Of a stretch of 64,000 nucleotides of DNA, positions 1 to 64,000 are shown one piece after another. The number at the start of each line of letters is the position of its first letter. The stretch's first letter is position 1. A program made the translations under genes and the position numbers. The stretch covers positions 1-64,000 of the forward strand of contig ONSU01000008.1 in assembly GCA_900320545.1 (NCBI GenBank), given 5' to 3'. A model generated the notes under the pieces. The model was not told the origin of the DNA. It did not search any database and saw nothing but the letters and a program-made list of their open reading frames with translations. This DNA comes from an uncultured Bacteroidales bacterium (lineage in GTDB: Bacteria > Bacteroidota > Bacteroidia > Bacteroidales > UBA932).

Positions 1-1
1 C

Positions 2-706
2 GACGCCCTCCTCGAGAACGTCACCGTCGATGCCAACGGCAAGATCGACTTCAACGACAAGTCCGTCACCGAGAACACCCGCGTCTCCTACCCGATCTAC
101 CACATCGAGAAGATCGTCCGTCCCGACAGCCACGGACCCGCCGCCAAGCAGGTGATCTTCCTGAGCGCCGACGCTTTCGGCGTCCTGCCTCCGGTCAGCA
201 TCCTCACCCCCGAGCAGACGAAGTACTACTTCCTCTCCGGCTTCACGGCCAAGCTCGCCGGTACCGAGCGCGGCATCACCGAACCCACGCCCACCTTCTC
301 CGCCTGCTTCGGCCAGGCCTTCCTCGAGCTGCATCCTACCAAATATGCCGAGGAACTGGTGAAGAAGATGAAGAAGAGCGGCGCCAAGGCCTACCTGGTC
401 AACACCGGCTGGAACGGCACCGGCAAACGCATCTCCATCAAGGATACCCGCGGCATCATCGACGCCATCCTGAGCGGTGCCATCGACAAGGCCCCGACCA
501 AGAAGATTCCGTTCTTCGACTTCGAGGTGCCTACCCGACTCGAAGGCGTCGACACCGGCATTCTTGATCCGCGCGACACCTACGCCGATCCGAAGATCTG
601 GGAAGAGAAGGCCCGCGACCTCGCCGGCCGTTTCATCAAGAACTTCGGCAAATACGAGTCCAACCGCGCCGGCAAGGCCCTCGTCAAGGCCGGTCCGAAA
701 CTCTAA
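2..706 (+). CDS. pckA: Phosphoenolpyruvate carboxykinase (ATP), C-terminal part
   Basis: The reading frame is open from base 2, so the gene is cut by the left edge. The 234 visible residues match the C-terminal two fifths of ATP-dependent PEP carboxykinase (about 540 residues), which interconverts oxaloacetate plus ATP and PEP plus CO2 plus ADP in the cytosol. Visible family features are the [14 protein letters not shown] segment, the [11 protein letters not shown] segment and [17 protein letters not shown], which contributes to nucleotide binding. In Bacteroidales this enzyme often runs toward oxaloacetate in the succinate/propionate pathway. A strong terminator follows 25 bases after the stop, so this is the last gene of its transcript. 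Confidence 0.96.
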
Positions 707-731
707 ACGGCGGTCAAACGCCAACGACCCG

Positions 732-761
732 AAACGCCAGGCCCTCCGCCTGGCGTTTTTT
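732..761 (+). terminator. Intrinsic terminator after pckA
   Basis: An 11-bp perfect stem (AAACGCCAGGC / GCCTGGCGTTT) with a five-base loop runs straight into a run of six T. It separates pckA from the recQ promoter that starts about 25 bases later. Confidence 0.93.
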
Positions 762-786
762 GATTGCGAGGGACGGCTTTTTTGGT

Positions 787-794
787 TATCTTTG
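787..794 (+). promoter_or_regulatory. -7 promoter box of recQ
   Basis: TATCTTTG matches the Bacteroidota -7 consensus TAnnTTTG. Only four bases separate it from the recQ ATG, so transcription probably starts at or next to the start codon (leaderless mRNA). Confidence 0.75.
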
Positions 795-798
795 TCGT

Positions 799-2673
799 AT
801 GACACCGGAACAGGTACTGAAGAAATACTGGGGGTACGACGGCTTCCGTCCGATGCAGCGCGAAATCGTGGACTCCGCGCTCGCGGGGAAGGACACCCTG
901 GCGCTGCTGCCGACGGGCGGCGGCAAGAGCGTCTGCTTCCAGGTGCCCGCCCTGATGTCGACCGGCACCGCCCTCGTGGTGACTCCGCTCATCGCCCTGA
1001 TGAAAGACCAGGTCCAGAACCTGCGCGACAGGGGCGTCCGCGCCCTCGCCATCCATGCGGGAATGACCCGCCGCGAAGTCGACACCGCCCTCAACAATGC
1101 CGCCTACGGAGACTTCAAATTCCTGTACCTCTCTCCGGAACGGCTCGGGACTCAGCTGTTCCAGTCCTATCTGCCCATCCTCAAGATCTCCTATATCGTC
1201 GTCGACGAGGCGCACTGCATCTCTCAGTGGGGCTACGATTTCCGGCCCGACTACCTCGCCATCGGCGAGCTCCGCGCCCAGGTGGACGCGCCCGTCATCG
1301 CCCTCACGGCGACGGCCACGCCGCAGGTGGCGGACGACATCATGGAGAAACTCTGTTTTAAAGAGAAAAACCTCCTCAAGGGCAGTTTCCAGCGGCCCAA
1401 TCTGTCGTATATCGTCCGCCGGTGCGACGACAAAGTCGGCCAGCTCGCCGGCATCTGCAAGGGCGTCGACGGCTCCGGTATCGTGTATGTCCGTTCCCGG
1501 AAGGGCTGCGAAGAGACCGCCGCCTTCCTCCGGAGCGAGGGCGTCAGCGCCTCCTTCTACCACGCCGGTCTCGGGACAAGCAGCCGCGGCGAACGACAGG
1601 AGAAATGGAAAAAAGGCGAAATCCGCGTGATGGTCTCGACCAACGCCTTCGGAATGGGCATCGACAAGAGCGACGTGCGTTTCGTCGTGCACGCCGACCT
1701 GCCCGACAGCCCCGAGGCCTACTTCCAGGAAGCGGGCCGTGCGGGCAGGGACGGAAAACCGTCCTACGCCGTCCTGCTCTGGAACGCCTCCGACCTCCGC
1801 CGCCTCAGGCAGATCGCCGCGGCCTCCTTCCCATCGCTGGAGTACATCGCCGACATCTACCAGAAAGTCCACATCTTCTTCCAGGTGCCCTACGAGACCG
1901 GAGAAGGCCGCCAGCTCAAATTCGACCTGACCGCCTTCGCCGCCCAGTTCAGACTCTCCCGGAGCAGCGCCTGGTACGCCATCCGCTATCTGGAGCGGGC
2001 CGGGCACTGGACTCTCACGGAAGACCTTGACATCCGTACCCGCGTACAGATTGTCGCCGACCGGAAGGTCCTCAACGACATCGAGTTGCCCGACTACAGG
2101 ATGGGCGTCATCCTCGAAGCGCTGATGCGCTCCTATGACGGCATCTTCTCCTGGCCGCACACCGTGGACGAAGAGTACCTCGCGGGGAAGGCGGACTGCA
2201 CGGTCCCCGCTCTCCGCCAGCTCCTCTACGGGCTCGCCCTGGAGCACATCATCAAATACATTCCTGCCGACCACGCGGATGTCATCACCCTGCACCACGA
2301 GCGCATCCGCCCCGGCAACCTCGACGTGCAGCCGGCGCGATACAAGATGCTCAAGGAGAAATTCGACGAACGGATCGCCGCGATGAAGGAATACGTCGAG
2401 GAGGAGGATACGTGCCGCCAGTCCTTCCTGCTGGACTATTTCGGAGAGAAAGACGCCGAACCCTGCGGCCGCTGCGACATCTGCCGCACACGCAGGCAGA
2501 ATCCCGCCGTCACCGCCGCATCCCTGAAATCCTGGATCGACGCCCGCCGGGGCCGATACGCCCTGAAAGAACTCCGAGACGCCTTCGAGCATCCCGGCAC
2601 CGCCTCCGGCGAATATCTTTCGCTACTCCGTGAAATGATTGACAGCGGAGTCGTCCCGCCGCCGGCCGAATGA
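799..2673 (+). CDS. recQ: RecQ family ATP-dependent DNA helicase
   Basis: A 624-residue superfamily 2 DNA helicase for recombination and replication-fork repair. Walker A (PTGGGKS) lies near residues 38-44 and the DEAH box near 136-139, followed by the helicase C lobe with the QEAGRAGRDG motif. A winged-helix-like region follows. The RecQ zinc-binding pattern C-x16-C-x2-C-x2-C is at about residues 539-562, close to the C-terminus, whereas in E. coli RecQ it precedes the winged helix. I see no HRDC domain. The ATG at 799 is preferred because it follows a -7 box directly and gives the usual MTPEQVLKKYWGYDGFRP start. The 3' end converges with copA one base away. Confidence 0.95.
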   Translation: MTPEQVLKKYWGYDGFRPMQREIVDSALAGKDTLALLPTGGGKSVCFQVPALMSTGTALVVTPLIALMKDQVQNLRDRGVRALAIHAGMTRREVDTALNNAAYGDFKFLYLSPERLGTQLFQSYLPILKISYIVVDEAHCISQWGYDFRPDYLAIGELRAQVDAPVIALTATATPQVADDIMEKLCFKEKNLLKGSFQRPNLSYIVRRCDDKVGQLAGICKGVDGSGIVYVRSRKGCEETAAFLRSEGVSASFYHAGLGTSSRGERQEKWKKGEIRVMVSTNAFGMGIDKSDVRFVVHADLPDSPEAYFQEAGRAGRDGKPSYAVLLWNASDLRRLRQIAAASFPSLEYIADIYQKVHIFFQVPYETGEGRQLKFDLTAFAAQFRLSRSSAWYAIRYLERAGHWTLTEDLDIRTRVQIVADRKVLNDIELPDYRMGVILEALMRSYDGIFSWPHTVDEEYLAGKADCTVPALRQLLYGLALEHIIKYIPADHADVITLHHERIRPGNLDVQPARYKMLKEKFDERIAAMKEYVEEEDTCRQSFLLDYFGEKDAEPCGRCDICRTRRQNPAVTAASLKSWIDARRGRYALKELRDAFEHPGTASGEYLSLLREMIDSGVVPPPAE

Positions 2674-2674
2674 T

Positions 2675-6062
<3,388 letters not shown>

Positions 6063-7124
6063 TCAGCGGAAATGGATGGCATGGACGCCGCCGCGGAAGG
6101 TGGCGTCGACGGTGTATTCGACGGCGGTCTTGGAGAACGGTTCCTCGAAGAAATGGTGCAGGTGGCCGCAGAGGATGGCCTTGAGCAGTTTCTGTTCCTT
6201 CAGCCAGGCGACAAAATCCAGCGTCGGCTTGTCGGCCCTCTGCGACAGGGACCGTCTGCGCCACTCTTTTTCGGGCGTATACGTGATACCCTTGTCGTAA
6301 TTCGACGTGATCTCCAGCGGAACGCCGGTCATGAAGGCGGCTTTGCCCTTCGTATGCTCCAGTTCGTAGTCGCAGTGCTTAGGCGTGTAGAGCGGGACGT
6401 GACAGAGCATCACTACCGGAAGCCCCTTCTTCATCTCCGCTTCCATCAGGGCATGCTGTGCCTCGGTTATATTATAATATACATCGTCCAGGGAGACAAA
6501 GTTGACCCCGTTGATGATCCGGCTTGCGAAAGTAAGGTCGTTGGGGAAGGCGCCCTGGACTTTGTCACGGCTGTCGGCCTTGTACGCTTCATCTTCCTTC
6601 GCCTCGCCGACATACTTGGAGTACTCGTGATTGCCTGCGCTGACAAACCAGTCCGCCGCACCCATATGGATAGCTGTCATATCGAGGTTGGCCTCGGAAA
6701 CGAAGTCGTACAGATCCCCCGTATGCATCAGGTACATCCCGTACTCGGCCGCATAACGCATCGCCTCGTCGAGGTAGTGTTCGCCCCACAGCGCCCAGCG
6801 GTTCCGTTTGGCCGCCAGTCGGATTTTCCGCTCGTCGTCCCGGTTGTCGACCCGGGCGATATGCGTATCCGACAGATGAAGCACGGAAAAAGGCGACTCG
6901 GCGCCGACCTTGAGGTTGATCTCCTTGACGTTCAGCGGCGCAAGCGGCTTGACCTCGCGCGTGATGCGCTTCATATAATCTTCGTCGGCGGGGACAGCCC
7001 TCCCCTTTTTCCGCGGTCCGGCGGAAGGTTCTGTAAGGAGACCGGACGGAACACCGGCGATACCCGGCAGTTGGGACGCAAGGAGCGCAGCGGCTCCCGA
7101 GAGCAGGAAGGATCTTCTATCCAT
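6063..7124 (-). CDS. Secreted metallophosphoesterase, Tat-type signal
   Basis: A 353-residue calcineurin-like phosphoesterase. The N-terminus has a twin-arginine start (DRRSFLL) followed by a hydrophobic stretch, so export by Tat is likely. Metal-site motifs occur in the usual order: HLSDTH, TGDLYD, GNHEY, LCHVPLY and GHLHH. These fit a di-metal phosphomonoesterase or phosphodiesterase acting outside the cytoplasm; the substrate cannot be read from the sequence. The product is clearly homologous to the one at 61264-62229, with the same motif spacing and the shared phrase PFSVLHxSDTH. It lies alone between the dnaK terminator and trpS. Confidence 0.88.
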   Translation of the reverse strand: MDRRSFLLSGAAALLASQLPGIAGVPSGLLTEPSAGPRKKGRAVPADEDYMKRITREVKPLAPLNVKEINLKVGAESPFSVLHLSDTHIARVDNRDDERKIRLAAKRNRWALWGEHYLDEAMRYAAEYGMYLMHTGDLYDFVSEANLDMTAIHMGAADWFVSAGNHEYSKYVGEAKEDEAYKADSRDKVQGAFPNDLTFASRIINGVNFVSLDDVYYNITEAQHALMEAEMKKGLPVVMLCHVPLYTPKHCDYELEHTKGKAAFMTGVPLEITSNYDKGITYTPEKEWRRRSLSQRADKPTLDFVAWLKEQKLLKAILCGHLHHFFEEPFSKTAVEYTVDATFRGGVHAIHFR

Positions 7125-7154
7125 GGCAAAATGTGCTTTTGTTCCGCGAATTTA

Positions 7155-7186
7155 CAAAAAAATTCCCAGACATGAGCCTGGGAATT
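7155..7186 (-). terminator. Intrinsic terminator after dnaK
   Basis: A 9-bp perfect stem (AATTCCCAG / CTGGGAATT) at 7161-7186 is followed on the minus strand by a run of T (7155-7162). It ends the dnaK transcript 20 bases after its stop codon. Confidence 0.9.
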
Positions 7187-7205
7187 ATGTTCAGTAGAGA
7201 CCGGT

Positions 7206-9101
7206 TTACTGCTCGTCGGGAGCGTCAGGTCCCTGGGGACCCTGAGGGCCCTGCGGGCCGCCCTGGAACGGGCCCTGAGGGCCGCCGGGCTGAGGGCCGG
7301 CCTGCTGCTGGGTCTGCTGGTACATCTTTTCGAAGGCCTTGTTGAGCGCTTCGCTGTAGCGGTCGATGTCGGCAAGGTTCTGTGCCTTGACGGCCTCTTT
7401 CAGCAGGTTGACGTTGCTCTCGACCTCGCCCTTGACGTCGGCGGGAACTTTGTCGCCGTTCTCCTTGAGGAACTTCTCGGCCTGGAAGCAGAGAGAGTCG
7501 GCGTTGTTGATCTTGTCGACGCGCTCCTTCTCGGCCTTGTCGGCGGCCTCGTTGGCCTTGGCCTCGTCACGCATCCGCTGGATTTCCGCCTCGCTCAGAC
7601 CGCTGGAGGCCTCGATGCGGATGTTCTGCTCCTTGCCGGTCGCCTTGTCCTTGGCGGATACGTTGAGGATGCCGTTGGCGTCGATATCGAAGGTCACCTC
7701 GATCTGAGGAATGCCACGCGGGGCCGGAGCGATGCCGTCCAGATGGAACAGACCGATCTCCTTGTTGTCCTTGGCCATCGGGCGCTCGCCCTGGAGGACA
7801 TGGATCTCGACGGAAGGCTGGTTGTCGGCCGCCGTGGAGAAGACCTGCGACTTGCGGGCCGGGATGGTGGTGTTGGACTCGATGAGCTTGGTCATTACGC
7901 CGCCGAGGGTCTCGATACCGAGCGAAAGCGGAGTGACATCCAGCAGAAGGACATCCTTCACGTCGCCGGCGAGAACACCGCCCTGGATGGAGGCGCCGAT
8001 TGCGACGACCTCGTCCGGGTTTACGCTCTTGTTGGGCTCCTTGCCGAAGAAGTCCTTCACAATCTCCTGGACTTTCGGGATACGGGTCGAACCGCCGACC
8101 AGCAGGACCTCGTCGATGTCGGAAGCGCTCAGTTTCGCGTCGGCAAGGGCCTTGCGGCAAGGCTCGATGCTGCGCTGGAAGAGCGCGTCGGAGAGCTGCT
8201 CGAACTTCGCCCGGGAGAGGGTGCGCACCAGGTGCTTGGGCACGCCGTCCACCGGCATGATGTACGGCAGGTTGATATCTGCGGAAGTCTGGCTCGAAAG
8301 TTCGATCTTCGCCTTCTCGGCCGCCTCTTTGAGACGCTGCAGGGCCATCGGGTCCTTGCGGAGGTCGATGCCGCCGTTCTCGGATGCGAACTCCTGGGCG
8401 AGCCAGTCGATGATGACCTGGTCGAAATCATCGCCGCCGAGGTGGGTGTCGCCGTTGGTGGAGCGGACTTCGAACACGCCGTCACCCAGTTCGAGGATGG
8501 AGATATCGAAGGTACCGCCGCCGAGGTCGTACACCGCGACCTTCATATTCTTGTTCTTCTTGTCAAGGCCGTAAGCGAGGGCGGCCGCCGTGGGCTCGTT
8601 GATGATACGCTTCACATCGAGGCCCGCGATGCGTCCCGCCTCCTTGGTCGCCTGACGCTGGGAGTCGGAGAAGTAAGCCGGCACGGTGATGACCGCCTCG
8701 GTCACATCCTGACGCAGATACTCTTCGGCCGTCTTCTTCATCTTCTGAAGAATCATCGCGCTGATCTCCTGCGGAGAATACATCTTGCCGGAAATCTCGA
8801 CGCGCGGGGTGTTGTTCTCGCCGCGGACGACCTTGTAGGGCATCCGGCCGACCTCGGTCGTAACCTGGTCGTAAGTCTCGCCCATAAAGCGTTTGATAGA
8901 GAAGACGGTGTTGTTCGGATTGGTGATGGCCTGGCGCTTGGCCGGGTTGCCGATCTTCCGCTCTCCGCCTTCGGTGAATGCGACGACCGACGGAGTGGTC
9001 CGCTGGCCTTCGTTGTTGATGATGACGGTCGGCTGGTTGCCTTCCATCACAGCCACGCAAGAGTTGGTGGTTCCAAGATCAATTCCAATAATTTTTCCCA
9101 T
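7206..9101 (-). CDS. dnaK: Molecular chaperone DnaK (Hsp70)
   Basis: A 631-residue cytosolic Hsp70. The actin-like ATPase domain opens with [13 protein letters not shown], contains [15 protein letters not shown] and the SRIPKVQ-type segment, and is followed by the substrate-binding domain ([14 protein letters not shown]) and a helical lid. The last 35 or so residues form a proline/glycine/glutamine-rich tail with GPQ-type repeats ending in DAPDEQ, instead of the usual simple acidic EEVD-like end. No grpE or dnaJ gene is adjacent. The message has an AGGAG Shine-Dalgarno site, uncommon in this phylum, and a terminator of its own, so it looks monocistronic. Confidence 0.98.
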
Positions 9102-9109
9102 AATATTTT

Positions 9110-9165
9110 CTCCTATTTTTAATTTTCGTTCAATCTGTCGGAAAAACCGACGCCCACCAAATATC
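9110..9165 (-). promoter_or_regulatory. dnaK leader: -7-like box, 5' hairpin and Shine-Dalgarno site
   Basis: Reading leftward: a near-consensus -7 box GATATTTG (9158-9165), a small perfect hairpin GTCGG-TTTTT-CCGAC (9137-9151) where the transcript should begin, and AGGAG (9110-9114) eight bases before the ATG. No CIRCE-type repeat is present. The hairpin position suggests mRNA stabilisation or start-site control, but that is inference. Confidence 0.5.
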
Positions 9166-9203
9166 TAATCCTGTGCCAAGTGGTTTTTATGCCAAATTGT
9201 CAG

Positions 9204-9211
9204 TATATTTG
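9204..9211 (+). promoter_or_regulatory. -7 promoter box of the pseudouridine synthase gene
   Basis: TATATTTG matches the consensus and lies 19 bases before the ATG at 9231. It is divergent from the dnaK promoter about 40 bases away. Confidence 0.7.
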
Positions 9212-9230
9212 CATCGTAAAACTGACAGAG

Positions 9231-9947
9231 ATGGTATACAGGACACTTTCAGATGCGGAAATGGCTGACATCGCCGCCCGGATTCTCTACGAGGACAACC
9301 ACATCCTGGCCTTCAACAAGAAGGCGGGAGAGATCGTGCAGGGCGACAAGACCGGCGACGAACCCCTCCCCGAAACCCTCAAGGCCTTCATCGCCCGGCG
9401 GGACAACAAGCCCGGCCAGGTCTTTATGGGCGTCCCCCACCGGCTTGACCGGCCCGTGAGCGGCATCTGCCTCTTCGCCAAGACCTCCAAAGCCCTGGAG
9501 CGGCTCACGGCGATGTTCCGCGACGGCAATGTCCAAAAGACCTACCGCGCCCTCTGCTGCAAGGCGCCCGCCGTCAAGTCGGCCACCCTCGAGAACTGGC
9601 TCGTCCGCAACGAAAAAGCCAACAAATCCTTCATCGTTCCCGAAGGCACCCCCGGCGCCAAATGCGCGAAACTCATCTACACGCACATCGGCGACACCGA
9701 CCGGTATCACGTTCTGGAAGTCCGGCTCCTCACGGGACGGCACCACCAGATCCGGTGCCAGCTCGCCGGCATCGGATGCCCCATCAAAGGCGATCTCAAA
9801 TACGGTGCGCCCCGCTCCAACCCGGACGGCGGCATCAGTCTCCACGCCTACGAAATCCGCTTCATCCACCCCGTCCGGAAGGAGCCCGTCACCATCACGG
9901 CATCTTCCGCACCCGGTCGCACCATACCCTGGGTGTCACTCCCGTAA
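9231..9947 (+). CDS. RluA-family RNA pseudouridine synthase
   Basis: A 238-residue enzyme isomerising uridine to pseudouridine in rRNA or tRNA. The catalytic motif HRLDRPVSG (catalytic Asp in RLD) and the later RHHQIRCQLAGIGCPIKGD segment are typical of the RluA/RluD/RsuA-like superfamily. There is no S4 domain, so this is the short form common in Bacteroidota; the target uridine cannot be assigned. The ATG at 9231 is chosen because it follows the -7 box and starts the conserved region. Its last 53 bases overlap the end of the convergent AraC-type gene. Confidence 0.9.
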   Translation: MVYRTLSDAEMADIAARILYEDNHILAFNKKAGEIVQGDKTGDEPLPETLKAFIARRDNKPGQVFMGVPHRLDRPVSGICLFAKTSKALERLTAMFRDGNVQKTYRALCCKAPAVKSATLENWLVRNEKANKSFIVPEGTPGAKCAKLIYTHIGDTDRYHVLEVRLLTGRHHQIRCQLAGIGCPIKGDLKYGAPRSNPDGGISLHAYEIRFIHPVRKEPVTITASSAPGRTIPWVSLP

Positions 9948-10920
9948 ACAGTTTGAAGATCGCGCAGAACGTCTGCACCGAATGGCAGCCCGACAGCATC
10001 GCCAGTTCCACCACTTTCAGCGACATGTTTTTCTTGAACAGTTCCTGGGCGTACTGTACCCGATAGCGGTTGACGAAGCGCCTGAAATTGAGCTCCGTCG
10101 ACTGGTTGATGGCCTTGGACACGTAACTTTTGTTGGTAAAGATGCCCTCCGCCAGGTCCGAGAGCGAGAAGGCCTCCACCAGGAATGACTTCTTGGTCTC
10201 CATAAACTGGCAGCATTTCTTATAGACCATATCGTAATACTCCTTCTCCGTTTCTTTGGACAGCGGCCGGTCGGGCGTGCGGGAAAGACGTTCCAGGGGA
10301 TAACAGACAAAACGGGAGGCACAGACGACATATTGCCAGACAAACAGGGCCAGCAGTCCACAGCCCGGAATCAGCGCCCAGAACTTCCCGCCCCGCAGAC
10401 GAGGCAGACATTCCGCCAGCGAGGCGCCGAAAAGCAGCAGGGCGAAGTTGCGCGCCCGGTACCAGAGTTCCGCCAGCAGGGCCGGGCTGATGTCGCAGAG
10501 GATATCCTGGGACTTCACCCATAGATAAACGCCAGCCCCGGAGACGACCGCCGCCGAAAGCGACGTAAACACCAGTACGCACACGTGCAGGGAATCGGGA
10601 TCCCAGCCCGCCAGGCGGGGAACGGCGAATAACGCCAGGGAAAGCGCCGCAACGGCCGGCGACAGGACATACTGACGCCGGGGCGGCTCGAAGGACATCG
10701 GTCCAGAGAGCATCAGCACGAGCGCGCACGCCAGAGCATCCGGCAGGTAGGGCCGGACCGCACCATATAAAAGGAAGGTCTCCCCGGTCAGGAGAGCCAC
10801 CAGCGCCAGGGCCGACAGCCGCAGCGTCCTTCCGGAAGGTTGCCTGAGTTTTTTACGGTCTTGTACGACTCCGGTCGCCGCCCATGCGGCGAAAATCAAA
10901 ATGATCAGTGTTTCCATCAT
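9895..10920 (-). CDS. Membrane-anchored AraC-type transcriptional regulator
   Basis: A 341-residue protein. The first 215 or so residues form about six hydrophobic segments, and the C-terminal 110 residues are an AraC-type double helix-turn-helix domain (FSLSDLAEGIFTNKSYVSKAINQ and VVELAMLSGCHSVQTFCAIFKLFTGVTP). This layout puts the DNA-binding domain on the cytosolic side of the membrane, as in other Bacteroidota regulators that sense envelope signals or membrane-soluble ligands. No linked target gene is obvious. The start has two consecutive ATG codons; the first is used. Confidence 0.85.
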   Translation of the reverse strand: MMETLIILIFAAWAATGVVQDRKKLRQPSGRTLRLSALALVALLTGETFLLYGAVRPYLPDALACALVLMLSGPMSFEPPRRQYVLSPAVAALSLALFAVPRLAGWDPDSLHVCVLVFTSLSAAVVSGAGVYLWVKSQDILCDISPALLAELWYRARNFALLLFGASLAECLPRLRGGKFWALIPGCGLLALFVWQYVVCASRFVCYPLERLSRTPDRPLSKETEKEYYDMVYKKCCQFMETKKSFLVEAFSLSDLAEGIFTNKSYVSKAINQSTELNFRRFVNRYRVQYAQELFKKNMSLKVVELAMLSGCHSVQTFCAIFKLFTGVTPRVWCDRVRKMP

Positions 10921-10984
10921 GAAGAATTAAATCAGAGATTGTTTTGAATAAATGAACCTCTAAATTTCGGAGTACAATTATAAA

Positions 10985-11017
10985 ATAAAAAATCCTCTTA
11001 AATCACGTTTAAGAGGA
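10985..11017 (-). terminator. Intrinsic terminator after the leuS-yitT operon
   Basis: A 10-bp perfect stem (TCCTCTTAAA / TTTAAGAGGA, 10993-11017, five-base loop) is followed on the minus strand by TTTTTTATTTTA. It ends the long leftward operon about 50 bases after the last stop codon. Confidence 0.88.
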
Positions 11018-11064
11018 CTTGAAGGAAAATAAATTTATGTTTCTTTCACGTTTTGCGTGTTTCC

Positions 11065-12018
11065 TTAACTTTTTGTGCGTTTTTTTAATTTGATCGTGTC
11101 GAATCCCTTCCCGTAAACGCCGTTGACGGAGGACACGGAAAGGAAGGCCTCGGAGTCGATCGCCTTGATATAGCGCAGCAGAAGGTTGAGGTCGGACTTG
11201 CGCGTAACGACCAGCAGAACCTCGGTGGGATGCTGGGTGTACCAGCCCTTTCCGTCCAGCACGGTCACGCCGCGATGCAGTTCATGGGTGATGACATCCG
11301 CGATTTCGGCATATTTCTTCGACAGGATAAAGAGCTGCACGCTCTGCCGCGAACCCGAGATGTACATATCGATCGCGTAACTGCACACCGTCACCAAGAT
11401 CAGACCGTATACGACGGTCGTGATCTTGTCGGCGAACGGCATCAGCTCCAGCGAGTCCCCGACCTTCACGTATGACGGGACCAGGAGCGAGGACAGCAGG
11501 ATGACGACATCCAGCGCCAGGATCACCTTGCCCGGGGAGACGTTGCGGTATTTGGTATAGACCAGGGCGATGATGTCGGTGCCGCCCGTGCTGCCCCCCT
11601 GGGAGATCGACATCCCGATGCCGACGCCGGCCATGATGCCGCCCATGATCACGGACATCAGTTTGCCGTTCTTGATGGCGAGCGTGTCGATAATCTCGTA
11701 CGGAATCCATTCCGGCAGAAAGACGAGGGCCGCGGAAACAAAGGCCACCGCGAAGATGGTCTTGCCGCCGAATCCCTTCCCGATGACCCAGAAGCCGATG
11801 ACAAGGAGGATGGCGTTGATCACGAAGTAACTGTAACCCGCCTTGATGACGCCTCCCGTCGCGTACTGGATGATGGAACTGATACCCGTCACGCCCCCGG
11901 AGATGAGGTTGTTCGGCATCAGGAACACGGTCCATCCCCCCGTGTACAGGAGGAGTCCGACAATCATGATCGCGTACTCCTTGACGTAGGTCCAGAAATT
12001 ACTTTTTAGCGTCGACAT
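11065..12018 (-). CDS. YitT family membrane protein (second copy)
   Basis: A 317-residue protein with about five to six transmembrane segments (YitT, DUF161) and a soluble C-terminal DUF2179 domain of about 80 residues (GVTVLDGKGWYT...VLLVVTRKSDLNLL). Conserved glycine-rich segments are LMPNNLISGGVTG and [11 protein letters not shown]. The family has no settled molecular function; transporter-like roles have been suggested. The start overlaps the upstream YitT gene by 20 bases, and the two are clearly homologous along their length. Confidence 0.88.
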   Translation of the reverse strand: MSTLKSNFWTYVKEYAIMIVGLLLYTGGWTVFLMPNNLISGGVTGISSIIQYATGGVIKAGYSYFVINAILLVIGFWVIGKGFGGKTIFAVAFVSAALVFLPEWIPYEIIDTLAIKNGKLMSVIMGGIMAGVGIGMSISQGGSTGGTDIIALVYTKYRNVSPGKVILALDVVILLSSLLVPSYVKVGDSLELMPFADKITTVVYGLILVTVCSYAIDMYISGSRQSVQLFILSKKYAEIADVITHELHRGVTVLDGKGWYTQHPTEVLLVVTRKSDLNLLLRYIKAIDSEAFLSVSSVNGVYGKGFDTIKLKKRTKS

Positions 12019-12931
12019 TTTTCTTCTTTCTTTCTATACCCGCCTTGATCTCCTCGAATCCCTCTCCGTAGACGCTGCTGGCCGGCGAGATGGAAAGGAA
12101 GGCCTTGGGATCAAGATCCTTGATCACTTTGGTGAGGTCGTGGACCTCGCTCTTGCGGACAATCACGAGAAGGACGTCCCGCTCCACCTTGGTATACCAG
12201 CCCGTCGCCTTGAGCACCGTGGCGCCGCGCTCCATCTTGTTGTTGATGTAGTCGGCGATTTCGGGGTACTTCGACGAGAAAATGAGCATCTGCACGGTGG
12301 ACTTCTGCCCGAGAATCACGTAGTCGAGCATAAACGAGAAGGTCAGCATCGAGATATAGCCGTAAACGACATCCTGGAATGTCTTTCCGGGGATGAGCAG
12401 CAGCGAGCCGATCACCGCCAGGTCGTGAATGATGTAGACCGTGCCGGGGGTGATGGGCCAGAAGCGGCCGATGATCATCGCCGCGATGTCCGTTCCGCCC
12501 GTGCTGCCGCCCCGCATCAGGATGAGTCCGATGCCGATACCTTCCATCACGGAACCGATGATCGGAATCAGAATCTTTTCGTCGAGGTAAAGGAAATTGC
12601 CGGGAACCGCCTGGAGGAATTCGAAGCGGGGCATCACCTCGAACATCAGGGAAGACACCGCGATGGCGTAAATGGTCCGAAAGCCGAAACTCTTCCCGAG
12701 GACGAACGTCGCCGTGATGATGAGGACGGCGTTGATGGCCGGGAAGGTGTATGCGACCTGCAGTTTATCGTTCGTGGCATATTGCAGCACGGCGCAGAGG
12801 CCGGTAAGGCCGCCGCTCGTGACTTCGTTCGGCAGGAGGAAGGAGGTCCACCCCATCACGAAGATGAGGCAGCCGACCGTCATCAGGAAATAATCCCAGA
12901 GAATGCTCCCTATTTTCTTCGCGCTGATCAT
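11999..12931 (-). CDS. YitT family membrane protein (first copy)
   Basis: A 310-residue homologue of the next gene: YitT transmembrane domain ([28 protein letters not shown]) followed by a DUF2179 domain ([27 protein letters not shown]). The start overlaps the leuS stop by 4 bases, so translation is likely coupled. Two diverged copies in tandem suggest a heteromeric complex or two substrates. That is inference. Confidence 0.88.
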
Positions 12932-15684
12932 TTCACCACAATGTTGACGATGCGGCCCGGAACGACGATGACCTTGACGATCGTGCCGTCCCCGACATAT
13001 CTGGACGTCTGGTCCATCGCACGGACCGCGGCTTCGACTTCCTCCTTCGACATGCTCTTCGGCAGGTCGGCCATAAACCGGGTCTTGCCGTTGAAAGAGA
13101 CCGGATAGGTGCAGATGTCCTCCACCGTATAGGCCTGATTATAGGCCGGATAGGAAGCGTACGCAACGCTGCCTTCGTGCCCGAGCTGATGCCAGAGTTC
13201 CTCGGCGATGTGCGGGGCGAACGGGGAAAGCAGGATGACGAGCGGCTCGAGAATGGCGCGCTTGGAGCACTCCCCGAGCTCGGAAAGGGCGATCATAAAG
13301 GCGCTGACGGTCGTGTTGAACGAGAAATTCTCGATATCCTCCTGCTCCTTCCCGATGAGGGTGTGGAGGGCCTTGAGTTCGGCCCTGGTGGGTTCCTCGT
13401 CATTCACGAGGAAGCGCTCGCGGTCCCAGAACAGGCGCCAGAACTTCTTGAGGAAGCGGTTGACGCCGTCGATGCCCTTGGTGTTCCAGGGCTTGCTCTG
13501 CTCCAGCGGGCCGAGGAACATCTCGTAGAGCCGCAGCGTGTCGGCTCCGTACGTATCGCAGACCGTATCGGGATTGACCACATTGAACATCGACTTGGAC
13601 ATCTTCTCGATGGCCCATCCGCAGATGTATTCGCCGTCTTCGAGGATAAATTCCGCATCCGCGAAATCGGGACGCCAGGCCCTGAAGGCCTCGGTGTCGA
13701 GCCGGTCGTTGTGCACGAGGGAGATGTCCACGTGGATCTCCGTGGTCTTGTACTGGTCCTTCAGTCCGAGCGATACGAACTTGTTGGTCCCGACGACCCG
13801 GTAGACAAAGTTGGAGCGGCCCTGAATCATCCCCTGGTTGACGAGTTTCCGGAAGGGTTCGTCCTCGCAGACATAGCCGAGGTCGAAAAGGACCTTGTTC
13901 CAGAATCGCGAATAGATGAGGTGCCCCGTGGCGTGCTCCGTGCCGCCGATGTAGAGGTCGACGTCCCGCCAGTATTCGTTGGCGGACCGGGAAACCAGCG
14001 CTTCGTCATTGTGCGGATCCATATAGCGGAGATAATAGGCGCTCGATCCCGCGAAGCCGGGCATCGTGCTCGTCTCCAGCGGATAACCGTCATACGTCCA
14101 GTTCTCAGCCCTCGCCAGCGGCGGATCGCCGGCCTCGGTCGGCTTGAATTCGCTTACCTCGGGCAGTCGGAGCGGAAGGGCGTCTTCCGGCAGCGGCGTC
14201 GGAATGCCGTCCTTGTAGTAGATCGGGAACGGTTCGCCCCAGTAGCGCTGACGCGAGAAGATGGCGTCACGGATCTTGTAATTGACCTTGCGGCGGCCGA
14301 TTCCGTGCGCCTCGACATAGGCGATGGCGGCAGGGATGGCTTCTTTCACGCTCATCCCGTCGAGGAAGCCGGAATTCATCATCACGCCTTCCTTGGCGTC
14401 GAAACTCGACTCGCTCACGTCCGCCCCCTCGATGAGCGGGATGACGGGCAGGTTGAATTTCTTCGCAAAAGCATAGTCTCTGCTGTCGTGTGCCGGAACG
14501 GCCATGATGGCGCCGGTTCCATAGCCCGAAAGCACATATTCGGAGATCCAGACCGGCACCTCCTTCCCCGTCAGCGGATTGGTGGCGTACGAGCCGGTGA
14601 AGACGCCGGAAACGGTCTTTCCGGCAATCCTTTCGCGCTCGGTCTTCTTCTTGACTTCGGCCAGATAGGCCTCGACCGCCTCTTTGCAGGACGGGGCAGT
14701 GAGTTTCTCCACCCACTCGCTCTCGGGGGCGAGCACCATAAAGGTCACGCCGAACACCGTGTCGGCCCGGGTGGTGAAGATGGTCATATCGTACTCGGAG
14801 GAACCGTTGCGGACCTTGAACACCATCTCAGCGCCTTCGCTGCGGCCGATCCAGTTGCGCTGCATTTCCTTGAGGGAATCGGACCAGTCGAGCGCCTCGA
14901 GCGAATCCAGCAGCCTGCCGGCATATGCCGACACGCGCAGCTGCCACTGCATCATCTTCTTCTGCTCCACGGGGAAGCCGCCGCGCACGGAATAGCCCTC
15001 CTTCACTTCGTCATTGGCCAGCACGGTCCCGAGGCCCGGGCACCAGTTGACGAACGTCTCGCCCTGGTAGGCCAGGCGGTAATGCATCAGGACATCCGAT
15101 TTCTCTTTCTCGGAGAATGCGTTCCACTCCGCAGCCGTAAAGACGGGCGCGTCGGAAGCCGCCGCGTCCACGGCCGCGCTGCCGCCTTCCGCGAAGGCCT
15201 TCTCCAGATCCCCGATCGGACGGGCCTTGTCGAGGGCCTTGTCGTACCAGCTGCCGAACATCTTGAGGAACGCCCACTGCGTCCATTTGAAGTAGTCGGG
15301 GTCGCAGGTGCGGAACTCCCGGTCCCAGTCGTAGGAGAAACCGATCCGGTCCATCTGCGAACGGTAGCGGGCGATATTCTTTTCGGTCGTCACCTCGGGA
15401 TGCTGGCCCGTCTGGATGGCATACTGCTCCGCCGGCAGGCCGAAGGCGTCATAGCCCATCGGATGGAGGACGTTGAAGCCCTTCAGCCGTTTGTAGCGCG
15501 AATAGATGTCGCTGGCGATATAGCCCAGCGGATGCCCGACGTGCAAACCCGCTCCGGAGGGATACGGGAACATGTCGAGCACGTAAAACTTCGGCTTGGA
15601 AGGATCCGCCTGCGCCTTGAACGTTTTCTCCGCGGCCCATTTCTCCTGCCACTTCTTCTCGAGTTGTAAGAATTCGTAATCCAT
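12928..15684 (-). CDS. leuS: Leucine-tRNA ligase
   Basis: A 918-residue class I synthetase charging tRNA-Leu. The HIGH-type motif is HVGH (about residue 47), the CP1 editing domain is present with [17 protein letters not shown], and the KMSKS loop is KMSKSMFN. It is about 50 residues longer than E. coli LeuS, including an insertion around residues 150-200 that precedes the [15 protein letters not shown] segment, as is usual in Bacteroidota. The ATG is one base after the stop of the M28-like gene and the 3' end overlaps yitT by 4 bases, so leuS sits inside a five-gene operon. Confidence 0.97.
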
Positions 15685-15685
15685 A

Positions 15686-17059
15686 TCAATATTTTTTCTT
15701 CTTCTTTCCGATCTTATAGCCGTTGATGCCGAAGGAGGCTTTCTTCTCGAGGCGGAATTCCACCGGGAGGGAAAGCGCGACGGGAACCTTTTTCCCGAGA
15801 TACCGTCCCGGCTTCCACCTGGGAGAGGCGGAGATGACCCGGACGGCCTCGTCGTCCAGGAGCGGATCCACGCTCCGGCTTACGTGCACGTTCTTGATAT
15901 TGCCCTCGGCGTCGATAATAAAATCCACCATCACACGCCCCTGGATACCCTCACGGACGGCTTCTTTGGGATATTTCAGATAGGGATATACCCATTTCTG
16001 GAGGAATACGCCCGGATCGGCCGAATTGAGGAACAGCGGACGCTGGTCGCATTCGTAATACGACATCACGCCGTCCAGCGCGCGGAACCGCCCCTTCTCC
16101 GTCACGGGCAGGAAGGAAGGCGCCGGCGCGTTGATGAGATATTTGCTGAAATTGTAGAGATACTCCACTTCCTTCTCCATCCCCGCATAGTCGATGATCG
16201 ACTGGGTGTCCTTCTCCGTGTCGTGCTCGGGATAGCGCCCGGTCGTGAACAGCACGGAAGGTATCTGCTTGTCGTAGAACACCTTGTTGTCGGACGGATA
16301 GGGCTCCGCCGCCGTGATCTCGGGGGTGACCGGATTGAGGTCGGAGGAGACGATGCCGAGGATTTCGTTGAGGTCGGCGTTGGAGGCCGTATAGGCGTAG
16401 AAGCCGGAATAGCCCGTGCCGAGCATGTCCAGGCCGATCATGGCGTCGATGTTGCCCGCATCCTTGAAGGCGCGGTTGAGGAAGTACCAGCTCCCGGCGA
16501 AGGTCTCGCGGGAGGCGCCGAAACCGATCAGGAGCACGGAACGGCGCAGGAGGATCCGGTTCGTCTGGAGCATCCGGGCCACTTCCAGGAGGGCGGCGAG
16601 GCCGGAGGCGTTGCCGTTGGCTCCGTAGTAGATCCGCTCGCGGGACCGTCCGTCCACGGTGTAGCTGTCGCTGCCGATGTTGTCGAGGCGGGCGCCGATG
16701 ACGATGAACCGGTCTCCGAGCGTCCTGTCATACCCCTGGATGTAGCCGATGACGTTGCGGGAAGTCAGCGTGTCGCCGCTTTCGGTGCGGATGCCGAAAG
16801 TATCGCCCCCCTTTGCGGAAAGGATATCGACACCGTACCCCTGCAGGACGGTTTCCAGATATTCCGCGGCGGCCTGCTCCCCTTCCGAACCGGCCTTGCG
16901 ACCCTCCATCGAGGCGGCAGAGAGGGTCCGTACGTGCTCCTTGATGGCGGCGACGGTCTCGCTGTCGTCCAGGTCATCCAGCACGCTGCCCGGACGGATC
17001 TGTCCCTCGAGCGTGAAACAGGCCACGAGAAATGCGGCTATGGCGGCAATACGTTTCAT
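15686..17059 (-). CDS. Degenerate M28 peptidase fused to a TonB C-terminal domain
   Basis: A 457-residue secreted protein with a signal peptide (about residues 1-19). Residues about 30-310 follow the M28 aminopeptidase fold, but the metal site is broken: the usual His of the GAHxDH motif is Arg124 (GARLDN), the bridging Asp of the GADDNASG motif is Gly149 (GANGNASG), and the Glu-Glu pair is Ser183-Arg184 (GASRE). Asp211 and His279 remain. Residues about 358-436 match a TonB C-terminal domain ([20 protein letters not shown], then [18 protein letters not shown]). An inactive peptidase fold used as a binding module is the likely reading. The last residues are lysine-rich (GKKKKKY). Confidence 0.8.
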
Positions 17060-17063
17060 CTAC

Positions 17064-17507
17064 TTACTTTTTTTTCATTACCCAGGCCCCCCCGGGGCAG
17101 ACGCCCTGTGAAACGAGCCGGCGCAGGTTGCGCTGCGCTTCGGCGCGGTCGTCCGTCGGGCAGAGGCCTACGGCCTTGAGGCCGTGCCAGTCGACGATGC
17201 AGGTCTCATACCCCTGACGGCGGCATTCCGCTGCCAAACGGTCCGCGTGCCGGGGCTCGCGGAAACATCCCGCCACGACCAGATAACTCTCCTCGGTCGA
17301 GCGGTAAATCATCTCCTCCGGCATCTCCCCGGGGATGACCGCTGCGGAATCCGTCACCCCGGCCCGGGCCGTATCGGCCGGAGCCGGACACTGCAGGGCG
17401 GCGAGTTCCGCCGAGGTCGGCCTTCCGGCCAGCGACCGGAAAAAGTCGCACCCCTGCACCAACAGCAGCACGCCCGGCAACACCGTTATGATAGTCCGCA
17501 ATTTCAT
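17064..17507 (-). CDS. SPOR-like lipoprotein
   Basis: A 147-residue lipoprotein with signal peptide and lipobox LLVQGC (Cys20). The C-terminal 75 residues (ESYLVVAGCFREPRHADRLA onward) resemble a SPOR domain, which binds denuded peptidoglycan glycans, with an unusually high number of cysteines. It opens the leftward operon with the M28-TonB gene 4 bases downstream. A role in the envelope or at the septum is inferred from the domain only. Confidence 0.72.
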   Translation of the reverse strand: MKLRTIITVLPGVLLLVQGCDFFRSLAGRPTSAELAALQCPAPADTARAGVTDSAAVIPGEMPEEMIYRSTEESYLVVAGCFREPRHADRLAAECRRQGYETCIVDWHGLKAVGLCPTDDRAEAQRNLRRLVSQGVCPGGAWVMKKK

Positions 17508-17526
17508 CCATTCTATATAAATCCTA

Positions 17527-17564
17527 CAAAAATAACCAAATTTTTCCGATTTTGGCTATATTTG
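17527..17564. promoter_or_regulatory. Divergent -7 boxes between the SPOR lipoprotein gene and the capA-like gene
   Basis: On the minus strand TATTTTTG (17527-17534) faces the lipoprotein gene, 19 bases before its ATG. On the plus strand TATATTTG (17557-17564) lies five bases before the capA-like ATG, which would make that message leaderless. The -33 regions of the two promoters overlap. Confidence 0.7.
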
Positions 17565-17569
17565 CAGGT

Positions 17570-18739
17570 ATGAAATGGAAATCGTTACTCCCGGCGTTGC
17601 TGCTGTTGTCGCCCGCCGTCCTGGACGCACAGATCAAAAGGCCCTGGATTCCCTTTGAAGACTTCTCCTTCCGCAAGGACACCGTCTCGATCGTCCTCGT
17701 CGGAGACCTGATGATGCACGGCCCGCAGTCGCGGGACGCTTTCCGCGTCTACAGCCTCTCCCACCCCGGCGCCGACAGCTACAACCACGACCATTATGAT
17801 TTCACCACCTTCCTGATGCATGTCAAGGACCGCATCGAAGCGGCCGACCTCGCCATCGGCAACCTGGAATTCACCCTCGCGGGGCCGCCCTTCACGGGCT
17901 ATCCCTCCTTCTCCGCACCCGATTCCTACCCCGAATACATCACCTCCTGCGGCTTCGACGTCCTCGTCACCGCCAACAACCACATCCTCGACAAGGGTTC
18001 CGAGGGCCTGCGGCGGACCATCCGCACCTACGACCGGCTCGAGGCCCGGCACAATGTCGTCTACACCGGCATCTCGGCCAGCAAGGCCGAGGACGAGGCG
18101 CGCTACCCCGTCTTCGTCATCGTCAAGGGCCTCAAGATCGCCATCCTCAACTTCACCTACGGCACCAATTCCGGCGGCACTTCCCTCTGGCCCAAGGTCA
18201 ATCTGATGCGCCGCGAAGACATATCCCGCGCCCTGGCACGGGCCAAAGCCGGACATCCCGACATCATTATGGCCATCCCCCACTGGGGCGTCGAATACCA
18301 GCACCGCCACAACCAGGAACAGGGCGAAATGGCCCGCTGGCTGGCCCGGAACGGGGTTGACGTCATCGTCGGACACCATCCGCACGTGGTGCAGGACATC
18401 GAAATCCTCGAGGTCACGGACGAGGACGGGCAGGTCCGGGAAGTCCCCGTCGTCTATTCCCTCGGCAACGCAGTCTCCAACCAGAACGACCTCCCGGCCC
18501 GTCTGGAGGCGCTCGTCCGGATCGATATCGCCGTCCACGGCACCCAGCACAAGGTCATTCCCGCGCCGGAGGTCACCTTCCTCTGGTGCACCAAGCCGGG
18601 GATGGTCGAGCGAAGCTACAGCGTGCTGCCGGTGAAGGATTACCTCGACCGGCAGGATGCGTGGAAAGTGAAAGAGGATTATACCAATATGGTCAATACC
18701 TACAGGCAAGTCAAGCAGAAAACCGGCATCAAAGACTGA
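17570..18739 (+). CDS. CapA family protein (poly-gamma-glutamate synthesis type)
   Basis: A 389-residue protein with an N-terminal signal peptide and a CapA/PGA_cap metallophosphatase-like domain: VGDLMMHG, AIGNLEFTLAG, TANNHILDKGSEGL, PHWGVEYQHRHNQEQ and GHHPHVVQDIE are the family motifs. CapA homologues are linked to poly-gamma-glutamate capsules, but in Bacteroidota most occur without capB/capC, as here, so the substrate is unknown. The ATG follows a perfect -7 box; an in-frame TTG 18 bases upstream is rejected because it overlaps that box. phoH begins one base after its stop. Confidence 0.87.
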   Translation: MKWKSLLPALLLLSPAVLDAQIKRPWIPFEDFSFRKDTVSIVLVGDLMMHGPQSRDAFRVYSLSHPGADSYNHDHYDFTTFLMHVKDRIEAADLAIGNLEFTLAGPPFTGYPSFSAPDSYPEYITSCGFDVLVTANNHILDKGSEGLRRTIRTYDRLEARHNVVYTGISASKAEDEARYPVFVIVKGLKIAILNFTYGTNSGGTSLWPKVNLMRREDISRALARAKAGHPDIIMAIPHWGVEYQHRHNQEQGEMARWLARNGVDVIVGHHPHVVQDIEILEVTDEDGQVREVPVVYSLGNAVSNQNDLPARLEALVRIDIAVHGTQHKVIPAPEVTFLWCTKPGMVERSYSVLPVKDYLDRQDAWKVKEDYTNMVNTYRQVKQKTGIKD

Positions 18740-18740
18740 T

Positions 18741-19727
18741 ATGAAAAAAACACTCCACCTGGAAGCCATCGACCCCGTCGACATCTACGGGGCCGGCAAC
18801 AAGATCCTGGATGAATTCTGCCAGTATTTCCCCGACCTCAAGGTCGTGGCGCGGGGAGCGGACATCCATCTGGACGGAAGCGAAAAGGACATCGCCGAAT
18901 TCGCCTCCCGGCTGGAGCAGCTCATCGACCGCCGCCACCACAAGATGAATCTCACGGTCTATGACGTGGAGGACATCTTCGAGGGTTCCGCCGACAGGCT
19001 CAGGAACCGGACGGAATCCGACGCCGTCATCGTCAACGGCACCGACGGCCGCGCCATCAGGGCGCGCAACGCCAATCAGCAGGAGATGGTCAAGGGATAC
19101 TTCGAGAACGACCTTCTCTTCGCCATCGGGCCTGCCGGCACCGGCAAGACCTATATCGCCATCGCCCTCGCCGTGCGGGCGCTCAAGAACCGCGAAATCC
19201 GCAAGATCATCCTCACGCGGCCGGCCGTGGAAGCCGGCGAGCGCCTCGGTTTCCTGCCCGGCGACCTCAAAGAGAAACTCGACCCCTACCTGCAGCCGCT
19301 CTACGACGCGCTGGAGGATATGATCCCCTCCCGGAAACTCCAGGAATTCATCGCCGACGGCACCATCCAGATCGCGCCCCTCGCCTATATGCGCGGACGC
19401 ACGCTGGACCGCGCCTGCGTCATCCTGGACGAGGCCCAGAACACCAACCTCGGACAGCTCAAGATGTTCCTGACGCGAATGGGGACCAACGCCAAATTCA
19501 TCGTCACGGGCGACGCCACGCAAATCGACCTCCCGCGCAGAAGCGACTCGGGCCTCCTGCGGGGCATGGCGCTGCTGGAGGGGCTCAAAGGGGTGAAATG
19601 CATCCGCTTCACGGAGGATGACATCGTCCGTCATCCCCTCGTCACCAAGATCGTAAAGGCTTTCAGTTCGATCCCTGCCCGAGATACAGGCGAAGGGGAC
19701 GAAGCAACTGCCGCGCCTTCTGCCTGA
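18741..19727 (+). CDS. phoH: PhoH family ATPase
   Basis: A 328-residue cytosolic protein. An N-terminal KH-like region (DLKVVARGADIHLDGSEKDI) is followed by a P-loop NTPase domain with Walker A GPAGTGKTY (about residue 131) and Walker B VILDEAQNT. This architecture matches PhoH/YbeZ, an RNA-linked ATPase/helicase that usually partners with the YbeY endoribonuclease; ybeY is not in this window. It is co-transcribed with the capA-like gene (1-base gap). The last 65 bases overlap the end of the convergent TPR-like gene, a long overlap for two real genes. Confidence 0.95.
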   Translation: MKKTLHLEAIDPVDIYGAGNKILDEFCQYFPDLKVVARGADIHLDGSEKDIAEFASRLEQLIDRRHHKMNLTVYDVEDIFEGSADRLRNRTESDAVIVNGTDGRAIRARNANQQEMVKGYFENDLLFAIGPAGTGKTYIAIALAVRALKNREIRKIILTRPAVEAGERLGFLPGDLKEKLDPYLQPLYDALEDMIPSRKLQEFIADGTIQIAPLAYMRGRTLDRACVILDEAQNTNLGQLKMFLTRMGTNAKFIVTGDATQIDLPRRSDSGLLRGMALLEGLKGVKCIRFTEDDIVRHPLVTKIVKAFSSIPARDTGEGDEATAAPSA

Positions 19728-20640
19728 GGGCCGGATCATCCGACGCTCTCTCGCAATCTTCCAGAATAGCAAGGGCATCGCGGAAGCACGCCGTCAACTG
19801 CTTCTGCAGGGCGTCGAACGCCCTGTCGTCGCCGGCAGGCAACGCCTGAGCCCGCTCCAGCAGGGAGAGTCCCTCCCGATACCGGGCCTCACCTCTTGCA
19901 AGTTCTTTCCACGCGGCTGCCCTGAGGGCCTCCAGGCGCTGTCGCTCCCTTTCGGCGGCTCGCTCCCGGTCCGCGACGGCTTCGGCCACGTGCAGCGCCA
20001 CAAGGTCGCGCGTCTCGCAAGGCGGCGTCATGGAGATCCGCGCAGCCCGCAGATACCACATTTCCGCCTCCTCTTCCCGGCCGAACAGGGCAGCCATATC
20101 GGCCAGCATATGGCATTCCCCCGAGAGGCGGGTGAATCCATCCGCAACGACCTGCCGGCAGGCACCCTTGCGATCGGTTTCATAGGCCTTGAGATAGGCC
20201 TCGTAGGCCCGTTCCAGCACATCCACGGTATCCAGCACGGGCTGGGTCACCACCACGGCGACCAGATTGCCGTCCGCATCGAAGCAGACGTCCTTGTCGG
20301 AATAGACATTCCTGTAAATGCCGTCCTTTGAAGTCGGAGCCATAATCTCCCTGGGACGCTGCCCCCGGACGGCGAGGGTACGCACGGAATTCCCCTCTCC
20401 GGGGATAAGGTTGGAGAGGGGAAACCGATAAGCGTCTTCGTACGCCTCTGCCAGACGCAGCCAGTCGGCGGACTTTCCGCTCCTGGCGGCTTTTCTGGCG
20501 GCGACAGCGACACCTTTCCGGATCTGTTCCGCATCCTTGAAGGAATGGGACTGGGCGTTTGCCGCGGGAATCAGGAAAAGGAACGCCGCCGCGAAGGCGA
20601 GAATACTACTGAGCCTGCAGTTGTTTGCAGATCTCGTCAT
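19663..20640 (-). CDS. Secreted TPR-like protein, shorter homologue of the next gene
   Basis: A 325-residue protein with a signal peptide ending near ANAQS. It aligns with the first half of the neighbouring 442-residue TPR protein: KSADWLRLAEAYEDAY against KVATWLNLGKAYWDAY, then NVYSDKDVCFDADGNL against QVFKDKELYFAQGRL. The second half is charged and helical with many Ala/Glu/Arg residues. It overlaps the upstream homologue by 35 bases. Function unknown; a periplasmic scaffold is plausible. The start is internal to the upstream gene, so translational coupling is likely. Confidence 0.7.
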   Translation of the reverse strand: MTRSANNCRLSSILAFAAAFLFLIPAANAQSHSFKDAEQIRKGVAVAARKAARSGKSADWLRLAEAYEDAYRFPLSNLIPGEGNSVRTLAVRGQRPREIMAPTSKDGIYRNVYSDKDVCFDADGNLVAVVVTQPVLDTVDVLERAYEAYLKAYETDRKGACRQVVADGFTRLSGECHMLADMAALFGREEEAEMWYLRAARISMTPPCETRDLVALHVAEAVADRERAAERERQRLEALRAAAWKELARGEARYREGLSLLERAQALPAGDDRAFDALQKQLTACFRDALAILEDCERASDDPALRQKARQLLRPLRLYLGQGSN

Positions 20641-21934
20641 ACTTCTTGTTGAGTTCCAGATACTCGGGTTTGATATTGCGGAGCTGGAAGTAGACCTTCT
20701 TGAGGAGGTCGGCGGAAGCGAGCTTCATCTCCTTGCGGGTGCTCACTTCGAAGCACTTCTCAAGCGGCTCGATACTCTTGGAGAGGGTCTCCTTGCTGAA
20801 CTTGTCGGCCTCGTCGTACTTCTTGTAGTCGCGCAGGTCGATCTGGGATTTCTCTTCCTCGAGGACGTTGTACCAGTCGCAGTAGAGACGGCCGAGCGCA
20901 TAGTAGGGATAATCACCCTTCGGATTGACTTCCAGAGACTTGTTGTAGGCGGCGATAGCGTTATCACGGTTGCCGAGCTGTTTCCAGATGTCGCCTTCTA
21001 CGTCATACAGACCGGAGTTGTCAGGCATCTGCTCCTTGGCTTTATCCAGCAGCTTGATGATGTCCTCGGGATTGCCCTTGGTCCAGAGATAGAGGTTGAT
21101 CAGGTCGGTGAGGATCTGCGGGTTGTCGGGATAGAGGGCGAAACCGTCTTCCAGATATTTCTTGGCAGCGACCGTATCCTTGAGTTCCATAGCGACATTC
21201 GCGAGAGAGGCGTAGATACCGCCCTTGGAGGATTTGTCATAGCCTTTCTCGAGCGCAAGCTCGTAGCATTCCCTGGCTTTCCCGAAATCCTTTTCCTCGA
21301 CATAAGCCAGACCGGCATTGAAGAAAGCGGAGGTGTCCAGACGCTCGCTGTAAGGGGAAGCGGAGACCTTGCCGGCCTTCAGGAAGAGTTCCGCGGCCTT
21401 TTTCTTGTCGCCGAGGATGAAAGCGGTATAGGCGTCATTGAAATAGGCCTTGTCGATCTCGGAGATCTTGGTGACGATATCCTTCTTCTTCGAGCCCTTC
21501 ACATCGAGTTCGCCGGCCTTGGAATAGGCCTGGAAAGCGCCGTCCAGCGCATCCACCTTCTTGCCCAACGCGGGCTTCGTCACGTTGATCATCTGCAGAC
21601 GGCCCTGGGCGAAATAGAGTTCCTTGTCCTTGAAGACCTGCTTCTCGTAAACCGTGCCGCCAAGGTTGACGTTCTCGGTGGAAAGCGGCTTTTCGCCGGA
21701 CATCAGAATCTGCATTTCAGCCGCCGACATTCCCATCGGAATCGAGGCGGTGGGTTTCTCGTAGGCATCCCAGTACGCCTTGCCCAGATTGAGCCAGGTC
21801 GCCACCTTGGTGGCTTTCTTGGCATCTTCGGTCGCGGCCTTGGCCTTCTCGACGTTCTTGACGAGGGTCGACTGCGCAAACGCCAGTTGCATGCTCAGTG
21901 CAATCATAGCGGCAATGGTCAGAATCTTTTTCAT
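20606..21934 (-). CDS. Secreted tetratricopeptide-repeat protein
   Basis: A 442-residue protein with a signal peptide (ending AFAQS) followed by about eight helical TPR-like repeats, for example AFFNAGLAYVEEKDFGKARE and AIAAYNKSLEVNPKGDYPYY. It begins 11 bases after the gyrA stop, so it is probably co-transcribed with gyrA. TPR proteins of this kind in Bacteroidota act in envelope assemblies such as gliding or outer-membrane machines, but nothing here points to a specific partner. Confidence 0.82.
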   Translation of the reverse strand: MKKILTIAAMIALSMQLAFAQSTLVKNVEKAKAATEDAKKATKVATWLNLGKAYWDAYEKPTASIPMGMSAAEMQILMSGEKPLSTENVNLGGTVYEKQVFKDKELYFAQGRLQMINVTKPALGKKVDALDGAFQAYSKAGELDVKGSKKKDIVTKISEIDKAYFNDAYTAFILGDKKKAAELFLKAGKVSASPYSERLDTSAFFNAGLAYVEEKDFGKARECYELALEKGYDKSSKGGIYASLANVAMELKDTVAAKKYLEDGFALYPDNPQILTDLINLYLWTKGNPEDIIKLLDKAKEQMPDNSGLYDVEGDIWKQLGNRDNAIAAYNKSLEVNPKGDYPYYALGRLYCDWYNVLEEEKSQIDLRDYKKYDEADKFSKETLSKSIEPLEKCFEVSTRKEMKLASADLLKKVYFQLRNIKPEYLELNKKYDEICKQLQAQ

Positions 21935-21945
21935 TTTTAATAAAT

Positions 21946-24492
21946 TTATTCGTTTGTATTCTCTTCTTTCTGCGGCTCGGCTGCAGGGGCTTCGCCCTCT
22001 TCCTCGGAGGAATGCTGCACCACCGACACCGCCGCAATCGCGTCATTTTCGCGGATGTTGATGAGTTTTACCCCCTGTGCGGCCCTTCCCGTCACCCGGA
22101 TGGTGCTCACCGGCATCCTGATTGTCATTCCCGAACGGCAGATGATCATCAGGTCGTCTTCGTCGGTCACGTTCTTGATCGCCACGAGCGATCCGGTCTT
22201 CTCGGTGATCTGTATGGTCTTGACACCCTTGGCGCCACGTGCGGTCTGACGGTACTCAGCCGGATCGGAACGCTTGCCGAAACCGTTTTCGCTGACGACC
22301 AGAACCTGCCTGCGGGCGGCATCCTCCGCCTCGGGATCCTGACAGACAAAACCGATGACGAAGTCCCCTTCATCAAGATTGATGCCACGCACGCCGGAGG
22401 ACATCCTGCCGAGCGGACGGGCGTCGGCCTCGTCGAAGCGGACGCAGCGGCCGCCGTTGGCCGCGATCATCACGTTGCAGCGGCCGTTGGTGAGGATGGC
22501 TTCGAGGAGTTCGTCGTCCTCGCGGATGATGATGGCGTTGACGCCGTTGGTCCTCGGACGCGAGTAGGCCTCGAGCAGCGTCTTCTTGACGACGCCGTTG
22601 CGGCTCACCATCATAATGTAGTGGCTGTTGATGAATTCCTCGTCCTTGAGACTCTTGACGTTGATGTAGGCCTTGACCTTGTCGTCGGCCTCGATGGAGA
22701 GGAGGTTCTGGATCGCGCGGCCCTTCGAGGTGCGGGTGCCTTCCGGAATCTCATACACCTTGAGCCAGTAGCAGCGGCCCTTCTGGGTGAAGAGCAGCAG
22801 CGTGGAGTGGGTATTGGCGATGTAGATGTGCTCGATGAAGTCCTCGTCGCGGGTGGCGCTGCCCTTGAGACCGACGCCGCCGCGGTTCTGCGTGCGGAAC
22901 TCGGTGAGCGAGGTGCGCTTGATGTAGCCGAGGTGGGAGATGGTGATGACCTGGTCCTCGCTGACGATGAAGTCCTCGGGGTTGAAGTCGCCGACGGCGA
23001 GATTGATCTCGGTGCGGCGCGGGTCGCCGTATTTCTCTTTCAGTTCGAGGGTCTCTTCCTTGACGATGCCGAGCTGGATCTCTTCGCTGCCGAGGATTTC
23101 GTTGCAGCGGGCGATGAATTTCATCAGTTCGTCGTATTCGTTCTGGAGTTTCTCCCGCTCGAGTCCGACGAGCTGGCGGAGACGCATCTCGACGATGGCG
23201 GTCGCCTGCGGATCGGAGAAGCCGAAGCGCTCCATGATGATGCGCTTGGCGTCGTCGGTGGTCTTGGACTCGTAGCGGATGATGTGGACGATCTCGTCGA
23301 TGACGTCCATCGCCTTGAGGAGACCTTCCACCAGGTGGGCCCTCTTCTCGGCCTTGGCCAGTTCGAAGCGGGTGCGGCGGACGACGACCCCGTGGCGGAA
23401 GTCGACGAAATTGGAAAGCAGCTCCTTGAGACTGAGCGTGCGCGGACGGCCCTTGACAAGGGCGACGTTGTTGAACACGAAGCTCGACTGGAGCGGGGAA
23501 TACTTGAAGAGACTGTTGAGCACCACGTTGGAGTTGGCGCCCATCTTGAGGCGGATGACGACGCGGACGCCCTCGCGGGAAGTCTCGTCGTTGATCTCGG
23601 CGATGCCCTCGATGCGCTTGTCTTCCACAAGCTGGGCGATCTTCTCGATCATGTCCTTCTTGTTGACCATATACGGGATCTCGGTGACGACGATGGTCTC
23701 ACGGCCGTTGTCGGCGACCTCGATATCGGTCTTGGAACGGATGACGACCCTGCCGCGACCGGTCTCGTAGGCCTCCTTGATGCCGTCGACGCCCTGGATG
23801 ATGCCGCCCGTCGGGAAGTCGGGGCCCTTGATGTAGCGCATCAGTTCGTCGGTGGTGATGGCGGGATTGTCAATGTAGGCGCAGATGGCGTCGCAGCATT
23901 CGCCGAGGTTGTGCGGGGCCATGTTGGTGGCCATACCGACGGCGATGCCGGCGGAGCCGTTCAGCAGGAGGAGCGGCGCCCGCGTGGGGAGGACGGTCGG
24001 CTCCTGGAGCGATTCGTCGAAGTTGCCGACGAAGTCCACGGTATCCTTGTCGAGGTCGGAGAGGACGCACTCGGCCATCTTCTCGAGCTTGGCCTCGGTA
24101 TAACGCATCGCGGCGGGGGAATCGCCGTCCATCGAGCCGAAGTTGCCCTGCGGCCATACCATCGGGTAGCGCTGGTTCCAGTTCTGGGCCAGACGCACCA
24201 TCGCGTCGTAGACGCTGCTGTCGCCGTGGGGATGGAATTTACCCATCACCTCGCCGACGATACGGGCGGATTTCTTGGTGGAGGAGGAATAGTTGAGCCC
24301 CATTCCGTCCATTCCGAACAACACCCTGCGCTGGACCGGCTTGAGGCCATCGCGGACGTCGGGAAGGGCGCGGGACACGATGACGGACATCGAATAGTCG
24401 ATGTACGCCGTGCGCATTTCCTTGTCTATTTCCACCGGCTCGATGATGCCGGTCTGCTCTTCGATAAAGTCTTTCTCTTCGTTCTTATCCAT
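21946..24492 (-). CDS. gyrA: DNA gyrase subunit A
   Basis: An 848-residue type IIA topoisomerase subunit that cuts and rejoins DNA for ATP-driven negative supercoiling together with GyrB. The catalytic tyrosine is in [10 protein letters not shown] (about residue 126), and the N-terminal winged-helix segment is [17 protein letters not shown]. The C-terminal beta-pinwheel carries a GyrA-box-like [10 protein letters not shown], which favours gyrase over topoisomerase IV although the box is degenerate. The tail is acidic. An AGGAG site lies upstream of the start. Confidence 0.97.
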
Positions 24493-24505
24493 AGTAAAAA
24501 ATTAT

Positions 24506-24569
24506 CTCCTATATAATCGTGCAAATTTAATAAAATTATTGAAATTTTCAAATAGGGTTTGTATTTTTG
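24506..24569. promoter_or_regulatory. Divergent promoters of gyrA and the Clp ATPase gene
   Basis: Minus strand: TAAATTTG -7 box (24522-24529) and AGGAG (24506-24510) ahead of gyrA. Plus strand: TATTTTTG (24562-24569), 27 bases before the Clp ATPase ATG. The region is AT-rich compared with the flanking genes. Confidence 0.68.
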
Positions 24570-24596
24570 CGTATCCGAAACGAAACGCTTTAATTT

Positions 24597-26951
24597 ATGG
24601 ATATCCGAATCTCCGAAGACCTCAACGGGATCATCAAATTCGCACGGGAAGAAGCGATGCGCACCGGCAGCTACGGCATCGGCGCGGACCACCTGTTCCT
24701 CGGCATCATCCGCCACGAAGACAACGACGCCTTCCGCACCCTCGTCGGGGAGGGCATCGACACCGCCGACCTCAAGCAGTTCATCGACGGGCGGATCTTC
24801 ACCAACGAAAGCATCCCCTACTCCGAACTCGAAAACATCACCTTTTCGCGCCTGGCGCAGAACATCCTGAACATCACCATCCTCGAGGCGACGCGGATGC
24901 ACGCCCGGGAGGCGGCGCCGCACCACCTGCTGCTGGCCCTGCTCCGCTCGGTCGACAGCTTCGGGCAGAACTACCTGCGCAACCACGGCCTCGACTACGG
25001 CCGGGCGCTCACCCACATGCAGGCCGCCGGGATGCTCGACACGCCATCCCCCGCCACCGAATCCGGTCAGGAAGGGCCGGCCGCCAGCAACGAAGTGGAA
25101 GACGGCGATGACGATATGGCCGGCGTCAAGGACTCGGGGCTCGACATCACGGAATTCGGCCACGACCTTACCCGGGCCGCCCGCGAAGGCCGGCTCGACC
25201 CGGTGATCGGCCGCGACACGGAAATCGCCCGGGTCATCGAGATCCTCGGCCGCCGCAAGAAGAACAATCCGATGCTCATCGGCGAACCCGGCGTCGGAAA
25301 ATCCGCCATCGTGGAAGGCATCGCCCTGAGGATCGCCTCCGGCGAAATCTCCCCCGCCCTGGCCCGCAAGCGCATCGTCTCCCTGGACATCGGCTCCATC
25401 GTGGCGGGTACGCGCTATCGCGGCGACTTCGAGAAACGCATTAAACTGATCATCAAGGAGGCCTCCTCCAATCCCGACCTGATCCTGTTCATCGACGAGT
25501 TCCACACCATCGTGGGCGCAGGCGGCGCCGGAGGCAGCCTCGACGCGGCGAACATGCTCAAGCCGGCCCTGGCGCGCGGCGAGATCCAGTGCATCGGCGC
25601 CACGACCATGGACGAATTCACCAAGATCGTCGAAAAGGACGGCGCCCTAGACCGGCGGTTCCAGAAAATCACCGTCGAACCCACCGACATTCCCCAGTCC
25701 GTCGAAATCCTGAAGAACATCCGGGCCAACTACGAACAGTTCCACCATGTGACCTATACGGACGCCGCCATCGAAGCGGCCGTCACCCTCACCGAACGGT
25801 ACATCACCGACCGCTCCCTCCCCGACAAGGCCATCGACGCCCTCGACGAGGCCGGATCGATGGTCCGCCTCAACCTCGCCCGGAAGCGGCGCGGCGGCTC
25901 CGTCGTCGACAGGGAGGACATCGCCACGGTCATTTCCAAGATGACCGGCGTGCCGGCCGGCAACGTCGCCGAGTCGGAGGGCGGACGCATCCTCAAGATG
26001 CGCGAACGGCTCCGCGGCCGGATCATCGGCCAGGACGAGGCCATCGACACGGTGGTGCGGGCCATCCAGCGCAACCGCGCGGGGCTCAAGGATCCCGGCC
26101 GGCCCATCGGCACTTTCCTGTTCTTCGGCCCCACGGGCGTCGGCAAGACGCAGCTGGCCCGCTCGCTGGCGGAGTATCTGTTCGATTCCGAAGACAATAT
26201 GGTGCGGATCGACATGAGCGAATATATGGAGAAGTTCTCCGTCTCACGGCTCATCGGCGCGCCTCCGGGCTACGTCGGCTACGAGGAGGGCGGACAGCTC
26301 AGCGAACGGGTGCGGCGCAAACCCTACTGCGTCGTGCTGCTCGACGAGATCGAGAAAGCCCATCCCGACATCTTCAACCTGCTCCTGCAGGTGATGGACG
26401 AGGGACGCCTCACCGACAGCATCGGCCGCACGGTCAACTTCAAGAACACCATCGTCATCATGACCTCCAACGTGGGAACCCGCGAAGTGGAGGAATACGG
26501 CAGCGGCGTGGGATTCTCCACGGCCGGCAAGAATGTGGAGATGGACCGCAGAAGCGTGCTGGAGAAAGCGCTCAAGAAAGCGTTCCCGCCGGAATTCATC
26601 AACCGCGTGGACGAGCGGGTCTTCTTCCATTCCCTTACCAAGGAGGATCTGGAGAAGATCATCGACATCCAGCTGGGAAGTCTCCGGAAACGGGCGCTGG
26701 AAGCCGGCTACAAACTGCAGGTGCTTCCTGCGGCCAAGCGGTTTGTCGCGGAGGCCGGCTACGACCCGGCCTATGGTGCAAGACCCCTGAAGCGGGCCAT
26801 CATGCGGCACATCGAAGACCCCGTGTCCGAGTTTATCATCGCCGACCGGATCCTTCACGCGAAATCCGCTCCCGGCGACGAGCCGCGCGTCCTCAAAGTC
26901 GGGCTGGCCCCGGACAAGAAGAGCACCGCCGTTACCCTCAAAGAGACTTGA
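24597..26951 (+). CDS. ClpA/ClpC-type ATP-dependent unfoldase
   Basis: A 784-residue Hsp100 AAA+ ATPase. Two Clp_N repeats fill about residues 1-150. The first AAA+ module has Walker A GEPGVGKS and Walker B LILFIDEFH; the second has GPTGVGKTQ and VVLLDEIEKAHPD, followed by the C-terminal small domain (GARPLKRAIMRHIEDP). ClpC proteins usually carry a UVR/middle domain between the two modules. Here LDEAGSMVRLNLARKRR passes directly to DREDIATVISKMTG, so that domain is missing and the layout resembles ClpA. It probably feeds substrates to ClpP, which is not in this window. Confidence 0.92.
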   Translation: MDIRISEDLNGIIKFAREEAMRTGSYGIGADHLFLGIIRHEDNDAFRTLVGEGIDTADLKQFIDGRIFTNESIPYSELENITFSRLAQNILNITILEATRMHAREAAPHHLLLALLRSVDSFGQNYLRNHGLDYGRALTHMQAAGMLDTPSPATESGQEGPAASNEVEDGDDDMAGVKDSGLDITEFGHDLTRAAREGRLDPVIGRDTEIARVIEILGRRKKNNPMLIGEPGVGKSAIVEGIALRIASGEISPALARKRIVSLDIGSIVAGTRYRGDFEKRIKLIIKEASSNPDLILFIDEFHTIVGAGGAGGSLDAANMLKPALARGEIQCIGATTMDEFTKIVEKDGALDRRFQKITVEPTDIPQSVEILKNIRANYEQFHHVTYTDAAIEAAVTLTERYITDRSLPDKAIDALDEAGSMVRLNLARKRRGGSVVDREDIATVISKMTGVPAGNVAESEGGRILKMRERLRGRIIGQDEAIDTVVRAIQRNRAGLKDPGRPIGTFLFFGPTGVGKTQLARSLAEYLFDSEDNMVRIDMSEYMEKFSVSRLIGAPPGYVGYEEGGQLSERVRRKPYCVVLLDEIEKAHPDIFNLLLQVMDEGRLTDSIGRTVNFKNTIVIMTSNVGTREVEEYGSGVGFSTAGKNVEMDRRSVLEKALKKAFPPEFINRVDERVFFHSLTKEDLEKIIDIQLGSLRKRALEAGYKLQVLPAAKRFVAEAGYDPAYGARPLKRAIMRHIEDPVSEFIIADRILHAKSAPGDEPRVLKVGLAPDKKSTAVTLKET

Positions 26952-27063
26952 CGTCCTCGATCTCGAGGCCGAGGGTGTCGATCATATCCTTGAGAGCCTG
27001 AAGGGAAGCGTCGGAAGAGACGAGGGCCGAAAGGGCGTTGAAGTTGAAATCCGTGTTTTTCAT
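26938..27063 (-). CDS. Small protein of unknown function (41 residues)
   Basis: A short reading frame encoding 41 residues, acidic, without cysteine or a membrane segment, ending EIEDVKSL. It is supported by a perfect -7 box (TATCTTTG on the minus strand, 27089-27096) placed 25 bases before the ATG. The Phe/Asn/Leu-rich start and the helix-like rest could suit a regulatory peptide or a precursor leader. Its 3' end overlaps the Clp ATPase gene by 14 bases. No family recognised. Confidence 0.6.
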   Translation of the reverse strand: MKNTDFNFNALSALVSSDASLQALKDMIDTLGLEIEDVKSL

Positions 27064-27088
27064 ATCGCGTTCATTTTTGTTTCTGATG

Positions 27089-27124
27089 CAAAGATAGCGC
27101 CTCATTGTGCCGAACTGAGGCACA
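27089..27124. promoter_or_regulatory. Small-protein promoter and inverted repeat upstream of the AI-2E family gene
   Basis: The minus-strand -7 box TATCTTTG is at 27089-27096. Next to it lies an inverted repeat TGTGCC-gaactga-GGCACA (27106-27124), in the expected -33 region of the small-protein promoter and just upstream of the divergent membrane-protein gene. It could be an operator acting on both genes. Confidence 0.45.
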
Positions 27125-27145
27125 TCTAAAATTTTTCAGAAAAAA

Positions 27146-28303
27146 ATGGAAGAAATCCAAGAAAGAAGCCTCGACCGGCTCGCCCGGTACCTGATTATCC
27201 TCGGAACCCTCGCCCTGCTGGGGGCGCTGTGTTACTTCTTCAGCAACGTCATCGTCTATGTCGCGCTGGCGTTCGTCGTGTCGCTCATCGGCATTCCCCT
27301 GGCCGCGTTGATGAAGAAAATCCGCATCAAAGGGAAATCGATGCCGGACGCCCTCGCGGCGATCCTCTCGCTGATCATCGTTTTCCTGGGCATCGGCGTC
27401 ATCGTGGGCGAGACTTTCCCGGTCATCACGGGGATTGTCAACGAAGCCGCCGCCGTCGACGAATCCGCCGGCAACACCGCCGCCAATCCGCTCCGCAACG
27501 TCAACGACTGGCTCATCGACACCTTCCCCGTCCTCGGAGATGACTTCCGCCTGGAGGTTGTCCTCCTGGACCAGATCAAGGACGCGGTCAATCTGTCGGA
27601 CCTGTCCGGAATGATGAAATCCCTCATCGGCTCGGTCGCCTCCCTGGTTTCCACCGTCGCCGTCGCCCTGTTCTCGATCATCTTCATCTCCTTCTTCTTT
27701 ATCCGCGACCGCGAACTGTTCTCCAAGATCGTCTGCGCCCTGGTGCCGGACAGATATGAAGAGCGGGTCCGCAAGGCCCTCGGCGAGATCGAGCACCTGC
27801 TGTCGCGGTATTTCGTAGGCATGATCATCGAAGTCGTCGGCGTGGCGCTCATCAACTTCATCCTTCTGTGGAGCGTCGGCCGGATCGGATTCCAGGCCGC
27901 CATCGGCATCGCTTTCCTGGCCGGCATCTTCAATATCATCCCCTATGTGGGGCCGCTGATGGGAGAGGGCATCGGCGTCATCCTGGCCGTCATCCTCAAG
28001 CTCGGCACCGGCGTCGGACTCAATGTCAACATCTGGGTATTCGCCCTCATCATCCTGCTGCTGATGCTCACTACCCAGCTCATCGACAACTTCGTCTTCC
28101 AGCCGATCATCTACTCGACCAGCATCAAGGCCAGTCCGCTGGAGATCTTCATCGTCCTCCTTGCGGCCGGCCATATCGGCGGCATCGTCGGGATGCTGGC
28201 GGCCATCCCGGCCTATACGGTACTGAGGGTGATCGCAAGCCGGTTCTTCTACCATCTCAAACCGATCCGGCGGCTCATTCCGGACCGGGACGGCGAGGCC
28301 TAG
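27146..28303 (+). CDS. AI-2E family transporter
   Basis: A 385-residue inner-membrane protein with about eight predicted transmembrane segments and a central loop, matching the AI-2E/PerM exporter family (FFIRDRELFSKIVCAL and GIFNIIPYVGPLMGEGIG are typical). Some members export autoinducer-2 or act as Na+/H+ antiporters; the substrate here is unknown. It is divergent from the 41-residue small gene and overlaps the convergent PAP2 gene by 4 bases. Confidence 0.88.
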   Translation: MEEIQERSLDRLARYLIILGTLALLGALCYFFSNVIVYVALAFVVSLIGIPLAALMKKIRIKGKSMPDALAAILSLIIVFLGIGVIVGETFPVITGIVNEAAAVDESAGNTAANPLRNVNDWLIDTFPVLGDDFRLEVVLLDQIKDAVNLSDLSGMMKSLIGSVASLVSTVAVALFSIIFISFFFIRDRELFSKIVCALVPDRYEERVRKALGEIEHLLSRYFVGMIIEVVGVALINFILLWSVGRIGFQAAIGIAFLAGIFNIIPYVGPLMGEGIGVILAVILKLGTGVGLNVNIWVFALIILLLMLTTQLIDNFVFQPIIYSTSIKASPLEIFIVLLAAGHIGGIVGMLAAIPAYTVLRVIASRFFYHLKPIRRLIPDRDGEA

Positions 28304-29079
28304 AAAACCATCGCGAAAGACATTCCGTACTGTCCCTCGCCGCTGCACCAGGGGACGGCCACCCATTTCTTCCGATGATGTTCCAGACGGAACAGGCGGC
28401 GTTCCAGCGGCAGAAGCCAGTAGCCGACGTTGGCGCTGAGAATGCCGATGGCGGCCCCGGCCAGGACGTCGCTGGTCCAGTGCCGGTTGTTGTAGATGCG
28501 CATGATGGCCGTGGTCGTGGCGATGCCGTAGGCGCCGAGGCCCCAGAGCGGACCGTATTCGTGGCGGACCAGTTCGGCGCCCATAAAGGCCGTGGCGGTG
28601 TGCCCGGAGGGAAAGGAATTCCGGCCGTCGGAATCGGGCCGGGGGGCGCGGATGGTGTATTTCATCGTATTTACCAGAATCGCCAGCGTCGCGGTGGACG
28701 TAGCCAGCACGAGCGCCCGCTCACCCGCCGTCCGCTCCCCCTGCCGGGGAATAAAGCCGACGGTGAAATACATCACGGCAGGAGCGAATACGATGTAATC
28801 GTCAAAGTGCAGGTAGCGTCCGCCGCGGATATCTTCCGCCGCCTTCTGAACGGGCAGATTGATGCGTTTCTGGAACCAGGGGCTGCAAAGGCCGAAGGTT
28901 CCAGCCCCCAGAAGGACGGTGGGAGCGATGATCTGCGGCCATTTGAAGCGTTCGTCCTCGAGGGTATACACGCCTGCCCGGGCCACGGAAAGGGTGTCCG
29001 GAGCGAATTCGGATATTTCCTGGGCTGATGCAGAGAGGCCGATGCAGAGAGCGGCGGTCAGTACCGCAAGCCGACGCAT
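28300..29079 (-). CDS. PAP2 family phosphatase, membrane-bound
   Basis: A 259-residue protein with a signal peptide and several transmembrane helices. The three PAP2 motifs are present: KYTIRAPRPD, SFPSGHTA and RIYNNRHWTSDVLAG, with catalytic histidines in the second and third. It should dephosphorylate a lipid phosphate such as phosphatidate, undecaprenyl diphosphate or a lipid A phosphate on the periplasmic face. The C-terminal 45 residues after the last helix are unrelated to the core. Confidence 0.88.
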   Translation of the reverse strand: MRRLAVLTAALCIGLSASAQEISEFAPDTLSVARAGVYTLEDERFKWPQIIAPTVLLGAGTFGLCSPWFQKRINLPVQKAAEDIRGGRYLHFDDYIVFAPAVMYFTVGFIPRQGERTAGERALVLATSTATLAILVNTMKYTIRAPRPDSDGRNSFPSGHTATAFMGAELVRHEYGPLWGLGAYGIATTTAIMRIYNNRHWTSDVLAGAAIGILSANVGYWLLPLERRLFRLEHHRKKWVAVPWCSGEGQYGMSFAMVF

Positions 29080-29100
29080 AATTCCAGCGGACGCGACCGT

Positions 29101-29973
29101 TTACAGGCGGGACATCCGCTCGACGGAGAGTTCGACGAGAGAACGGACTGCGGCCTTGTAGTCGGGATTGCTGCTCTGGAGGTAGCGGTTGGCAATGGCG
29201 CAGCAGACGGTGCAGACATCGTGGCCGAGCATCGCGCCGAAGCCGGCGAGCGGCGAGGACTCCATCTCGAAGTTGGTGATGCGGTATTCGCCGAAGCGGA
29301 AGGATTCGATCCTCTCGAGCATGTCCGGCATCGCCAGCGGGAGACGCACCACCCTGCCCTGCGGACCGTAGAAGCCCGGAGCGGAGATGGTCACGCCCTT
29401 GACGGTGACGTCCTTCATCAGGTTGATGATCTTGTCGCTGGCCTTGATGAAATACGGCGAAGGAAGGGTTTCCTTCCAGTTCATATGCTTCTTGAAGTCG
29501 GCTTCCACGTCATTGAGGGTGTACTTCTCGCGGCCGCCGTACCAGTTCATCACGCCGTCGAATCCGACGCTGATGTGCGACAGGATGTAGGAGCCCAGGG
29601 GGATGTCGGCGTGGAGGGCGCCGGAGGTGCCGATCCGGAGAATGTTGAGACGGCGGTGCTCCGGCTTAACCTCGCGGGTGGCGAAGTCGACATTGGCGAG
29701 GGCGTCGAGTTCGGTCATCACGATGTCGATGTTGTCGGGGCCGATGCCGTGGGAGAGGACGGTGATCCGCTTGCCGTTGCGACGGCCCGTGACGGAAACG
29801 AATTCGCGGGAGGCGTGACGGAATTCGATGTCGGTAAGATATTCCGCGACCATGTCGACACGGCCGGGATCGCCGACGAGGATGACATTGTCGGCCAGTT
29901 CTTCGGGCTTGACGTGGATGTGGAACGCCGAGCCGTCGGCGTTGATGATGAGTTCAGATTCCGGAATGCGCAT
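29101..29973 (-). CDS. udp: Uridine phosphorylase-like nucleoside phosphorylase
   Basis: A 290-residue member of the nucleoside phosphorylase-I family. The phosphate-binding motif VILVGDPGRVD, the SHGIGPDNIDIVMTELDAL segment and the late NFEMESSPLAGF motif (ribose binding) fit uridine phosphorylase, which splits uridine into uracil and ribose-1-phosphate. It has its own TATATTTG promoter 30 bases upstream and lies 21 bases ahead of the PAP2 gene, with which it may be co-transcribed. Confidence 0.88.
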   Translation of the reverse strand: MRIPESELIINADGSAFHIHVKPEELADNVILVGDPGRVDMVAEYLTDIEFRHASREFVSVTGRRNGKRITVLSHGIGPDNIDIVMTELDALANVDFATREVKPEHRRLNILRIGTSGALHADIPLGSYILSHISVGFDGVMNWYGGREKYTLNDVEADFKKHMNWKETLPSPYFIKASDKIINLMKDVTVKGVTISAPGFYGPQGRVVRLPLAMPDMLERIESFRFGEYRITNFEMESSPLAGFGAMLGHDVCTVCCAIANRYLQSSNPDYKAAVRSLVELSVERMSRL

Positions 29974-30002
29974 ATCTCTTTAGTTTTAGCAGTCTGAAAA
30001 CA

Positions 30003-30039
30003 CAAATATAGTTTTTTTCGGCAAATTTTCCTATTTTTG
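30003..30039. promoter_or_regulatory. Divergent -7 boxes between udp and the DUF4293 gene
   Basis: Minus strand TATATTTG (30003-30010) serves udp; plus strand TATTTTTG (30032-30039) serves the DUF4293 gene with a 27-base leader. Confidence 0.7.
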
Positions 30040-30066
30040 CCGCCAATTATACAAAATACTCACACT

Positions 30067-30492
30067 ATGTGGCAGAGAATTCAAACATTGTATCTGGTGA
30101 TAGCGATAGCGCTGACGGCGGTGCTGCTGGCTGGAAATGCGGCGGCCCTGACCGGTGAGGACGGGCTGACGCTGATCCGGTATACGGCCATCGCCAAACC
30201 CTATATGCTCATCCTTCTCATCGTGCTGACGCTGATCGAATCCATCGCGCTGATCGCGTTCAAGGTCAGAATCCTTCAGATGCGGCTCTCCGTCGTTGCG
30301 GGACTCGTCGCCCTGGGCTTGCAGGCCTGGCTCGGCGTGATGTACTTCACATCGCCGGGCTATGTGTTCCGCTGGACCGTGATCTTCCCGCTCGTGATCG
30401 CCATCTGCGATTTCCTCGCCGCCCGCGGCGCCTTCCAGGACCAGCTCGTAGTCGAGAGCGCCCAGCGTCTCCGTTCCCGTCGCAAACGCTAG
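30067..30492 (+). CDS. DUF4293 family membrane protein
   Basis: A 141-residue protein beginning MWQRIQTLYL, the hallmark start of the Bacteroidota DUF4293 family, with four hydrophobic segments and an arginine-rich C-terminus (RLRSRRKR). Function unknown. The ATG at 30067 is chosen on the family start; an upstream in-frame start would fall in the promoter region. Confidence 0.88.
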   Translation: MWQRIQTLYLVIAIALTAVLLAGNAAALTGEDGLTLIRYTAIAKPYMLILLIVLTLIESIALIAFKVRILQMRLSVVAGLVALGLQAWLGVMYFTSPGYVFRWTVIFPLVIAICDFLAARGAFQDQLVVESAQRLRSRRKR

Positions 30493-30525
30493 CCGGTCAT
30501 TTCAAGCGAAGTCGAGAAAACTTAT

Positions 30526-30533
30526 TATCTTTG
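30526..30533 (+). promoter_or_regulatory. -7 promoter box of fabF
   Basis: TATCTTTG lies four bases before the fabF ATG, so the message is probably leaderless. Confidence 0.72.
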
Positions 30534-30537
30534 CATC

Positions 30538-31794
30538 ATGAAAAATAGAGTCGTCATCACCGGAATGGGCGTCATCTCCTCTGTCGGAAATGACGTGCCG
30601 ACATTTTGGGACAGTCTGAAAAAGGGTGTCTGCGGCATCGATTATATCAACCAGTTCGATACGGAGCGGCTGCCCGTCAAAATCGCCGGCAAGATCAAGA
30701 ACTTCGACCCGGAAAAGAACGGGATGGACAAACCCTTCATCCGCAAGCAGGATTTATTCACACAATACGGAATGGCCGCCGCCTGGCAGGCGATGCAGGA
30801 CGCGGGTCTTGTCGCCGAGGGCGAAGGCCGGAACATCGATCCGGGGAGGCTCGGCGTCTACGTCGGTTCCGGCGTCGGGGGGTTCGAAGTCCAGTACCGC
30901 GAAACGGCCAAAATGCTCGAGGACCCCTCCGGACAATGGATTTCTCCGCTTTTCATCCCCACGATGATCTCCAACATCGCGGCCGGGCAGATCGCCATCA
31001 AGCACCACGCCCAGGGTCCCTGCCTGGATATCGTGACAGCCTGCGCGACCTCCTCGCACTGCATCGGAGAGGCCTTCCGTGCCATCCGCCACGGCTACGC
31101 CGATGCCATCATCGCCGGCGGCTGCGAGAACGCCACCATTCCGCTTGCCATCGCCGGCTTCGCCAACGCCAAGGCCCTCACCCGCGACGAGGATCCCAAA
31201 TACGCCTCCCTCCCCTTCAACAAAAACCGCAAGGGCTTTGTGATGGGAGACGGCGCCGGCATCCTCATCCTGGAAGAATATGAGCACGCGGTCGCCCGCG
31301 GCGCCAGGATCTACGGCGAAATGACCGGCTACGGCAACACCTGCGACGCCTACCACGCCACGGCGCCGAGGCCCGACGGCTCCACCCAGGCCAAGGCCAT
31401 CCGCTACGCCCTGCAGGAATCCGGATTCGACGAGTCGAAAGACAACCTCTACATCAATGCGCACGGCACGGGCACGCTCCTCAACGACGTCGCCGAGACG
31501 GTCGCCTACAAAGCCGCCCTGGGGGATTTCGCCTATAAGACCCACATCTCCTCCATCAAGTCGATGACCGGGCATATGTTCGGCGCGGCCGGCGCGGCGG
31601 AAGCCATCGCCACGATCCTCGCGCTCAGGGAGGGCGTCATTCCTCCGACCATCAACCTCGACTGCCCCGACCCCGAATGCGACCTCGACTACACGCCGAA
31701 CGTCGCCGTCAAGAGCCCGATCACACTCGGACTCTCCAACTCCCTCGGCTTCGGCGGGCACAACGCCTGCCTCGCTTTCCGGGCATTCAAATAG
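30538..31794 (+). CDS. fabF: Beta-ketoacyl-ACP synthase II
   Basis: A 418-residue condensing enzyme that elongates fatty acids with malonyl-ACP. The Cys-His-His catalytic triad is visible: TACATSSHCIGEAF (Cys about 166), INAHGTGTLLND and KSMTGHMFGAAG. The C-terminus has the LSNSLGFGGHNA motif. It stands alone, without acpP or fabG beside it, so it may serve the general pathway or a dedicated lipid. The high identity to the FabF consensus argues against a polyketide role. Confidence 0.95.
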   Translation: MKNRVVITGMGVISSVGNDVPTFWDSLKKGVCGIDYINQFDTERLPVKIAGKIKNFDPEKNGMDKPFIRKQDLFTQYGMAAAWQAMQDAGLVAEGEGRNIDPGRLGVYVGSGVGGFEVQYRETAKMLEDPSGQWISPLFIPTMISNIAAGQIAIKHHAQGPCLDIVTACATSSHCIGEAFRAIRHGYADAIIAGGCENATIPLAIAGFANAKALTRDEDPKYASLPFNKNRKGFVMGDGAGILILEEYEHAVARGARIYGEMTGYGNTCDAYHATAPRPDGSTQAKAIRYALQESGFDESKDNLYINAHGTGTLLNDVAETVAYKAALGDFAYKTHISSIKSMTGHMFGAAGAAEAIATILALREGVIPPTINLDCPDPECDLDYTPNVAVKSPITLGLSNSLGFGGHNACLAFRAFK

Positions 31795-31797
31795 GGG

Positions 31798-33027
31798 TTA
31801 CAGTTCCCGCACGAGTATCCGCACCATCCCGTTTTCCATCTTGCGGAGAGCGGACCATTTCCGGATGGTCTCGGAAGTCACCTCATCACACTCGTCCAGC
31901 TGACGCAAGAAACTGTCCTTCAGCCGGACGGCCGTATCCGTGTCGTAGAAATACACGTTGTCCTCGAAGTTGAGACGGAAACTGCGGTGGTCCAAGTTGC
32001 ACGTGCCGATGGAAGAGAAATAATCATCGGTCACGAAGAGTTTGCTGTGATCGAAAATCCCCGTATTGAGATAAATCCGGACGCCGGAGCGGATGCAGCG
32101 ACGGAAATAAGACCGGTTGGCCGCATTCATCAGCCGGACGTCCGCATTGAGCGGAAGGATCAGCCGGACATCCGTTCCGCGGCCGGCAGCTCCGCATAGC
32201 GCTTTCAGAACGGGCTTCGGCGGGCAGAAATACGGACTTTTGGCATAGAAATACCGGGATGTGCTGTCAAGGGCGTACACATATGAATCCATCAGGGGCA
32301 GGGACCGCGGCCGGGAAACCGGCCGGGATGCGACAAGCTGGAGAACGGTTCCCGACGAGTCCGCCGGCGCCCAGGAAGACGCGGGGGTTTCTTCTCCGCA
32401 GACATCCTCCCAGTCGGCATCGAACAGTCCCCCAAGCGCCGTTACGACGGGCCCCTGCAGCCGGAGATGGGTATCCTTCCAGCGGTAGAAATAATCGTCC
32501 GACAGGTTCATCCCGCCGGTATAGCCCACACGGTTGTCGATGATGGCCAGTTTGCGGTGATCGCGGCGGTCCAGCAGACGGAGCGCACGGCCGGGACGCT
32601 GCGGCGGGGTGAATTTCCGCACCTCGATTCCCCCTTTCCGCATTTCACGGAAAAAACGGCGCGGGACACCTGCATTGATGAGATTGTCATAGATCAGCCG
32701 GACCGAGACGCTGTCCTGCGCCCGGGCCATCAGCGAATCCCGCAACACCACGCAAAGGGAATCATCCGTAAACCGGTAATATTCCAGAGAGACCGATTCC
32801 CGGGCGGAGCGGACATCTTCCATCAGAAGTTCATACTTCCGCATCCCGTCGTACAGGATCTGACAGGTATTCCCGAAGGTCGGGACCTCATACCAGGCGC
32901 AGGCCATCCGCTCCGCAAGCGGGCGGTATTTCGGGGAGATGCTTCCGAAGGCCTCGGAGGGGCATAACGAATCCGGCGGAGCCAGAAGCTCCGCCGTTAT
33001 CAGAATCAGTGAAAGAAGGGTACTCAA
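31798..33027 (-). CDS. Cardiolipin synthase-like phospholipase D protein
   Basis: A 409-residue protein with two HKD motifs: DHRKLAIIDNRVGYTGGMN and DHSKLFVTDDYFSSIGTCN, the dual active site of the phospholipase D superfamily. It starts with a hydrophobic segment, so it is membrane-attached or periplasmic. Cardiolipin synthesis from two phosphatidylglycerols is the best guess by length and motif context. The N-terminal double-helix membrane anchor of ClsA is shorter here. It overlaps the upstream lipoprotein gene by 4 bases. Confidence 0.85.
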   Translation of the reverse strand: MSTLLSLILITAELLAPPDSLCPSEAFGSISPKYRPLAERMACAWYEVPTFGNTCQILYDGMRKYELLMEDVRSARESVSLEYYRFTDDSLCVVLRDSLMARAQDSVSVRLIYDNLINAGVPRRFFREMRKGGIEVRKFTPPQRPGRALRLLDRRDHRKLAIIDNRVGYTGGMNLSDDYFYRWKDTHLRLQGPVVTALGGLFDADWEDVCGEETPASSWAPADSSGTVLQLVASRPVSRPRSLPLMDSYVYALDSTSRYFYAKSPYFCPPKPVLKALCGAAGRGTDVRLILPLNADVRLMNAANRSYFRRCIRSGVRIYLNTGIFDHSKLFVTDDYFSSIGTCNLDHRSFRLNFEDNVYFYDTDTAVRLKDSFLRQLDECDEVTSETIRKWSALRKMENGMVRILVREL

Positions 33028-33794
33028 CGGCGTTTCTTCTTGCCGTCGTCCACTTTGTCTTCGATCTCGTCGATCCGGTCGTCGTACCAGTCCTCGAACT
33101 GGTTGGAAATCTTGCGGCCGCCTCTCGGATGCTGATAAATCTGGTCCTCGATCTTGCTCAGGCGATCCTTGATCTGCTTGCAGCGGTTCTTGTCGCCGTT
33201 GCGATAGGCATTCTCATACTGACGGAGGATGCTCCTGACGCCATAATAGGCGACCAGATCCTGGACGGAAGGGTCGTACGGGAATTCGGGTTTATCCTTC
33301 TTTTCCACTTTCTCCTCCTCCTGGACGGGCGCGGCGATCACGGCATCCAGACGGATCTGCGCGGCGACCGCATTGGCGACGGCGGCGTTGGCCGTCTTCT
33401 TATCCATCTCGGAACTGGAGAGATAGACGACATTGCGGGCCGGTTTGGTCGCGTCATTCAGCACGGGGAGAAGGGACGGAATGTCCTGCCCGTACAGGTC
33501 GAATGCGGAGTTGAGACGCATCCCGCTTCTGTCCAGCAGATCCAGCGAGGTGGAAAGCGCCTCCACGGGATCGTCCGTAACCCGCTGAAGCGGGACGGTG
33601 ACGCGGACGGCCCAGTTGCCGGAAGGGGTCTGGACGGCGTATGCCTTGAGCTCCGATGCGGGAGCGAAGGCATTGAAGCCTGTACCGGTAGTTTCTACGT
33701 CGGTGGCGCTGATGACGGCCTCGGCGGGTGTGCCGTTCGTGCAGGAGGCCAGTAACAAGGCGGCGAATAAGCCGGGTACAAAGAATTTTTTCAT
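33024..33794 (-). CDS. Lipoprotein of unknown function
   Basis: A 256-residue protein with signal peptide and lipobox LLLASC (Cys18). The middle resembles a beta-sandwich domain of about 130 residues; the C-terminal third is charged and helical (ENAYRNGDKNRCKQIKDRLS) and ends KKKRR. No family recognised. It sits between glyA (13-base gap) and the phospholipase D-like gene (4-base overlap), so all three share a transcript. Confidence 0.72.
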   Translation of the reverse strand: MKKFFVPGLFAALLLASCTNGTPAEAVISATDVETTGTGFNAFAPASELKAYAVQTPSGNWAVRVTVPLQRVTDDPVEALSTSLDLLDRSGMRLNSAFDLYGQDIPSLLPVLNDATKPARNVVYLSSSEMDKKTANAAVANAVAAQIRLDAVIAAPVQEEEKVEKKDKPEFPYDPSVQDLVAYYGVRSILRQYENAYRNGDKNRCKQIKDRLSKIEDQIYQHPRGGRKISNQFEDWYDDRIDEIEDKVDDGKKKRR

Positions 33795-33807
33795 AAGTAT
33801 CGGGGGA

Positions 33808-35118
33808 TTAGTATTTGTTCAGGGGACGGCCGCTGGTGAGCATGTTTACCTTGTGCTTCACGGTGCGGAGGATTTCCGTGTAGGCGGGGTTGTCCAGGTC
33901 GTCGGGATGGGCGGCCGCGGCGGTGAGCACGGTGTCGATCAGGGCGACGATGTCCTTCATATCCTTCTCTACGAAGCCGCGGGAGGTGACGGCGGGCGTT
34001 CCGACGCGGATGCCGGAGGTCTGGAACGGGGAGCGGCTGTCGAACGGCACCATATTCTTGTTGACGGTGATGTCGGCCTTGACCAGCTCTTTCTCGGCCA
34101 CCTTGCCGGTAAGATCGGGGAATTTGGCGCGGAGGTCGATCAGGAGAAGATGGTTGTCGGTGCCGCCGGAGACGACCTTGTAGCCCTTGGAGACGAAGGC
34201 CTTTCCCATCGCTTCCGCATTGGCTTTGACCTGCTTCTGATAGGCGACGTACTCGGGCTGGAGCGCTTCGTAGAAGGCGACGGCCTTGGCCGCGATGACG
34301 TGCTCGAGCGGGCCGCCCTGCACGCCGGGAAATACGTAGGAATCTATGACCTGGGACATCTTCTTGACCTCGCCCTTCGGGGTCGTGAGGCCCTTCGGAT
34401 TGAGGAAATCCTTTCCGATGAGGATGATGCCGCCGCGGGGACCGCGGAGGGTCTTGTGCGTAGTGGAGGTGACGATATGGGCATACTGGACGGGATTCTT
34501 CAGCAAACCCGCCGCGATGAGCCCCGCCGTGTGGGCCATATCGATCATCAGGATGGCTCCGACCTTGTCGGCGATCTCGCGCATCCGGGCGTAGTCCCAC
34601 TCGCGGGAATAGGCGGAGGCGCCGCCGATGATGAGTTTGGGCTTCACCTCCAGGGCGATGCGCTCCATCGCGTCATAGTCGATGCGGCCGGTCTCCGGAT
34701 CGAGACCGTACGGAACCGCCTTGTACAGGATGCCGGAAGCGTTGACCGGAGAACCATGCGTAAGGTGACCGCCATGCGCGAGGTCGAGGCCCATGAAGGT
34801 GTCGCCGGGATTGAGGACGGCCATTTCGACGGCCAGGTTGGCCTGGGCGCCGGAATGCGGCTGGACGTTGGCGTATTCGGCCCCGTAGAGCTGCTTGACG
34901 CGGTCGATGGCGAGCTGCTCGATCTGGTCGACCACCTCGCACCCGCCGTAATACCGCTTGCCGGGGTATCCTTCCGCATACTTGTTGGTGCAGACGGACC
35001 CCATCGCTTCCATCACCTGATTCGAGACATAGTTCTCTGAGGCAATGAGTTCCAGACCCGCGGACTGCCTCTCCCGCTCTTTCTTGATAAGGTCGAATAC
35101 CTGTAAATCCTGTTTCAT
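33808..35118 (-). CDS. glyA: Serine hydroxymethyltransferase
   Basis: A 436-residue PLP enzyme that converts serine plus tetrahydrofolate to glycine plus 5,10-methylene-THF. The PLP lysine lies in [40 protein letters not shown] and [12 protein letters not shown] are also family signatures. Slightly longer than E. coli GlyA (417). It leads the operon with the lipoprotein and phospholipase D-like genes and has a TACATTTG promoter (35140-35147) on the minus strand. Confidence 0.97.
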
Positions 35119-35139
35119 TCTCTCTACATTTGCAACATC

Positions 35140-35170
35140 TACAAATGTACGGAATAATTTTGTAAATTTG
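35140..35170. promoter_or_regulatory. Divergent -7 boxes of glyA and the TrmH-type gene
   Basis: Minus strand TACATTTG (35140-35147) lies 21 bases before glyA. Plus strand TAAATTTG (35163-35170) lies eight bases before the methyltransferase ATG. Confidence 0.68.
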
Positions 35171-35178
35171 CAAAAAAG

Positions 35179-35715
35179 ATGGGAAGGAAATTAAGCAATA
35201 TCGAACTGCACCGCGTGAGCGTCGAAGCGTTCCGGCTCCTGCCGCCCTCCGGAGTCGCCGTGGTGCTTGACAATATCCGGAGCGCCCATAACGTGGGGTC
35301 GGTTCTGCGGACCGCCGACGCCTTCAAGGCCGACAAAGTGCTCCTGTGCGGCATCACGCCCGTTCCGCCCTCCCCCGAGATCCACAAATCCGCCCTCGGG
35401 GCCGAATTCAGCGTCGACTGGGAGCACTGCGACCATACCCTGGAAGCCGTCGCCCGGCTCCGGGAGGAGGGATGGACCGTCCTCAGCGTCGAGCAGACGG
35501 TCGGGTCGGTCTCCCTTGAAACCTTCTCCCCCGAGCCCGGTAAGAAGTACGCCCTCGTCTTCGGCAGCGAGGTCGGCGGCGTCGACCAGGCGGTCGTGGA
35601 CGCATCCGACGCCTCCCTGGAGATTCCGCAGTTCGGCACCAAGCATTCCCTCAACATCTCCGTCAGCGCAGGGGTCGTCCTCTGGCATTTCACCCTCAAA
35701 CGCATCACGCAATGA
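35179..35715 (+). CDS. TrmH/SpoU-family RNA methyltransferase
   Basis: A 178-residue SPOUT methyltransferase using S-adenosylmethionine to 2'-O-methylate RNA. The three family motifs are [27 protein letters not shown] and [13 protein letters not shown], which build the trefoil knot. No N-terminal extension, so it matches the short tRNA/rRNA ribose methyltransferases; the target site is not assignable. The stop overlaps the next gene's ATG by 4 bases. Confidence 0.9.
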
Positions 35716-36110
35716 AACATTTCCCCGTCCTGTGCGCCGCGGCGCTCCTGCTTACCGGCTGCTTCGGCAACCCCGAGCAAAAAATCGAAAACGCCCTGCA
35801 GCAGATCCAGTCAACCCTTCCGAAAGATGTCGGCGGCGGCGTCTCCTACATCAAGGCCGCTTATGAGAAAGAAAGCGGAACCATCGTCTACGGCTATGCC
35901 ATAAGCACGCTGGACACCCTGCTTACAGCGGAACAGATAGAAAACTTCAGGCAGGCGACTCTCGCCTCGGCCTCCGTCGCGGCGGACCCGATCTGGAGAC
36001 TCGCCGCAAAAACCGGCGCCACCTTCCGATGCGAATTCTGCCTCCCTGATGGCAGAGAGGCAGGATCGTTTATCTTGCAGCCGTCCGATTACGACTGTTT
36101 TTCCCAGTAG
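35712..36110 (+). CDS. Small lipoprotein of unknown function
   Basis: A 132-residue protein with signal peptide and lipobox LLLTGC (Cys17), then a soluble region with two further cysteines (FRCEFCL) and a C-terminal DCF. No family recognised. Its start overlaps the methyltransferase stop (ATGA), which implies coupled translation although the two products act in different compartments. The end overlaps the convergent DUF2147 gene by 22 bases. Confidence 0.68.
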   Translation: MKHFPVLCAAALLLTGCFGNPEQKIENALQQIQSTLPKDVGGGVSYIKAAYEKESGTIVYGYAISTLDTLLTAEQIENFRQATLASASVAADPIWRLAAKTGATFRCEFCLPDGREAGSFILQPSDYDCFSQ

Positions 36111-36535
36111 ATCGTCATTCCGATCCCCATCAGCTGCCCTCGCAGGGCCAGTTGCGTCTCGGACACGAACCACATGTCGACATTGACCTTGATTCCGTGC
36201 TGAGGATCGTAGAGTTTGGTGTTGCCCCAGTGATTCTTCTCCGGAATGTATTTCAGCGAATTGATCAGGACGACCTCGTCGCAGGGGGTGTTGCGGAGGG
36301 ACTTGTCGGGGTTTTTCTTGTCGAGCCGCTTCTCGCCCGTCTTGGGATCGATGATGTACTTCATCCAGATCACCTTGGCGCGGTACGTGCCGTCGGAGCG
36401 CTTGGAGATGCGGACCTTGTAGTCGTCTCCGTGATAGCTGGAGAAATAGGTGCCGATGATGGCGTCACCGGGCTCCTGGGCCTGCAGTGTCCAACAAAGC
36501 AGCACGGAGAATATCAATGTAAGAAACCTTTTCAT
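36089..36535 (-). CDS. DUF2147 family secreted protein
   Basis: A 148-residue protein with a signal peptide (ending LQAQ) and the DUF2147 beta-barrel-like domain (GTYFSSYHGDDYKVRISKRS, then KVIWMKY...DPKTGEKRLDKKNPDKSLR). Members are exported and of unknown function, often lipocalin-like. The last strand, GQLMGIGMTIYWEK, is conserved. A perfect -7 box lies at 36558-36565 on the minus strand. Confidence 0.85.
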   Translation of the reverse strand: MKRFLTLIFSVLLCWTLQAQEPGDAIIGTYFSSYHGDDYKVRISKRSDGTYRAKVIWMKYIIDPKTGEKRLDKKNPDKSLRNTPCDEVVLINSLKYIPEKNHWGNTKLYDPQHGIKVNVDMWFVSETQLALRGQLMGIGMTIYWEKQS

Positions 36536-36557
36536 CGTAAAGTCGTTTTAAGTCGTG

Positions 36558-36565
36558 CAAAGATA
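36558..36565 (-). promoter_or_regulatory. -7 promoter box of the DUF2147 gene
   Basis: Minus strand TATCTTTG in the longer context TTTCATTATCTTTGC, 22 bases before the ATG. The same extended context recurs at 54257-54264. Confidence 0.7.
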
Positions 36566-36620
36566 ATGAAATAATTTTGTAACAATTCAAAATATTTCAC
36601 TTTTTTTGACTCAAACGGCT

Positions 36621-39600
36621 TCATTTGACGGGTTTGAGCGTGAAAACGAAGGTCCGTTCCCGGGCCGGAAGACGGTATGCCTCCATCGGACGCTGTCCCC
36701 AGGAGTTGATGCCGCCGACTCCCATCAGGGCGCCTTCAAAGCGGACGTAAGTCTTGCCGGCGGAGCGGTCGGCCTCGCGGGCCTCCGCCTTCAGTTCCAG
36801 CGAATGGCTCTGCGGCCCCAGCAGCGTCACGTCCATCGCGGCCTGGCTGAAAGGCAGCACCGAAGCGGAGAACCACTCAGGGGCGGAGATCTCCAGTCCC
36901 CTCCCGGCGGGATCCAGGATGCGGATCCAGCGCAGATCGGTCCGCGTGCCGCAATCCTGCGGACGGACGTAATCATACTGGAACATTTCGTTGACGCTTC
37001 CGGCATATTCTCCGACAAGGGCGCCGCTCTTGCGGTCCGGCTCGGTCTCCCAGGGGCCGTTGCCATACCACCGGACAGAGGAATACTCCCCGCCGAGGGC
37101 GAGACTCATCCCGAAACGGAAGAGGTCGGGCAGATTCTCCAGACCGTCTCCGCGCATCTTCTCGGTTACCTTCATCACGCCGTCATAACCGACCTCGTAG
37201 CGGACGGTCACATGGGCTACGCCGCCGACAGGCAGGAATTCCGTCGTTACGACGTACCCGCTTTCCCCGGCCCGTGACACGACGACGGCCGGTTTCAGAT
37301 CGGGATACTGCCACAGCCCCATCTTCCGGTCGAGTTTGGCGCCGAGGTCATTCTCCACGGGGGCGCGGCCGAATCCGGGCAGAATCGGCTCTGCGAGCAT
37401 ATCCTTTCCGTCGACGAACCAGTGCGTCAGGGCGCCGGTCATGCCATTCCAGACCGCCGTCCATCCCTTACCGCTCAGCTGGAAGCCGTCTTTCCCCTGC
37501 ACGAATTCCGGAAGGACATCGCAGCGGGCCGGCTCCTGCGCGGGCTTCGCGGCGGCAAGCAGCATCTGGTCGTAAGCGATGCAGTCCCCCGCCGCCTGCA
37601 GCGGCTCGGAGCGTTTGAGCAGATAATTTACATTCAAATAGATTTCGCCTTCCTTCTCGAAAATATCCGAAGGAATGCCGCCGAGCGCAATCTCCACGGT
37701 CTGCTGGGGCCTGACGTGCAGGTCCTGCACCGTTCCGGAGAGTTCGCACTGTCCCGCGCGCATAACCTGCCAGGTCATATACACATTGGACAGGTCGCGG
37801 AAGAAAAATTCGTTGTAGACCCGGAGACGGGGGGCGCGCTCCGATCCGGCCACGAGCGAAGTATGGATATTCCGGTGCTGGTAGCGGATCTCGTATGCAT
37901 GCGGATGCCAGGTCCGGTCCGCCGCGACGATGCCGTTGCAGTTGAACGAATTGTCGGAAGGATCGTAATCGTTGAAATCGCCGCCGAAAACGAAGACGTG
38001 GTCGGTGCCGGGCTTGTCGGAAGGCCACAGGAGGGCCTGGTCGGCGAAGTCCCAGATAAAGCCGCCCTGATAGTTGGGATATTGGCGGATCAGATCCCAG
38101 TATTCCTTGAAATTTCCGCCGGAATTGCCCATCACGTGGTTGTATTCGCACTGGATGAGCGGCTTGGCCGGCTGGTGCGTGACATAATGCTCGCAGCGCT
38201 GCGGCGAAGCGTACATCGGGCAGAAGATATCGGTATTCCACTCGTTCTCGGCGCGCTCGTACTGCACCGGACGGGAAGGGTCATACGCCTTGATCCACCT
38301 GTAGCAGGCCTCGAAATTGGATCCGTTGCCGGCTTCGTTGCCCATGCTCCAGATAATGACGGAGGGATGATTGTAGTCGCGGTACACCATCCGCTTGTCG
38401 CGTTCGAGGTGCGCCTTGAGGAAATCCGCGCGTTTGGCAAGGGTCTGTTCCTTGTAGCCCATGCCGTGGCTCTCGATATTGCCCTCGTCCACCACATAGA
38501 TGCCATACTCGTCGCAGAGGTCGAGCCAGACGGGGTTATTGGGATAGTGGCAGGTACGGACCGCGTTGATATTGAGCGCCTTGAAGATGCGGATATCACG
38601 GATCATCTCCTCGCGGGTGACATTATAGCCGTAGTACGGGGAAAGTTCGTGACGGTTGACGCCCTTGATGAGAATCGGCTGCCCGTTCACGAGGAGCCGG
38701 GAATTCCGGATCTCGACCGTGCGGAAACCGAAGCGGACGGACGTGCTCTCGGCGACAGTCCCCTTACGGTCTTTCGCAACCGCCTTCAGGGTATAGAGAT
38801 TCGGGGTCTCCGCCGTCCAGAGGGCCGGAGAGGCCACTTTTTCGCTGAGGCGGACGACAGGGCATCCCGACTCCGAGAGTTCCGGTTTCTTCGGCACGGA
38901 AGCAGTATACGTTCCGACCGCCTTGCCGGAAGCATCCTCGACGGTGAATTCCACCGAAGCGATCCCCTTCGTCACCTCAGCCATCAACTCCAGCGAACCG
39001 TCCATCGCGCCCCGGACGTGCACGTCCTCGAGGCGCTGCTGCCCCCGGGCGAAAACCCAGACGCCGCGGGCGATGCCACTCAGGCGCCAGAAATCCTGGT
39101 CCTCCAGCCAGGTGCCGTCGCACCAGCGGAAAATCTCGAGGGCGAGGAGGTTGTCAGCGCCGGGCGTGACGAATTTCGAGATGTCGAAACGGGCTTCCAG
39201 TTTGCTGTCCTGGCTGTATCCGACCTCCTTTCCGTTCACCCAGACGCGGACATTGGACGTAGCCGATCCGATGCAGAGGACAATCTGACGGCCCTTCCAG
39301 GCGGAGGGAACGGCAAACGAAGTCCGGTAATCGCCCACATAATTGTGTTCGGTGGGCACCACGGGCGGATTGTTCTGATTGTGTCCGCGCCAGGGATAGC
39401 CGATGTTCAAGTACATCGGATCGCAGAAGCCGTTGAGTTCCCAGTGCCCCGGAACGGGAATCGTACCCCAGGCGGAATCGTCGTATCCGACGGCCTCGAA
39501 ACCCTTCAGGCGGCCTTCGACCGTTTCGTTGAAATAGAACTTCCAGTTACCGGAGAGGTCGATCGTTTCCTGTCCGGCCGGTGTAAAAGTCGCATGCATC

Positions 39601-39698
39601 GGGAGACGGTTGCGCTCCACGACGTCGGGATTCTGCCAGTCCTCCGGCACGAAAGCCGGCGCCAGGGCGAGAACAATCCCCAAAAAGAGAGTAGACAT
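36621..39698 (-). CDS. lacZ: Secreted GH2 beta-galactosidase
   Basis: A 1025-residue glycoside hydrolase family 2 enzyme with a signal peptide, so it acts in the periplasm or at the surface. The sugar-binding domain (GYPWRGHNQNNPPVVPTEHN) and immunoglobulin-like domains precede the TIM barrel, where WSMGNEAGNG holds the acid/base Glu and IQCEYNHVMGNSGG the nucleophile Glu. The C-terminal small domain is of the LacZ type (GPWETEPDRKSGALVG). It starts 12 bases after the batD-batE stop with no recognisable promoter between, so it appears to be the last gene of the Bat operon. Confidence 0.93.
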   Translation of the reverse strand: MSTLFLGIVLALAPAFVPEDWQNPDVVERNRLPMHATFTPAGQETIDLSGNWKFYFNETVEGRLKGFEAVGYDDSAWGTIPVPGHWELNGFCDPMYLNIGYPWRGHNQNNPPVVPTEHNYVGDYRTSFAVPSAWKGRQIVLCIGSATSNVRVWVNGKEVGYSQDSKLEARFDISKFVTPGADNLLALEIFRWCDGTWLEDQDFWRLSGIARGVWVFARGQQRLEDVHVRGAMDGSLELMAEVTKGIASVEFTVEDASGKAVGTYTASVPKKPELSESGCPVVRLSEKVASPALWTAETPNLYTLKAVAKDRKGTVAESTSVRFGFRTVEIRNSRLLVNGQPILIKGVNRHELSPYYGYNVTREEMIRDIRIFKALNINAVRTCHYPNNPVWLDLCDEYGIYVVDEGNIESHGMGYKEQTLAKRADFLKAHLERDKRMVYRDYNHPSVIIWSMGNEAGNGSNFEACYRWIKAYDPSRPVQYERAENEWNTDIFCPMYASPQRCEHYVTHQPAKPLIQCEYNHVMGNSGGNFKEYWDLIRQYPNYQGGFIWDFADQALLWPSDKPGTDHVFVFGGDFNDYDPSDNSFNCNGIVAADRTWHPHAYEIRYQHRNIHTSLVAGSERAPRLRVYNEFFFRDLSNVYMTWQVMRAGQCELSGTVQDLHVRPQQTVEIALGGIPSDIFEKEGEIYLNVNYLLKRSEPLQAAGDCIAYDQMLLAAAKPAQEPARCDVLPEFVQGKDGFQLSGKGWTAVWNGMTGALTHWFVDGKDMLAEPILPGFGRAPVENDLGAKLDRKMGLWQYPDLKPAVVVSRAGESGYVVTTEFLPVGGVAHVTVRYEVGYDGVMKVTEKMRGDGLENLPDLFRFGMSLALGGEYSSVRWYGNGPWETEPDRKSGALVGEYAGSVNEMFQYDYVRPQDCGTRTDLRWIRILDPAGRGLEISAPEWFSASVLPFSQAAMDVTLLGPQSHSLELKAEAREADRSAGKTYVRFEGALMGVGGINSWGQRPMEAYRLPARERTFVFTLKPVK

Positions 39699-39710
39699 AT
39701 TGTGTTATAA

Positions 39711-42347
39711 TTATATGATTTCGATGTCCTTCGAGGATATCCAGCCTTCGCGGCCGTCCGCGAGGGTAATGTTGCAGTAGCCGGAAATCTCCTCCTTGAT
39801 GCCGACGCGTGTCCCCTCGTGCAGCAGGAAAAGCTCGGTGGAAGTATCCCGGGAAGGGGCGCTGCGGACCGAACTTACGCCCGTCATCACGATGGCCGCA
39901 TCGGTGCGGAGGCTGTCGTGCCGGATCCAGCGGGCGAAGCCGAAGGCGGCGAGGGCCAGAAGCAGCGCGGCGATGCCGCCGAAGAATCCGGCCCGCCTTT
40001 CGGAAGCCGAGCCGCCCAGCAGGAACAGCAGCAGAAGGGCGAGGAAGAGGGCGAACAGCACAAGGGACACCCACGCCCAGGCATTGGAAGAAAGCATTCC
40101 CCTGATGCTGCGAGCCCAGGTCTTGAGGATGAATTCCGGCACGGCGTCAATCTTGTCGAGGGTGTTGCCGCGGGCGAATTCAAGGTTGTAGCGGATGTCT
40201 TTGTCGGTCGGATCCAGCTTGCAGGCCCGTTCGTAGCAGAGCAGGGCCTTCCCCGTCTTGCCGTCCTTGAACCAGGCGTTGCCGGCATTGTAATACACTT
40301 CGGCGGATACGACGCCGTCATCGATGATCTTCTGCCAGGCCTCCGCGGCCAGATCATAATGACCGGCGTTGTAGGCCTCGATACCGGAGTTCCAGAGTCC
40401 CTGAAGTTCGGCGTCGGTCATCGCCCGCGCGGGGATGGCGGCGGGCAGCAGGATGGCGAGCGCCAGGAGGGTCGCCACACCTTTGCCGGTGGATTTTTTC
40501 GCTTTCATACCGGATGCGATCGAAGAAATGACACGGACGGCGCGGTCGTACAGGGAGCCCATCGCCTCGGAACTTCCCGCCCCCGGGGAATAGCGGGCGG
40601 CCTCGCACTCATCGAGCAGGGCGGTAAACTCTTCGGCCTGCGCCTCCTCCACCCCCCGGTCACGCAGGGCTGCCGCGATATTTTCCTTGTTCTGGTCGGC
40701 CATATCGATGGCGAGTTTGTCACCTACGAAACCGAGCAGCGAACGGTGCAGTTCCTCATAGAAGGCCGAGGAAAGGCCCTGTTTCAGATAGCCGTCGGCC
40801 GCCTTGAGGCGGGCGAGCGCCATCTTGGTCGCCCGACGGTCGCGGCTGCCGCGGACATCCGCGCGCCGCGCTTCCATCCGACGCAGCGAGAACCACACGA
40901 GGACGGCAAGCAATGCCAGAACACCAAGGGTGATCCCATAGGCCCTGCCGCCAACGAAGAAGGACTGCCCCCTGCCGAGATCGGGTTTTCCGGTCTTGAT
41001 GAAGCGGATGTCGGAACCGAGGTCCTTGACGCCCTTGCGGTCGACCGAAGGGCCGGAAGGCTGCGTTTCCAGTGTCGTCGCGCCGCCCTCTCCGGGGCTG
41101 ACCCGGATGCGGAGCGAATCGGTCCGGGCCGTCACATATTTGCCGGAGGCGGTGCTGTAATAGGCATACGGAATCGGCGGAATGACGAAGTCACCGTGGC
41201 TCCGGGGGATGAACGGGAACTCGAAAGTCCTGCTTCCGTTCGTCCCGGTCCGGTCGACGGACTGGGTGGTTTTCACGTCGTAAGTCTCGAAATCGGGAGG
41301 AAAGCTCACCTTGGGCGCCTCCAGAAGCGTCACGTTGCCCTTTCCGGACACCGTCACGAGGAGCGAAGCCGCATCGTGCGTACGGAGAGAATCCTTGCTG
41401 AGTCTGGTGGTGATCCGGAAATCGCCCACGCCGCCGCCGAAGCCGGCCGGCGCGCCGCCGGGAAGCGGAGATACGTCCACGGTATAGGTCCTGGACACGG
41501 TCCGTTTGCGGACCGTCCGGTACTGGTCTTCGAAGAAACTGTCGAAAATGCTGCCGCCGCCCCGTCCGGTGTATTCGTTCACCAGACAGACGAGTTCGGC
41601 CGGTTCGATGATCAGGCGGCCGGTCTTCTGCGGGATGATGGACCACGAGCGGATGACCGCCGCGTCATAAATGTTGTCGCCGACCTTCTCCCGGTGGAAT
41701 TCGATGCTTCCCGGGGCGTCCACCTCCTGGCTCCAGAAGCCGTTGAAGGTGGGGAATTTAGCCCCTTCGAATCCGGCAAGACTGGTCCGCTGGTGCTTGT
41801 AGAGTTTGAGGACCGCCGTAATGGGTTCGCCGAGGACGGCGCTGGTCTTGCTCAGGGAGAACCCCATAAAGATATCCGCTCCGCTGCGGGGGCGGTCGAC
41901 GGATTCCTGCGGATCCGCCTGCTGCGACTGGCCGCCCTGAGAGGCCTGCGGAAGCGAATTCGCGCCGTTGGAGACCACTTCGACGGAGGCGGAACGGGAA
42001 CTGACCGTCTCGTCGCCGATGGTGGCGGTGGCGGAAGGAAGGCGGAAGGATCCGGCCTTTTTCGGCATCAGGATATAGGTATAGGTATTCTGGACGGACT
42101 TGGTCGTCTTGCCGTTGACGATGGAGATGCTGGTCGAAGAACCGCGCTCCGGGCCCCAGACGAGCTGGAAATCCTCACCCGGCGACCACTGGAAATCCCT
42201 GGGTTTGCTCTCCCCTTCTATAATGAAAGCAACCCGGAACTGTTCGTCCAGGCTTACGAGATTGGGGGCTTCCACCTTGATGGCGGACTGTGCATGGCCG
42301 AGCGCCGTAGCGGCGAACAGGCCCAACATGAGAAGTAGTTTCTTCAT
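39711..42347 (-). CDS. batD: BatD-BatE fusion protein
   Basis: An 878-residue membrane protein of the Bat aerotolerance operon. The first 613 or so residues are BatD: signal peptide, several beta-sandwich domains, a transmembrane helix (YGITLGVLALLAVLVWFSL) and a cytosolic helical region. From the in-frame ATG at 40508 onward the sequence looks like a complete BatE: signal-peptide-like hydrophobic stretch (ATLLALAILLPAAIPARA), TPR repeats (AEVYYNAGNAWFKDGKTGKA), two transmembrane segments and an SH3-like domain. BatD and BatE are usually separate. The ATG at 42347 is chosen for its MKKLLLMLG signal peptide. Confidence 0.86.
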   Translation of the reverse strand: MKKLLLMLGLFAATALGHAQSAIKVEAPNLVSLDEQFRVAFIIEGESKPRDFQWSPGEDFQLVWGPERGSSTSISIVNGKTTKSVQNTYTYILMPKKAGSFRLPSATATIGDETVSSRSASVEVVSNGANSLPQASQGGQSQQADPQESVDRPRSGADIFMGFSLSKTSAVLGEPITAVLKLYKHQRTSLAGFEGAKFPTFNGFWSQEVDAPGSIEFHREKVGDNIYDAAVIRSWSIIPQKTGRLIIEPAELVCLVNEYTGRGGGSIFDSFFEDQYRTVRKRTVSRTYTVDVSPLPGGAPAGFGGGVGDFRITTRLSKDSLRTHDAASLLVTVSGKGNVTLLEAPKVSFPPDFETYDVKTTQSVDRTGTNGSRTFEFPFIPRSHGDFVIPPIPYAYYSTASGKYVTARTDSLRIRVSPGEGGATTLETQPSGPSVDRKGVKDLGSDIRFIKTGKPDLGRGQSFFVGGRAYGITLGVLALLAVLVWFSLRRMEARRADVRGSRDRRATKMALARLKAADGYLKQGLSSAFYEELHRSLLGFVGDKLAIDMADQNKENIAAALRDRGVEEAQAEEFTALLDECEAARYSPGAGSSEAMGSLYDRAVRVISSIASGMKAKKSTGKGVATLLALAILLPAAIPARAMTDAELQGLWNSGIEAYNAGHYDLAAEAWQKIIDDGVVSAEVYYNAGNAWFKDGKTGKALLCYERACKLDPTDKDIRYNLEFARGNTLDKIDAVPEFILKTWARSIRGMLSSNAWAWVSLVLFALFLALLLLFLLGGSASERRAGFFGGIAALLLALAAFGFARWIRHDSLRTDAAIVMTGVSSVRSAPSRDTSTELFLLHEGTRVGIKEEISGYCNITLADGREGWISSKDIEII

Positions 42348-42352
42348 CCCGT

Positions 42353-43102
42353 TTACCAATTCTTATCTTTCTGCCGGGCTTTGAGGGCGGCGGCTTTCTC
42401 TTTGTTTACCTTATCCTGAGTCTCTTTCTCCCGGGCCTGGATCGCCTGGAGGATCTGCTGGGCCTGCTGCTGGGAAATCTGCGGCTGCTCCTGCTGATCC
42501 TGATTCTGCTGGTCCTGGTTCCGGTCCTGATTCTGTTGATCCTGATTCTGGTCCTGCTGATCCTGATTCTGGTCCTGGTTCTGCTGATCCTGGTTCTGGT
42601 CCTGATTCTGGTCCTGATTCTGCTGGTCTTGGTTCTGCTGATTCTGCTGATTCTGCTGATTCTTCAGCATCAGTTTCGCGTAAATATAATTCTCCTTTGC
42701 GTCCAGATCGTCCGGAGCGAGGATCAGCGACTTCTTGAAAGCGTCCACGGCCGCCTGCCAGTCCTTCTTCTGCAGGGCGGCGTCTCCGACGTTGTACCAG
42801 TAATCTGAAGCATGCGCGGATCCTTCCGCCTGCCCCTTGACTTTCTCCAGAGACTTGGCGGCGCCGTCATAATCCTCCTGCCGGTAGAGCGCGCCGGCCA
42901 GGTTGTAGTTGCCGGCGAAGGAGGTCGAATCCGCCAGCAGGGCCCGCCTGTACTGCAGGTCGGCCACCTGCCATTTCTTCTTGTCGAAAGCGCGGTTACC
43001 CTTACGGACGCCGCTCTTGTCGGGGCCGTATTGCGCCGATGCGGCGACCGCTCCGAAAAGAAGCGTCACCGCGACCGCGAGTATTCTATATAAGCGATTC
43101 AT
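42353..43102 (-). CDS. batC: BatC, TPR protein with Q/N/D-rich repeats
   Basis: A 249-residue secreted protein: signal peptide, about three TPR repeats (AGNYNLAGALYRQEDYDGAA and SDYWYNVGDAALQKKDWQAA), then about 60 residues of a near-perfect NQDQ/QNQDQ repeat and a charged tail (ARQKDKNW). BatC bridges Bat proteins in the inner membrane. The length of the low-complexity block usually varies between strains. It overlaps batB by 4 bases, and batD starts 5 bases after its stop. Confidence 0.84.
   Translation of the reverse strand: MNRLYRILAVAVTLLFGAVAASAQYGPDKSGVRKGNRAFDKKKWQVADLQYRRALLADSTSFAGNYNLAGALYRQEDYDGAAKSLEKVKGQAEGSAHASDYWYNVGDAALQKKDWQAAVDAFKKSLILAPDDLDAKENYIYAKLMLKNQQNQQNQQNQDQQNQDQNQDQNQDQQNQDQNQDQQDQNQDQQNQDRNQDQQNQDQQEQPQISQQQAQQILQAIQAREKETQDKVNKEKAAALKARQKDKNW
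42484..42660 (-). repeat. Coding microsatellite in batC
   Basis: Imperfect tandem copies of a CAG-AAT-CAG-GAC type unit (read on the minus strand) encode the Gln/Asn/Asp block. In-frame length changes by slippage are expected. Confidence 0.85.
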
Positions 43103-44106
43103 CCCTTTTCAAACAGATGGCGGCGGCTCCTTCTCCCGCCGATCAGCATTTCCGTGACAAACAGCAGCAGGGCGATGCCGAGGAAATACATATATTGTTC
43201 GTCATATTCTTCAAACACCACGGAATTGAACTCCTCGTCCTCCATCTTCCGGATGTCGTTGACGATCGGATTCAGACCGAACTCTTCGTTACCGGCGTGG
43301 ATATAGGCGCCGCCGCCGGCCTTGGCGATCTCCCGGAGACTGTTCTCATCCAGGCGCGTCACGACGATGTTGCCGTCCTTGTCCTTGAGCAATTCTCCGT
43401 GGACGGGGATGGGTTGTCCCTGCGTCGACCCCACGCCGATCGTGTAGACCTTGATTCCCTCGGAAGCGAGCGTCTTTGCCGCCTGGACGGGATTGCCCTC
43501 GTGATTCTCGCCGTCGGAGATGAGGATGATGACGCGGCTCTTCTCGCTCTGGGCGCTGAAGCTCTTGCCCGCCAGCATCAGGGCCTCTTCCATCGCCGTC
43601 CCCTGGATCGGGACCGACTCGGTGTTGATGCTCGAAAGGAACATCTTGGCGGAAATGAAATCCGTCGTCACGGGAAGCTGGACAAAGGCGGTCCCGGCGA
43701 AGACGATCAGGCCGATCCGGTCGTCCTGCAATTTGTCCGTCATCCGGGAAACGGCCAGTTTGGCGCGTTCCAGCCGGTTCGGAGAATAGTCCTCCGCCAG
43801 CATCGAGTTGGACACGTCGAGGGCGATCATCACTTCGGCGCCCTTCATCTTGCGCTCGGTGAGTTTGGCGCCGATCTGCGGACGGGCAAGGCCGACGGCG
43901 AAGAAACCGAAGGCCAGGGCCAGCAGAATGACCCGCACCCATCCCTTGGAAGAAGACCAGGAAGGCATCAGTTCCCGCACCAGGGCCTCGTCACCGAAGC
44001 GGCGGAGCCGGCGGCGGCGCAGATAACGCGCCACGCCGTACACGACCGGGATCAGCGGGACAAGCAGCAGGAGCCACAGATAAGCGGAATGTGCAAACAG
44101 GATCAC
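43099..44106 (-). CDS. batB: BatB, von Willebrand factor A domain protein
   Basis: A 335-residue inner-membrane protein: N-terminal transmembrane helices, a VWA domain with the MIDAS motif DVSNSM (about residue 96) and later SDGENHEG, then a C-terminal transmembrane helix. BatA/BatB pairs form a membrane complex linked to oxygen or stress tolerance. It overlaps batA and batC by 4 bases on each side. Confidence 0.92.
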   Translation of the reverse strand: MILFAHSAYLWLLLLVPLIPVVYGVARYLRRRRLRRFGDEALVRELMPSWSSSKGWVRVILLALAFGFFAVGLARPQIGAKLTERKMKGAEVMIALDVSNSMLAEDYSPNRLERAKLAVSRMTDKLQDDRIGLIVFAGTAFVQLPVTTDFISAKMFLSSINTESVPIQGTAMEEALMLAGKSFSAQSEKSRVIILISDGENHEGNPVQAAKTLASEGIKVYTIGVGSTQGQPIPVHGELLKDKDGNIVVTRLDENSLREIAKAGGGAYIHAGNEEFGLNPIVNDIRKMEDEEFNSVVFEEYDEQYMYFLGIALLLFVTEMLIGGRRSRRHLFEKG

Positions 44107-45089
44107 GGCAGCCTCCTCAAAAATACAGCCCTGAGCAGCAGTTCCAGCAGAAGCAGGATGAGCGCCGCCACGGCATAACGGTGGAACAATTCTTTATACA
44201 CGGGGAAACTCTCCACGGAGGTGCGGGTTTTCTCCATCTTGTTGATCTCCGCGTAGATCTCGGCCAGTTTGGTATTGTCGGTCGCGCGGAAATAGGAAGC
44301 CCCGGTCTGCCGGGAAACCTCTTTCAGGAGGTCCTCGTCAATCTCGACCGGCAGGTTGCGGAGTTCGATACCCCAGGGGGTCTGAACGGGATAGGGCGCC
44401 TCGCCGTTGGCTCCCACGCCGATGGTATAGACGCGGATGCCGTAGGTCTTGGCGATTTCGGAAGCCATCGCCGGGGTGATCTCGCCGCTGTTGTTGACGC
44501 CATCGGTCAGCAGGATGATCACCTTGCTCTTGGCGTCGGAATCCTTGAGGCGAGCCACGGCGGTCGCAAGGCCGTTGCCGATGGCGGTGCCGTCTTCGAT
44601 GATGTCGGTCTGCACCTCCTTCATCAGGTTGATCAGGGTGGCGCGATCGGTGGTCAGCGGGCACTGGGTGAAGCTCTCGCCGGCGAACACCACGATTCCC
44701 ATCCGGTCGGAGGGCCGCTGGGAGATGAATTCGATGGCGATGTCCTTCGCCGCGCTGATGCGGTCGGGCTTGAAGTCCCGGGCCAGCATACTGGTCGAGA
44801 CGTCCATCGCGAGAACAATATCGATTCCTTCCGTGTCTATCTTCTCCACCTCCGATCTGGAACGGGGCCGGGCGATGGCGACGATAATCAGCACAAGCGC
44901 GGCCAGGCGGAGGACATAAGGCAGATGGCGCACCCATCCGAGGATGCTTGACCCGCCGGCCACCCAGGGCCTGAGGGCCGACACCCTGAGGTGCGGTTCC
45001 TTCCCCCGGATCAGGCGGTAAACATACAGCGCCGCCAGCAGGACGGGAAGAACCAACAGCCAAAGCAGTACGGGATACTCGAAACACAT
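44103..45089 (-). CDS. batA: BatA, von Willebrand factor A domain protein
   Basis: A 328-residue paralogue of BatB: two N-terminal transmembrane helices, a VWA domain with MIDAS motif DVSTSM (about residue 96) and LTDGVNNSG, and a C-terminal transmembrane helix (AVAALILLLLELLLRAVF). It overlaps its neighbours by 1 and 4 bases. With MoxR as the AAA+ partner it likely helps metal insertion or complex assembly. That role is inferred from the MoxR-VWA pattern. Confidence 0.92.
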   Translation of the reverse strand: MCFEYPVLLWLLVLPVLLAALYVYRLIRGKEPHLRVSALRPWVAGGSSILGWVRHLPYVLRLAALVLIIVAIARPRSRSEVEKIDTEGIDIVLAMDVSTSMLARDFKPDRISAAKDIAIEFISQRPSDRMGIVVFAGESFTQCPLTTDRATLINLMKEVQTDIIEDGTAIGNGLATAVARLKDSDAKSKVIILLTDGVNNSGEITPAMASEIAKTYGIRVYTIGVGANGEAPYPVQTPWGIELRNLPVEIDEDLLKEVSRQTGASYFRATDNTKLAEIYAEINKMEKTRTSVESFPVYKELFHRYAVAALILLLLELLLRAVFLRRLP

Positions 45090-46066
45090 CAGCCCACCTC
45101 CTTCTCAATCTCGTCCTGATAGGTATCCGTCACGAAACGCACCGCCAGGGGAAGCACTTCCGCATTTTCCTCGCGCGTGGCGATATGCTTGGCGAACTTC
45201 ACGAAATCTGCCCGCTCGAATAGCTCCTTGAGCCCCTCGTACAGCTCGACGGGAAGCGTTTCCTTCTTCAGGAGCGGCATAATCTCGGCGGTGGTCATCT
45301 CCATCGCGCCGATGCCGTAGCGGGCGTCGATATATTCGCGGAGGGTGTCGGTAACACCAGAATAGAAGACCTTCTGTTTCTCGGGCTCCCAGAATTTGTC
45401 GCCGCGGAACTTGTCCAGCTTGCGGAGCGCGCGGATATGGGCCGGCTCCTTCGCGGCCTCCTCCGCCTTTTCCCTGCGGAATTTGCGGATCAGCCAGAAC
45501 GCCAGGAAGCCCAGGGCGAGGATGCCGAGCGCGAGTCCGATCCAGGGAACCGTCTCGCGGAAGGTCACGGGATAGCGGACCTGGTCCTTGATGTCGTGGA
45601 TCACGAAAGTGGCCGTATCGACGGGCATCGTGCGGACATCCAGGAGCTGGGTGTCGAACCAGACGGTGTCCACCTTGCCGTCGGGCGAGCGGCGGAACAC
45701 CGAAAGCAGCGGAAGATAATACTCCCCTTCGTCGAACGCGGCGATCGTGACGCTGCCGCGGATATCATTACCGGGATGCTCCTTGCCTTTGGTGCCGAGG
45801 GTATCCACTTTCCAGGGGGAAAGGACTTCCACCCCGTCCATCAGCCCCTCTTTCAGGTCCGGAAGACCGATGCCGGTCCCCTCCGGAACATCCCGCAGGA
45901 CGAATCCGTACTCCAGCTGGTCGGCGACGAGCACCGAATCCCGCGGCGTCAGCGGCCGCAGGAAAGATCCGTCCCCCTCGGGGAGCGCGCCGGCCCGGTC
46001 GGCCTTCTCTTTCGAGCAGGCGGCCGCGGCAAGCAGCATCAAAACATATAAAACCTTGCGACACAT
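45089..46066 (-). CDS. Bat operon membrane lipoprotein of unknown function
   Basis: A 325-residue protein: signal peptide with lipobox-like LLAAAACS (Cys18), a periplasmic beta domain, a transmembrane helix (VPWIGLALGILALGFLAFWLI) and a cytosolic helical domain (LRKLDKFRGDKFWEPEKQK, then YIDARYGIGAMEMTTAE). This layout and position between the DUF58 and batA genes is typical of Bacteroidota Bat operons, where the gene is usually left unnamed. The cytosolic domain may contact MoxR or BatA. Confidence 0.78.
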   Translation of the reverse strand: MCRKVLYVLMLLAAAACSKEKADRAGALPEGDGSFLRPLTPRDSVLVADQLEYGFVLRDVPEGTGIGLPDLKEGLMDGVEVLSPWKVDTLGTKGKEHPGNDIRGSVTIAAFDEGEYYLPLLSVFRRSPDGKVDTVWFDTQLLDVRTMPVDTATFVIHDIKDQVRYPVTFRETVPWIGLALGILALGFLAFWLIRKFRREKAEEAAKEPAHIRALRKLDKFRGDKFWEPEKQKVFYSGVTDTLREYIDARYGIGAMEMTTAEIMPLLKKETLPVELYEGLKELFERADFVKFAKHIATREENAEVLPLAVRFVTDTYQDEIEKEVG

Positions 46067-46070
46067 ATCC

Positions 46071-46961
46071 TTATCGCTTGTGGAAGAACCCCAGGAGGGC
46101 CTTCACGTAATCTTCATTGACGGCGACCTCGACGCTGTCGACCTTGTACCGGTTGAGCACCTTTCCGGAGGCCTCCCGGGACCCGGCCCACCAGCGGGCG
46201 TACCGTTCGCGCACCTTGCGGGAAGAGGTATTGACCCAGGCGGTCGCGCCGGATTCGGCATCCTTGACATTCACCAGGCCCACGTCCGGAATCTCCTTCT
46301 CGCGGGGGTCGCTGACACGGATGACCGAGAGGTCGTGGCGGTTCACGGCAATCTTGAGGGCGTCCTCGTAGCGGGGCTTCCCATCCTCGTCGACATCCAT
46401 CATATCCGACAGCAGGAATACCGTGGACTTCTTCTTGATGGCACCGGTGAGGAAACGCAGGGCGCCTCCGATGTCGGTCCCGTCGGAAGAAGGCTCATAT
46501 TCGAGGATTTCGCGGATGATGTGAAGGAGGTGGCTCCGGCCCTTTTTCGGCGGGATGAATTTCTCGATCCGGTCACTGAACAGCAGGGCGCCCACCTTGT
46601 CGTTGTTGAGGATGGCGGAGAAAGAGAGGACCGAGGCGATCTCGGCGATCTGGTCCCGTTTGGTCTTGGACACCGTGCCGAAGAGTCCGCTCCGGCTTAC
46701 ATCCACCACAAGGACCACGGTCATCTCTCGCTCTTCTTCGAACACCTTGACGTAAGGGGCCCTCATCCGGGCGGTGACGTTCCAGTCCATCGAACGGACA
46801 TCGTCGCCCCACTGGTATTCCCGGACTTCGCTGAAGGTCATGCCCCGGCCCTTGAAGGCGGAATGGTATTCCCCGGCGAAGACCTGGTGCGAGAGGGCCT
46901 TCGTCTTGATTTCAATCTTCCTTACCTTCCTGAGGAGTTCTTCGGGAGTGAGTCTTCCCAT
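46071..46961 (-). CDS. DUF58 domain protein
   Basis: A 296-residue cytosolic protein with the DUF58 signature REYQWGDDVRSMDWNVTAR, followed by a VWA-like fold (VVLVVDVSRSGLFG). It always travels with moxR in this operon type. It starts 6 bases after the moxR stop. Confidence 0.92.
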   Translation of the reverse strand: MGRLTPEELLRKVRKIEIKTKALSHQVFAGEYHSAFKGRGMTFSEVREYQWGDDVRSMDWNVTARMRAPYVKVFEEEREMTVVLVVDVSRSGLFGTVSKTKRDQIAEIASVLSFSAILNNDKVGALLFSDRIEKFIPPKKGRSHLLHIIREILEYEPSSDGTDIGGALRFLTGAIKKKSTVFLLSDMMDVDEDGKPRYEDALKIAVNRHDLSVIRVSDPREKEIPDVGLVNVKDAESGATAWVNTSSRKVRERYARWWAGSREASGKVLNRYKVDSVEVAVNEDYVKALLGFFHKR

Positions 46962-46967
46962 GGCGGA

Positions 46968-47966
46968 TTACGGAACGATGACCGAATTGAGTACTTTCTC
47001 GATGATCTCTTCGCTGCGGACATTCTCGGCCTCGGCCTCGTAAGTGAGTCCGATGCGGTGACGCAGCACCTCGTTGCAGACGGCGCGGACATCCTCGGGG
47101 ATGACATAACCGCGGCGCTTGATGAAGGCATACGCCTTGGAAGCGAGCGAGAGGGAAATGCTGGCACGCGGCGACGCGCCGTAGGAAATCAGTCCCTGAA
47201 TATCTTCCAGGCCGTATTCCTTCGGCGTGCGGGTCGCATAGACGATGTCTACGATATAACGTTCGATCTTCTCATCCATATAGACATCCTTCACCACGTC
47301 GCGGGCGCGGACGATATCCTCGGGCTTCACGACTTTCTGCGCGTGCGGGAATTCGCCCTGATTGTTCATCCGGACAATCAGACGCTCCTCCTCTTTCTTG
47401 GGATAGTCGACGATGACCTTGAGCATAAAACGGTCTACCTGCGCCTCGGGCAGCGGATAGGTACCCTCCTGCTCGATGGGGTTCTGGGTCGCGAGGACGA
47501 GGAACGGATTGGGCAGCGGGTAGGTCATGTCGCCGATGGTGACCTGACGCTCCTGCATCGCCTCGAGCAGCGCGCTCTGGACCTTCGCCGGGGAGCGGTT
47601 GATCTCATCGGCGAGGATGAAGTTGGCGAAGACGGGGCCTTTGTGGACCTCGAAACTGCCCTTCGCCTGCGAATAGATGAGGGTGCCGACGAGGTCGGCC
47701 GGGAGGAGGTCGGGGGTGAACTGGATGCGGCTGAATTTAGCGTCCACCGCTTCGGCCAGGGTGCTGATGGCGAGGGTCTTCGCGAGGCCCGGGACGCCTT
47801 CCAGGAGGATGTGGCCGTTGGCCAGAAGGCCGATCAGGAGGTTGTCGATGAGGTTTTTTTGCCCGACGATGACCTTTCCCATTTCCAGTGACAGGATATC
47901 GACGAATTCGCTCTCTTTCTGGATGCGCTCGTTGAGTTCCTTGATGTTCACATTAGAATTTTCCAT
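46968..47966 (-). CDS. MoxR family AAA+ ATPase
   Basis: A 332-residue MoxR ATPase: Walker A GVPGLAKT (about residue 58), Walker B FILADEINRSPAK, and FLVLATQNPIEQEGTYPLPEAQ, which is diagnostic of the family. It is the first gene of the leftward Bat operon and acts as a chaperone-like motor for the VWA partners. Confidence 0.95.
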   Translation of the reverse strand: MENSNVNIKELNERIQKESEFVDILSLEMGKVIVGQKNLIDNLLIGLLANGHILLEGVPGLAKTLAISTLAEAVDAKFSRIQFTPDLLPADLVGTLIYSQAKGSFEVHKGPVFANFILADEINRSPAKVQSALLEAMQERQVTIGDMTYPLPNPFLVLATQNPIEQEGTYPLPEAQVDRFMLKVIVDYPKKEEERLIVRMNNQGEFPHAQKVVKPEDIVRARDVVKDVYMDEKIERYIVDIVYATRTPKEYGLEDIQGLISYGASPRASISLSLASKAYAFIKRRGYVIPEDVRAVCNEVLRHRIGLTYEAEAENVRSEEIIEKVLNSVIVP

Positions 47967-47973
47967 ATATTTG
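47966..47973 (+). promoter_or_regulatory. -7 promoter box of truA
   Basis: TATATTTG touches the moxR start codon on the other strand and lies 19 bases before the truA ATG, so the two divergent transcription units abut. Confidence 0.65.
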
Positions 47974-47992
47974 CATTATAAAACTTTTTGCA

Positions 47993-48769
47993 ATGCGGTA
48001 TTTCATGCGTCTCTCGTACAACGGGGCCCCTTTCTCGGGATATCAGGTCCAGCCCGGGCAGCCCACCGTCCAGGAAACCCTGGAAAAGGCGCTCTCTACG
48101 CTCCTGAAGGAGGAAATCTCCATTGTCGGAGCCGGGAGAACGGATACCGGTGTCAACGCCGTCGGCTATGCCGTTTCCTTCGACGGGCCCGACCTCGGCG
48201 AGTCGGACGCGGAAGTTTTATGCTGCAAATTAAATGCCATCCTGCCTCGCGAAATCAAGATCCATTCCCTACGGGAAGCCCCGGCGGATTTCCACGCCCG
48301 GTTCAGCGCCCGGAGGCGGGAATACACCTACTTCATACACAGGAAAAAAGATCCGTTCGCAGACCGGTTTTCATACCTCTATACCTTCCCGAAACTGGAT
48401 GTCGCAGCCATGAACGAAGCGGCCCGCGCCATCCTCGGCACGCACGACTTCTCCTGCTTCGAGAAAACGGGGTCTTCGAACAAGACCTCCGTCTGCACGG
48501 TGACCGAGGCGCAATGGGTCCCCTACACTCCCTCGCACGTCTCCGTGATGGGATATCCCTGTGAAGAAGGCGATTATCTGTATTTCAGGATCAGCGCCGA
48601 CCGCTTCCTCCGCAATATGGTCCGCGCCGTCGTGGGAACGCTCCTGGAAGTCGGCCGCGGCCGGCGCAGCGTCGGGAGTGTCGCCGCCCTCGTCGATTCG
48701 GGAACACGTTCCGACGCCGGCGAATCCGTCCCCGGCCACGCCCTTTTCCTCAGCGGAGTCGATTATTGA
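47993..48769 (+). CDS. truA: tRNA pseudouridine(38-40) synthase
   Basis: A 258-residue enzyme modifying the tRNA anticodon stem. The catalytic Asp lies in GAGRTDTGVNAVG (about residue 52); FHARFSARRREYTYFI and FLRNMVRAVVGTLLEVG are further TruA signatures. First gene of a rightward unit with cysK and cysE. Confidence 0.95.
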   Translation: MRYFMRLSYNGAPFSGYQVQPGQPTVQETLEKALSTLLKEEISIVGAGRTDTGVNAVGYAVSFDGPDLGESDAEVLCCKLNAILPREIKIHSLREAPADFHARFSARRREYTYFIHRKKDPFADRFSYLYTFPKLDVAAMNEAARAILGTHDFSCFEKTGSSNKTSVCTVTEAQWVPYTPSHVSVMGYPCEEGDYLYFRISADRFLRNMVRAVVGTLLEVGRGRRSVGSVAALVDSGTRSDAGESVPGHALFLSGVDY

Positions 48770-48796
48770 ACCTATCCATCACTTAAACTTAACAAT

Positions 48797-49714
48797 ATGA
48801 TTTACTCCTCCCTTACCCAGCTTATCGGAAAGACCCCGCTCCTGAGGGTTTCCGGGCTCGAGGGCCAGAAGGCCGACATCGTCCTTAAACTCGAATACTT
48901 CAACCCCGGCGGAAGCGTCAAGGACCGCATCGCCCTCGCGATGATCGAGGACGCCGAAGCGAAGGGCGTCCTGAAGGAGGGCGCCACCATCATCGAGCCG
49001 ACCAGCGGCAATACCGGCGTCGGCCTCGCGTGGGTCGGGACGGCCAAGGGATACAAGGTCATCCTCACGATGCCCGACACGATGAGCATCGAGCGGCGCA
49101 GGCTGTTGCAGGCCCTGGGCGCCACCCTGGAACTGACTCCCGGCGCGGAAGGAATGAAGGGCGCCATCGCCAGGGCGCAGGCCCTGAAGGACGCCACTCC
49201 GGGCGCCGTCATCCTCGGCCAGTTTACCAACCCGGCCAATCCGGCAATGCACGAGCGCACCACCGGCGAGGAAATCTGGGCCGATACGGAAGGCAAGGTC
49301 GACATCTTCGTCGCAGGAGTCGGCACAGGCGGCACCGTCAGCGGCACGGGCCGGGCCCTCAAGAAGCATAATCCCGCCGTGCAGGTCATCGCCGTGGAGC
49401 CCGCCACCTCCGCCGTCCTCTCGACCGGCGTCCCCGGGAAGCACAAGATCCAGGGCATCGGAGCGGGCTTCGTTCCGGAGACCTACGACCCTTCGGTCGT
49501 CGACGGCATCCTTACCGTAACGAACGAAGATGCCTTCGCAGGATCCCGCCTCCTGGCCGCCAAGGAAGGCCTGCTGGTCGGCATTTCTTCCGGCGCCGCC
49601 TTCTCGGCCGCCCTCCGCCTGGCGCAGGACCCGGAGAACGCGGGCAAGACCGTCGTCGCCCTCCTCCCCGACACGGGAGAACGTTATTTATCCACTGAAT
49701 TATTTACGCAATGA
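48797..49714 (+). CDS. cysK: Cysteine synthase A (O-acetylserine sulfhydrylase)
   Basis: A 305-residue PLP enzyme making cysteine from O-acetylserine and sulfide. The PLP lysine is in GGSVKDRIAL (about residue 43), the substrate loop is PTSGNTGVG and the phosphate-binding loop is GVGTGGTVSGTG. It overlaps cysE by 4 bases, so the last two steps of cysteine synthesis are co-translated. Confidence 0.96.
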   Translation: MIYSSLTQLIGKTPLLRVSGLEGQKADIVLKLEYFNPGGSVKDRIALAMIEDAEAKGVLKEGATIIEPTSGNTGVGLAWVGTAKGYKVILTMPDTMSIERRRLLQALGATLELTPGAEGMKGAIARAQALKDATPGAVILGQFTNPANPAMHERTTGEEIWADTEGKVDIFVAGVGTGGTVSGTGRALKKHNPAVQVIAVEPATSAVLSTGVPGKHKIQGIGAGFVPETYDPSVVDGILTVTNEDAFAGSRLLAAKEGLLVGISSGAAFSAALRLAQDPENAGKTVVALLPDTGERYLSTELFTQ

Positions 49715-50433
49715 GCATTTCCATCCGGGAAACCGGCGAACACCTGAAGGCGCTGATGGGCGCCGTGAAAGACTACGTTTTTCCGCATTACAGCGACATC
49801 GCCCCAGCCGAGGCGTTGAAAACCGTCAGGAAGCGGCTGGAAGCCCTGACCGGCGACGAAATCTGCGAGGCATTCCTTGAAACGCTTCCGGAAATCCGCC
49901 GCCTGCTGGAGACCGACGTCGAGGCCATCGCCGGGGCGGATCCCGCCGCCGGAAGTCTCCGGGAGATTGTCTACTGCTATCCGGCCGTCACCGCGATGCT
50001 GCACTACAGGACGGCACACGAGCTGCACCGGCTGGGGGTCCCCGTCATTCCCCGGATGATCACCGAGCACGCCCACAGCGTCACCGGCATCGACATCCAC
50101 CCTGCCGCCAGGATCGGAGAAGGGTTCGCCATCGACCACGGGACGGGCGTGGTGATCGGAGAAACGACCATCATCGGGAACAATGTCACGATCTATCAGG
50201 GCGTCACGCTCGGAGCCCGGAATTTCCGGTACGACGAGGCGGGACGACCCATCAATCAACCCCGCCATCCGATTCTGGAAGACGGGGTTACGGTCTATTC
50301 AAACGCCACGATCCTGGGTCGCATCACCATCGGCGAGGGATCGGTGATCGGAGGTAACGTCTGGCTCACGCACAGCGTGCCGCCGCACTCACGGATTCTG
50401 CAGGGATCGGCGGAAAGTCTCCGGATGCCTTAA
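49711..50433 (+). CDS. cysE: Serine O-acetyltransferase
   Basis: A 240-residue left-handed beta-helix acetyltransferase making O-acetylserine from serine and acetyl-CoA. Hexapeptide repeats begin at DIHPAARIGEGF; catalytic His is in AIDHGTGVVIGET. The C-terminus ends SLRMP and lacks the terminal isoleucine that E. coli CysE inserts into the CysK active site, so a classical CysE-CysK complex may not form. The last 4 bases overlap the convergent His-rich gene. Confidence 0.94.
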   Translation: MSISIRETGEHLKALMGAVKDYVFPHYSDIAPAEALKTVRKRLEALTGDEICEAFLETLPEIRRLLETDVEAIAGADPAAGSLREIVYCYPAVTAMLHYRTAHELHRLGVPVIPRMITEHAHSVTGIDIHPAARIGEGFAIDHGTGVVIGETTIIGNNVTIYQGVTLGARNFRYDEAGRPINQPRHPILEDGVTVYSNATILGRITIGEGSVIGGNVWLTHSVPPHSRILQGSAESLRMP

Positions 50434-50960
50434 TTGCCCCAGGCGTCGTAGTAGAAGAACTGTCCGGCGCGATAGCAGCGGAAGCCGCCGCCCGGCAGCA
50501 GTTCCACGATATCGCCCCAGAGGTTGCTGATGCGGTCGCCGCCGGGCGAATGGACGTGCCAGAAACTACCGTTTCTCACCTTGTAGCAGCCGGAAGGGAG
50601 CAGGATTACCTCGTCTCCCCAGATCAGCCGGTCACCCCGGCGATTGTACACGGAGATCCGGCCCACCCGGGTCCGGACGTGGCATCCGTTCCAGAGTTCC
50701 TGCCAATCCTGCACGCAGCGGATTTCGTGGCGCATCTGTCCGTAGCCGGAACGGCCTTTCGGAGCGGAGTATTGCGGACCGCCGTGATGACGGTCATCGT
50801 AACGGCGGTCATCATGACGATGGTTGTCGTGATGACGGTCGTCGCGACGCTCGTAAGTGGCGTGATGGCCGGAATGATGGCCGGAGTGATGATTGTGATG
50901 CTGCGCGGAAACCGTCAGGGCCGACAGCATCATCAGCGATATGACAACAAACTTTTTCAT
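50430..50960 (-). CDS. His-rich secreted protein, possible metal binding
   Basis: A 176-residue protein with a signal peptide (residues 1-19, ending VSA) followed by about 40 residues extremely rich in His, Asp and Arg (HHNHHSGHHSGHH, then DDRHHDNHRHDDRRYDDRHH). The C-terminal 100 residues form two similar short units (GDRLIWGDEVILLPSGCYKV and GDRISNLWGDIVELLPGGGFRC). The His tract suggests Zn, Ni or Cu binding. The ATG at 50960 follows a perfect AAGGAGGT site, which rules out the start 30 bases upstream. Confidence 0.78.
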   Translation of the reverse strand: MKKFVVISLMMLSALTVSAQHHNHHSGHHSGHHATYERRDDRHHDNHRHDDRRYDDRHHGGPQYSAPKGRSGYGQMRHEIRCVQDWQELWNGCHVRTRVGRISVYNRRGDRLIWGDEVILLPSGCYKVRNGSFWHVHSPGGDRISNLWGDIVELLPGGGFRCYRAGQFFYYDAWGN

Positions 50961-50964
50961 AGGG

Positions 50965-50972
50965 ACCTCCTT
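50965..50972 (-). promoter_or_regulatory. Strong Shine-Dalgarno site of the His-rich gene
   Basis: The minus strand reads AAGGAGGT, fully complementary to the 16S anti-SD, four bases before the ATG. Such sites are rare in Bacteroidota. Confidence 0.7.
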
Positions 50973-51022
50973 TTTCCACGGCAGTAGCAACGACCGTGCC
51001 AGAGGCCCGTCCCGGAAAAGGT

Positions 51023-51775
51023 TTACTTACTGGCCGCCAGAAGGCGAAGTAGGGTCCTGTTGTTCAAGAGATTATACAGGCCATCCTCACTGAGTACGCC
51101 CCTGTGCAGGTCCTTGGGCAGTTCGCCCCGTTCATCGGCCTCGAAATCTTCCTTCCACTCCCTGGAGGAGAGGTAGTCCTGCAAGGCGTTGACATCGTCC
51201 TGCAGTTCCGGATAGGCCTTCTTTTTACGGATAGCGGACGATATGCGGTCGCTGGCGGCTTCCATCTTTGTGACACGCTCCACGATCCGCTGGATCTGTC
51301 CGTCCTTGACGGCCCGGGTGCGCCACGGCGAGAAGAATCTTTCGATCAGGGCGTATGCGGCCCACGCATCGTCGGAGACTTTGTGCCCGTACCACCGCGC
51401 ATTGACCTTGTCGCCGGACGAATACTCCATGTAGATCCTGTAAGAATAGCCGCCGCAAATCGCTTCGTCGACATTGTAGCCGGCAAGTTTGTAGACTTTA
51501 TTGGCCAGAAGAAGCTTCTGCAGACTGTCCACGGTCTTGGCATCCACCGGATAAGTCTGACGGGTGACCGGGTCCCCGAAACGGTTTCCTTCGTCCAGCA
51601 CGACGACGATCCGGGGAACCGAATCGGGGTCGGCGATAAGTTCACAATAGTCTTTGCCCAGTCCGGCAGCCCCCGTCTTGGAGTAACTGCAGTAAGTAAG
51701 GCTTCCCTTGGGCTTGGAAGCGAAGATGCCCATAATTCCCGCGGACATAAGAAGAAGGAGTATTAATTTTCTCAT
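51023..51775 (-). CDS. Secreted protein of unknown function
   Basis: A 250-residue protein with a signal peptide (MRKLILLLLMSAGIMGIFAS). The middle part is beta-rich (IVVVLDEGNRFGDPVTRQTY and YSYRIYMEYSSGDKVNARWYG); the last 90 residues are helical and charged. No family recognised. Together with the His-rich gene it lies between cysE and the TonB receptor, all on the minus strand. Confidence 0.65.
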   Translation of the reverse strand: MRKLILLLLMSAGIMGIFASKPKGSLTYCSYSKTGAAGLGKDYCELIADPDSVPRIVVVLDEGNRFGDPVTRQTYPVDAKTVDSLQKLLLANKVYKLAGYNVDEAICGGYSYRIYMEYSSGDKVNARWYGHKVSDDAWAAYALIERFFSPWRTRAVKDGQIQRIVERVTKMEAASDRISSAIRKKKAYPELQDDVNALQDYLSSREWKEDFEADERGELPKDLHRGVLSEDGLYNLLNNRTLLRLLAASK

Positions 51776-51851
51776 AATTATGTCTCAATTATTAAGACTC
51801 GCCAAGATACTAATTATTTTCCGTTTTTCTATTGATTATTTTCGAAACAAG

Positions 51852-53858
51852 CTACCAGGGGACGATGATCTTGAATGAGAGATTCCGTCCGATGCTGCCG
51901 ATTCCGATGTACTTCAACCGGCTCAGATGGGGCATATAGGCCCGGTCGGTCAGGTTGGAGCCGATGATATACAGCGACAGGCGCGTCTTGCCACGAATCA
52001 CCACATCGGTGCCGGCCGCTGCTCCGAGAAGCAGATATGAAGGGGTGGCCGTTTCCGTTCCGCCCGCCGCATAGAAGTGGTTCTGAGCCAGATTCCAGTC
52101 CAGATTCACCGACACGAAAGCATTGTTGAATATCTTCCCGCCGTGGGTAATTTCCCATTTGATTTCGGAGAAGAGACGGGGCGCCGGAATCAGAGGAAGG
52201 TCGTCGCCGCCCTTTTCCCGGGCATAAACGCAGGAAAAGGCGCTGCTCAGATGCAGCTGATGGACGGGGTGGATGTCGATCGCGATCTCCCCTCCGACAA
52301 GATGGGCCAGGCCGCTGCGGAACGCATAGACCGGAAGGCCTTCGTCGGAGACGGCGCCATTGCGGGCGGCGAAGATATAATTGTCGATCCGGCTGACGAA
52401 AAGTGCCGACTGTACGGACACGTATCTGGAACTGAAATCCAGTCCGATATCTCCCTGGAGGCTGTATTCCGGCTTTAGGTCTTTATTCCCCAGTTCAAAG
52501 CGGAACGTTCCCTCGTGCTCCCCGTTGGAGCCCAGTTCGGCCAGATTGGGGGCACGGAACCCCCTGGCGACATTGGCTTTGAAAATAAAGTTCGGGGTCA
52601 GCTGGCAAGTCACCCCGAGACTGGCGCTGATTCCGGGGAAGCGGCGGCTGAACGGTTCGAAGCGTCCCTCCAGGGCCTTGCTTCGGAGCCAGCGCAGATC
52701 GGCCCGGATGCCGCCGGAGAAGGTCCACTCGTCCAGGCTCTTGGTCGCGGTTGCAAACAGTCCCGCATCGAAAAGGGTGTACTCCGGAATCAGGTATTCT
52801 TCGCCCAGATTGTCGCTGAGCTGCCCCATTCCGGCAAGGCCGAACGCGGCTTTCCATCCTTTTCCGAAGGGACACTGGTATCGGAGGTCATAGTGGATCG
52901 TGTTGAGCCGGAAGTCCAGACCGGGCTCGCCGGCGCTCTCCTCAAACTCCTGCCGGCGATTCCGCTGCCAGCCCAGGATGAATTTCAGACTGCCGGGACC
53001 AAGGTGGAAAGTGTTATCCGACACTACTTTATAATGTCTGACCTGCTGGAAGGGCAAGGCGGGAGCGTAGCCGTAGTTCTCCCCTTCCCCTTCGATCATT
53101 CCCGGAGTCAGATGAAAATAACTGAAGCGCAGCCGGGAATAGCCCCAGGAGCCGTTGCGGCCCAGCATGACGGATGCCGCCCGCTCCCGAAAGCCGGAGT
53201 TGGCCACCGGGCCGTTGAGCGAATTCCTATAAGCGTGGGCGTACTTGTCGGAGAAGCGGCCGCCCAGAATCCAGCCCTTGATGTTGCCGTCGGCCGACAG
53301 CGAATAGTTTATCTGGCCGCTGTTGGTCTGATAGGAGGCCGATACACTGCCTCCCCATTCTCCGGGTGCCCGGACGGGTTCCGGATGGAAGATCAGGATA
53401 CCGGCCAGGGCGTCGGAGCCGTACATCAGCGAGGCGGGTCCCTTGAGGATTTCGACGGAGTGCACACCGGAGCCGTCAACCTCTATGCCGTGTTCGTCGC
53501 CCCACTGCTGCCCTTCCTGACGGATGCCGTCGCTGACCACGACGACCCGGTTGTAGCCCATCCCGCGGATAACGGGCTTGGAGATTCCGCCACCGGTGGT
53601 GATTTCACTGACCCCCGGTTCCGTGGAAATGGCGCTGATGATGTTGCCGCCGGAGCGGGCGGACAGGTCGGCCGGCCGGAGCACAGAGACCGGCGAGGGC
53701 ATTTCTTTCATTTTGGCGTCGCCGGCCAGGCCGGTCACGACCAGTTCATTCAATTTCAGATGTTTATAGAATACATCCGACGAGTCAGGATCATGACCCT
53801 GAGCTCTCGCGGCCACGCATACGCATAGCAGCGACAAAACAAATATTGTCTTGTTCAT
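51852..53858 (-). CDS. TonB-dependent outer-membrane receptor, ZnuD-like
   Basis: A 668-residue receptor: signal peptide (ending ARAQ), plug domain (LNELVVTGLAGDAKMKEMPSP, then RGMGYNRVVVVSDGIRQEGQ and GPASLMYGSDALAG) and a 22-strand-type barrel ending in KIIVPW. The phrase DGIRQEGQQWGDEHG is common in zinc-type (ZnuD-like) receptors; there is no carboxypeptidase-like N-terminal extension and no SusD partner, so glycan uptake is unlikely. It follows a small His/Cys-rich protein gene by 30 bases, which supports a metal or metal-complex substrate. Confidence 0.88.
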   Translation of the reverse strand: MNKTIFVLSLLCVCVAARAQGHDPDSSDVFYKHLKLNELVVTGLAGDAKMKEMPSPVSVLRPADLSARSGGNIISAISTEPGVSEITTGGGISKPVIRGMGYNRVVVVSDGIRQEGQQWGDEHGIEVDGSGVHSVEILKGPASLMYGSDALAGILIFHPEPVRAPGEWGGSVSASYQTNSGQINYSLSADGNIKGWILGGRFSDKYAHAYRNSLNGPVANSGFRERAASVMLGRNGSWGYSRLRFSYFHLTPGMIEGEGENYGYAPALPFQQVRHYKVVSDNTFHLGPGSLKFILGWQRNRRQEFEESAGEPGLDFRLNTIHYDLRYQCPFGKGWKAAFGLAGMGQLSDNLGEEYLIPEYTLFDAGLFATATKSLDEWTFSGGIRADLRWLRSKALEGRFEPFSRRFPGISASLGVTCQLTPNFIFKANVARGFRAPNLAELGSNGEHEGTFRFELGNKDLKPEYSLQGDIGLDFSSRYVSVQSALFVSRIDNYIFAARNGAVSDEGLPVYAFRSGLAHLVGGEIAIDIHPVHQLHLSSAFSCVYAREKGGDDLPLIPAPRLFSEIKWEITHGGKIFNNAFVSVNLDWNLAQNHFYAAGGTETATPSYLLLGAAAGTDVVIRGKTRLSLYIIGSNLTDRAYMPHLSRLKYIGIGSIGRNLSFKIIVPW

Positions 53859-53888
53859 TCTGTTTAGTTTTAACTGTAGGAAAGGATA

Positions 53889-54236
53889 CTAAGAACAGAA
53901 TGATACAGGCGGCGCTCTCGGAGAAGAAGGTTGGGTGAAACAGATCGGGATATCATCGGGAAAGCGACCGGAATCGACGGTCTGCTCCGAAGACAGTATG
54001 TGAAAAGTCAAAACGGCGGACGTTGTATACTGCTGATACAAAATCCGGCAGACCAGACACTCGTCCGTGCAGATTTGCGCCGTCAGATGACCGGGATGGG
54101 GCTTGTGCTGCGAACAGGACTCACAAGGGTCATCTTCCCGCACCGGATCGGCATGATGATGAAACGGCGCGACAAGCAGCATCGGCAGGAGAACCGACAG
54201 CATCAGGAAAGCGGATATGCGCTGTTTCAGAGGCAC
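53889..54236 (-). CDS. Small exported His/Cys-rich protein upstream of the TonB receptor
   Basis: A 115-residue protein with a signal anchor followed by FHHHADPVREDDPCESCSQHKPHPGH and a later CTDECLVC pair: a metal-ligand-rich region resembling small Bacteroidota proteins encoded beside metal-linked TonB receptors (DUF2946/DUF6769-like). The GTG at 54236 is used: the in-frame ATG at 54299 lies upstream of the -7 box and cannot be on the transcript. The C-terminal 45 residues are less conserved in character and end in FCS. Confidence 0.65.
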   Translation of the reverse strand: MPLKQRISAFLMLSVLLPMLLVAPFHHHADPVREDDPCESCSQHKPHPGHLTAQICTDECLVCRILYQQYTTSAVLTFHILSSEQTVDSGRFPDDIPICFTQPSSPRAPPVSFCS

Positions 54237-54256
54237 AATGTTGAATCGTTCGAGTG

Positions 54257-54283
54257 CAAAGATAATGAAAATCCTTATCTTTG
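54257..54283. promoter_or_regulatory. Overlapping divergent promoters, symmetrical -7 boxes
   Basis: CAAAGATA (54257-54264, TATCTTTG on the minus strand) and TATCTTTG (54276-54283, plus strand) form a perfect 8-bp inverted repeat with an 11-base spacer. Each promoter's -33 region falls over the other's -7 box, so firing of one should exclude the other. Confidence 0.7.
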
Positions 54284-54288
54284 CGGAT

Positions 54289-54924
54289 ATGGCAGACAAT
54301 TATCTGGAAAAACGGCAGGAGGAACTTGCCCGCTCTCAAAAAAAAATCGTGAAACGCAGCGCTCCCTCTCTGGACACGCTGCTTCATCGGAACCGGAGTT
54401 ATCGGGGCTATGACCCGTCACGGGCCGTTTCGGAGGAAGAATTGCGCGCCCTGCTGTCAGTGGTGCCGCTGACTGCCTCGGGGATGAACCGCCAGCCCTT
54501 GCGGTTCCGTCTGGTCACGGCGGAAAAGGCAGGCCTGGTGCTTCCGCACATCACGCTCGGGGCAGCCCTCCCGGAGGAGCATCTTCCCAAACCCGGTATG
54601 GAGCCGGAGGCCTTCATTGTCGTATGCAGCGCCGTCCCGGAAGATAAAGTGGTGGACATCGACCTGGGCATCGCCGCCCAGAGCATCCTCCTGAAGGCGG
54701 TCGAAAGGGGTCTGGGAGGCATCTTCATCCTCAACTTCCGGAAAGAAGCCCTGCGGGAGGCACTTCAACTGCCGTCGGCTCCCCTGGCGGTCATCGCCAT
54801 CGGCAAACCGGCCGAGAGCATCTACCTGATGCCCGTATCCTCCCCGGATCAAAATCTCTCCTACTACCGCAAGGACGGCGTCCACTACGTTCCCAAACTG
54901 CAGGTGGATATGCTGCTGATCTGA
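54289..54924 (+). CDS. Nitroreductase family protein
   Basis: A 211-residue FMN-dependent nitroreductase-like protein: RRNRSYRGYDP-type start (HRNRSYRGYDPSRAVSEEEL), TASGMNRQPLRFRLVT with FMN contacts, and DIDLGIAAQSILLKAVERGLGG. Likely reduces quinones or nitro compounds in the cytosol. The ATG at 54289 is five bases after the -7 box, hence leaderless; upstream in-frame starts overlap the divergent gene. An N-terminal extension of 30 residues (RQEELARSQKKIVKRSAP) precedes the fold. Confidence 0.84.
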   Translation: MADNYLEKRQEELARSQKKIVKRSAPSLDTLLHRNRSYRGYDPSRAVSEEELRALLSVVPLTASGMNRQPLRFRLVTAEKAGLVLPHITLGAALPEEHLPKPGMEPEAFIVVCSAVPEDKVVDIDLGIAAQSILLKAVERGLGGIFILNFRKEALREALQLPSAPLAVIAIGKPAESIYLMPVSSPDQNLSYYRKDGVHYVPKLQVDMLLI

Positions 54925-54953
54925 TGTTCCGTATAACGGGTCGAACGGCATCT

Positions 54954-55286
54954 TCACGGCAACGCTTTCCGGCCGGAATCCGTCATCAGTCCGCGCCGTT
55001 CCAGGTCCTCGCAACGCTTCCGGTTCGATTCCGTCCAATGACTCCCCTTCCTTCGGGGTGACAGGCGCTGCGCCAGCCGTCCGTCCGGAAGCCGCTTGCA
55101 GGTGGAATCTATCCATCCGAAACAAAGTGCCTCCTCAACGATCTCCGGATAAGGGATCGTCATCGGCCGGGGCTGTCGGCTCCGGTTGCTCGCCACCCAG
55201 CACTGACGCTCGCTGGCGTGATTCTCTTCCAGCCACTTCCGCAGCTGTCCCCGGTCAGTGAATTCAAGCAGATTCGTTATTTCCAT
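54954..55286 (-). pseudogene. YdeI/OmpD-associated family protein, C-terminally truncated
   Basis: The 110 residues match the N-terminal part of the YdeI/OmdA family (ECWVASNR-type start, EIVEEALCFGWIDSTCKRLPDG, LSPRRKGSHWTESNRKRCEDLERRGLMTDSGRKALP). Intact relatives continue for about 80 more residues; here a stop follows directly after GRKALP and the convergent nitroreductase gene begins 29 bases further on. The missing C-terminal part makes it a likely decayed gene, although a short functional form is possible. The start overlaps the upstream membrane-protein gene by 23 bases. Confidence 0.65.
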
Positions 55287-55812
55287 ACAACGCCTTACAT
55301 TCGAGGTGAAGACAAAGCGAAAACACCGCTTCGACGACAACCATGATGACACACAGGGCGAAGGGCGGCAGCAGCAGACCGGCCACAAGCGACACGACGG
55401 GGATGACGATGGACAGAACCAGGTAACTCCGGGACTGATAGAGCCAGGAAAACGGCATCAGGTGGGCCCCGAAGACCATCGCATAGACCATCACCATCTT
55501 TTCCGGAACGGCGGCATACACCCACATCACAATCAGGATGTAGAGAAGCTGGTTGAGGCTGAAAAGAAGCCCCAGCTTAGAGAGCGGATTCCCTTTTCCC
55601 TCAAAATCGATGTGCAGTAATTTGGAGAACCCCCACGATACGGGGAAAAGAATCGCGGAGCAGCAGAATGTAAAGAGATTCTTCTGCTCGATCGTCAGAT
55701 TTGTCAGTTGGACGGCAAGAATCAGCCCCCAGATGAGGACAGACGACAGTATGAAATGCAGCCCTTTTTTCTGCCCGCGGGCGCAATCTTTTCTCAGTTC
55801 ATCCAGTTCCAT
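55264..55812 (-). CDS. DUF7010 family membrane protein
   Basis: A 182-residue protein with about six transmembrane segments. The start MELDELRKDCARGQKKGLHFILSS and the middle EKMVMVYAMVFGAHLMPFSWLYQS match a small membrane family of unknown function found across Firmicutes and Bacteroidota (DUF7010). It precedes the YdeI-like gene with a 23-base overlap. A TATCTTCG box (55846-55853, minus strand) lies upstream. Confidence 0.75.
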   Translation of the reverse strand: MELDELRKDCARGQKKGLHFILSSVLIWGLILAVQLTNLTIEQKNLFTFCCSAILFPVSWGFSKLLHIDFEGKGNPLSKLGLLFSLNQLLYILIVMWVYAAVPEKMVMVYAMVFGAHLMPFSWLYQSRSYLVLSIVIPVVSLVAGLLLPPFALCVIMVVVEAVFSLCLHLECKALYGNNESA

Positions 55813-55845
55813 TCTTACTCATTTCGCTTTTAGTGTTTCACATCA

Positions 55846-55853
55846 CGAAGATA
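55846..55853 (-). promoter_or_regulatory. -7-like box of the DUF7010 gene
   Basis: Minus strand TATCTTCG, one change from the consensus, in the same extended context (TTTTCATTATCTTCG) as the promoters at 36558 and 54257. Confidence 0.55.
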
Positions 55854-55875
55854 ATGAAAATAACCTAAAAATACT

Positions 55876-56091
55876 TATCTTTGCAGCGGATTCAAATAGG
55901 ATCCCAGTTGAATACATCAAGAACACGCGGCTATGCGTGTACCAACCGAGCGATGAGACAAGAGCAGTCCCGGAGCCACGGTGGTTCGCCGAAAGGCGGA
56001 TGTGGGCATTATGCCAAAAATGACAGCGCTCAAGGATGTTATTGGAGGCAAGTGCCACGACTGGCATTTTTAACCAATAACATTTTTTATT
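55876..56091 (+). ncRNA. Structured leader RNA, candidate attenuator or riboswitch
   Basis: A perfect -7 box TATCTTTG (55876-55883) is followed by about 205 bases before the ATG at 56092. The stretch holds several hairpins: ACACGC-ggctat-GCGTGT (55923-55940), CGCC-gaaa-GGCG with a GNRA loop (55987-55998) that may be enclosed by CCAC/GTGG, and a terminator (56036-56088). AAAAATGACAG (56016-56026) is complementary in 10 of 11 positions to CTGGCATTTTT (56061-56071) inside the terminator stem, so it could act as an antiterminator. No coding function is convincing here. It matches no riboswitch class I can recognise. Confidence 0.65.
56036..56088 (+). terminator. Terminator immediately before the FGase start codon
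   Basis: ATGTTATTGG (56036-56045) pairs perfectly with CCAATAACAT (56074-56083); inside it AAGTGCCA pairs with TGGCATTT (one G-U) around a CGAC loop. Six T follow (56083-56088) and the ATG is at 56092. It either ends a small RNA or controls read-through and ribosome access of the next gene. Confidence 0.85.
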
Positions 56092-56829
56092 ATGTTTATT
56101 CCACATCGTCTCATTCTCCACATCCCCCATAGCGGGACGGAGTTCTACGACAATCAGAAACCATTCGCCCGATTATTCCTGGAGAAGGCCAGGGACCTCG
56201 TCGACTGGTATACCGACGAGCTCTTCTCGCCGGATGAAGGGGATAAAAGAATCCTCCCCGTTGTTTTTCCATTATGCAGGACGGCCTGCGACGTGGAGAG
56301 GATGACGGACGATCCGCTTGAGGAGAAGAATCTGGGAATCATTTATGATGGCGGAAACCCTCTCGGGGACCGGAGCGGTATCGTGTCGACAGGAGACCGC
56401 AATTACGCACAGGTCCGCCGCTACGACGAGTATGTCGGGCACCACCATAGGATGGAAAACCTGATTCTGAGCAATAGCGGCAGCCTGGTCATAGACTGCC
56501 ATAGTTTCAGCTCCGGGCCGACACTCCTGCTTCCCGACAGCGGGGCCGCATCGAAGTATGACATATGCATCGGCTTCAATGAGGACAGGACCAGGCCCGA
56601 TGACAAGTTTATCGGGACCGTCTGCAGTCACTTTGAAGCCCTTGGATACAAGGTCGGCGTCAACGAACCTTTCTCCAACTCAAAGACCTTCAGCACTCCG
56701 GTCATTTACAAATCCATAATGATCGAGGTCAACAAGCGGCTATATATGGACGAAGAGACACTGGAGAAAACGGAAGGATTCCGGATTCTCCACCGGCAGA
56801 TCCTGGACCTGTACGAAAAGATTCTTTGA
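56092..56829 (+). CDS. N-formylglutamate amidohydrolase family protein
   Basis: A 245-residue zinc hydrolase of the FGase family: LILHIPHSGTEFYDN with the metal-binding His/Ser, DWYTDELFSPD, VFPLCRTACDVERMTDD, and VIDCHSFSSGP with a metal-binding His. In the histidine-degradation pathway FGase removes formate from N-formylglutamate, but no hut genes are nearby and such single genes are frequent in Bacteroidota, so the substrate is uncertain. The start lies three bases after a terminator T-run, so expression must depend on read-through of the leader. Confidence 0.82.
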   Translation: MFIPHRLILHIPHSGTEFYDNQKPFARLFLEKARDLVDWYTDELFSPDEGDKRILPVVFPLCRTACDVERMTDDPLEEKNLGIIYDGGNPLGDRSGIVSTGDRNYAQVRRYDEYVGHHHRMENLILSNSGSLVIDCHSFSSGPTLLLPDSGAASKYDICIGFNEDRTRPDDKFIGTVCSHFEALGYKVGVNEPFSNSKTFSTPVIYKSIMIEVNKRLYMDEETLEKTEGFRILHRQILDLYEKIL

Positions 56830-56871
56830 CCGTCCGGAGCCGAAAGGGTTGTTGTTGTCAGATATTCGTTG

Positions 56872-56879
56872 TATCTTCG
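56872..56879 (+). promoter_or_regulatory. -7-like box of the transporter operon
   Basis: TATCTTCG, one change from the consensus, with TTGTTGTTG about 20 bases upstream as a possible -33 element. It gives the transporter cluster its own promoter downstream of the FGase gene. Confidence 0.5.
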
Positions 56880-56918
56880 CTATGTCAGAACACACACGAA
56901 TGCCAAAAAACCGATTCG

Positions 56919-58187
56919 ATGTTCCGCGTGAATACTCGCACTTTTAATCCGGCCCGCGCAGGCGTCTTCTGGGCGGTGACGCTGGGCTATGGTCTTTTCT
57001 ACGTATGCCGGCTGAGCATCAATGTGTTGAAGAAGTCCATCGTGGACGACGGCTTTCTGACCGAATCCCAGCTGGGCATTATCGGATCGGCGCTCTTCTT
57101 TTCGTATGCCGTCGGAAAGTTTGTCAACGGATTCCTGGCGGACCGGGTCAACATCCGTTATTTTATGGGCGGGTCACTGCTGGTATGCGCCCTGGTGAAT
57201 TTCCTGTTGGGTTTGAAGGCGCCCTTCTTGCTGTTTGTCGGGCTCTGGGCGCTGAACGGCTGGTTCCAGTCGGCCGGAGCGCCGAGCAGCGTTATCGCGT
57301 TGAAACGCTGGTATGGCGGCGGAGGGATGGGCACGGTGTACGGATTCTGGAGTGCAAGCCACAACCTGGGCGAAGCGGTAACTTTTATATTTACCGCCGT
57401 TATGGTCGGCTCTTACGGCTGGCAGGCCGGATTCCTGTCGGCCTCGGCGCTCGGCCTGCTCGGCGTACTTCTTATCCTGTTGCTGCTCAAGCCGTTCCCG
57501 CCGGGAGCGGAGCCGCAGTTAAAAGGTCTGGAACGGCAGAAAGACATCAGCCGGCATCAACTGACCGTGCTCAGGATGCCGATGATATGGGTGCTGGCGC
57601 TGGCCTCCGCATTTATGTATGTAGCCCGCTATGCAGTCAACAGCTGGGGCATTTTCTATTTTGAGGCGGAAAAGGGGTATACGGTGGTGCAGGCCTCTTC
57701 GCTGATTGCCGTCAGCTCGGTCTGCGGCATAGTAGGGACCGTGTTTTCCGGCCTGATTTCCGACAAGTTGTTCAAAGGCGACCGCAACCGCCCGGCCGTC
57801 ATCGCTTCGGCGGTAAATCTCCTTTCGCTGCTGATGTTCCTCTTCGTCCCCAGGGGCTATTATTGGGTGGACATTGCGGCGATGGTGCTGTTCGGCCTGT
57901 CCATCGGCATTCTGATCTGCTTCCTGGGCGGCCTGATGGCGGTGGATATGGCCCCGGCCGAGGCGGTGGGGGCTGCCGCCGGCGTCATCGGAATCGCCAG
58001 TTATGCGGCCGCCGGCATCCAGGATATCCTGAGCGGGTATTTCATCGAAGGTCGGAAACGGATGATCGATGAAATCGCCGTCTATGATTTCTCCGCCATC
58101 CGGATTTTCTGGATTGTGGCGGCGTGCTGTTCCCTGGCTTTGTTACTGGTAATTTTGCTTCGTCCCAAGAAAACTTCTTCACAATGA
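56919..58187 (+). CDS. Organophosphate:phosphate antiporter (GlpT/UhpT-type MFS)
   Basis: A 422-residue major facilitator with twelve predicted transmembrane segments. GYGLFYVCRLSINVLKKSI, SYAVGKFVNGFLADRVN and GWFQSAGAPSSVIALKRWY are typical of the OPA family, whose members exchange phosphate for glycerol-3-phosphate or hexose-6-phosphate. The ATG at 56919 starts the conserved MFRVNTRTFNPARAGVFW region. The stop overlaps the next gene by 4 bases. Downstream sugar-phosphate enzymes support a hexosamine or hexose phosphate as cargo. Confidence 0.88.
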   Translation: MFRVNTRTFNPARAGVFWAVTLGYGLFYVCRLSINVLKKSIVDDGFLTESQLGIIGSALFFSYAVGKFVNGFLADRVNIRYFMGGSLLVCALVNFLLGLKAPFLLFVGLWALNGWFQSAGAPSSVIALKRWYGGGGMGTVYGFWSASHNLGEAVTFIFTAVMVGSYGWQAGFLSASALGLLGVLLILLLLKPFPPGAEPQLKGLERQKDISRHQLTVLRMPMIWVLALASAFMYVARYAVNSWGIFYFEAEKGYTVVQASSLIAVSSVCGIVGTVFSGLISDKLFKGDRNRPAVIASAVNLLSLLMFLFVPRGYYWVDIAAMVLFGLSIGILICFLGGLMAVDMAPAEAVGAAAGVIGIASYAAAGIQDILSGYFIEGRKRMIDEIAVYDFSAIRIFWIVAACCSLALLLVILLRPKKTSSQ

Positions 58188-59011
58188 AACGAGTTATAAG
58201 AATGCTGTTTTTTCTGGCGGCCTTTGTGTCACTGCCGGTTATCCTGAATGCAAAAACGCCCCGCAAGGCGCTTCGCATCGCCTCCTACAATATCCGGGGC
58301 AACAAGGAGCAGGACGGGATCAATCAGTGGATTTACCGCCGGGATTCGCTCTGCAAAATCATCAAGGCATACGGGTTCAAAGTGGTCGGACTGCAGGAAG
58401 CGGTGCCGGACCAGCTGGACGACATTGTCCGCCTGACCGGCTACCGCGCGGTGGGAGAGAAGGGACTCTTCGATCCCGTCATCTACGATGAAACCCGGAT
58501 AGAACTGATTGACTGGGGGATGTTCTGGCTGAATGAGGACGAGGTGCCGCACGAGAAGAGTTGGGACGGGAAATACGAGCGGTACTGCACCTGGGCTGTA
58601 TTCCGCGACAAAGTGACACGCAAACGTTTCAAGGTATTTAACACCCACCTCGATCACCGCGGTATCGTGGCCCGCGAGAAAGGGGCCGCCCGCATCTGCG
58701 AACGATCCGCACAATTGGGCGGGGACCTTCCCGTCATCGTGATGGGCGACATGAATTCCTGGGACAATACGACAGCGTACAAGACGCTTTCCGCCCATTA
58801 TTCCGATGCCCGGACGGTATCTCCGCTGGTGCTGGGCCCCCGGGGAACGGCACACAATTTCGGCGGGGTTCATCCGGTACGGATCGACTACTTCTTTGTA
58901 GATCCGCATGTCCGTGTCTACGAGTATAACGCCTTGGACATTGTTTACGGCAACAACAATTTCTTCCCTTCGGACCATTATCCCATTTACATCGATGTTA
59001 CCTTCCGATAA
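58184..59011 (+). CDS. Secreted endonuclease/exonuclease/phosphatase-fold hydrolase
   Basis: A 275-residue protein with a signal peptide (ending LNA). The EEP fold is clear: RIASYNIRG (Asn), VGLQEAV (Glu), FNTHLDHRG (His), VMGDMNSW (Asp/Asn) and SDHYPIYID (Asp-His pair). Enzymes of this fold cut phosphodiesters or phosphomonoesters with Mg2+. Exported members next to OPA transporters probably liberate the phosphorylated substrate in the periplasm. ATGA overlap with the transporter. Confidence 0.87.
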   Translation: MKRVIRMLFFLAAFVSLPVILNAKTPRKALRIASYNIRGNKEQDGINQWIYRRDSLCKIIKAYGFKVVGLQEAVPDQLDDIVRLTGYRAVGEKGLFDPVIYDETRIELIDWGMFWLNEDEVPHEKSWDGKYERYCTWAVFRDKVTRKRFKVFNTHLDHRGIVAREKGAARICERSAQLGGDLPVIVMGDMNSWDNTTAYKTLSAHYSDARTVSPLVLGPRGTAHNFGGVHPVRIDYFFVDPHVRVYEYNALDIVYGNNNFFPSDHYPIYIDVTFR

Positions 59012-59696
59012 TGTTTTTGAGCGCCTGCGCGGAGCCCTTGTCGTATCCTGCCAGGCGGAGCCCCCGTCACCGTTCGATTCTCCCGGGCGGGTGGCGGATT
59101 TTGCACGCTGCGCCGTGATGGGCGGTGCGGCCGGCATCCGGACTTGCGGAATCGAAAAGACCCATGCCGTCCTCTCGGCGGTAGATATTCCTGTCATCGG
59201 CCTGACAAAAAGTGTTTTCCCCGATGGAACCGTTTGTATTACAGGATCTTTCCCCGATGTCGAAAAACTAGTCTCACTGGGTGTGCACATCATTGCCGTA
59301 GACGGAACGCCGCGCCGCAGGGCCGGTGGCCTGACAGGTCCGGAATTTATCGCCCGGCTGCGGGAACTGTATCCCGGACAATTGCTGATGGCGGACATCG
59401 CGACGCCGGAGGATGCGATCGCCTGCCGGAAAGCCGGTGCACATTGCGTATCGACGACGCTGGCGGGATATACGCCCGAAACGCTTTCCCAGGCATCCGA
59501 AGGCCCTTCGCTTCAACTCCTTCGCGCCTGCAAAGCCGCACTGGACTGTCCGGTTTTCGCCGAAGGACGTTACAATACGCCCGCCGATGCGGCGGAAGCC
59601 ATCCGCTCGGGTGCGTTCTCCGTGGTCGTCGGATCCGCGATTACCCGGCCCCAGGTCATTACAAGTTGGTTTGCCAAGGCGATTTCCAATGTCTAA
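58995..59696 (+). CDS. nanE: N-acetylmannosamine-6-phosphate 2-epimerase-like protein
   Basis: A 233-residue TIM-barrel protein matching NanE: SCQAEPPSPF at the start, GGAAGIRTCG, PVIGLTKSVFPDG with the catalytic-region Lys, LLMADIATPEDA and VSTTLAGYTPE. NanE turns ManNAc-6-phosphate into GlcNAc-6-phosphate. Two family positions differ (GIRTCG instead of GIRANG, ITGS instead of ITPT), so the substrate may be a related sugar phosphate. No nanA or nanK is nearby. It overlaps the upstream gene by 17 bases and the next by 8. Confidence 0.82.
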   Translation: MLPSDNVFERLRGALVVSCQAEPPSPFDSPGRVADFARCAVMGGAAGIRTCGIEKTHAVLSAVDIPVIGLTKSVFPDGTVCITGSFPDVEKLVSLGVHIIAVDGTPRRRAGGLTGPEFIARLRELYPGQLLMADIATPEDAIACRKAGAHCVSTTLAGYTPETLSQASEGPSLQLLRACKAALDCPVFAEGRYNTPADAAEAIRSGAFSVVVGSAITRPQVITSWFAKAISNV

Positions 59697-61095
59697 GATA
59701 TTCTTTGGCACCGATGGATGGCGGGCGCGGATTGACGAAGAAATCCATCCTGAATCCGTCGCAGCGGTCGCCCAGGCTTTTGCAGCCTATGTTCTGAAGG
59801 AGGCCGCGGCGAAGCCGAAGGTGGCCATCGGTTACGATACGCGCCGCCGTTCCCGGGATTTCGCCGAATTGTTCGCCCGGGTTTTGAACGGAAACGGGAT
59901 TGACGTCATCCTGTCGGACAGGGTGGTGCCGACCCCGGTCCTGTCATATACGGTCGTGGACCGGGAGTGTTTCGCCGGCGTCATGATCACGGCTTCGCAC
60001 AATCCCCCCTGCTACAACGGCATTAAGTTCAAAGCGGCTTATGGCGGTCCGTTCTCCCTGGAGCAGACACGGGCGGTAGAGGCGTTGCTATATGCATCGG
60101 AAACCGTCGTTTCCGAGTCTGTTCCCGCTTCGGAGGATTTGCTTCCGCCCTATGTCGCCCATGTCGAATCACGCATTGATTTCAGCAGTATCCGTTATGC
60201 GGGCCTTCGGGTGCTGGCCGATTCGATGGGGGGAGCCGGAGGTACCCTGATTGCCGATATCCTTGCGAAAAACGGCTGCACGGCAGATACGATTTACGGG
60301 AAACCGGCTGAAGACTTCTATGGCCGCCTTCCGGAGCCGGTAGCATCCAATCTGAACCCCCTCGGGGAGGCGCTCCATGCAGGTTCGTACGCGCTCGGCG
60401 TCGCGACGGACGGAGATGCCGACCGGCTGGGGGTCTGCCTCGAGACAGGTGACTTCCTGTCTGCGCAGACCACCATTCTTCTGCTGGTCGATTACCTCAA
60501 GCGGGTGCGCCACGAGCCGGGAGCCATCGTCCACACTTCCTCCGTGACCGGTCTGCTACGGAAACACTTCCTGTCGCCGGACACGCCGGTATATGATGTG
60601 CAAGTGGGCTTCAAATACATTACCGACATCATGGTGCGGGAGCGGGTTTGTTTCGGCGGTGAAGAAAGCGGCGGATTCGGCTATGCGATGCATCTGCCGG
60701 AGCGGGATGGCATCTTCTCGGCATTGCTTTTCCTCGAGATGCTGTCCGTATCGGGATGCAGGACACTTTCAGCCTATGTGACCGAACGCGAATCCCGGCT
60801 CGGGAAAGTGCATTATGCCCGGATCGACACCCATTGCGACCGGCCGGACCGGGGGAATCTGCTCCCCCGGCTTCACGGGAAGAAAGTCCCGTCCGTAGCC
60901 GGATTCAGGGTGGTTTCCGAACAGACTTTCCTTTCTTCACGAGGGATTGTGAACGGAATCAAGTATGTGCTGGAGGGAGATTGCCGATGGCTTTTGATCC
61001 GTGCTTCCGAAACCGAGCCCATTCTCCGCTATTATGCCGAAGGGCAGGACGACGAAGAAGTCCGCTCGCTCCTCTCCGCCGGTCCCGCTTTATAA
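59689..61095 (+). CDS. Phosphohexomutase (phosphoglucomutase/phosphomannomutase family)
   Basis: A 468-residue alpha-D-phosphohexomutase: GTDGWRARI start, phosphoserine loop ITASHNPPCYNG, metal loop ATDGDADRLGV, sugar-binding GGEESGGFGYAMHLPERDG and phosphate-binding RASETEPILRYYAEG. The last motif has Glu where most members have Gly (SGTEP), as in some single-domain variants. It could move phosphate between C6 and C1 of a hexose or hexosamine. It starts inside the last 8 bases of nanE, so the pair is translationally coupled. Confidence 0.9.
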   Translation: MSKIFFGTDGWRARIDEEIHPESVAAVAQAFAAYVLKEAAAKPKVAIGYDTRRRSRDFAELFARVLNGNGIDVILSDRVVPTPVLSYTVVDRECFAGVMITASHNPPCYNGIKFKAAYGGPFSLEQTRAVEALLYASETVVSESVPASEDLLPPYVAHVESRIDFSSIRYAGLRVLADSMGGAGGTLIADILAKNGCTADTIYGKPAEDFYGRLPEPVASNLNPLGEALHAGSYALGVATDGDADRLGVCLETGDFLSAQTTILLLVDYLKRVRHEPGAIVHTSSVTGLLRKHFLSPDTPVYDVQVGFKYITDIMVRERVCFGGEESGGFGYAMHLPERDGIFSALLFLEMLSVSGCRTLSAYVTERESRLGKVHYARIDTHCDRPDRGNLLPRLHGKKVPSVAGFRVVSEQTFLSSRGIVNGIKYVLEGDCRWLLIRASETEPILRYYAEGQDDEEVRSLLSAGPAL

Positions 61096-61263
61096 TAGAG
61101 AAGATACCGAGATGGTTCAATTTCATCGTGCCCGCCTTCCGCAAACAGGGATGGGCGGCGACACGAAGACAACAAAAATTCCCGATAAGTCACGAAAACC
61201 GTTGTATGTATTGAATTTTGCATTATATTGTGCTGTACAAAATCCAGTTACGCAAGATCAAAG

Positions 61264-62229
61264 ATGGACAGACGTAGATTTTTGTTCAATATGGCAGGGG
61301 CCGGCGCATTGATCGCGACGGCCGACCTGCCCTTGTTCGCCGTTCCCCGGGACGAAACGAACGAGGAAGACATCTTCCGTAAACGGGGTGCCCGCGAACG
61401 GCTTTCCCTGAGTTATGCCACCGTGGAGATCGGGCTTTCCGAACCATTCTCCGTCCTTCATATTTCGGACACGCACCTGACGGCCGCCTATCCGGACGAG
61501 GAAGAGACGCATCAGGCGTGGGCCGTAAAGCGGACGAAAACTTTCGGGGGACATCAGGAAGAGGCCCTTGCCGACACCTTGGCCTGGGCCAGGGAGCACG
61601 TGGAGTATATCGTCCACACCGGCGACATCATCGACTGGCAGTCCCGGGCGAATTTCGACCTGCTCCGGAAGTATTTCGGGACGGATCTGATCGCCTCCGT
61701 CGGCAACCACGAGTACAAAGTCACGGACCGCAAATACGAAAAGAGCGAGGCCTACAAGGACCCGACACGGAAACTGCTGCAAAAGAATTTCCCCGTTCCC
61801 ATCCAGTTTGCTTCACAAATTGTCCACGGGGTGAATTTCATCACGCTCGACAACGTCTTCGGCACCATCGTTCCGGAGCAGTTTAAGCGCTTCCGGAAAG
61901 AGGCCCGGAAGGGGTATCCCATCGTGCTTTGCACGCATGTGCCCATCTTTACCGATAAGATCTACCGCGAACACTGCCGTTTCTGGGACAAGAAAGGCGG
62001 GCTGCTGAAAAGCGGATCCGTTCCGGCAATCGCCGGGGACTATCACGCCCAGAAGGAGGATCCGGTGACCGCGGAGTTCATCGCCTGCCTGAAGGAAGAA
62101 CCTCTGCTGAAATGCATCCTGACCGGGCATATGCACATCACCACCGAAGACCAGTTCTCTCCCACCTGCCGGGAATATGCCGTCGGCGGCAATTTCCTCC
62201 TGGCAGGCCGGGAAGTGCTCTTTATCTAG
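61264..62229 (+). CDS. Secreted metallophosphoesterase, Tat-type signal (second copy)
   Basis: A 321-residue calcineurin-like phosphoesterase with a twin-arginine start (MDRRRFLFNMAGAGALIATA). Metal motifs: HISDTH, TGDIIDW, GNHEY, CTHVPIF and GHMHI. Homologous along its full length to the gene at 6063-7124. It follows the mutase by 168 bases on the same strand and completes a set of two exported phosphoesterases around the organophosphate transporter. The ATG at 61264 is chosen for the RR signal. Confidence 0.88.
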   Translation: MDRRRFLFNMAGAGALIATADLPLFAVPRDETNEEDIFRKRGARERLSLSYATVEIGLSEPFSVLHISDTHLTAAYPDEEETHQAWAVKRTKTFGGHQEEALADTLAWAREHVEYIVHTGDIIDWQSRANFDLLRKYFGTDLIASVGNHEYKVTDRKYEKSEAYKDPTRKLLQKNFPVPIQFASQIVHGVNFITLDNVFGTIVPEQFKRFRKEARKGYPIVLCTHVPIFTDKIYREHCRFWDKKGGLLKSGSVPAIAGDYHAQKEDPVTAEFIACLKEEPLLKCILTGHMHITTEDQFSPTCREYAVGGNFLLAGREVLFI

Positions 62230-62321
62230 ATTAACAGATGGGGCCGTGTGTCTCTTTGGTTCTTGAGATAAAACGGCAGGCCGCAAAGATGAGCATAGGG
62301 CCGAGATTGCCTGGAACTTCC

Positions 62322-62678
62322 TTATGAATCCAGAGAATGAAGCTTGAACGAGAAATACCCTTTGTTGTCCAGATATGCAAGGGCATCGGCAAGAAGGGAT
62401 GTCTTTACGGGCTCCTCCAGGTCTGAATGGAAAAGAATGTCGATAAATGTCTCCAGGGCCTGTTCCGTCATCTTTTCCTTCTCGACAAGATACCAGACGG
62501 GATTATCTTGTTGCAGGATGGCATCCAGGTCAAGAGGCACGTAATTCTTTTCGAATTCTTCTTTCACGTCCGACAAGGAATAATCCGGCGCATCCAGTTC
62601 TATGAGTCCCAATCTTTTGGCGATCAGCATCAGCATATCGCCCAGGCGGTCTATCTCCCTGATCAAATAGTCTTCCAT
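62322..62678 (-). CDS. Small acidic protein of unknown function
   Basis: A 118-residue, mostly helical, acidic protein starting MEDYLIREIDRLGDMLMLIAK. No signal peptide or membrane segment; no family that I can name with confidence (DUF6483-like start). Last gene of a three-gene leftward unit with pgeF and the HARE-HTH gene, 13 bases after the latter. Confidence 0.7.
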   Translation of the reverse strand: MEDYLIREIDRLGDMLMLIAKRLGLIELDAPDYSLSDVKEEFEKNYVPLDLDAILQQDNPVWYLVEKEKMTEQALETFIDILFHSDLEEPVKTSLLADALAYLDNKGYFSFKLHSLDS

Positions 62679-62691
62679 ATATTCTTCTCGA

Positions 62692-62898
62692 TTATATCAT
62701 CAGCCGTATCAATCCTTCACTTTTGACGAACGTATCCGGATGGGCCATAACGGCAGCATATACCTGTTTCCCAGTCACCGGCTGCTTGTCCCGACGCTGA
62801 TACAACCCCTTCTCGTTGATCAGCCGGGCAATGACTTCTGTCCTCATGCCGTGGTTGGATGAAGCAAGGAGGTACACTATGGCTTCGGGAAGGGTCAT
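62692..62898 (-). CDS. HARE-HTH domain protein
   Basis: A 68-residue protein consisting of one HARE-HTH (winged-helix) domain: LPEAIVYLLASSNHGMRTEVIARLINEKGLYQRRD, then VTGKQVYAAVMAHPDTFVKSEGLIRLM. The domain is usually attached to chromatin or restriction proteins and binds DNA. The ATG at 62898 overlaps the pgeF stop (ATGA); an upstream in-frame start would sit inside pgeF. Confidence 0.75.
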   Translation of the reverse strand: MTLPEAIVYLLASSNHGMRTEVIARLINEKGLYQRRDKQPVTGKQVYAAVMAHPDTFVKSEGLIRLMI

Positions 62899-63578
62899 AA
62901 GAATTTCAACCGGATTGCATTGATATTCCTTCCACACTCGACACTTTCACGTCTGGCCGAGAAGAAGGACGGATCAAGGAAGGTGTCGATCCCGGAAATC
63001 CATATATTCCCCTCCTTCACGCCTGATTCCTGAAGAATCCATTTGTTCGCTTCCCAGAGATCGATGTGATGACCACCAGACATAGGACGGCCATCGCCTT
63101 GACCCTGGAATGACCAGATCGCGTCCATCGGGAAACCGGCCTCCTTAAACTTGGCTGCAACCTCTTCTCCTACCTGAAAGCTGGCCGGACCGATGGAAGG
63201 ACCGATAACCGCCACAAGATCTTCCGGCCGGGTCTTGAATCTCGTCTCCATAACACCGATCGTCTTCAGGGCTATCTTCTGTACCGTCCCTTTCCAGCCT
63301 GAATGAATGGCCGCGATCACACGGTTCCGGGGATCGCTGATAAGGATGGGCACACAGTCGGCCGTTCTGACTCCGATTGCAACCCCGGGCAGTTCCGTAA
63401 TAAAAGCGTCGTATCCCTCCAGGTCTTCCCGCGTCAGATCCGGCCGGTCTATGATTGCGACCTCGGAACCGTGTACCTGGTGCCCCTGGATGACGGAATA
63501 AGGAAGGATGGAATCGCGGCGCGTAGAAAAGGCCTCGACTCCGGAACCTAGATGATAATAGAGAAGGTCGGAAAACAT
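62895..63578 (-). CDS. pgeF: PgeF-type multicopper/purine nucleoside phosphorylase (YfiH, laccase-domain) protein
   Basis: A 227-residue YfiH/DUF152 protein: GHQVHGSEV (His), RTADCVPILI (Cys) and IHSGWKGTVQ (His) are the zinc-site motifs. The family phosphorolyses purine nucleosides and edits peptidoglycan precursors in E. coli. TAACTTCG (63583-63590, minus strand) lies four bases before the ATG, so the message is probably leaderless. Confidence 0.9.
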   Translation of the reverse strand: MFSDLLYYHLGSGVEAFSTRRDSILPYSVIQGHQVHGSEVAIIDRPDLTREDLEGYDAFITELPGVAIGVRTADCVPILISDPRNRVIAAIHSGWKGTVQKIALKTIGVMETRFKTRPEDLVAVIGPSIGPASFQVGEEVAAKFKEAGFPMDAIWSFQGQGDGRPMSGGHHIDLWEANKWILQESGVKEGNIWISGIDTFLDPSFFSARRESVECGRNINAIRLKFL

Positions 63579-63582
63579 GACA

Positions 63583-63590
63583 CGAAGTTA
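63583..63590 (-). promoter_or_regulatory. -7-like box of pgeF
   Basis: Minus strand TAACTTCG with TTTTG about eight bases upstream of it; four bases from the box to the ATG. Confidence 0.5.
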
Positions 63591-63669
63591 GGCAAAACCC
63601 GGCAAACTCCCAAATGATGTGATTACGGGACCCTGCTCCTGGCGTGTCCTTCACCCGCAAACGAAAAGC

Positions 63670-63689
63670 GCCTGGCAATAAAGCCAGGC
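63670..63689 (-). terminator. Hairpin, possible weak terminator of the Fic-type gene
   Basis: A 7-bp perfect stem GCCTGGC / GCCAGGC with a six-base loop. On the minus strand it is followed by GCTTTTCGTTTG, a short T-run. It lies between pgeF and the Fic-type gene fragment. The rest of 63591-63771 shows no gene. Confidence 0.45.
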
Positions 63690-63771
63690 AGCTTACGTGC
63701 GGGCAACGGGACAATTATCGAACCAATCTTGAGGATTATCTGGAGGTGTATCTATTTGGATTACAGGTTAA

Positions 63772-64000
63772 TCATTGATCCGACAAAATAGCCATCAGTT
63801 CGGTATTGAACCATATATACTCTTTGCCGATTCTCTCTTTTGTAAGAAGACCGAGGCCTTCCAACTGATTAAGGTACTTTTTGGCCGTATTGACACTCTT
63901 AATTACATAAGGTTCTTAGGACGGATATAGGGCTGTTCAAACAGCTTGGAAAGGTTGAGTCTGGCCAGTGGAAGTTTGTTCTCCCGGATGAGTCTTTCCG
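63772..64000 (-). pseudogene. Fic-family protein, C-terminal part, frameshifted
   Basis: Reading leftward from the edge, one frame gives ERLIRENKLPLARLNLSKLF and EQPYIRPKNLM and stops (stop codon at 63903-63905). A second frame, one base off, continues KSVNTAKKYLNQLEGLGLL and TKERIGKEYIWFNTELMAIL to a stop at 63772-63774. Joined, the two pieces resemble the winged-helix C-terminus of Bacteroidota Fic-domain proteins (AMP transferases). A one-base deletion is needed, so the gene is broken or carries a sequencing error. The Fic domain lies outside the window. Confidence 0.6.

Follow-up and report, generated by a model that had tools for sequence, protein, structure and literature searches.

The question raised by this locus is what the RNA that precedes an amidohydrolase gene of the FGase family is, and how it acts on that gene. 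The window (the whole stretch of DNA that was analysed, 64,000 nucleotides) has about 205 nt of structured RNA between a −7 promoter box and the ATG of this gene. An earlier note had described a perfect −7 box, a structured leader of about this length, a strong terminator just before the ATG and a gene of the N-formylglutamate amidohydrolase type, and all four descriptions were borne out. The box TATCTTTG was found at 55876–55883, where it was matched to TAnnTTTG, which we take to be the Bacteroidetes −7 consensus. Folding of the leader (55885–56095) gave −70.7 kcal/mol with a z of −4.06, and the terminator hairpin gave −23.3 kcal/mol with a z of −6.20; in both cases, none of 200 shuffles was as good. 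The start codon at 56092 follows the terminator three bases on, and the gene product matches PF05013 and is the sole match to it in its genome. The features of the locus are as follows.

55876–55883, + strand: −7 promoter box, Bacteroidetes-type, TATCTTTG, fitting the consensus TAnnTTTG
55909–56031, + strand: SAM-I/IV riboswitch aptamer (RF01725), 47.5 bits against a gathering cut-off of 41.1
55911–55918, + strand: candidate antiterminator 5′ strand, AATACATC, at the position of the conserved helix of the relatives
55914–55918, + strand: P1 5′ strand, ACATC, also part of the candidate antiterminator
55923–55940, + strand: P2 hairpin without internal loop, six contiguous pairs
55942–55984, + strand: P3 region; the apical GAGC (55962–55965) is the PK-2 5′ strand
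55987–55998, + strand: P4 hairpin, CGCC-GAAA-GGCG
55999–56003, + strand: P1 3′ strand, GATGT
56005–56015, + strand: P5 hairpin, from the RF01725 alignment
56016–56026, + strand: A-rich strand between P5 and PK-2, proposed as antiterminator strand in the earlier note
56028–56031, + strand: PK-2 3′ strand, GCTC, pairing with 55962–55965
56032–56088, + strand: two-tier intrinsic terminator with a six-U run, from the fold and from terminators in relatives
56035–56043, + strand: candidate antiterminator 3′ strand, GATGTTATT, within the terminator 5′ arm, with U56040 bulged
56092–56829, + strand: FGase-family (PF05013) amidohydrolase gene, 245 aa, Pfam 3.6e-24

The leader at 55909–56031 is an aptamer of a known class, the SAM-I/IV riboswitch. 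The earlier note had seen no class that it recognised, a statement that fails because an Rfam scan of the kind it suggested places the leader in RF01725, above the gathering cut-off. This match was the one retained in Rfam clan competition at the locus and the only RF01725 match within its own genome, where the SAM-I model (RF00162) gave no match. The RF01725 alignment displays P1, P2, P3 and P5 together with the conserved core. Positions at which SAM-I contacts its ligand are listed in PMC6890682. The window keeps AUC at 55916–55918, GA at 55921–55922, CAAC at 55943–55946, UG at 55982–55983 and A56000; at SAM-I position 59 we read a G opposite C at 43, instead of a C opposite G. In assigning these contact residues we presumed the SAM-I numbering of 57–59 and 87.

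Comparison with the known classes gives the same placement. In PMC2864571, the SAM-I/IV variant is set apart from SAM-I and SAM-IV by a P2 without an internal loop. As far as the class is described in the portions of the sources consulted (RF01725; Weinberg 2010, PMC2864571; crystal structure 4L81), it shares with the window the SAM-I-like core, the P2 without internal loop, P4, P5 and a PK-2 between the P3 loop and the 3′ tail. The window P4, P5 and PK-2 also fit the arrangement of the solved aptamer, as set out in parts of PMC5393176 and PMC6890682. SAM-I resembles the window leader in its ligand-contact core and in setting P1 against an antiterminator, but has an internal loop and kink-turn in P2, whereas the window P2 is without an internal loop. 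SAM-IV shares P5 and PK-2, but according to PMC6890682 its P2 is split, P4 is absent and a PK-1 is present; membership of SAM-IV was rejected for the window leader, where P4 is present and P2 unsplit. The window differs from SAM-I/IV as published in its FGase-family target and its terminator platform, neither of which appears in those parts of the published descriptions.

RF01725 was present in 21 of the 299 genomes of the window's family, in 34 of 393 genomes of the order (26 over the cut-off) and in 34 of 395 genomes of the phylum (30 over the cut-off), with the window's own genome included in each count. For the link to FGase genes we used the best 80 of 275 loci on named genome contigs from an FGase alignment scan, mostly rumen or gut Bacteroidales by title. 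We based a covariance model on 15 long-form leaders; it found the RNA in 40 of these 80 loci (E < 2e-6), always on the strand of the gene, superseding an earlier regular expression that had found the core in 32. Twenty-two of the 40 are of the long form, which like the window has a terminator, and 14 of these were members of the model; the other 18 are of a short form, in which PK-2 lies against the start codon. The short form is also present in a cultured strain of Prevotella ruminicola (L089). One of the 40, L073, has the RNA about 1.5 kb upstream of FGase. There were five weaker model hits, directly before FGase in L118 and L125 and before other genes in L100, L123 and L127. Among the FGase leaders in the script input, a −7 motif was present no more than 70 nt upstream of the aptamer in 15 of 22 of the long form and in 19 of 19 of the short form, against 5.3% of single-base shuffles.

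Within the window's family, 15 of 299 genomes had FGase hits. All nine with E < 1e-90 have the RNA upstream, and the six genomes with weaker FGase (seven hits, some of them fragments) gave no RNA match in the fetched loci. The form of the RNA tracks the FGase clade in a midpoint-rooted tree of 73 of the 81 proteins (L063 is among those not in it). Long-form rows make up 22 of 26 on the window's side and are absent from the other side, where all 20 short-form rows fall inside a 29-row part; the label 'none' in this tree covers loci with little upstream DNA as well as L100, L123 and L127. In four loci (L055, L063, L068 and L078), the RNA precedes a fused gene whose FGase domain is extended at its N terminus by roughly 120 residues.

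The covariance search of FGase leaders that the earlier note had proposed found a conserved and covarying structure upstream of homologues. Of the 15 long-form FGase leaders, 14 are distinct; in these, 91.6% of cells in the nested helices pair. Two-sided changes occur in 19 cells, compared with 4.5 in shuffles, and none of 500 shuffles reached this number. Versions of the test with the register slid gave at most three such cells. Among relatives, P4 has three pairs with two-sided changes and P5 has none; P3 is invariant across the long-form leaders and is therefore uninformative on covariation. Two leaders, L061 (2708–2849) and L067 (2661–2800), have an insert in the aptamer P2, with the P1 5′ strand shifted further upstream.

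PK-2 is formed in the window by GAGC and GCUC. All long forms except L072 (21 of 22) had a helix of at least four pairs from the loop sequence GAGC or GAGU; GAGC pairs with GCUC in 17 of the 22, and in four the script chose another register. Since PK-2 is nearly invariant in the long forms, covariation cannot test it there. A free search with partners swapped, carried out with no restriction on position and with L061, L118, L125 and L031 unparsed, gave the long forms a mean of 13.8 against 12.8 with other partners. The decisive test was a position-restricted one on the short forms, preceding FGase and other targets, which gave a mean of 12.58 with the own partner against 7.96 ± 0.48 when permuted, with 0 of 2000 permutations as high. 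This test used 38 distinct loop segments from 54 parsed leaders, nine of the segments being from FGase leaders; L027 and L040 (without an A-tract), L047 and the long forms were left out. Four of the 38 segments (L033, L039, L042 and L044) pair no better with their own partner than with most strangers. Ahead of the non-FGase genes of L100, L123 and L127, the PK-2 3′ strand overlaps the start codon (GAATATG in L100 and GATTATG in L123, and beginning at the G of the ATG in L127), an arrangement for direct masking.

The terminator of the window has an outer stem (56032–56045 with 56074–56087), an inner stem (56050–56057 with 56062–56069) and a U-run at 56083–56088. A simple consensus terminator scan left it unlisted, which we attribute to its internal loop. 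The inner hairpin has a U5 of its own and could terminate even in the antiterminated state. A hairpin with a U-run was obtained by the folding script in 21 of 22 long forms, the exception being L074, and in L052, L058, L063 and L072 the script picked another or longer hairpin and not the conserved one. A search by pattern found the conserved terminator end with its U-run in all 20 relatives tried, including these four; L074 was left out, as was L066, a near-copy of L059 that was also omitted from the folding of the long forms and from the energy and pair-probability tests of the P1 5′ strand antiterminator described below. Both the curated covariance model and the conservation of terminators among relatives support the layout of a transcription-attenuating riboswitch that the earlier note had read. 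L074 (2794–2926), like L020, has a long-form leader without a U-run, in which a long hairpin reaches almost to the FGase ATG; control may have shifted towards translation there.

The leader is very probably a SAM-I/IV riboswitch acting as a transcriptional OFF switch. Transcription would start just 3′ of the −7 box. With SAM abundant, its binding to the P1/P3 core would hold P1 (55914–55918 with 55999–56003) and PK-2 (55962–55965 with 56028–56031), the terminator at 56032–56088 would form and the polymerase would halt before the FGase ATG. With SAM scarce, the P1 5′ strand would swap its partner for the terminator 5′ arm (55911–55918 with 56035–56043); the outer terminator stem would then fail and read-through would allow FGase to be made, presumably aiding methionine or SAM supply.

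A SAM-I/IV riboswitch might instead act mainly on translation, with a hairpin three bases from the ATG blocking the start region regardless of whether the polymerase stops. The window terminator does end at 56088 with the ATG at 56092, and the hairpin of L074 adjoins the ATG without a U-run. In addition, the PK-2 3′ strand ends 0–2 nt before the ATG in 18 of 18 FGase short forms, which makes translational control probable within the class. In the window, however, the stable hairpin is followed by a run of six U. The U-run of the long-form relatives lies 48–95 nt before the ATG in 18 of 20 cases and is therefore too far away for direct masking of the start codon (the exceptions are L073, at 1.5 kb, and L061, where the start is ambiguous). 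We therefore consider a mainly translational action unlikely for the window, where the short distance between terminator and ATG leaves room for an added translational effect.

In the long-form relatives, an antiterminator that differs from the pairing in the earlier note is conserved and covarying. Its 5′ side consists of the bases just ahead of P1 plus the P1 5′ strand, and its 3′ side is the sequence leading into the terminator 5′ arm. This helix overlaps bases of both P1 and the terminator base, as is required of an antiterminator. Its mean energy was −11.2 kcal/mol over 22 leaders (including the window), compared with −6.5 ± 0.46 for shuffled 5′ strands and −9.2 ± 0.47 (lowest −10.5) for partners exchanged among leaders; L061 and L067 enter this mean with the wrong 5′ strand, the P2 insert having moved the true one upstream. 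Individually, p was at or below 0.05 in 12 of 22 long forms, many of them close kin, and above it in 10, with shuffles that ignore kinship. The common pair in relatives is GGAAATTTAC with GTAGATTTCC. It is replaced on both sides in L052 (GGAAGCA with TGCTTCC) and in L072 (GGATGCATT with AATGTATCC), in a comparison from which the window, L061, L067 and L074 were left out. Without ligand, the pairing exceeds 0.8 right after synthesis of the 3′ strand in 15 of 22 leaders. The SAM-I antiterminator draws on the P1 3′ strand. An antiterminator drawn from the P1 5′ strand, as in these relatives, likewise does not appear in the parts of the published SAM-I/IV descriptions consulted.

The sequence of the P1 3′ strand recurs in the terminator arm of the window, with GGATGT at both 55998 and 56034. 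This allows AATACATC to pair with GATGTTATT with one bulge. This duplex was no better than shuffles, with p 0.16 for restricted segments and p 0.556 for an unrestricted search. Its ligand-free mean pair probability was at most 0.40, reached with the transcript end at 56040, and P1 was more probable than the antiterminator at the other transcript lengths tried. As its position is homologous to that of the conserved helix of the relatives, we infer that the window uses a weak version of this antiterminator, 55911–55918 with 56035–56043; the helix is stronger in relatives such as L065.

The antiterminator proposed in the earlier note pairs 56016–56026 with 56061–56071. The complementarity, 10 of 11, is indeed present. 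The proposed function was not supported: 10/11 complementarity to the terminator somewhere arose in 8 of 200 block-shuffled leaders, so this pairing alone is weak evidence, and across relatives the A-rich strand mostly paired with the terminator 3′ arm no better than shuffles did (window p 0.075; lowest in L071, p 0.048, then L070, 0.050; L057, L068 and L074 unscored). The same pairing would underlie a SAM ON switch, in which holding P1 keeps its 5′ strand away from the terminator arm, yet 56016–56026 becomes free to pair with the inner terminator stem and SAM favours read-through. Given that the pairing is near chance and mostly fails in the relatives, and that 56016–56026 is part of the aptamer match, where it falls between P5 and PK-2, we regard an ON switch as highly improbable. 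A further candidate antiterminator, in which the A-rich/PK-2 segment would pair with the 5′ arm of the terminator, was also rejected, being no better than shuffles. The stand-alone small RNA offered as an alternative in the earlier note, merely preceding the gene, is scarcely credible: a promoter-like box and a terminator do frame a transcript of roughly 200 nt, but the RNA lies upstream of FGase-family genes on the same strand at many loci and matches a cis-regulatory riboswitch family, RF01725.

SAM would be expected as the ligand of the window leader because RF01725 precedes metK elsewhere in the phylum (L030, L035, L043 and L046 by eye, and L148 by motif), and the window's own genome has metH and a metK that is preceded by a SAM-II riboswitch (RF01726, 58.1 bits, L178:1429–1489). 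SAM-II senses SAM by family assignment, as SAM-I/IV does, but is an Rfam family outside the SAM-I clan and lies on metK, whereas the window RNA precedes FGase. These family assignments suggest that two different classes of SAM riboswitch serve the one genome. RF01725 also precedes what we read as an NhaC-like transporter elsewhere in the taxonomic class (L154, L159, L161, L163 and L165); NhaC-like proteins have a link to methionine transport. Many RF01725 copies precede small genes or genes without an assigned function, and none of ten small downstream proteins was over a Pfam cut-off. Gene context therefore supports SAM here, short of proof.

The window protein had no match in NCBIfam at E 0.01, and a short-form FGase scored 17.2 bits against the cut-off of 278.75 for the HutG N-formylglutamate deformylase equivalog, TIGR02017. 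Among solved structures, the closest in sequence is 2q7s, an entry titled N-formylglutamate amidohydrolase, which matches over part of the profile with E 2.9e-10. Given SAM control, a role in methionine supply is plausible, and N-formylmethionine would be one candidate substrate. In eight FGase loci with neighbours inspected by eye there was no obvious common partner or shared methionine gene. We tentatively suggest, as a possible but somewhat doubtful reading, that the SAM regulon includes two FGase clades of rumen and gut Bacteroidales, each through a SAM-I/IV riboswitch with its own platform, and that these may be methionine-salvage deformylases and not histidine-pathway N-formylglutamate deformylases. 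If so, the platforms would be a terminator with a P1 5′ strand antiterminator in one clade and a pseudoknot against the start codon in the other, and the enzymes might act, for example, on N-formylmethionine.

The riboswitch class is known, and FGase is apparently unreported as its target. We found no paper linking SAM-I/IV or any riboswitch to N-formylglutamate amidohydrolase in a search that left most subscription journals outside, and among the matches listed for formylmethionine deformylase none had a title that bore on the subject. The analysis assigns a structured leader that was apparently unknown to an established riboswitch class. This offers a metabolic clue for FGase-family proteins outside every NCBIfam equivalog model, as found for the two members tested, and probably puts a little-understood amidohydrolase of gut bacteria under control linked to methionine. 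One enzyme family and one aptamer class with two platforms provide a natural comparison, from transcription stop to start-codon masking, in bacteria that make little use of Shine–Dalgarno sequences.

Other RF01725 copies showed features of their own. Defence genes were considered as SAM-I/IV targets and rejected, as three proteins gave no PADLOC match; the protein of L005 had no Pfam, NCBIfam or PADLOC match. Short-form RNAs in L003, L004, L005, L009, L011 and L022 precede small proteins that look related by eye and have CxxC motifs like those of zinc ribbons. Genome G563 carries four RF01725 copies on contigs C9 and C2, three of them within 2 kb.
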